Shown here piece by piece: positions 1 to 21,962 of a stretch of 21,962 nt of DNA. Under the pieces are notes generated by a model, which had not been told where the DNA came from, did no database searches, and saw only the letters and a list, made by a program, of their open reading frames with translations. Origin of the DNA: a virus; IMG/VR virus record IMGVR_UViG_3300017671_000003, positions 1 to 21,962 of that record, one strand, 5' to 3'. Numbering within the stretch: position 1 is the stretch's first letter; each line of letters begins with the position of its first letter. The position numbers and the translations under genes were made by a program.

Positions 1-120
1 CGCTCCTCGCCGCGCTCCACGCCGCGCTCCACGCCGCGCTCAACGCCGCGCTCCACGCCGCGCTCCACGCCGCGCTCCTCGCCGCGCTCCTCGCCGCGCT
101 CCACGCCGCGCTCTCCGCCG
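1..120. repeat. Ten tandem 12-bp repeats encoding AAxS units
   Basis: Ten back-to-back 12-bp units lie here, mostly CGCTCCACGCCG or CGCTCCTCGCCG on the plus strand, with variants CGCTCAACGCCG and CGCTCTCCGCCG. They are in frame with the minus-strand gene that starts at 595 and encode AAWS, AARS, AALS and AAES. All variation falls in the third codon of the unit while the Ala-Ala and Ser codons are invariant. The array touches the left edge and may continue. Confidence 0.95.
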
Positions 121-595
121 CGCTTGCGTTTCTGCGGACGCCGTTAAGCACCGGCATCAACGAAGGCGTGTTCTCAAACGACGTGATTTCTGGAAAGTCG
201 GCCAGCGCGTCGGCTTGTTTTGTCAGGCCAGCAAGCCGAAGCCACGCGGGCGTTTGAGTGCGGACATACCAATCGGCGGCCATCGTCGCCCGGCGGGATT
301 CAAGGGCCTTGGACCCGCGTGTTCCTATCAGGTGCGGGATCAACGGCGTTAGCAGCCGGACTCGCTCCGCGTCGTTCGGTAGCGCGTCGTTCCATGACAC
401 CATGAAGGCGGTGATGACAGGGCATGTGCAGGCCGGATGATCCGACCACGGCTCGCCAGCGACGTAGGAGACCGCCTCCATGACGCACATCGCGCGGTCG
501 TTTTCTTTGCTGCCTCCAGCCTTCAGGACGATTTCAGGCAAACGCTCAAAGCGTTCAGGGATTATTTTAGAAGTCATTTCGGTTTCCTGGGTCAT
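1..595 (-). CDS. Repeat-containing phage protein (partial, runs off left edge)
   Basis: This reading frame starts at ATG 595 and stays open to the window edge, giving 198 complete residues with no stop. Residues 1-155 are an ordinary globular-looking sequence that I do not recognise (for example VSYVAGEPWSDHPACTCPV near residue 42). From about residue 157 it becomes ten consecutive four-residue units of the form Ala-Ala-x-Ser, where x is Glu, Trp, Arg, Arg, Trp, Trp, Leu, Trp, Trp, Arg. The start ATG overlaps the stop of the upstream gene in an ATGA, so it is coupled to the leftward early operon and is its most distal gene here. Repeats of this Ala/Trp/Arg type are known in uncharacterised phage and bacterial proteins; I infer a helical repeat region but no function. 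The C-terminus is not visible. Confidence 0.8.
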   Translation of the reverse strand, partial: MTQETEMTSKIIPERFERLPEIVLKAGGSKENDRAMCVMEAVSYVAGEPWSDHPACTCPVITAFMVSWNDALPNDAERVRLLTPLIPHLIGTRGSKALESRRATMAADWYVRTQTPAWLRLAGLTKQADALADFPEITSFENTPSLMPVLNGVRRNASAAESAAWSAARSAARSAAWSAAWSAALSAAWSAAWSAARS

Positions 596-912
596 GCGGC
601 TTCTCCAAACAGATCCGGCTGGGCGCTCGACAGGCTCTCCAGCCATGCGTTGATGTCGGGCTCGTCGATGGCGCGGCGGATGCGGGCGATACCGGCGTCG
701 ATCGCTTCCTGACGGGTCGGGGTGATGCGGGACGGTGCCGGCCAACGTCCCAACGGCTCGCCAAGGCCCAGCATGTCCCCGTGGTGCCGGTGGCAGTCCA
801 CGGCCCATGTCCAGCCGCCCTCAACCCGTGCCAGACGGATCATGGCCGACGCGCGCTTTGTCTTCGGCATGGCCAGAACTTCGTCCGGGTCCATGGGCTC
901 GAAGTCGCTCAC
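592..912 (-). CDS. Small early protein with C-terminal QPDLF motif
   Basis: A 106-residue protein starting at GTG 912, which overlaps the previous gene's TGA as GTGA. I do not recognise the family. It is mixed alpha/beta-looking, with a WTWAVDCHRHHGD stretch near residues 34-46. The C-terminus reads SAQPDLFGEAA; QPDLF at residues 98-102 resembles the bacterial sliding-clamp-binding consensus QL(S/D)LF in four of five positions. That would fit a protein in a recombination/replication operon, but it is only a motif match. It ends in Ala-Ala, like ten other early proteins here, and its TGA overlaps the ATG of the next gene. Confidence 0.75.
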   Translation of the reverse strand: MSDFEPMDPDEVLAMPKTKRASAMIRLARVEGGWTWAVDCHRHHGDMLGLGEPLGRWPAPSRITPTRQEAIDAGIARIRRAIDEPDINAWLESLSSAQPDLFGEAA

Positions 913-1370
913 GACCTGTCCCCCATCACATCGCGGGAAGGGGAGAAGCCTGCCTGATAGGCCGCGTAGTGCCGGGCCGCCGTCTCGTAGGCATCCTTGC
1001 CGAGCCGGTTCCAGAAGGCCCGTTCGGCCATACGGTGCTGGTCGTGGAGGTGATGGGCCTCGCACAACGGGTTGGCGTGTTTATCGTGGTTCTTGCGCCC
1101 CATGCCGGGGTTGACCGATCCAGCCGCCGCGTCGCTGTAGCGGATATGGGCCGCCTGGATGGGGCCAGAGCATCCGCCAAGGGCCGCGGCCTCGCAGGGC
1201 TGGCGGCGCAGATAGGCGAGGAACCCGGTGTCACGCTCCCGGCCGCGGTCCACGGTTCCACGGGCCTTGCGCTCTGCCCGCAGCTTGGCCTTCCGGGCGC
1301 GGCTTTCCTCGGCCTTGATCAGTGCGGCCCGGGCGAGGATCAGACGGTCTTCGGCGTTGCGCGCGATCAT
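909..1370 (-). CDS. HNH nuclease of the DUF968 / P1 Ref-like type
   Basis: A 153-residue protein with a basic N-terminus (residues 20-47) and a zinc/HNH-type nuclease core. Visible landmarks are Cys59 and Cys67, the AAHIRYSD segment around His75, GMGRKNHDKHANPLCEAHH at 89-107, then His109, His112 and a conserved Phe-Trp at 119-120. The GMGRK...HxxPLCxxHHxxxH layout is that of phage DUF968 and of the P1 recombination enhancer Ref, an HNH nuclease that acts with recombinase filaments. It directly follows NinB and the Rad52-type annealing protein, which supports a recombination role. The start ATG overlaps the ninB stop. Family assignment is by motif reading only. Confidence 0.8.
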   Translation of the reverse strand: MIARNAEDRLILARAALIKAEESRARKAKLRAERKARGTVDRGRERDTGFLAYLRRQPCEAAALGGCSGPIQAAHIRYSDAAAGSVNPGMGRKNHDKHANPLCEAHHLHDQHRMAERAFWNRLGKDAYETAARHYAAYQAGFSPSRDVMGDRS

Positions 1371-1807
1371 GCTGCAGCCTTCCGCTCGTCATCGTTGGCG
1401 GCGTCGAAGTGCTGGACGGCAACGTCGTTAGCCGCGCACCATGCAAGGATCAGCTCGATCAGATCCGAGAACTCGGCCTTGGTCAGCTTGGACGACCGGA
1501 GGCCAAGGGGGAGCATGGACGACCCGTCCAGCGTGGGGACGAACCGGACCTCCCGGCCAAGGGCGTGCATGAACAGCGCCTTGTAGGTCTCCGCATCCAT
1601 ATGGACGCCGTTGTGGACCGGGCGGGCCTTCACGATCTGGCCTAGCAAAGACCACAGGGCGGCGTTCTGGGCGTCCGTCCGCTTGGCGGGGCGCAACTCC
1701 ATCACCCACGGCGAGCCGGGTTGCCAGAACGACAGGGCGCGGTCGAGCCATTGGTGTGCCTGGGCGCGTACGCCGGGCGTCAGGCGGATGGTGTGGCGGT
1801 CGCTCAC
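1367..1807 (-). CDS. ninB: NinB-family recombination protein
   Basis: A 146-residue protein with the signature order of NinB (lambda Orf): RTDAQNAALWSLLGQI at about 43-58, a VHNGVHMDAETYKALFMHAL segment at 64-83, FVPTLDGSSMLPLGLRSSKL at 89-108, and a C-terminal helix with LILAWCAANDVAVQH. Lambda Orf/NinB is a recombination mediator that helps load annealing proteins on single-stranded DNA bound by SSB. The GTG start at 1807 is chosen because homology begins right after it and it overlaps the upstream TGA as GTGA; an open extension to 1969 overlaps the upstream gene and looks non-coding. It ends in Ala-Ala-Ala. It lies between the annealing-protein genes and an HNH nuclease gene. Confidence 0.9.
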   Translation of the reverse strand: MSDRHTIRLTPGVRAQAHQWLDRALSFWQPGSPWVMELRPAKRTDAQNAALWSLLGQIVKARPVHNGVHMDAETYKALFMHALGREVRFVPTLDGSSMLPLGLRSSKLTKAEFSDLIELILAWCAANDVAVQHFDAANDDERKAAA

Positions 1808-2541
1808 AGCACCCTCGTTTCGATAAACTCGACACCGGGGACGCCCGACCGCTTTCCGGCGCGCACGTCGTCGTCCGCCAGCTTTTGCAGCAGGGCGGAA
1901 AAGGCGTCGGGGTTGGTCTGCCAGTAGTGCGCAGCGGCGGCGCGAGGATCGGTCACCGTGGCCTTCCACACCGTGCGGAGACCCATTGCGCGGTCGCCGC
2001 CCGTGGCATGGGCCTTGTCGGCTGCGGCCTGTTTGGCGGCGCGCTCTGCGGCTTCCGCTGCCTTGACCTTGGCCTCGGCTTCCTCACGGGCGTCCAGATC
2101 GTTCGCCGCAGCCTGACGCATGGCCTCGGCGGCTTCGCGGGCAGCGGCCTCGGCGTCCTCGCGCGCCTTGCGTTCGGCCTCGCGCTTTTCCGCGTCCAGA
2201 CGGGCGAGGTAGGGTTGCAGCGTGGCCTTCAAAGCATCAATCGCCTTGAACACGCGACCGGGTGTCCTCGTTTTCGGATCGGCGAAGAGGGGCGCGTATT
2301 TCTCCTGCACCTTGGCCTTGGCCTCGTCGTGGGGCCGGTTCTCTTCCTTGCGGGCCTCGTCAGCGGCCTTGGCCAGCTTGCGGCCATGCTCGATCAGGCG
2401 AGATACGTCATCGGCCTGTGCCTGGGTCTCGATAGCCGTGCCGTCCGCCCAATTGCGGGCCTCGGTCAGGAAGCTGTCTGCGTCCTCCGAGATCAGGTCA
2501 AAGGGCGTGGCGTTGGGGATATGGTGTGCGGCCGACATCAT
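1804..2541 (-). CDS. Coiled-coil early protein, recombination-module partner
   Basis: A 245-residue protein. Residues 1-110 are mixed, 110-185 are an almost uninterrupted Ala/Glu/Lys/Arg coiled coil, and the end is globular (GLRTVWKATVTDP near 188-200, then SGVPGVEFIETRVL at the C-terminus). This layout is common for uncharacterised proteins next to phage single-strand annealing genes; I cannot name a biochemical function. It starts with two consecutive ATG codons (2541, 2538), the first overlapping the Rad52-type gene's stop. Unlike both flanking genes it does not end in Ala-Ala. Confidence 0.85.
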   Translation of the reverse strand: MMSAAHHIPNATPFDLISEDADSFLTEARNWADGTAIETQAQADDVSRLIEHGRKLAKAADEARKEENRPHDEAKAKVQEKYAPLFADPKTRTPGRVFKAIDALKATLQPYLARLDAEKREAERKAREDAEAAAREAAEAMRQAAANDLDAREEAEAKVKAAEAAERAAKQAAADKAHATGGDRAMGLRTVWKATVTDPRAAAAHYWQTNPDAFSALLQKLADDDVRAGKRSGVPGVEFIETRVL

Positions 2542-3203
2542 GCGGCCTCGCCAAACGGGTTGGCGAGCTTGGGCTTCACCGCCGCGACACGCGCCTGAAA
2601 CGCGGCCTGAATGGCCTTGATGTCGGCACGGTCAAGGCCGTCGATCATGGCCTTGTTGGACGCATACCAAGCGTCCAGATCGGCCGTGGTCTTGCACAGG
2701 CCGATGGCGACCTTGGCGGCGGCGACCGCCCCATTTTCTTCGGCTGGCGCGTCGGCGACGTTGGCCTGGGTCTTGTCGTAAAGCGCCTGACCGAACGGAT
2801 TGCCGAAGGTCTTCAGGGCGCGCTTTTCGGCGTCGCTCTCTGCTTCCTTCAGGGCGCTTTCGTGGGCCTGATCCACATCGCGGTCGATACCTGAGCCGAA
2901 CCCGCAGCCCTCGCGCACCACGACGCCCCCGGTCGGCGTGCGAACGGTGATGCGGACCTTGGCGCGATAAGCAACGCGCCATTGATCGTTGCCATACTTG
3001 TCCTTGCCGAGACGGGGCTCGCCGATCAGGTCAAGGGTGGTTTCCCGATCCCAGGCGTCAAAGCCAAAGATGCGGTTGGCCTCGTTCTCGGCGTGATAGG
3101 CCTCGATGTAGGAGACCGTCCCCTTGCCTTGCTCCCGCGTCTTCACGCGAGCGCGGTCAAGAGGGGCCTTCAGCTCGGCGACCTGATCTTCAGAAAAGCT
3201 CAT
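2538..3203 (-). CDS. Rad52-family single-strand annealing protein
   Basis: A 221-residue protein of the Rad52/Rad22 superfamily, which binds single-stranded DNA in rings and anneals complementary strands. Landmarks are SYIEAYHAENEANRIFGFDA at 31-50, GCGFGSGIDRDVDQAHESAL at 99-118, and the hallmark SDAEKRALKTFGNPFGQAL at 123-141 followed by YDK. The last 75 residues are a variable tail, as usual in phage members. It is the first recognisable recombination gene of the leftward operon and overlaps both neighbours by four bases. It ends GEAA. Domain assignment is by motif and order; ring formation is inferred from the family. Confidence 0.92.
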   Translation of the reverse strand: MSFSEDQVAELKAPLDRARVKTREQGKGTVSYIEAYHAENEANRIFGFDAWDRETTLDLIGEPRLGKDKYGNDQWRVAYRAKVRITVRTPTGGVVVREGCGFGSGIDRDVDQAHESALKEAESDAEKRALKTFGNPFGQALYDKTQANVADAPAEENGAVAAAKVAIGLCKTTADLDAWYASNKAMIDGLDRADIKAIQAAFQARVAAVKPKLANPFGEAA

Positions 3204-3370
3204 TGGACGTATCCGATCTTCTTCAGTTCGGCCCGGATCGCAGCGGCGCGCTCACGGGATGCAGGGATGGGGGAGTTGCGGAGGGCGACCCACTCGCTCC
3301 AGGCGGTCATGGCAGGGACAGGAGCCAGCCGACCGCCAAGCGGGATCGTGACCGTTTGCTCACAGGTCAT
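3200..3370 (-). CDS. Small early protein, 56 residues
   Basis: An ORF of 56 residues starting at ATG 3370 and ending at TGA 3202-3200, which overlaps the ATG of the Rad52-type gene. It begins MTCEQTVTIPLGGRLAPVP and ends AELKKIGYVQ. I do not recognise it. Support comes from position: it fills the otherwise empty space between two genes in a fully overlapping operon and keeps the ATGA coupling to the next gene. It overlaps the gene before it by 11 bases. It has no membrane segment and a net helical, basic C-terminal half. Confidence 0.7.
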   Translation of the reverse strand: MTCEQTVTIPLGGRLAPVPAMTAWSEWVALRNSPIPASRERAAAIRAELKKIGYVQ

Positions 3371-3491
3371 ACGGATTTTCCCTGTCCACCGGCGTCAGGA
3401 AGTAGACGGCCAGTCGGTAGAGGGCGGGGGCGATCAGGACGCCCGCACCGGCGAAGAAGGGGATGGCGAGGAGAGCGTCGGTCGGGCTCAC
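3360..3491 (-). CDS. Single-pass membrane miniprotein, 43 residues
   Basis: A 43-residue protein starting at GTG 3491, which overlaps the upstream gene's stop as GTGA. Residues 6-32 are hydrophobic (DALLAIPFFAGAGVLIAPAL and onward) and should form one membrane helix; the tail is TPVDRENPYDL. No family is recognised. The tight overlap on both sides and the location in the early operon support it being real. It follows another small membrane protein, so the two may act together, but this is inference. Confidence 0.6.
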   Translation of the reverse strand: MSPTDALLAIPFFAGAGVLIAPALYRLAVYFLTPVDRENPYDL

Positions 3492-3709
3492 TGCATCGCC
3501 TCCGCAATGCGGATCAGGGCGATCAGGAACGCCACCGGGGCGGCGCACACGGCAAGCTGGACCGAGGTCAGCAGCCACCAGGGCCAGCCGCGTGAGGTCT
3601 CGACCGGCTGCGGTGCGATGGCCCGACAATAGCGGTCGTTCCAGCGGGCGCGCGTGGCCTCCAGCTCGGGGTTGGTGCGGCTGTAGCTTGTCCAGTAAGA
3701 GCGCGTCAT
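3488..3709 (-). CDS. Small membrane protein, 73 residues
   Basis: A 73-residue protein starting at ATG 3709 within an ATGA overlap. The N-terminal 40 residues are polar and aromatic (MTRSYWTSYSRTNPELEATR at 1-20), followed by a membrane helix at about 44-66 preceded by GWPWW. The topology suggests one membrane pass with the N-terminal domain in the cytoplasm. No family recognised. It pairs with the 43-residue membrane miniprotein just downstream. Confidence 0.7.
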   Translation of the reverse strand: MTRSYWTSYSRTNPELEATRARWNDRYCRAIAPQPVETSRGWPWWLLTSVQLAVCAAPVAFLIALIRIAEAMQ

Positions 3710-4074
3710 GCTGCGGCCTCCAGTGCTGCGGCGGGCGGTGTGGGATCGGTGTCGTCGTCGTCGTTCTCGGCGGCTTCCTTCGCCAGCCGTGCGGCCATGC
3801 GCTTGGCGGCGAGAGGCAGACGGCAGCGAAGGGCCTCCAGCTCGATCCGCAGACCTGACAGGGCTTGCCGGTCCAGATCGGCCGCTTCCGGTTCCATCCG
3901 GTCACGGGGATGGGCGTCGAAGCTGTCCTCCAGCCGATCAATGGCGTCGCGGAGGATGTCGAAGGCCAGCGTGTCTCCGGTCAGATCGGCCAGCGCCTTC
4001 ACGTCGGGGTCGTTGGGGGCGATCTGCGCCATGACGCGGGGCATGACGTCGGCAATGGGGATCAGGCCGGGCAT
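3706..4074 (-). CDS. Early protein of unknown function, 122 residues
   Basis: An acidic, helical protein. I take ATG 4074, which overlaps the upstream TGA as TGATG; a GTG one codon earlier (4077) is an alternative. It starts MPGLIPIADVMPRVMAQIAP, has long charged helices in the middle, and then an Asp run (AENDDDDTDPTPP) before the ending ALEAAA. I do not recognise the family. It is the second gene of the leftward operon. The terminal Ala run places it among the eleven early proteins ending in Ala-Ala. Confidence 0.75.
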   Translation of the reverse strand: MPGLIPIADVMPRVMAQIAPNDPDVKALADLTGDTLAFDILRDAIDRLEDSFDAHPRDRMEPEAADLDRQALSGLRIELEALRCRLPLAAKRMAARLAKEAAENDDDDTDPTPPAAALEAAA

Positions 4075-4427
4075 CACGCGGCCTCCGGCATGTCGGCAAT
4101 GAACGGATAGGCGTCCCGAGCGGCAACGCGGCGGGCCAGTTCGTCATAGGCAGCGGCCATGATGACGGACGCGGCTTCCGGGCCATCGCGGCACTCGTCG
4201 CCAGCGGCCTCAATGAACCCATCCCATTCGTCAGGATCGACGGTCAGGAAGGCTTCTTCGCCAAGGGCCCAGCCCTTGTTCGTGAAGTCCAGCATCGAGG
4301 CGTAGGGGGCCTCGTGCGGAGCAGCCTCCAGATAGGCGTCCTGCGCGTCCTGGAGGCGTTGGGCGTCCGTGCGAACGTCCCAAGGCTGGAGCGCGTTCAG
4401 CGGAGCGATGCGTGTGGTGGAAAGCAT
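4074..4427 (-). CDS. First gene of the leftward early operon, unknown function
   Basis: A 117-residue protein starting at ATG 4427, with a GGGGAC ribosome-binding-like stretch about eight bases upstream on the minus strand. It is the promoter-proximal gene of the leftward operon, so it should be the earliest leftward product. It contains SMLDFTNKGWALGEEAFLTV near 44-63 and DEWDGFIEAAGDECRD near 66-81, is acidic, and ends DMPEAA. No family recognised. Position alone makes a host-takeover or anti-host role conceivable, without direct support. Confidence 0.78.
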   Translation of the reverse strand: MLSTTRIAPLNALQPWDVRTDAQRLQDAQDAYLEAAPHEAPYASMLDFTNKGWALGEEAFLTVDPDEWDGFIEAAGDECRDGPEAASVIMAAAYDELARRVAARDAYPFIADMPEAA

Positions 4428-4453
4428 GGGGTGTCCCCGTTCTTGATGGGGAG

Positions 4454-4482
4454 ACTGTGCATTCCTGCACGGCGCATGTCAA
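4454..4482 (-). promoter_or_regulatory. Leftward early promoter (PL-like)
   Basis: On the minus strand a perfect TTGACA (4482-4477) is followed, after 17 bases, by CACAGT (4459-4454) in the -10 position, about 27 bases before the start codon at 4427. The -10 match is poor, so the assignment leans on the -35, the spacing, and the operator filling the spacer. It would drive the eleven-gene leftward operon. Confidence 0.55.
4457..4470. promoter_or_regulatory. Operator O1 of the leftward promoter
   Basis: GTGCATTCCTGCAC, a 5-base inverted repeat around a 4-base centre. The identical 14-mer occurs at 5670-5683 in the rightward promoter. It sits between the -35 and -10 elements of the leftward promoter, the expected position for a repressor operator. 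Confidence 0.7.
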
Positions 4483-4494
4483 TGCACAAATGCA
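4483..4494. promoter_or_regulatory. Possible operator O2 of the leftward promoter
   Basis: TGCACAAATGCA has the same TGCA-N4-TGCA core as the main operator, centred 25 bp from it and directly upstream of the -35 box. A GTGCA half site overlaps it on the minus strand. It is also close to where the divergent lipoprotein promoter should be. Confidence 0.5.
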
Positions 4495-4550
4495 CGGTTT
4501 CTGTGTTCGGGCTTTAGGTTACCGTCAGCTGCGCAATCGGAGAGGGTTGA

Positions 4551-4934
4551 ATGAAAAAGTTGATTACAGTTGTGGCGTGTGCGGCGGTGACGCTGTCAGC
4601 GTGCGCGTCGTCGCCGGATCGCATCCAAGCGGCATACGTCTCGCCGCTCCAGTATCAGCACCTGAGCTGCGATCAGATCAGAGTTGAGATCACTCGGATC
4701 AGCGGGCGTGTGGCGGAGGTGACCGGGCAGCAACGGCGCCAGGCCAACAACGACGCCGTGGCGATGGGGGTGGGTCTAGTCATCTTCTGGCCAGCCTTGT
4801 TCTTCTTGGCTGGCGGCAACGATCGGCGGGACGAACTCGCCCGGCTGAAGGGCGAGTATGACGCCCTAGAGGTTGTGGCCAATGAGAAGCAGTGCTCGTT
4901 TGCCGCCGAAATGAGGGCTTCTGCGGCTTCCTAA
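4551..4934 (+). CDS. Predicted lipoprotein, candidate lysogenic-conversion gene
   Basis: A 127-residue protein with a clear lipoprotein signal: MKKLITVVACAAVTLSAC, with LSAC at 15-18 and Cys18 as the lipidation site. Ala at the next position would favour outer-membrane sorting in a Gram-negative cell. The mature part has a helical region at 40-65, a hydrophobic stretch at about 69-88, a charged helix and a second Cys pair candidate (Cys40, Cys115). Similar small lipoproteins with a NNDAVAMGVGLVIFWPALFF-like segment occur in many proteobacteria and prophages, function unknown. A good ribosome site (GGAGAGG) precedes ATG. It is the only plus-strand gene between the early operon and the repressor, and its TAA overlaps the repressor's TAG tail to tail. 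That is a typical spot for a gene expressed in the lysogen. Confidence 0.85.
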   Translation: MKKLITVVACAAVTLSACASSPDRIQAAYVSPLQYQHLSCDQIRVEITRISGRVAEVTGQQRRQANNDAVAMGVGLVIFWPALFFLAGGNDRRDELARLKGEYDALEVVANEKQCSFAAEMRASAAS

Positions 4935-5611
4935 AACCGCGTGATTTTGGCCAGCAACAGGCCAGTGATTTGAACCTCAATGTCAGACCCCGTTTCGTCG
5001 TCGAGGCGGACGGGGTCTTTCCATCTGGGGTTCGTAGAGCGGGGCCACAGTACGACGCCGCTCGGCGTCAACTCGACCTCTTTCAGGGTGATTTCGCGCA
5101 GGCCGCCGCCGTCCCGCGTGCGCGTGACCTCGACCACCATGCCGGTGTTGAGGTTGATGCCGGCCGCCATGAAATCGACGATGTGGGCCAAGTCGCCCGG
5201 ATAAACGCCGCGTGCATTCATCGAGTCGCCTCGGACCTCGCGGACCCACTGCGGCGCGTGGGGATAGCGCGGGTCCAACAGAACCGGCATCATCGGCGGG
5301 TCGTCTTGCGGGCTGTCGTCCACCTGCAGGAAAGCTCCCGCCTGAATAGGACCGAGCAACGGTAGCTGGGTCGGCAGCGGCGCAAACACCGGCCCGACCG
5401 CCAAGCCCTCTGGAAGATCCAGTCCGGCCGCCTCAGCGATTTTCCGGAGCGTCGCAGGCTTTGACGTGAACTTGAACGACGGGTCGTTCAACGGGCGCGT
5501 GATCGTAGTAGGTGCCACGCCCGCTTTCTTAGCCAGGGCATGGGGTTTTAACCCTGACGCCTTCAGGGCGCGGGTGAGAAAAGCGCGGGCTTCGTCGGCG
5601 ATCTCGGCCAT
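4931..5611 (-). CDS. Self-cleaving phage repressor (HTH + S24/LexA-like peptidase)
   Basis: A 226-residue CI-type repressor. Residues 1-65 form an XRE-like helix-turn-helix (KPHALAKKAGVAPTTITRPL at 22-41). Residues 83-226 are an S24 peptidase domain: cleavage site Ala91-Gly92 in GPIQAGAF, nucleophile Ser130 in VRGDSMNARG, then GVYPGDLAHIVD, and the likely general-base Lys177 in REITLKEVE. All parts needed for RecA-stimulated self-cleavage are therefore visible, which predicts SOS-inducible lysogeny. ATG 5611 has no ribosome-binding sequence upstream; a GTG five codons upstream (5626) is an alternative start. The gene lies divergent from the Cro-like gene across a shared operator region, like the lambda immunity region. 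Confidence 0.93.
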   Translation of the reverse strand: MAEIADEARAFLTRALKASGLKPHALAKKAGVAPTTITRPLNDPSFKFTSKPATLRKIAEAAGLDLPEGLAVGPVFAPLPTQLPLLGPIQAGAFLQVDDSPQDDPPMMPVLLDPRYPHAPQWVREVRGDSMNARGVYPGDLAHIVDFMAAGINLNTGMVVEVTRTRDGGGLREITLKEVELTPSGVVLWPRSTNPRWKDPVRLDDETGSDIEVQITGLLLAKITRF

Positions 5612-5647
5612 GGCGCGATTGTGCACAAGCGAACGCAGGCCGCTTGT

Positions 5648-5659
5648 TGCATTTCGGCA
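5648..5659. promoter_or_regulatory. Possible operator O2 of the rightward promoter
   Basis: TGCATTTCGGCA matches the TGCA-N4-TGCA core with one mismatch. Its centre is 23 bp from the main rightward operator, next to the -35 box. A lone TGCA at 5622-5625 could be the remnant of a third site near the repressor's own promoter, but its second half is poor. Confidence 0.4.
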
Positions 5660-5688
5660 TTGACGTATCGTGCATTCCTGCACAATAT
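5660..5688 (+). promoter_or_regulatory. Rightward early promoter (PR-like)
   Basis: TTGACG at 5660-5665, a 17-base spacer, and CAATAT at 5683-5688. Transcription would begin about at 5695-5696, that is at or beside the ATG of the Cro-like gene. The operator GTGCATTCCTGCAC fills the spacer and touches the -10. Confidence 0.55.
5670..5683. promoter_or_regulatory. Operator O1 of the rightward promoter
   Basis: GTGCATTCCTGCAC, an exact copy of the 14-mer at 4457-4470. It lies between the -35 and -10 of the rightward promoter. Two exact copies flanking the repressor and lipoprotein genes, both inside promoters, are the main evidence that this is the repressor's binding site. Confidence 0.72.
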
Positions 5689-5695
5689 CCGCGTC

Positions 5696-5929
5696 ATGAA
5701 ACACGTCGCCCCCGAAGTGATCGAACTCGAAGCCGACGCCGAGGCCCACGGGGTCAAGATGGCGGAGGTGCTGGCCGCTGCCGACGTCAATCCGACGACG
5801 TGGTGGCGCTGGCGCAATGTTGGCGTCGAGCCGCGAATGCCGACGTTCCGCAAGGTGCGTCACGAGTTGGACCGGCGCATCGCGACCCTCCCCGCCAACG
5901 ACACCGCAGCCTCCCAAGAGGCCGCGTAA
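5696..5929 (+). CDS. Cro-like HTH regulator
   Basis: A 77-residue protein, first gene of the rightward operon and divergent from the repressor. Residues 20-55 form a helix-turn-helix (MAEVLAAADVNPTTWWRWRN at 22-41, then VEPRMPTFRKV), the type seen in small regulators of alphaproteobacterial phages. By position it should be the Cro equivalent, competing with the repressor for the shared operators. ATG 5696 has no ribosome-binding sequence; with the predicted promoter ending at 5688 the message may begin at the ATG itself. It ends QEAA. The next 100 bases contain a large inverted repeat. Confidence 0.8.
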   Translation: MKHVAPEVIELEADAEAHGVKMAEVLAAADVNPTTWWRWRNVGVEPRMPTFRKVRHELDRRIATLPANDTAASQEAA

Positions 5930-5963
5930 CCGATGCAGCGCGACACCCCTCCCCGCGCTGCTG

Positions 5964-6009
5964 GTCCCGGCTCGATGTTGCGAGCCCCCCTGAGCCGTCG
6001 AGCCGGGAC
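5964..6009. terminator. Strong hairpin after the Cro-like gene (tR1-like candidate)
   Basis: A perfect 12-bp inverted repeat, GTCCCGGCTCGA at 5964-5975 and TCGAGCCGGGAC at 5998-6009, with a 22-base loop. Inside the left half a shorter competing hairpin is possible (CTCG...CGAG, 5972-5985). There is no T run after it, so it is not a classical intrinsic terminator. It lies between the first and second genes of the rightward operon, where lambda has tR1 and nut sites. Confidence 0.4.
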
Positions 6010-6032
6010 GAACCCTTTCACCGGAGGTTCCG

Positions 6033-6329
6033 ATGCTGACCGTTGATAAGCTGACCGACTACATCGCCGTCTGTCGCCTCCTGTCGATTTTGAACGACAA
6101 GCTGGAGACGGGGCGGCCCGATGACGTTGACGACGTTCGGGAGACCCTGGCGGAACTGTGCCGACGCATCGAGCCTGAAATCCCGGTCATCAAGGGGATC
6201 ATTGCCCAGCTTGAGGCCGTAGAGAAGCTCTACCTCGCGCAGAGCCCCGGTGGCGGTCAGCCCGCTCCATACCCTTACCCCGCCAACGATACCCATTCCG
6301 TCACTCCCACTGCGCCCTCTCTCGCCTGA
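6033..6329 (+). CDS. Early protein of unknown function, 98 residues
   Basis: A 98-residue protein with a strong ribosome site (GGAGG, seven bases before ATG 6033). Residues 1-70 are predicted almost all helical (KLTDYIAVCRLLSILNDKLE at 6-25, and IKGIIAQLEAVEKLYLAQSP at 53-72); the last 27 are a Pro/Gly/Ser-rich tail. No family recognised. It is the second gene of the rightward operon, just after a large hairpin, so it could be subject to termination control. Confidence 0.72.
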   Translation: MLTVDKLTDYIAVCRLLSILNDKLETGRPDDVDDVRETLAELCRRIEPEIPVIKGIIAQLEAVEKLYLAQSPGGGQPAPYPYPANDTHSVTPTAPSLA

Positions 6330-6347
6330 GACGGGGAGCGCGTCACC

Positions 6348-6806
6348 TTGCCCCACGGGACCATCATGCAACCCCTTGACCCCTCGGAACTCAAAGCCCT
6401 GTTCGCCCAGCTTGTGGACGCCATCGGCACACAGGACGCGGCGGCGGCCTTCCTCGGCATATCCCGCCAGCGTGTCGGGCAACTGATCGGCACCTCATGG
6501 CCGGACCTTCCGACCATCCTGCAGGTGGTGAAGCTGGAGGCCGTCTGCGGTCAGGCGGTCGTGACCGGGGCGCTGGCCCGGCGTGTGGAAGGCGAGCAAC
6601 GGGCCGATGCGCTCTCGACCGGCGTCAGGGCGTGCGCAGCGGCCTCGGTCTCCCTGTCCGCGCTTCATGACGCTCAATCCGATGGCCTGATCGACCTGAC
6701 CGAACACAAGTCCGTCGCCACCAAGGCCCGTGAGGCTCTGGACGCGGCCCAAGCTCACTACGACGCCGTCATGGCCGCCCGGCCCAAGCTGGAGGTGGTG
6801 GGGTGA
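6348..6806 (+). CDS. HTH DNA-binding protein, possible CII-like regulator
   Basis: About 152 residues. A GGGGAG ribosome site nine bases upstream favours the TTG start at 6348; ATG 6366, six codons later, is the alternative. Residues 29-49 read QDAAAAFLGISRQRVGQLIG, a good helix-turn-helix, followed by a helical domain to about 110 and a C-terminal coiled-coil-like helix at 115-148. The HTH recalls Cro/CI-type sequence-specific regulators, and the position in the rightward operon recalls lambda cII. The regulatory target is not known. It overlaps the next tiny gene by GTGA. Confidence 0.72.
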   Translation: MPHGTIMQPLDPSELKALFAQLVDAIGTQDAAAAFLGISRQRVGQLIGTSWPDLPTILQVVKLEAVCGQAVVTGALARRVEGEQRADALSTGVRACAAASVSLSALHDAQSDGLIDLTEHKSVATKAREALDAAQAHYDAVMAARPKLEVVG

Positions 6807-6955
6807 TCGCCCGCCTCCTCTCTTCATGGCGTTACAGCCGCTTCATGGCCGCGTCCAAGCGTGCCGAGCGCAACGCCGTTTCCACACAATCCATCGGACG
6901 CATCCGGGCCAATCGCCGGGCCGTCGTCCATGCCGCTCTGGCGAGGGCGAAATGA
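6803..6955 (+). CDS. Tiny basic protein, 50 residues
   Basis: A 50-residue ORF from GTG 6803 to TGA 6955, with GTGA overlap upstream and ATGA overlap downstream, and GGAGGTGG as ribosome site. It begins VIARLLSSWRYSRFMAASKR and is very basic and Arg-rich, with no membrane segment. No family recognised. The double coupling and the lack of any other gene between two solid neighbours support it. Binding nucleic acid is conceivable from charge alone. Confidence 0.62.
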   Translation: MIARLLSSWRYSRFMAASKRAERNAVSTQSIGRIRANRRAVVHAALARAK

Positions 6956-7836
6956 GCAAGGCCGCATTCACACCGGAGAGCGACGCTCAGTTTTCCGCCT
7001 TCTGGCACGAGGGCCAGATGACCATCGAAGACCTCGCCGACCGGTTCGGGATTTCAAAGGCGACGGTCTATGACTGGCGCGTCCGTCTCGGGCTTCCGGC
7101 CCGGCTCGTTCAAGCCTCGCACCCCGAACGGGACCGAATCTGCGAACTGTGGAAGCGGGGCCTGTCGTCCGGCGAGATCGCCAAGATCATTCGCAAGTCG
7201 CGCGGCGCGGTTATGGGCGTCGTTTACCGGGCCGGTCTGACCGACCAGAGCCGGACGAGCGCGACCCGATCCATCCGCACGGTCCACGGGCTGAGAACCC
7301 TGCCGCCGCCTTTCACGCCGGAACAGGACGCACAACTGCGCCAGATGGCGGGGGAAGGCATCAGCCGGACGAACGCCGCCCGTCGCCTGGGTATGTCGGA
7401 CAGCCGCGTCAGGGACCGCATCAAGGCCCTCGCTCTGGTGTGGACCAACCCCAAGTCGGCCGCTGACAGCGCGTGGCAGAAGAAGGCCAAGGTCTCGGAC
7501 GTCGAACGCCAAGCCGCCACGGAAGCGGGCCTCGCCATCCTCGCCGCCGCGACCGACGAACCGGGACCGGAAGCCGTGCGGATGCTGGATCGTCGCACGT
7601 TTGGCCAGTGCGCTTGGCCCGTTGGCGAGGCGACCGGGGCGGATCAGCTCTGCTGCGGCAAGCCCATCCCCGATGGGGCCTCGGGCGTCCGTCAGTCCTA
7701 TTGCGCCGGCCATGGGATGCGGGCGGTGAGCCGGACCTTCGTCCGCGCCCCCATCGTCCATCAGGACCGCAGTGTCGCCGCCGCGCCGCGCCGCACACCG
7801 TCGAATGACGATCACCTCTGGGACGTGGCCGCATGA
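6952..7836 (+). CDS. GcrA-family regulator with three HTH motifs
   Basis: A 294-residue protein. Three helix-turn-helix units are visible: 9-48 (IEDLADRFGISKATVYDWRV), 57-96 (HPERDRICELWKRGLSSGEI then AKIIRKSRGAVMGVVYRAGL, the closest to the GcrA N-terminal HTH), and 121-163 (FTPEQDAQLRQMAGEGISRT and onward). The C-terminal part at 212-260 matches the GcrA C-terminal domain: FGQCAWPVGEATG, CCGKPIP, then QSYCAGHGMRAV, with Cys220, Cys234/235, Cys251 and His254 as possible metal ligands. Host GcrA, around 170 residues with one HTH, binds sigma70 RNA polymerase and activates promoters with methylated GANTC. This phage form is much longer. It may redirect polymerase or cell-cycle genes, but this is inference. 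It ends DVAA and overlaps both neighbours by ATGA. Confidence 0.85.
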   Translation: MSKAAFTPESDAQFSAFWHEGQMTIEDLADRFGISKATVYDWRVRLGLPARLVQASHPERDRICELWKRGLSSGEIAKIIRKSRGAVMGVVYRAGLTDQSRTSATRSIRTVHGLRTLPPPFTPEQDAQLRQMAGEGISRTNAARRLGMSDSRVRDRIKALALVWTNPKSAADSAWQKKAKVSDVERQAATEAGLAILAAATDEPGPEAVRMLDRRTFGQCAWPVGEATGADQLCCGKPIPDGASGVRQSYCAGHGMRAVSRTFVRAPIVHQDRSVAAAPRRTPSNDDHLWDVAA

Positions 7837-8168
7837 GACGCGACCCCGCTGATCCTATCATCTCCAGGATCGACAAGGACCGCCGCTCCGGTGCTGAAAA
7901 GGCCCGTGACGCAAAGGTGACCCTGAGGGGCTATCTCTCCACCCGGGCCGCCATCAAGGCCGTGGCAGAGACCGACCGCGTCCGTCATTGCGAAGGAGCT
8001 CTGGACGCCATCCGCGCCGCGCTGACAGAACAAACCGACGCCGCTCTGGCGTCTTCCATCATCGCGTCCAAGGCCGTCCAGCCCATCATCGCCAAGGGCG
8101 CAAGGGCGCGGGCGGAACAGGCGTTCTCCAAACTGGCCAACCCCGCCAACGACAGCGAGGCGGCATGA
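7833..8168 (+). CDS. Early protein of unknown function, 111 residues
   Basis: A 111-residue, mostly helical and basic protein (RRDPADPIISRIDKDRRSGA at 2-21, then long Ala-rich helices). Not recognised. It is coupled by ATGA to the GcrA-like gene before it and to the helicase gene after it, so it is made in step with them. A helicase-accessory role is possible by position only. It ends NDSEAA. Confidence 0.78.
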   Translation: MRRDPADPIISRIDKDRRSGAEKARDAKVTLRGYLSTRAAIKAVAETDRVRHCEGALDAIRAALTEQTDAALASSIIASKAVQPIIAKGARARAEQAFSKLANPANDSEAA

Positions 8169-9535
8169 AGGCGCTCGAGTCAGAACAGGCCGTCATCGGA
8201 TGCGCCTTTTCCTTCCCCGAGAACGATGCGGCATTTGAGCGCCTGCGCCCGGAGGCCTTCAGTGAGCCCTTGCACGCCCTGATCTGGGAAGAACTGGAGC
8301 GCGCCCGGTCACAAGGCCTGCTGTTTGACCCGGCCCTCGTTGCCCAGCGCATCGCCGGGCCGACCTTCGACGCCATGGGCGGCATCCGCTATCTGCTGGA
8401 CATGGCCGACAAGGCGGTCCTTTGGTCGCTGGACGCCCATATCGAGACCGTGGCGGATCGGGCCATGCGGCGGGCGTTAAAGGCCCTGACGGACCAGGCA
8501 TCGGCCAAAGCGGGGATGATCGACGTTCCGGCCGCCGACCTGTTGTCGGACCTCGAGCGCGGCGCGGCCGACATTGCCCGCCATGACGCGGCCCCCGCCA
8601 CCCCTGTTGGTCTGGACGCCATCGAATACCTCGAGGCCGCTCGAGAGGGCCGGTTCAATGGCGTGTCGGTTGGGCTGGACTGTCTGGACCGGATCACCGG
8701 AGGCATCCAGCGCGACGCGGTCTGGATTGTCGGGGGCCGGACTTCGATGGGGAAGTCGATCTTCCAGACCGTCATCCCCCAGGCCATCGCAGAGCAGGGC
8801 CGGGGCGTCCTGATGTTCTCGCTCGAGATGCCGCGCCGGGAGGTTCAAGCCCGCCTGATCGCCAGCATCGCCTATGACCCCGATCTGGTCCCCTATCGCA
8901 ACGACGGGGGCAACGTGGAGTTTGCCCAGCTCCTGCGGGGCACGGGCACCCGGGAGCAGCGGGAGCGCGCCAACGCCGCCGCCCGCAAGCTGGCCAGTCT
9001 GCCGATGTCCGTCGTGGACAAGGGCGGCCTGTCTCTGGACGACATCATCAACCAGTCGCGCCGGCAAGTCCGGGCATGGGAACGGGCCGGGGTAGAACCC
9101 GGGGCCATTGTCATTGATCACCTGGGGCTGGTGTCCTCTCGGATCAGCCGCGACAGCAAGGCCGCCGAAGTGGCCGACACTGTTGATCGACTGAAATCCG
9201 CCGCCAAGCTGATCGGCGCGCCGATCATTGCCGCTGCCCAGATCAACCGGGGGCCGGAGGCCCGGAACGACAAGCGCCCGACCATGGGTGACCTGAACTG
9301 GTCCGGCTCGATTGAGCAGATCGCGGACCTTGTCTGCCTCCTCTACCGGGACGCCTACTACCTCGAGCGGTCGCCCTCCCAAGAGGATCAGGACCGGGCC
9401 TTTCTCGAGAAGTATGAGCTTGAGCTCATTGTGCCCAAGAACCGCAGCGGCCCGACATGCACCCTGAAGGCCAAGATTGACACGGCCTGCAACGCGATCT
9501 GGGACGCGCCGGAAGCCGACAGGAGGGCCGCCTAA
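8165..9535 (+). CDS. dnaB: DnaB-type replicative DNA helicase
   Basis: A 456-residue hexameric helicase of the DnaB/RecA fold. N-terminal DnaB domain at 1-105 (ESEQAVIGCAF near 5-15), linker to about 160, then the motor: Walker A GGRTSMGKS at 190-198, FSLEM at 218-222, Walker B with VIDHLG at 316-321, motif 3 AAQINRG at 357-363, and GSIEQIADLV at 381-390. The length is normal for the family. It should unwind the fork during phage replication and be loaded by a neighbour, most likely the replication protein two genes downstream. The ATG at 8165 overlaps the upstream stop, and the TAA overlaps the next ATG as TAATG. It ends RRAA. Confidence 0.95.
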   Translation: MKALESEQAVIGCAFSFPENDAAFERLRPEAFSEPLHALIWEELERARSQGLLFDPALVAQRIAGPTFDAMGGIRYLLDMADKAVLWSLDAHIETVADRAMRRALKALTDQASAKAGMIDVPAADLLSDLERGAADIARHDAAPATPVGLDAIEYLEAAREGRFNGVSVGLDCLDRITGGIQRDAVWIVGGRTSMGKSIFQTVIPQAIAEQGRGVLMFSLEMPRREVQARLIASIAYDPDLVPYRNDGGNVEFAQLLRGTGTREQRERANAAARKLASLPMSVVDKGGLSLDDIINQSRRQVRAWERAGVEPGAIVIDHLGLVSSRISRDSKAAEVADTVDRLKSAAKLIGAPIIAAAQINRGPEARNDKRPTMGDLNWSGSIEQIADLVCLLYRDAYYLERSPSQEDQDRAFLEKYELELIVPKNRSGPTCTLKAKIDTACNAIWDAPEADRRAA

Positions 9536-10074
9536 TGCCATTTCAAGCTCTGGCCTATGCGCGCCGGATTCGCACCGGGAGCCCGGTGTCCAAGCTGGTC
9601 TGGTTGCACCTCGTCGCCGAGAGCCACATTGACGGCTACGCCGAGGTCAACATCGACGAACTGGTCGCGTTCTGCCACGCCCCCAAGAGGGACGTGCTCG
9701 ACGCCTTGGCCACCCTTCGCTCTCTGGGACTGATTTGGTGGCCCGAAGAGCAGTTTCGCCACGCGGACGACTGGGACTGCGTCATCGTCAAGCTGCCATT
9801 GTCCGAAGACAGTCACCACGATCGAAAGCGGCCGAAACTGACCTCGGATCAGATGAAGGCCATCGACGTAGTGCGTTGCCCAGGCTGTCTCAGACAGCAG
9901 AGCACCCACGAGGAAGAGACGGACCCTCGCCATTACTTCCAGGGCGAGTTTCATGTTGACCACATTATCCCGCGCGCTCGCGGCGGGGCTGATGTTGAAG
10001 AGAACCTTCAGCTTCTCTGCCCTCAGTGTAACACTCGCAAGGGTGCCCGCGTTGGCTGGGTCAACCTGCTATGA
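9535..10074 (+). CDS. Winged-helix / HNH nuclease fusion
   Basis: A 179-residue two-part protein. Residues 1-90 look like a winged-helix domain of the replication-initiator type (SKLVWLHLVAESHIDGYAEV at 19-38, then a recognition-helix-like segment to about 66). Residues 113-170 are a classical zinc HNH nuclease: CPGC at 115-118, FHVDHIIPRARGGADVEENL at 139-158, LCPQCNTRKG at 161-170. The metal-binding and catalytic residues His140, Asp142, His143, Asn166 are all present. HNH nucleases of this kind often cut DNA in packaging, mobility or recombination. Here it sits between the helicase and the replication protein and overlaps both. Confidence 0.83.
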   Translation: MPFQALAYARRIRTGSPVSKLVWLHLVAESHIDGYAEVNIDELVAFCHAPKRDVLDALATLRSLGLIWWPEEQFRHADDWDCVIVKLPLSEDSHHDRKRPKLTSDQMKAIDVVRCPGCLRQQSTHEEETDPRHYFQGEFHVDHIIPRARGGADVEENLQLLCPQCNTRKGARVGWVNLL

Positions 10075-10949
10075 GCGGAACGACTTGGACCAAGTTCTAT
10101 TGGTCGGATTGGGAATCTGATCCGGCCCTTCGCCTCTGCTCCCTCGCGGCGCAGGGGCTCTGGATGCGTATGCTCTGCATCGCGTCAGCGCACGACCCAA
10201 TCGGCTACGTCGCGGTAGCTGGTCGGGGCCTCGATGAAACCGCACTCGCTCGCATGACCGGGTGTTCGGGATCTGAGGCCGCCGACCTGCTTGGCGAGCT
10301 AGAACGAAACGGCGTGTTCTCACGCGACCGCACCGGCCGCATCTTCTCGCGCCGCATGGTGAACGATGCCAAGCGCGCCGCAATAGCGCGGAAAAACGGC
10401 AAGATGGGTGGAAACCCAAGCCTAGGAAAAGGCGAGGGAAAAGCGGGGCCGGATAACCCCCCGGATAACCCCCGCCTTAAGACCCAAGAGCCAGAAGCCA
10501 GAAGCCAGAGGAAAGATAGGGAAGCTACGCTTCCTGCGGACCGAAGGCCCGCCGAGCCATGGAAGGCTGACGCGCACTTCAACGACGCGTGGGACGCCAG
10601 CACTCCCGAAATGCGGAAGCGGGCCAAAAGCAAGGCCGTGGCGTGGCGAGAGTGGCGGCGAGCCATCACGATCGAGCAGCCCGACGTGATCGCCAGCGCC
10701 GTCAGGCTCTACGTCCGCACGGATCCTGACGTCGGCAGAACGGGCGGTCCAGGACTTCACCTTTGGCTGAAGGACCGCCGATGGGAGAGCTGCCAGCCGG
10801 ACACTCAGCGGCAGCGCCCCGCCCAGCCCGTCGCCCCCCAAGTTCTCGCCGGCCGCCTCGCCCACTTCTCGAAAACCGGCGAATGGCGTCCCGAGTGGGG
10901 AGACCGCCCCGCCAACGACCTCCCCCGCCAGACCGGAGAAGCCGCATAA
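10071..10949 (+). CDS. Phage replication protein (initiator / helicase loader type)
   Basis: A 292-residue protein. Residues 1-105 form a winged-helix domain (WTKFYWSDWESDPALRLCSL at 6-25, then AAQGLWMRMLCIASAHDPIG) as in many phage replication proteins of the DUF1376/YdaU kind. Residues 115-158 are a disordered linker encoded by direct DNA repeats. Residues 160-250 form a helical domain (HFNDAWDASTPEMRKRAKSK at 168-187, then GLHLWLKDRRWESC) that recalls primosomal and loader-type C-terminal domains. The arrangement parallels lambda O, with an initiator gene containing the origin. It lies two genes after the helicase. It ends GEAA and overlaps the next ATG as TAATG. Confidence 0.78.
   Translation: MSGTTWTKFYWSDWESDPALRLCSLAAQGLWMRMLCIASAHDPIGYVAVAGRGLDETALARMTGCSGSEAADLLGELERNGVFSRDRTGRIFSRRMVNDAKRAAIARKNGKMGGNPSLGKGEGKAGPDNPPDNPRLKTQEPEARSQRKDREATLPADRRPAEPWKADAHFNDAWDASTPEMRKRAKSKAVAWREWRRAITIEQPDVIASAVRLYVRTDPDVGRTGGPGLHLWLKDRRWESCQPDTQRQRPAQPVAPQVLAGRLAHFSKTGEWRPEWGDRPANDLPRQTGEAA
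10449..10509. repeat. Direct repeats in the replication gene, candidate origin
   Basis: Two adjacent exact copies of CCGGATAACCCC (10449-10460 and 10461-10472) are followed 16 bases later by three tandem AGCCAGA copies (10489-10509). They fall in the linker between the two domains of the replication protein, as lambda iterons do in gene O. Such linkers are often repetitive at DNA level, so an origin is a proposal, not a demonstrated role. Confidence 0.4.
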
Positions 10950-11467
10950 TGAAGGTTATCGAGATCACGCGCGGCCTAAGCGCAATCGTGGATGACGAGG
11001 ACTATGATCTTGTCGCCCATCGTCGTTGGCAGGCCAAGCCCGCTGTTCGACAAGTTGAGGGAAAGACAGCTTGGTATGCCCAGGCTCAATTTGATCGCCG
11101 AACAGTGTTCATGCATCGGCTTATACTCGGCGCGGAAAAGGGCCAAGAAGTCGATCACATCAATGGAAATGGATTAGACAACCGACGCGCCAATCTTCGC
11201 TTTTGCAATCGGTCGCAAAACAGCGCGAACACGCGAAGAGACCCTCCCAAATCAGGGTTTCGTGGTGTTTACAGCGACAAGCGGCTTTGGGCTGCGCGCA
11301 TTAGCATAAACGGGAGGCGTCGCAGTCTTGGGATGTTTGAGGACCCGGCTGATGCGGCAAGAGCGTATGACGCGGCGGCAAAGGAAGCCTTTGGCGAGTT
11401 TGCCACCCTTAACTTTCCGCCTCATGCAAACAACAACGAAGCAGCTTTGCAGGACACCGCCGCATGA
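10949..11467 (+). CDS. HNH-AP2 homing-type endonuclease
   Basis: A 172-residue protein with the standard HNH-AP2 layout. The HNH part runs from about 50 to 92: His56, EVDHINGNGLDNRRANLR at 67-84, NRSQNSAN at 87-94. The AP2 DNA-binding part runs 102-156: SGFRGVY, KRLWAARI, GRRRSLGMFEDPADAARAYD, FATLNF. Such genes are mobile, cutting DNA near their own insertion point. The base composition is visibly more AT-rich than the neighbours (for example 11085-11235), which suits recent arrival. Yet it fits exactly into the operon with TAATG and ATGA overlaps and ends DTAA. Confidence 0.92.
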   Translation: MKVIEITRGLSAIVDDEDYDLVAHRRWQAKPAVRQVEGKTAWYAQAQFDRRTVFMHRLILGAEKGQEVDHINGNGLDNRRANLRFCNRSQNSANTRRDPPKSGFRGVYSDKRLWAARISINGRRRSLGMFEDPADAARAYDAAAKEAFGEFATLNFPPHANNNEAALQDTAA

Positions 11468-12096
11468 CCCGCCGCAAGAAGTCCAAGCCGTCGTCACCGG
11501 AAGACATCGCCCGCCGCGCCGCAGAACGCCGGGAAGCCAAGGCCGAGGCCCAACGTCTGGAGGCCCAGGGCGTATCGGTCACCATGGACGCCCAGACCGG
11601 CAAGATCGCCCGAGCTGTCCGGGTGGATGTGTTCTCCCTGCTTTTGTCCCGTGGGGCGCTTGGCGAGGCCGAACACGACGCCTTTCGTGGGTATCAGCAG
11701 GACGTTCACGTCGCCCTTGGGGCTGAGACACCCGAGCGGCGGCCGGACTACATCCGCGCCAGCACCGAGGGAGCTCCGGGCCAGAACGTCACCCAGCGCA
11801 TGGTTGATGCGTCTGAAGTGGTGGATCTGACTCTTCGACGCCTCGGAAGCCGCGACAAGGCCCTGCTGAACGCCTTGATGCAAGAGGGCGCGGCCTCGGT
11901 CACCCGCTGGCGGATCACCGTCCAGAACCACACCGGAGAGACCCGGGACGAATGCCAAGCGGCCGCCATCCGGTATCTGGGGGCCAACCTGCTCAACGCC
12001 CGAACCGTCGCCATCAAGGCCGCCGCCGAGATGCGGGAACGCCGGGCCACGGCCCTTGCCGCGAACGATGCGATTGAGCGGAAGTTGACGGCTTGA
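11464..12096 (+). CDS. Last gene of the rightward early operon, unknown function
   Basis: A 210-residue protein beginning with a very basic stretch (MTRRKKSKPSSPEDIARRAA). Residues 50-85 (RAVRVDVFSLLLSRGALGEA and on), 108-145 and 146-185 (VTRWRITVQNHTGETRDECQ) form three helical blocks. The block order is reminiscent of the alphaproteobacterial DUF6456-type proteins, which carry HTH-like segments, but the match is loose. It is followed by a strong terminator and then the late genes, the place where lambda-like phages keep their late regulator Q. A late-gene activator or antiterminator is thus a positional guess. It does not end in Ala-Ala. Confidence 0.75.
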   Translation: MTRRKKSKPSSPEDIARRAAERREAKAEAQRLEAQGVSVTMDAQTGKIARAVRVDVFSLLLSRGALGEAEHDAFRGYQQDVHVALGAETPERRPDYIRASTEGAPGQNVTQRMVDASEVVDLTLRRLGSRDKALLNALMQEGAASVTRWRITVQNHTGETRDECQAAAIRYLGANLLNARTVAIKAAAEMRERRATALAANDAIERKLTA

Positions 12097-12122
12097 CCCG
12101 ACGCACCGGGAATGGCACAAAA

Positions 12123-12191
12123 CGGATACGGCGCTTCGCGCGTCCGCTGACAAAGGCCCCAGCATCCGCGCCGGGGCCTTTGTCGTATCCG
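12123..12191 (+). terminator. Nested hairpin terminator between early and late genes
   Basis: The core is a perfect 12-bp inverted repeat, GACAAAGGCCCC (12149-12160) and GGGGCCTTTGTC (12173-12184), with a 12-base loop. A second 8-bp repeat, CGGATACG (12123-12130) and CGTATCCG (12184-12191), encloses it. The A-rich/T-rich flanks of the stem make it look functional on both strands. It lies 53 bases after the last early gene. Between 12192 and 12269 I see no gene and no clear promoter, although a late promoter would be expected here. Confidence 0.72.
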
Positions 12192-12269
12192 CATCCCCCT
12201 ACGTCCCAGAGCTGCGGCAAGGGGCTAGAGCCGGGAAGCGGCACAATCCGACAATCCAAGCGAGGCGCG

Positions 12270-12470
12270 ATGAAGCTGCGTCGGTCCACGGTCAAGCGAT
12301 CCTGCGACGACTGGGACGACGAATGGCTCCCATGGTTTGATGTCGGTTCCCACTGGGATCTAGGCCAGGACGAAGTCCACAAGCCCCGCTCGGTCAGCAA
12401 GGCCGCATTCCGCGCCCTGCGTCATTCGCCCGGTCCGGTGATCGGGTTCCACAAGCCGAGGCAATCATGA
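12270..12470 (+). CDS. Small protein opening the late region, 66 residues
   Basis: A 66-residue protein starting at ATG 12270 with GAGG five bases upstream. It begins MKLRRSTVKRSCDDWDDEWL and contains many Trp, Asp and Arg residues; the tail is basic (SPGPVIGFHKPRQS). Not recognised. An in-frame extension back to TTG 12093 would run through the terminator hairpin and is unlikely. It is coupled by ATGA to a 22-residue ORF. Confidence 0.58.
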   Translation: MKLRRSTVKRSCDDWDDEWLPWFDVGSHWDLGQDEVHKPRSVSKAAFRALRHSPGPVIGFHKPRQS

Positions 12471-12535
12471 CCCACGTCTGGAAAGCCATCATCCACATCG
12501 CTGACGGTCTCTACCGTCTCGCCGGGGCCAAGTAG
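12467..12535 (+). CDS. Micropeptide ORF, 22 residues
   Basis: Begins with ATG overlapping the upstream TGA and ends at TAG 12535: MTHVWKAIIHIADGLYRLAG followed by Ala-Lys. The sequence can form an amphipathic helix. Support is only the ATGA coupling and that it fills the gap before the next gene's ribosome site. It could equally be a chance ORF. Confidence 0.35.
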   Translation: MTHVWKAIIHIADGLYRLAGAK

Positions 12536-12564
12536 TCCCGCAACCTTTCACAACGGAGGGCCAG

Positions 12565-13083
12565 ATGGCTCGTAACAACGACTTCCTTCAGGGCAATGTC
12601 GGGACGGCCGCCTCTGGCGTCATCGCGACCGAGTTCGGCGACAAGTATCAGCACGTCACTGTGCTGGACATCCAGACCACGTTCCCGGCAATCGCTGGCG
12701 GGGCCAACCTCGCGGTCGGCAAGCTGCTCTACACCCTGCCCGCTGGCGGCGCAGTGATCGAGGCCTCGCGCATTTCGGTTGCCATTGACGGTGCCGCTGC
12801 CATTCAGGCCGACACGCCCGACATTGGGCTGGGCACGACCATCGCCTCGGGTGCTGTCGCGCTCCTGAGTGGAACGGCGGCCTTCGAGAACGTCCTGACC
12901 GGTCAAACCATGACCAACTGCAACGGCACGGCGAGCACGGCGACGGTTGGGACGCAGCTTGTGATCGCCGACGCCGACAGCCACGCCATCTTTTTGAACG
13001 TGGCGGATGGCTGGGCTGCTGGCGGTGATGCGTCTGCCGACGTGCGCGGTCGCGTGGTCATTCACTGGCGCTACCTGGCCTGA
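12565..13083 (+). CDS. Probable virion structural protein (decoration-like)
   Basis: A 172-residue protein with a strong ribosome site (GGAGGG) before ATG 12565. It is rich in Gly, Ala, Thr and beta-type residues, with AGGANLAVGKLLYTLPAGGA at 44-63, TPDIGLGTTIASGAVALLSG at 84-103, and a C-terminus VRGRVVIHWRYLA. Proteins of this kind occur in alphaproteobacterial phages near the terminase genes and look like head decoration or other virion components; no function is established here. It is followed by the small-terminase gene with a TGATG overlap, at the head of the morphogenesis block. Confidence 0.7.
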   Translation: MARNNDFLQGNVGTAASGVIATEFGDKYQHVTVLDIQTTFPAIAGGANLAVGKLLYTLPAGGAVIEASRISVAIDGAAAIQADTPDIGLGTTIASGAVALLSGTAAFENVLTGQTMTNCNGTASTATVGTQLVIADADSHAIFLNVADGWAAGGDASADVRGRVVIHWRYLA

Positions 13084-13466
13084 TGAGCCTGCCCGAAAAT
13101 AGGGGGGAGAAACGCAAACCGACTCCCCCGGTCGAGCATCAGTTCAAACCCGGAAATCCGGGTAGGCCGAAGGGCTCTCGCAACAAGCTCGGTGAAGCCT
13201 TCCTAGAGGCGATGCACAACGACTTCCAAGAGCACGGAGTCGAGGTGATCCAGAAGGTGCGGATCGAGAAGCCTGACCAATACCTGAAGGTCATCGCGTC
13301 GATCCTGCCGAAGGAGCTGAATGTCAACGTCAACGAGATGGACGCGCTGAGTGACGACGAGCTTATCGTCCGCCTCAGAGACCTCGACAGCATCATCCGA
13401 CCTTTCCTTGCTGCTGCGGGAGAGGATGGCGCTGGCGAAGGAGATCGCGCGGCGACAGCGCACTAA
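13083..13466 (+). CDS. Small terminase subunit-like protein (DUF5681 type)
   Basis: A 127-residue protein. Its N-terminus has the FKPGNPGRPKGSRNKLGEAF motif (21-40) typical of DUF5681 proteins, which sit next to large terminases and are thought to act as small subunits that recognise phage DNA. The middle (KVRIEKPDQYLKVIASILPK) is helical and the C-terminus acidic then His-ended. It overlaps the large-terminase start, which supports the pairing. Confidence 0.78.
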   Translation: MSLPENRGEKRKPTPPVEHQFKPGNPGRPKGSRNKLGEAFLEAMHNDFQEHGVEVIQKVRIEKPDQYLKVIASILPKELNVNVNEMDALSDDELIVRLRDLDSIIRPFLAAAGEDGAGEGDRAATAH

Positions 13467-14802
13467 TCGGCTCCGGTTTTACCGGCCCTACACGAAGCAG
13501 CGGGAGTTCCACGCCGCTCCAGAACGTGAGCGCCTGTTCATGGCGGGCAACCAGCTCGGCAAGACACTGGCTGGCGCTGCGGAAGTTTCGATGCACCTGA
13601 CCGGCCAATATCCGGAGTGGTGGGCGGGGCGGCGGTTTGACAAGCCGACAGTTTGGATTTGCGGGTCGGAGTCGGGCGAGCTGACGCGAGATGGTGTGCA
13701 GCGCCTCTTGCTTGGTCCGCCAAGCGATCAGAGTGAGTGGGGAACCGGTTTCATCCCCGGCGACTGCATCGTTGATACTGCGTCCCGGCCCGGTGTTCCG
13801 GATGCGGTGGCGACGATCCTCGTCAAACACAAGACGGGCGGCAACTCCACGGTCCTGCTGAAGAGCTATGACCAAGGCCGCACCAAGTGGCAGGCGAACA
13901 CGGTTGATGGCGTCTGGTGCGATGAAGAGCCGCCGCTCGACCTTTACTCGGAAGCCCTGACGCGGACCAACTCGACCTTCGGTCCTGTCATCGTCACCTT
14001 CACGCCGCTGAAGGGCATGTCAGACGTGGTGATGCGCTTCCTGAAGCCCGAGCCGGATGACATCGGGGCCAGGGACCGCGCCGTCATCCAGATGACGATT
14101 GACGACGCGGAACACTACACGCCCGAACAGCGAGAGAAGATCGTCGCGGCCTATCCGGCGCATGAACGCGAGGCGCGGGCGAAGGGCATTCCGATCATGG
14201 GATCCGGCCGGGTTTTCCCGGTGGCAGAGGAACAGATCACCTGTGAGCCGATCCGCATTCCGGAACACTGGCCCCAGATCGTGGGTGTGGACTTCGGATG
14301 GGACCACCCGTTTGCAGCGTGCAATCTGGCGTGGGATCGGGACGCGGACGTTGTTTACGTTACCAAGGTCTATCGCCAGCGCGAGGCGACGCCAATCATC
14401 CACGCGGCGGCAATAAAGCCCTGGGGGGATTGGCTTCCGATAGCGTGGCCGCATGACGGCCTGAACCACGAGAAGTCGGCGGGCGAACCGCTGGCGGCCC
14501 TGTATGAGAAGCAGGGACTGAAGATGCTGCCCGAAAGGGCGACGTTTGAGGATGGGTCGGCTTCGGTCGAGGCTGGCGTTACCGACATGCTCGACCGGAT
14601 GCTGACCGGGCGGTGGAAGGTCTTCTCGACTTGTGGCGAGTGGTTTGACGAGTTCCGGCTCTATCACCGCAAGGACGGGCTGATCGTCAAGGAGCGCGAC
14701 GACGCCATCTCGGCCTCTCGCTACGGCCTGATGATGCTGCGTCACGCGATCAAGAAGCCCCGGCCCCAAAAGCTGGAAATCCCGAGTTTCGGAGCCGTCT
14801 AG
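13426..14802 (+). CDS. terL: Terminase large subunit
   Basis: A 458-residue DNA-packaging motor from ATG 13426; a GTG at 13351 would add 25 residues and more overlap with the small subunit. ATPase part: Walker A AGNQLGKT at 40-47, Walker B VWCDEEP at 163-169, coupling motif TFTPLKG at 191-197. RNase H-like nuclease part: VGVDFGWDH with Asp289, PHDG with Asp344, and the DDAISASRYG segment with Asp425/Asp426. All catalytic residues appear intact. The GNQLGKT type with YRPYTKQREFHAA is common in podovirus-like phages. It would cut concatemers and pump DNA through the portal encoded next. Confidence 0.95.
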   Translation: MALAKEIARRQRTNRLRFYRPYTKQREFHAAPERERLFMAGNQLGKTLAGAAEVSMHLTGQYPEWWAGRRFDKPTVWICGSESGELTRDGVQRLLLGPPSDQSEWGTGFIPGDCIVDTASRPGVPDAVATILVKHKTGGNSTVLLKSYDQGRTKWQANTVDGVWCDEEPPLDLYSEALTRTNSTFGPVIVTFTPLKGMSDVVMRFLKPEPDDIGARDRAVIQMTIDDAEHYTPEQREKIVAAYPAHEREARAKGIPIMGSGRVFPVAEEQITCEPIRIPEHWPQIVGVDFGWDHPFAACNLAWDRDADVVYVTKVYRQREATPIIHAAAIKPWGDWLPIAWPHDGLNHEKSAGEPLAALYEKQGLKMLPERATFEDGSASVEAGVTDMLDRMLTGRWKVFSTCGEWFDEFRLYHRKDGLIVKERDDAISASRYGLMMLRHAIKKPRPQKLEIPSFGAV

Positions 14803-14812
14803 GAGGGCTTGA

Positions 14813-16747
14813 TTGGAAGACCAACAGCTCCTGAAGCTTGTGCGCGAGGAGCGCCAGGCGTCCATTGGCATGGAATACGACGATACGCTCGTCGCTGACC
14901 GTGAGCAGGCCCTCAAATACTCCAAAGGGCAGATGGACGATGTTCCGGCTCTGCCGAACCGCTCCCGGTCGGTATCGACGGATGTCAACGACGCTATCGA
15001 AACCGTCTTGCCTGATCTGATCGAGATTTTCACGGGTGGCGAGGACGTTGTCACGTTCCGACCCGTGGGAGAGGAAGACGAAGACGCGGCGGCGCAGGAG
15101 ACGGACTTCATTCGTCACGTCTTCTTCGAGGAAAACCCCGGCTTCATGGTGCTTTACACCATGTTCAAGGACGCCCTTCAGTCCAAAACGGGTGTCGTCA
15201 CGTGGTGGTGGGAGGACTACAAATACGAGGAAGAGGAACTGGACGTTGATCCGGTGACCTTCTCTGCACTTCAGGGCGACCCCTCGTTTGAAATCCTGTC
15301 CGCTGAGCCTCAGATGGATGAGGCCAGCATCAAGGTCAGCCTGCGCCGTCGTGTGGGTGGTGGGTGCGCCAAAGCCAAGGCTGTTCCGCCGGAAGATTTC
15401 ACCGTCGCACGCGATACGGTGGATCTGTCAGAGACCACCTATTGCGCTATGCGGTCGCGTCCGAGAGCGCAGCAGCTTATTGCTGACGGATACGACGAAG
15501 AGCTGGTCGCCAAGCTGCCCGCATATACCCTGGCGGATGACGAGATCGAGCTTGCCCGCGACACGGCGGCCGAGAGCGAGCAGGAATCGTCGGCGGATCG
15601 GACGCTGCGACAAGTCGAGATCATCCAGCACTTCATCCGGGTTCGGGATGGTGACCGGCTGAAGATCATGCGCGTGGTCACGGGCGGTGACGAGACGGTT
15701 CTCTTGGAGGCTGAGGAGGTCGAGCGTATCCGCATTGCGGCGATCACGCCCTACCCGCAGACGCACCGCTTCTATGGCCGTTCGCTGGCTGATCTGCTGA
15801 TTGAAGTCCAGAAGATCAAGACCGCCCTGCTTCGCATGATGCTGGACTGTGGTTACTTTGCCCTGAACCAGCGTGTGATCGTCGGGCAAGACCAGGCCAA
15901 CGAATACACGGTCCCCGACCTTCTGCGGAACGAGCCGGGTGTTCCGATCCGGGCGAAGACAGCGGCGGCGATCCAGCCCGTCGCGGCGGCGCAACTGAAC
16001 TTCAGTGTTCAGGATGCGCTAGAATACGTCTCGACCATGGCCGAGGTGCGAACGGGCGTTCTCCGGAATGCCCAGGGCCTCAATCCTGACAGCCTGCACG
16101 AAACCAAGGGCGGGATGATGCAGATGGCGTCCATGGCGCAGAAGCGCATCCGCCTCATTGCTCGCATCTTTGCCGAGACGGGCGTCAAGGATCTGTTCCT
16201 GGGGCTTCATGCCATGATCCGAGAGCATGGTCAGCATGCCGAAAAAGCCCGGCTAAGGAACAAATGGGTTGCGATTGATCCCACGCGCTGGGGCTCGCGC
16301 AACGATATGACGATTGAGATTGGCGTCGGCTCGGGCGGTCAGGATTACGAGCTTCAACGCTCGGAACGACTGGCGAACATTCTTGAAAGAGCGTCCAGCG
16401 CAGCGCCGGTCGTCACGCCTGACAAGGTCTACAACGCGGCGTCGGATGCGATCCGCGCCCTCGGCTACAAGGACCCCGAACGCTACATCGCAGAGCCGCA
16501 GGAACAGCAGCCCCAGCCCGATCCGGCGGCCATTAAGGCCCAGACTGAAATGGCCCTGAAGGTTCAGGAGCTGGAGATGAAGGATCGCCTCGAAAGGGAT
16601 CGGATGGAACGGGAGTTCTATCTTCGCGAACAGGAGATGCGGGCAGAGTTTGAGCTGAAGGCCGAGTCCAACCGGGTCAACGCGATCATTCGCGGGTCTC
16701 AGCAAACCAACATGAGGGCGGTGCAGCCGGGCGGGGCCGTTGGCTGA
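14813..16747 (+). CDS. Portal protein, podovirus type
   Basis: A 644-residue protein starting at TTG 14813, preceded by the strong ribosome site AGGAGGG overlapping the terL stop. N-terminal segments such as RSVSTDVNDAIETVLPDLIE (46-65) and GFMVLYTMFKDALQSKTGVV are the pattern of the large portal family in short-tailed phages. Residues about 545-620 are a Gln/Glu/Arg-rich coiled coil (QEQQPQPDPAAIKAQTEMAL and after), as in P22-like portals with a barrel. It forms the twelve-fold ring through which DNA enters the head. The order terL-portal-scaffold-capsid is standard. Confidence 0.9.
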   Translation: MEDQQLLKLVREERQASIGMEYDDTLVADREQALKYSKGQMDDVPALPNRSRSVSTDVNDAIETVLPDLIEIFTGGEDVVTFRPVGEEDEDAAAQETDFIRHVFFEENPGFMVLYTMFKDALQSKTGVVTWWWEDYKYEEEELDVDPVTFSALQGDPSFEILSAEPQMDEASIKVSLRRRVGGGCAKAKAVPPEDFTVARDTVDLSETTYCAMRSRPRAQQLIADGYDEELVAKLPAYTLADDEIELARDTAAESEQESSADRTLRQVEIIQHFIRVRDGDRLKIMRVVTGGDETVLLEAEEVERIRIAAITPYPQTHRFYGRSLADLLIEVQKIKTALLRMMLDCGYFALNQRVIVGQDQANEYTVPDLLRNEPGVPIRAKTAAAIQPVAAAQLNFSVQDALEYVSTMAEVRTGVLRNAQGLNPDSLHETKGGMMQMASMAQKRIRLIARIFAETGVKDLFLGLHAMIREHGQHAEKARLRNKWVAIDPTRWGSRNDMTIEIGVGSGGQDYELQRSERLANILERASSAAPVVTPDKVYNAASDAIRALGYKDPERYIAEPQEQQPQPDPAAIKAQTEMALKVQELEMKDRLERDRMEREFYLREQEMRAEFELKAESNRVNAIIRGSQQTNMRAVQPGGAVG

Positions 16748-16967
16748 CTCTCTACAGGCCGCGCGGGAGTGGCCGGAGACAGAACGAGCGTTCGACGCCG
16801 TTCGCAAGGAACTGATCGACAGGCTGCTTGAGACCGAGCCGGAGGAATCCCTCCTGCGGGACAAGCTGGTTCTGTCGATCCAGGCCATGGACCGCGTCCG
16901 TGCGGTGATCATGGGGACGCTTCAGGACGGACAAATCCAGAAGCACATCGAGGCCCTGAGCCTTTAA
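16740..16967 (+). CDS. Small protein between portal and scaffold, 75 residues
   Basis: A 75-residue, helical protein from TTG 16740, overlapping the portal end by eight bases. It includes FDAVRKELIDRLLETEPEES at 18-37 and LVLSIQAMDRVRAVIMGTLQ at 43-62. Small genes at this place are usual in podovirus-like genomes, with unknown function. The TTG has no clear ribosome site, so translation may depend on the portal's. The reading frame and position make it likely. Confidence 0.68.
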   Translation: MADSLQAAREWPETERAFDAVRKELIDRLLETEPEESLLRDKLVLSIQAMDRVRAVIMGTLQDGQIQKHIEALSL

Positions 16968-16981
16968 TCACAAGGTGACCG

Positions 16982-17902
16982 ATGTCGGAAACGCTGACCG
17001 TAGAGGCAGCCGTTGAGGCTCTACAGCCCAACCAAGCTGCCGAGGTGGAAGCCCCGCAAGAAGAGACGCCCGAAGTTGTCGAAGCTGAAGGCGAAGAGCC
17101 CCAAGAGCCCGACGATGACGGCGAGCCCGAACAACCCGAGCCCGAGCCCGTAGCGGCTCCGAAGTCGTGGCCTGACGAGCAAAAAGAGTTCTTCGCCACC
17201 CTTCCAAGGGAGGCGCAGGAAGCCATCGCCGCACGGGAAGCAGACCGCGACCGGACGGTGCAAAAGGCGCTGACAGAGAAAGCGCAAGCGATCAAGCAAG
17301 CCAGTGAGCAGGCCGCTCAAGCCGCTGCCGAGTTTCGGCAAAAGGCGGAACAGGTCATGCCCGAGGCCCTTCGTCGCGTCGCTGAACTGGAGGCTTTCGA
17401 TCTTGTGGACCTGAACCGGCGCGATCCGGCGATGGCCCAACAGGTCATGATCGAAAAGGAAAAGGCGAAGTCTGATCTGGCCAAGTTGCAAGCGGATGTC
17501 CAATCCGCCCAGAAGGCCGAGTATCAGGCGCACCTTGCCCGACTGGCGGAAGAGTTGCCGACGCGCGTCCCCGATCTTGTGGACCCTGAAAAGGGAGCCG
17601 AGCGGGCAAACGAAGTCGGCAGATACCTCATCTCCAAGGGCATTCCGGAAGAGAACATCAAGTGGGTCTCAGCCGCAGAGCTGGAGATCGCTTACGACGC
17701 CATGCGCTGGCGTCGCTCGCAGGAAGCGGCCCGTTCGGTAACCGCCAAGCCTGCGCCCGCGCCGTCCAAGCCGGTTCGCCCGGCCTCGGCGGCACCCAGA
17801 ACCCAGACACAGACCGCAGTCGAAACCGCCAGGAAGCGCCTCGGACAGACCGGGAGCGTGGATGACGCGGTGGCGCTGCTACAGCTTAGAAGGAAAAGCT
17901 AA
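16982..17902 (+). CDS. Scaffold protein
   Basis: A 306-residue protein with an acidic, Pro/Glu-rich N-terminus (1-60), then SWPDEQKEFFATLPREAQEA at 62-81, a long coiled coil at 85-195, and a basic C-terminal tail. This is the usual make-up of phage scaffold proteins, which guide capsid assembly and leave before packaging. It lies directly upstream of the major capsid gene, joined by TAATG. Ribosome site AAGGTG precedes ATG 16982. There is no protease gene nearby, so release by exit rather than digestion is likely. Confidence 0.85.
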   Translation: MSETLTVEAAVEALQPNQAAEVEAPQEETPEVVEAEGEEPQEPDDDGEPEQPEPEPVAAPKSWPDEQKEFFATLPREAQEAIAAREADRDRTVQKALTEKAQAIKQASEQAAQAAAEFRQKAEQVMPEALRRVAELEAFDLVDLNRRDPAMAQQVMIEKEKAKSDLAKLQADVQSAQKAEYQAHLARLAEELPTRVPDLVDPEKGAERANEVGRYLISKGIPEENIKWVSAAELEIAYDAMRWRRSQEAARSVTAKPAPAPSKPVRPASAAPRTQTQTAVETARKRLGQTGSVDDAVALLQLRRKS

Positions 17903-18861
17903 TGGCCGCCCCTACCAATACGGTTACCGCCGAGACGCCTAACGTTGGCGCTCGGGAAGACCTGGAAGACGTGATCTATCGCGTCGCCCCGGAAGACACC
18001 CTGTTCACCTCCAACATCGGCAAGGCGAAGGCTACGGCCATCGTCCACGAATGGCAGACCGAGACCCTGGCGAACCCCGACGCCACTAACGCGCAACTCG
18101 AAGGCGATGATGTCGGAACGCTGGACGCCCCGAACCTGACCAGCCGCCTGAAGAACATCTGCCAGATTTTCCGCAAGACCGGCGGTGTCTCCGACACTCA
18201 GGAAGTGGTCAATCTGGCGGGTCGCTCGTCTGAAATGGACCGCCAGAAGGTGCTGAAGGGCATCGAACTGCGCCGGGACATGGAAGCCCGCTTCATCGGT
18301 AACCACGCCTCGGTCGAAGAGCAAGGCGCCACGACCCGCAAGGCGGCCGGCGCTCTCGCCTGGATCACCACCAACGACTCGCGCGGTGCTGGTGGTTCGG
18401 ACGGTGGCTACTCTAACGGCCTTGTGTCCGCCGCCACCAACGGCACCCAGCGCTCGTTTGCCGAAAGCCAGATCAAGACCGTTCTGGCCACGGCGTTCTC
18501 GAACGGTGGCAAGCCGTCGCAAGCGTATATGTCCGGAACCCATAAGCAGCAGTTTTCGGCCTTCACCGGCATTGCTGACATCCGGACCAACGTCTCTGGC
18601 ACCTCGCAGGCGACCATCTACGGCGCGGCGGATGTGTATGTCTCCGATTTCGGGGCCATCACGCTTATCCCCGTTCCGTATGGCCTGACCCGCGACTGTC
18701 TGCTGATCGACCCGAAGATGTGGGCGGTTGGCACCCTGCGTGGCGTCCAGTCGAAGTCGCTCGCCAAGTCGGGCGACAACGAACGGTTCCTCCTGACCGC
18801 TGAGAAGACGCTCGTGTGTAAAAACGAAAGAAGCTCGGCTGTCGTGGCCGATTTGACCTAA
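17902..18861 (+). CDS. Major capsid protein, SU10-like
   Basis: A 319-residue protein resembling the SU10-type major capsid family with HK97 fold. Landmarks: APEDTLFTSNIGKAKATAIV at 29-48, HEWQTETLANPDATNAQLEG at 49-68, then NICQIFRKTGGVSDTQEVV, and a C-terminal strand region DVYVSDFGAITLIPVPYGLT. It forms the icosahedral shell. It follows the scaffold gene directly and is followed by a hairpin that may limit or protect its message. Confidence 0.9.
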   Translation: MAAPTNTVTAETPNVGAREDLEDVIYRVAPEDTLFTSNIGKAKATAIVHEWQTETLANPDATNAQLEGDDVGTLDAPNLTSRLKNICQIFRKTGGVSDTQEVVNLAGRSSEMDRQKVLKGIELRRDMEARFIGNHASVEEQGATTRKAAGALAWITTNDSRGAGGSDGGYSNGLVSAATNGTQRSFAESQIKTVLATAFSNGGKPSQAYMSGTHKQQFSAFTGIADIRTNVSGTSQATIYGAADVYVSDFGAITLIPVPYGLTRDCLLIDPKMWAVGTLRGVQSKSLAKSGDNERFLLTAEKTLVCKNERSSAVVADLT

Positions 18862-18868
18862 CCAACGG

Positions 18869-18888
18869 GGGGAGGTTTCGGCCTCCCC
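18869..18888 (+). terminator. GC-rich hairpin after the capsid gene
   Basis: GGGGAGG (18869-18875) pairs with CCTCCCC (18882-18888) around the loop TTTCGG, followed by TCACCTTTT. It has the form of an intrinsic terminator with a weak T run, just after the capsid stop. Since late genes continue at once, it may be a partial terminator or an mRNA 3'-end stabiliser that raises capsid yield. Confidence 0.55.
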
Positions 18889-18906
18889 TCACCTTTTGAG
18901 GTGACC

Positions 18907-19197
18907 ATGACCAAGTTGAAGACCCAGGAAGAGGCTCGCAAGGAAGCCGAAGCCGCTGAATCGCTCCGCAAGCGCGCCGCCAAGCAGGCCGCCGTGGCCG
19001 AGGTGGTTCAGGTCGCCCCGCAGGACGTGACGGTTCGCGTTCTGAGGAAGGGGCATGAGAAGATTTCAATGGGTATCCACATCGCTGGCATTGGCGAGGC
19101 CCATTACGACCACGGCGAGACCTTTGTCGTCGCCCTGCCGATTGCCGAAGAGCTGGAAGAGCGCGGCTTCGTCGAGATCGTCCCCGCCGGTGTCTGA
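18907..19197 (+). CDS. Small head-associated protein, 96 residues
   Basis: A 96-residue protein. ATG 18907 is chosen because GAGGTGA just before it is an ideal ribosome site; a GTG at 18901 lies inside that site. The N-terminus is a charged helix (KTQEEARKEAEAAESLRKRA at 5-24). The rest looks beta-rich (VTVRVLRKGHEKISMGIHIA, then EAHYDHGETFVVALP). Genes of this size after the capsid gene are common in such phages; the role is not known. It overlaps the next GTG start by eight bases. Confidence 0.72.
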   Translation: MTKLKTQEEARKEAEAAESLRKRAAKQAAVAEVVQVAPQDVTVRVLRKGHEKISMGIHIAGIGEAHYDHGETFVVALPIAEELEERGFVEIVPAGV

Positions 19198-19537
19198 TTT
19201 CGTCCCGCTCTTCACGTCCCATGCTGGCATTCGCCACTACATGCGGACGAACGAGGACGGATCGCACACCTTCGCTGCATCTCAGGATACGGCGGGGATC
19301 ATCGAACAGAACAAGGCGATGGCGACCCACAACGACGGGTATAGCCAAGGCCGCGACGTTCGTCGGGTCGCCTCAATCCCGTTCTCCTTGATCCTGAAAT
19401 GGAAGCACGAAGAGGGCTGGGATGCCTTTGATCCCAACCATGCCGACAAGCTGGCCCAAAAGCTGAACTCGTCGGACTTCTTGCACCTTCGCACGGCCCC
19501 TGGACGGGTCTCCGGAACCGATGAGGGCCTGCGATGA
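19190..19537 (+). CDS. Head-tail region protein, 115 residues
   Basis: A 115-residue protein from GTG 19190. It contains ASQDTAGIIEQNKAMATHND near 29-48, RRVASIPFSLILKWKHEEGW near 57-76, and LNSSDFLHLRTAPGRVSG near 92-109. The pattern 'SIP...W..E.G.d.f...l....d...LRTAPG' recurs in virion-region proteins of podovirus-like phages, and the place between capsid and adaptor points to a connector-type role. No closer function can be given. The next gene starts within its ATGA. Confidence 0.75.
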   Translation: MSDFVPLFTSHAGIRHYMRTNEDGSHTFAASQDTAGIIEQNKAMATHNDGYSQGRDVRRVASIPFSLILKWKHEEGWDAFDPNHADKLAQKLNSSDFLHLRTAPGRVSGTDEGLR

Positions 19538-20115
19538 TCTCTAACTACGGCGAGTTGCGGGCGGCGGTGGCGACCCGCTCGCATCGCACGGACCTGACAA
19601 GCCTTATTCCAGACTTCATCCGCCGGGCGCACGACATCATCGTGTCTGAGGTGGCGCTTGCGGCCGACCTGACGATTTCGACCCAAAGCACCACCCTGCC
19701 GACAGGGTTCCGTGAGGCCCTGAGCCTGTTTCTGATCAATCGCCCAATGGTCCAGTTGACCGAGGCGAGCGCCGAAGAAACGCAATACATCTCCGGAACG
19801 GGCGTTCCGGTTCGGTATCGCATTGACACGACGCTGAAGGTCTATCCGACGCCCCGGAGCAGCTATCTCTCCAAGCTCCTCTATCGCATCGCTCGCACGT
19901 TCTTCTCGGCTGACGCCGATACCAATGCGATCCTGACCAAGTATCCCTTCGTCTATCTCTACGGCTCACTGGCAGAGCTGTTCCGGCATACGATGGACGA
20001 CGAGCGGGCTGATCGGCTCGAGATCATGTTCCGCGCAGAGATTGATCGCATCAACCAGACGGAAGTCGGTGATGCGACGCGCGGGATGCTTCAAACCACA
20101 TCGGTTGCGCCTTGA
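19534..20115 (+). CDS. Head-tail adaptor protein, SU10-adaptor-like
   Basis: A 193-residue helical protein. The start ISNYGELRAAVATRSHRTDL (2-21) followed by LIPDFIRRAHDIIVSEVALA is typical of phage adaptor proteins of the SU10 kind, which bind under the portal and carry the tail. The middle has VRYRIDTTLKVYPTP, and FVYLYGSLAELFRHTMDDER is a helical element of the family. It is consistent with the SU10-like capsid nearby. Confidence 0.82.
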   Translation: MISNYGELRAAVATRSHRTDLTSLIPDFIRRAHDIIVSEVALAADLTISTQSTTLPTGFREALSLFLINRPMVQLTEASAEETQYISGTGVPVRYRIDTTLKVYPTPRSSYLSKLLYRIARTFFSADADTNAILTKYPFVYLYGSLAELFRHTMDDERADRLEIMFRAEIDRINQTEVGDATRGMLQTTSVAP

Positions 20116-20342
20116 AGCTCGGCGTAACGGGTCTCACCGGCAACGTTCTTCGGTTCTACATCGCGGTTGAGCGGGCTCTGGACACCATGCGCTCGGTTCC
20201 GTGCCGTTCGGTTGCCACCGTGGGTGATTTGCCCCCGGCGAGCGCCAACGAGGGCCGTATCTTCATAGTCGATGACATCGGCGGCTCCGTCTCGATTGCG
20301 GTGGCCAGGAATGGTGTCTGGAAAACGGGGGCGTTGACCTAA
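20112..20342 (+). CDS. Small tail-region protein, 76 residues
   Basis: A 76-residue protein if started at TTG 20112, which overlaps the adaptor's TGA; ATG 20187 would shorten it by 25 residues. The C-terminal half (VGDLPPASANEGRIFIVDDI, then SVSIAVARNGVWKTGALT) has the beta-rich 'NG-W' pattern often found in small tail or fibre-associated phage proteins. It joins the tail-fibre gene by TAATG. Weak ribosome site; function unknown. Confidence 0.68.
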   Translation: MKLGVTGLTGNVLRFYIAVERALDTMRSVPCRSVATVGDLPPASANEGRIFIVDDIGGSVSIAVARNGVWKTGALT

Positions 20343-21220
20343 TGCCGTCCACATACACGACCTCAAACCGGCTGACCAAACAGGCGACCGGCGAAGGAAC
20401 CAATATCTGGGGCTCGATCCTCAATAGCGGGGCCTTCGACCTGATCGACTCCGCTATGGATGGCGTCACGACCATCTCGACTGGCGGCGCAACGACGCTT
20501 TCGAGCAACAACGGCACGTCGGATCAGGCGCGCACCCGTATCCTGAACGTCACGGCGTCCACAACGGCCACGATCACCATTCCGGCGGTCAGCAAGTGGT
20601 ATATCGTCCGCGCCGTGCCTGATGTGATCATCGGCACCTCGGGCGGCACGACGGCCACGATCAAGGCTGGCGACATCGCCTTGGTGTTCTGCGACGGGGC
20701 CATCACGCGCAAGGTCCAGTCGAACGACTTCGCGTCGCAGCGCATCAAGAACCTCGCCGACCCGTCGAGCCCTCAGGACGGGGCGACGAAGGCTTATGTG
20801 GACGCCACGGCGTTCGCGACCCAAGCGGGTGCTTTCCCCGGCCTGTCTGGCAACAAGCGCAAGGCCCTGATCGTCAACGACGCCGAAAACAACGTCGAGT
20901 GGGGGTATCCGTATCTAAACCCGCTGGTCGAGAAGTCCGCTAACTACACGGCGGTCAACGGCGACCGGATCGCGGCCAATACGGTCTCTGGAGCCTTCAC
21001 GATCACCCTGCCGGCGAGCCCGGTGACAGGCGACCGGATCTACATCTGCGACGGCAACAGCTCAAACACGGCCTTCGGGTTTCAGAGCGACAACCTGACC
21101 GTTGCCAGAAACGGTTCCACCATCAACGGCGTGTCTGACGACATCATCGTTCGCACTAAGGGTGCGGCGTTCTCGCTCGTCTACACCGGCTCAACTTGGA
21201 GAGTATCCCTTGGCGGTTGA
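20342..21220 (+). CDS. Tail fibre / tail protein
   Basis: A 292-residue protein. The N-terminus (SNRLTKQATGEGTNIWGSIL at 8-27, then AFDLIDSAMDGVTTISTGG) is a repeatedly seen phage tail-fibre module. Residues 134-153 read RIKNLADPSSPQDGATKAYV, the 'NLADP...DGATKAYVD' fibre motif that joins structural repeats. The C-terminal part is beta-rich with Gly, Thr and Ser. It is probably a host-contact fibre or its base part. It overlaps the next gene by 11 bases. Confidence 0.82.
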   Translation: MPSTYTTSNRLTKQATGEGTNIWGSILNSGAFDLIDSAMDGVTTISTGGATTLSSNNGTSDQARTRILNVTASTTATITIPAVSKWYIVRAVPDVIIGTSGGTTATIKAGDIALVFCDGAITRKVQSNDFASQRIKNLADPSSPQDGATKAYVDATAFATQAGAFPGLSGNKRKALIVNDAENNVEWGYPYLNPLVEKSANYTAVNGDRIAANTVSGAFTITLPASPVTGDRIYICDGNSSNTAFGFQSDNLTVARNGSTINGVSDDIIVRTKGAAFSLVYTGSTWRVSLGG

Positions 21221-21962
21221 TCTGACGGCATTCGTTCCTCTTGGCGGCGGTGGCGGCGGTCAGCTTCTTGACCGTCAGGTTTTCAACTCGTCGGGAACGT
21301 GGACGAAGCCTGCTGACTTCGCTGGCAACATTGCTGTGGGCGTGGGTCGCTATGCGCGCATCTTCGTCCTCGGTGGCGGGGGTGGCGGTCAGGGCGGTGC
21401 GTCAAGCGCGGCGAGCGGTGGCTCTGGCGGCTCGGGTGGCGGCCTGTCTGTGGTCACTGTGGCCGTTGCCGACCTTGGCGCAACTGAAACCGTTGTGGTC
21501 GGGGCGGGCGGCACTGCTGGCGCGGCTAACCTTGGCGTGGGCGGTGACGGTGGCGTGTCGCGGCTGGGTGCCATTGCGGCGGCGGGCGGCGGCAGTGGCG
21601 GAATTACCAGCAACGGTTCGGGCTCTCTCCGCAATCCCGGCGGCTTCGGCACGTTCCCCGGTGGCGACAACATCGTCTTGTCCGGGCAGGGCCTTCCCCT
21701 CCCTCATCGCGCGGCCCCCGCTGGCGGCGGTGGCGGAACGACTGGTTCGTTCACAATCGGCAAGGCCGGTCGGGACTCCGGTGGCGTGCTAGGCTACGGC
21801 GCGGCGGGCGCGGCGGGCGTTGACGACGCCTCAGCTCCCACAGCGGGCGGTGCTGGGTCGTCTCCCACGCGCGGCCCCGGTGGATCTGGCGGCGGCGGCG
21901 GGCGCAACACGTCATCCGGCGCGGGCGCAGCCGGGGGTGCTGGCGGGCGCGGTGCTGGCGGC
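21210..21962 (+). CDS. Glycine-rich tail fibre protein (partial, runs off right edge)
   Basis: An open frame of 251 residues from TTG 21210, with GGAGAG seven bases upstream, that does not end in the window. After QVFNSSGTWTKPADFAG (about 23-39) it enters a Gly/Ala-rich region with many Gly-Gly runs. The GTWTKP-like lead followed by repeated GGGGGG is the hallmark of the glycine-rich domain of phage fibres, thought to form polyglycine-II-type bundles at the receptor-binding tip. The high GC and simple codon use here are due to Gly and Ala codons. The receptor-binding end is not visible. Confidence 0.82.
   Translation, partial: MAVDLTAFVPLGGGGGGQLLDRQVFNSSGTWTKPADFAGNIAVGVGRYARIFVLGGGGGGQGGASSAASGGSGGSGGGLSVVTVAVADLGATETVVVGAGGTAGAANLGVGGDGGVSRLGAIAAAGGGSGGITSNGSGSLRNPGGFGTFPGGDNIVLSGQGLPLPHRAAPAGGGGGTTGSFTIGKAGRDSGGVLGYGAAGAAGVDDASAPTAGGAGSSPTRGPGGSGGGGGRNTSSGAGAAGGAGGRGAGG

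Follow-up and report, generated by a model that had tools for sequence, protein, structure and literature searches.

The probable immunity region and its repeated palindrome

The window analysed here is a whole virus record of 21,962 bp (IMG/VR record IMGVR_UViG_3300017671_000003). It carries a CI-like repressor gene (4931–5611, minus strand) with three kinds of neighbour: (i) a divergent Cro-like gene of 77 amino acids (5696–5929, plus strand), assigned by its position and by an HTH-like sequence seen by eye, without a Pfam or PHROG match of weight, (ii) a lipoprotein-type gene (4551–4934, plus strand), its lipobox also seen by eye, in the slot between cI and the left-hand sites, O_L, and (iii) a leftward operon that begins with a gene of unknown function (4074–4427, minus strand), with genes matching a phage exonuclease family and Rad52/22 to the left of O_L. 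On the right, a candidate CII-like activator gene (6348–6806, plus strand) gives a modest match to PHROG 101 (E 7.7e-7); the CII-type site TTGC-N6-TTGC is missing near cI and cro and occurs in two places only, far from both. The gene at 6946–7836 (plus strand) has a GcrA-family match (E 2.1e-15) and further helix-turn-helix (HTH) matches, and is possibly a phage version of the Caulobacter cell-cycle regulator.

The repressor has an HTH domain and a putative S24-type C-terminal domain. It matches PHROG 4 (transcriptional repressor, E 7.8e-9), and the Pfam families HTH_3 and Peptidase_S24 both fall below their curated cut-offs (for Peptidase_S24, E 7.6e-4 and 19.6 bits against a cut-off of 23.3). 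The structure model is confident only for approximately residues 1–70, an XRE-type helical domain; residues 1–74 of the model align with XRE-type HTH domains such as those of SinR (Z 8.3) and 434 Cro (Z 7.0), which is a widespread fold. The C-terminal half is poorly modelled and its fold is uninformative, and a profile of the repressor against solved structures gives no match at E 0.01. Residues A91-G92, S130 and K177 are presumably the LexA/CI cleavage site and catalytic pair, assigned by motif. Among isolated phages, the repressor finds matches in six records at 29–39% identity, and the DNA of 4400–5720 finds none.

An exact-match scan of the window places GTGCATTCCTGCAC at 4457–4470 (here O_L1) and at 5670–5683 (O_R1). 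The 14-mer is a gapped palindrome, GTGCA-TTCC-TGCAC, which reads GTGCAGGAATGCAC along the leftward promoter pL; these two are the only copies of GTGCA-N4-TGCAC in the record. Both lie behind a −35 box and extend to the presumed −10; relative to transcription, the two copies have opposite orientations. Each is accompanied by a second, weaker site that touches or overlaps the −35 box. On the left this is TGCACAAATGCA (4483–4494), the core of O_L2 (ATGCACAAATGCAC, 4482–4495), which overlaps the −35 box of pL with its centre 25 bp from that of O_L1. On the right it is TGCATTTCGGCA (5648–5659), with one mismatch, the core of O_R2 (TTGCATTTCGGCAT, 5647–5660), at the −35 box of the rightward promoter pR with its centre 23 bp from that of O_R1. 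The initial annotation had described this arrangement, namely identical 14-mers behind TTGAC(A/G) boxes, each with a TGCA-N4-TGCA-like site 23–25 bp away and just upstream of the −35, flanking the repressor and lipoprotein genes, and the sequence confirms the observation.

The −35 boxes, TTGACA for pL (4478–4483, minus strand) and TTGACG for pR (5660–5665, plus strand), are read from the sequence. The −10-like hexamers, both tentative, are CACAGT for pL (4455–4460, minus strand) and CAATAT for pR (5683–5688, plus strand), each with a spacer of 17; neither appears in a strict consensus scan. That strict sigma-70 scan found no promoter in 4300–6100, which means that the −10 boxes either are weak or belong to another type; their match to the E. 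coli consensus is poor.

Taken alone, the repeat is moderately unlikely to arise by chance, which is suggestive and not conclusive. In first-order Markov simulations of the window, GTGCA-N4-TGCAC never occurred two or more times in 400 runs (mean 0.025); 13 of the 400 contained a 5-4-5 palindromic 14-mer of some kind in exact repeat. The window holds 42 repeated exact 14-mers of any kind, against a mean of 7.6 in 100 simulations. Looser patterns are not clearly enriched: the 14-mer with up to three mismatches has five matches (mean 2.2, with 6 of 100 shuffles reaching five), and TGCA-N4-TGCA with one mismatch has six where 7.8 are expected. The operator reading is instead settled by comparison among phages, because there the sites keep their position and covary with the repressor HTH.

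Conservation of the sites among related phages

Searches with the repressor and its domains yield 11 distinct phages, the window included and duplicates dropped, that share the repressor N-terminal domain (class A); L162–L164 (38–48%) and L156–L159 (36–41%) are more distant and are left out of the class counts. Within the genus Brevundimonas, 5 of 131 genomes have a repressor match at 1e-30. The recognition helix A33–D43 (A-P-T-T-I-T-R-P-L-N-D) and the residues A91-G92, S130 and K177 are invariant in all 11 repressors, and the spacing between the starts of the repressor and Cro-like genes is constant across all 11 phages.

The sites hold their positions just as strictly. In all 11 phages the TGCA-N4-TGCA core starts 71 bp (O_R1) and 48 bp (O_R2) ahead of the repressor start codon. 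O_L1 keeps its place behind the −35 box of pL and its 25 bp spacing to O_L2, again in 11 of 11, at the far side of a slot that ranges from 437 to 1,410 bp. Across the 11 phages, 13 of 14 columns of O_R1 and 10 of 14 of O_R2 are invariant; in the spacers next to them the counts are 0 of 4 and 0 of 19. The TTGAC boxes and the sites are nearly invariant, and the short pieces between −35 and first operator (4 bp at pR, 6 bp at pL) vary. Where the 14-mers are altered (O_R1 in L021, O_L1 in L019 and L021), only the four central bases differ. The view that the repeat has no regulatory role and reflects chance or common descent alone could draw on the window's 42 exact 14-mer repeats and on the repeated palindromes seen in 13 of 400 simulations, but it is already hard to hold once the spacers between the sites are seen to have diverged while the sites and their spacing are kept. 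Sites around a diverged repressor-like HTH in L073, a stretch picked by its DNA alone, argue further against it, and this explanation is exceedingly improbable.

A third operator on the right finds no support as a full site in class A. The candidate O_R3 (5621–5634, minus strand), over the presumed −10 of the repressor promoter pRM, consists of an invariant half-site, TGTGCA, in 11 of 11 phages and a degenerate left half that matches at 0–4 of 5 positions, with the N4 spacing not favoured over N2 (29 against 32 of 55). Extra TGCA-N4-TGCA sites occur in L020 and, at −22, in L010 and L011.

Exchange of the DNA-binding domain and the operators

Homologous positions in relatives are not independent observations, and evidence other than shared descent comes only from L073 and the class B and C swaps. 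Five loci share the repressor C-terminal domain and have a different N-terminal domain. Four of them (L005, L022, L144 and L161; class B) carry a second helix-turn-helix, and all four have GGGGGA..TCCCCC-type sites at both flanks; GTGCA-N4-TGCAC is absent from the four class B stretches examined. Conversely, a loose class B pattern has no match in 10 of the 11 class A loci, and in L010 it has one poor match away from the operators. Class A repressors share on average an identity of 0.24 with those of class B (L005, L022 and L144) in the N-terminal domain and of 0.65 in the C-terminal domain. The fifth locus, L023, has a third N-terminal domain and neither motif, with CTGTTGCC repeated in front (by eye); its identity to class A is 0.26 in the N-terminal and 0.76 in the C-terminal domain. 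In the L005 record TGCA-N4-TGCA occurs once, far off, as does a reversed control pattern. Operator class covaries with the DNA-binding domain of the repressor, which amounts to a natural swap of domain and operator together.

The divergent gene of L005 looks, by eye, unlike the class A Cro-like gene, so that DNA-binding domain, operators and Cro seem to have been exchanged together. This confounds repressor with Cro, yet it ties the motif to the immunity region. The sites might serve mainly the Cro-like protein, with the repressor using other sequences; in favour is the apparent exchange of the Cro-like gene along with the operators, which confounds operator class with Cro class. Such a division of labour is unlikely: the sites flank both promoters as expected for a repressor, O_R2 lies at a fixed distance from the repressor gene, and the −35 and −10 boxes are the only further strongly conserved blocks in the divergent region. 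The 14-mers are very probably the main operators, O_L1 and O_R1, of a lambda-type immunity region, at which the CI-like repressor would bind.

A scan for the 14-mer alone, irrespective of any protein, finds at least 120 stretches. Among the 120 matches listed, seven have two or more GTGCA-N4-TGCAC sites, and four of the seven are class A phages; the other 113 have a single site, and the repressor is encoded in only two of these. Also among the matches listed is L073, which has four GTGCA-N4-TGCAC sites and a fifth TGCA-N4-TGCA within L073:5780–6290, surrounding a distant repressor-like HTH (33% identity over residues 1–81). One of its sites, close to where the repressor-like gene begins, is palindromic in full; class A keeps the half-site only at that place. 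No recognised repressor lies beside the sites in L025 (two sites) or L035 (three). The three GTGCA-N4-TGCAC of L035 lie within ∼1 kb (L035:7528–8578).

The initial annotation had also proposed searching phage and host for the motif. Besides the two copies in the phage record, the B. viscosa genome (3.0 Mb) contains two GTGCA-N4-TGCAC, both in its prophage and none in the host part. Roughly three matches would be expected in 3 Mb from base composition, by an arithmetic estimate, so all that a count of two indicates is that the site serves no host regulon, and it is otherwise weak. These matches bear on the idea that the sites belong to a host regulator borrowed by the phage. There is a precedent in Alphaproteobacteria phages reported, in the part of the account available, to be under host CtrA control (PMC9437464), and the window encodes the GcrA-family protein at 6946–7836. 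Against this stand the confinement of both B. viscosa matches to the prophage, from which a host-regulator site was judged unlikely, and the fact that the sites change together with the phage immunity genes; such borrowing is very unlikely.

A putative lambda-type switch and its slot genes

The region is read as a lambda-type immunity region of phages linked to Brevundimonas; each side has two clear operators and not three. In the mechanism that the sequences suggest, a dimer of the CI-like repressor would read GTGCA-N4-TGCAC through its N-terminal helix-turn-helix. Bound at O_R1 it would block RNA polymerase at pR, keeping off cro, the CII-like gene and further rightward genes; at O_L1 it would do the same at pL for the operon with the recombination genes. 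At O_R2, beside the weak pRM, it would probably activate its own gene from the position used by lambda CI. DNA damage would release the repressor by LexA-type self-cleavage at A91-G92, and the Cro-like protein may compete for the same half-sites. We infer all of these steps, from binding and repression to autoactivation, SOS induction and the role of Cro. The core reading of the initial annotation, operators in pL and pR of a lambda-like switch, is supported by positions kept in 11 of 11 phages and by covariation with the HTH; ‘complete’ is too strong, with no clear third operator on either side and only a modest CII-like match.

The spacing on the right is consistent with autoactivation. In lambda, the activating CI sits at −42. 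In every one of the 11 phages, 42.5 bp separate the centre of O_R2 from the repressor start codon downstream, a distance that fits lambda-type activation of the repressor's own promoter if the mRNA is leaderless. The tentative −10-like hexamer of pRM, CACAAT (5618–5623, minus strand), would put the start on the repressor ATG; more generally, CACAAT, CATTAT or CATAGT stands at the place required of a −10 for a message beginning at the start codon. CAATAT at pR would, tentatively, give a leaderless or near-leaderless cro transcript. On the left, 7 of 11 phages have GGAG ahead of the start of the first operon gene, and the window has GGGGA there. Behind the presumed −10 of cro and of cI a ribosome site would not fit. 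This contrast fits leaderless cro and cI mRNAs, which are accordingly predicted. According to the portion of the CP-933P study available (PMC8630535), PRM of lambda is activated by CI bound to OR2, and translation of paaR2 is leaderless ‘like cI’.

Of the 11 phages, 10 carry one or more lipoprotein-type genes in the slot between cI and O_L (4496–4930 in the window), judged by eye from signal peptide and lipobox; a strict pattern caught eight and missed the window and L010, in which a cysteine does lie within the hydrophobic stretch. The slot of L003 encodes a HIRAN-domain protein in place of a lipoprotein, and that of L018 a TerB-like protein in addition. Several families are represented among the lipoproteins, whose genes run against cI except in L018 and L019, where they run with it. 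Those of the window and L010 match PHROG 13472, of unknown function, and a weak match to Cor superinfection exclusion spans residues 1–25 only. Phage lipoproteins that exclude other phages are known, as in the description of Ltp in the accessible part of PMC3952083. The slot is a place to look for superinfection-exclusion genes.

The slot gene may perhaps be driven by a mirror-image promoter at O_L2, which is offered as a lead. In the window, the candidate outward −10 (4515–4525, plus strand) is either TAGGTT (4515–4520) or TACCGT (4520–4525), 26 and 31 bp from the O_L2 centre. A TA-N3-T hexamer lies 30–32 bp from the O_L2 centre in 6 of the 10 phages with a gene reading away from O_L2; the comparable distance from O_R2 to the pRM −10 is 30 bp. 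None of 3,000 shuffles reaches 6 of 10, or 4 of 8 when only one of L015, L016 and L020 is kept, with the qualification that the shuffles preserve base composition only and that the idea was formed after seeing the data. L003, L004 (whose type of slot the B. viscosa prophage has), L010 and L017 do not fit the spacing, the pRM hexamers themselves are without the first T of TA-N3-T, and the window has its second TA-N3-T at 26. A more far-reaching and doubtful proposal is a symmetrical switch, in which the repressor would activate its own gene from O_R2 and the mirror promoter of the slot lipoprotein from O_L2. The lipoprotein, variable and expressed in lysogeny, would perhaps serve superinfection exclusion in the place of lambda rexAB. 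A cassette of O_L, repressor DNA-binding domain, O_R and cro would be swapped around the kept C-terminal domain, and its exchange would change the immunity type.

The gene slot between cI and O_L corresponds to the place of rexAB in lambda. Shared with lambda and 434 are the divergent cI and cro genes, operators in both early promoters with 23–25 bp between centres, O_R2 at the CI-activation distance, LexA-type cleavage residues and recombination genes on the left. Here, by contrast, the operator is another sequence, there are two clear sites per side instead of three, O_L1 and O_R1 lie ∼1.2 kb apart, and the slot holds mostly lipoprotein-type genes that are mostly opposite to cI. Lambda and 434 are themselves described, in the section of the account at hand, as heteroimmune with homologous circuits (PMC6550527). 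The CP-933P immunity region (PaaR2/YdaS/YdaT), whose behaviour is called reminiscent of lambda CI in the available part of PMC8630535, resembles the present one in its leaderless repressor gene (predicted here) and its short divergent intergenic region, and differs in its toxin-antitoxin cargo and unrelated host. In Cluster A mycobacteriophages, as in the present phages, repressor and site motif diverge together among relatives, according to the part of PMC6550527 consulted. Their stoperators, however, number 20–30 scattered sites per genome against two full sites per record here, and the two GTGCA-N4-TGCAC found in the window and in each of the eight class A virus records searched show no dispersal of that type; a looser search finds three TGCA-N4-TGCA in each of the L003 and L004 records. 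The portions of the open-access literature covered by a search yielded no described switch with a GTGCA-N4-TGCAC operator.

For Brevundimonas-linked temperate phages, the 14-mer and the repressor form a testable repressor-operator pair. Class B supplies a second pair, with a related C-terminal domain and another DNA-binding domain, and the natural swap connects the motif with the immunity region with no need of an experiment. Elsewhere in the window, an ORF running off the left end (2–808, minus strand) finishes in tandem repeats of the SAAWSAARSAAW type (∼2–140), the product of 9535–10074 (plus strand) has an HNH-type ending, and that of 10763–11467 (plus strand) is an HNH/AP2-like homing-endonuclease-type protein, the last two assigned by eye.
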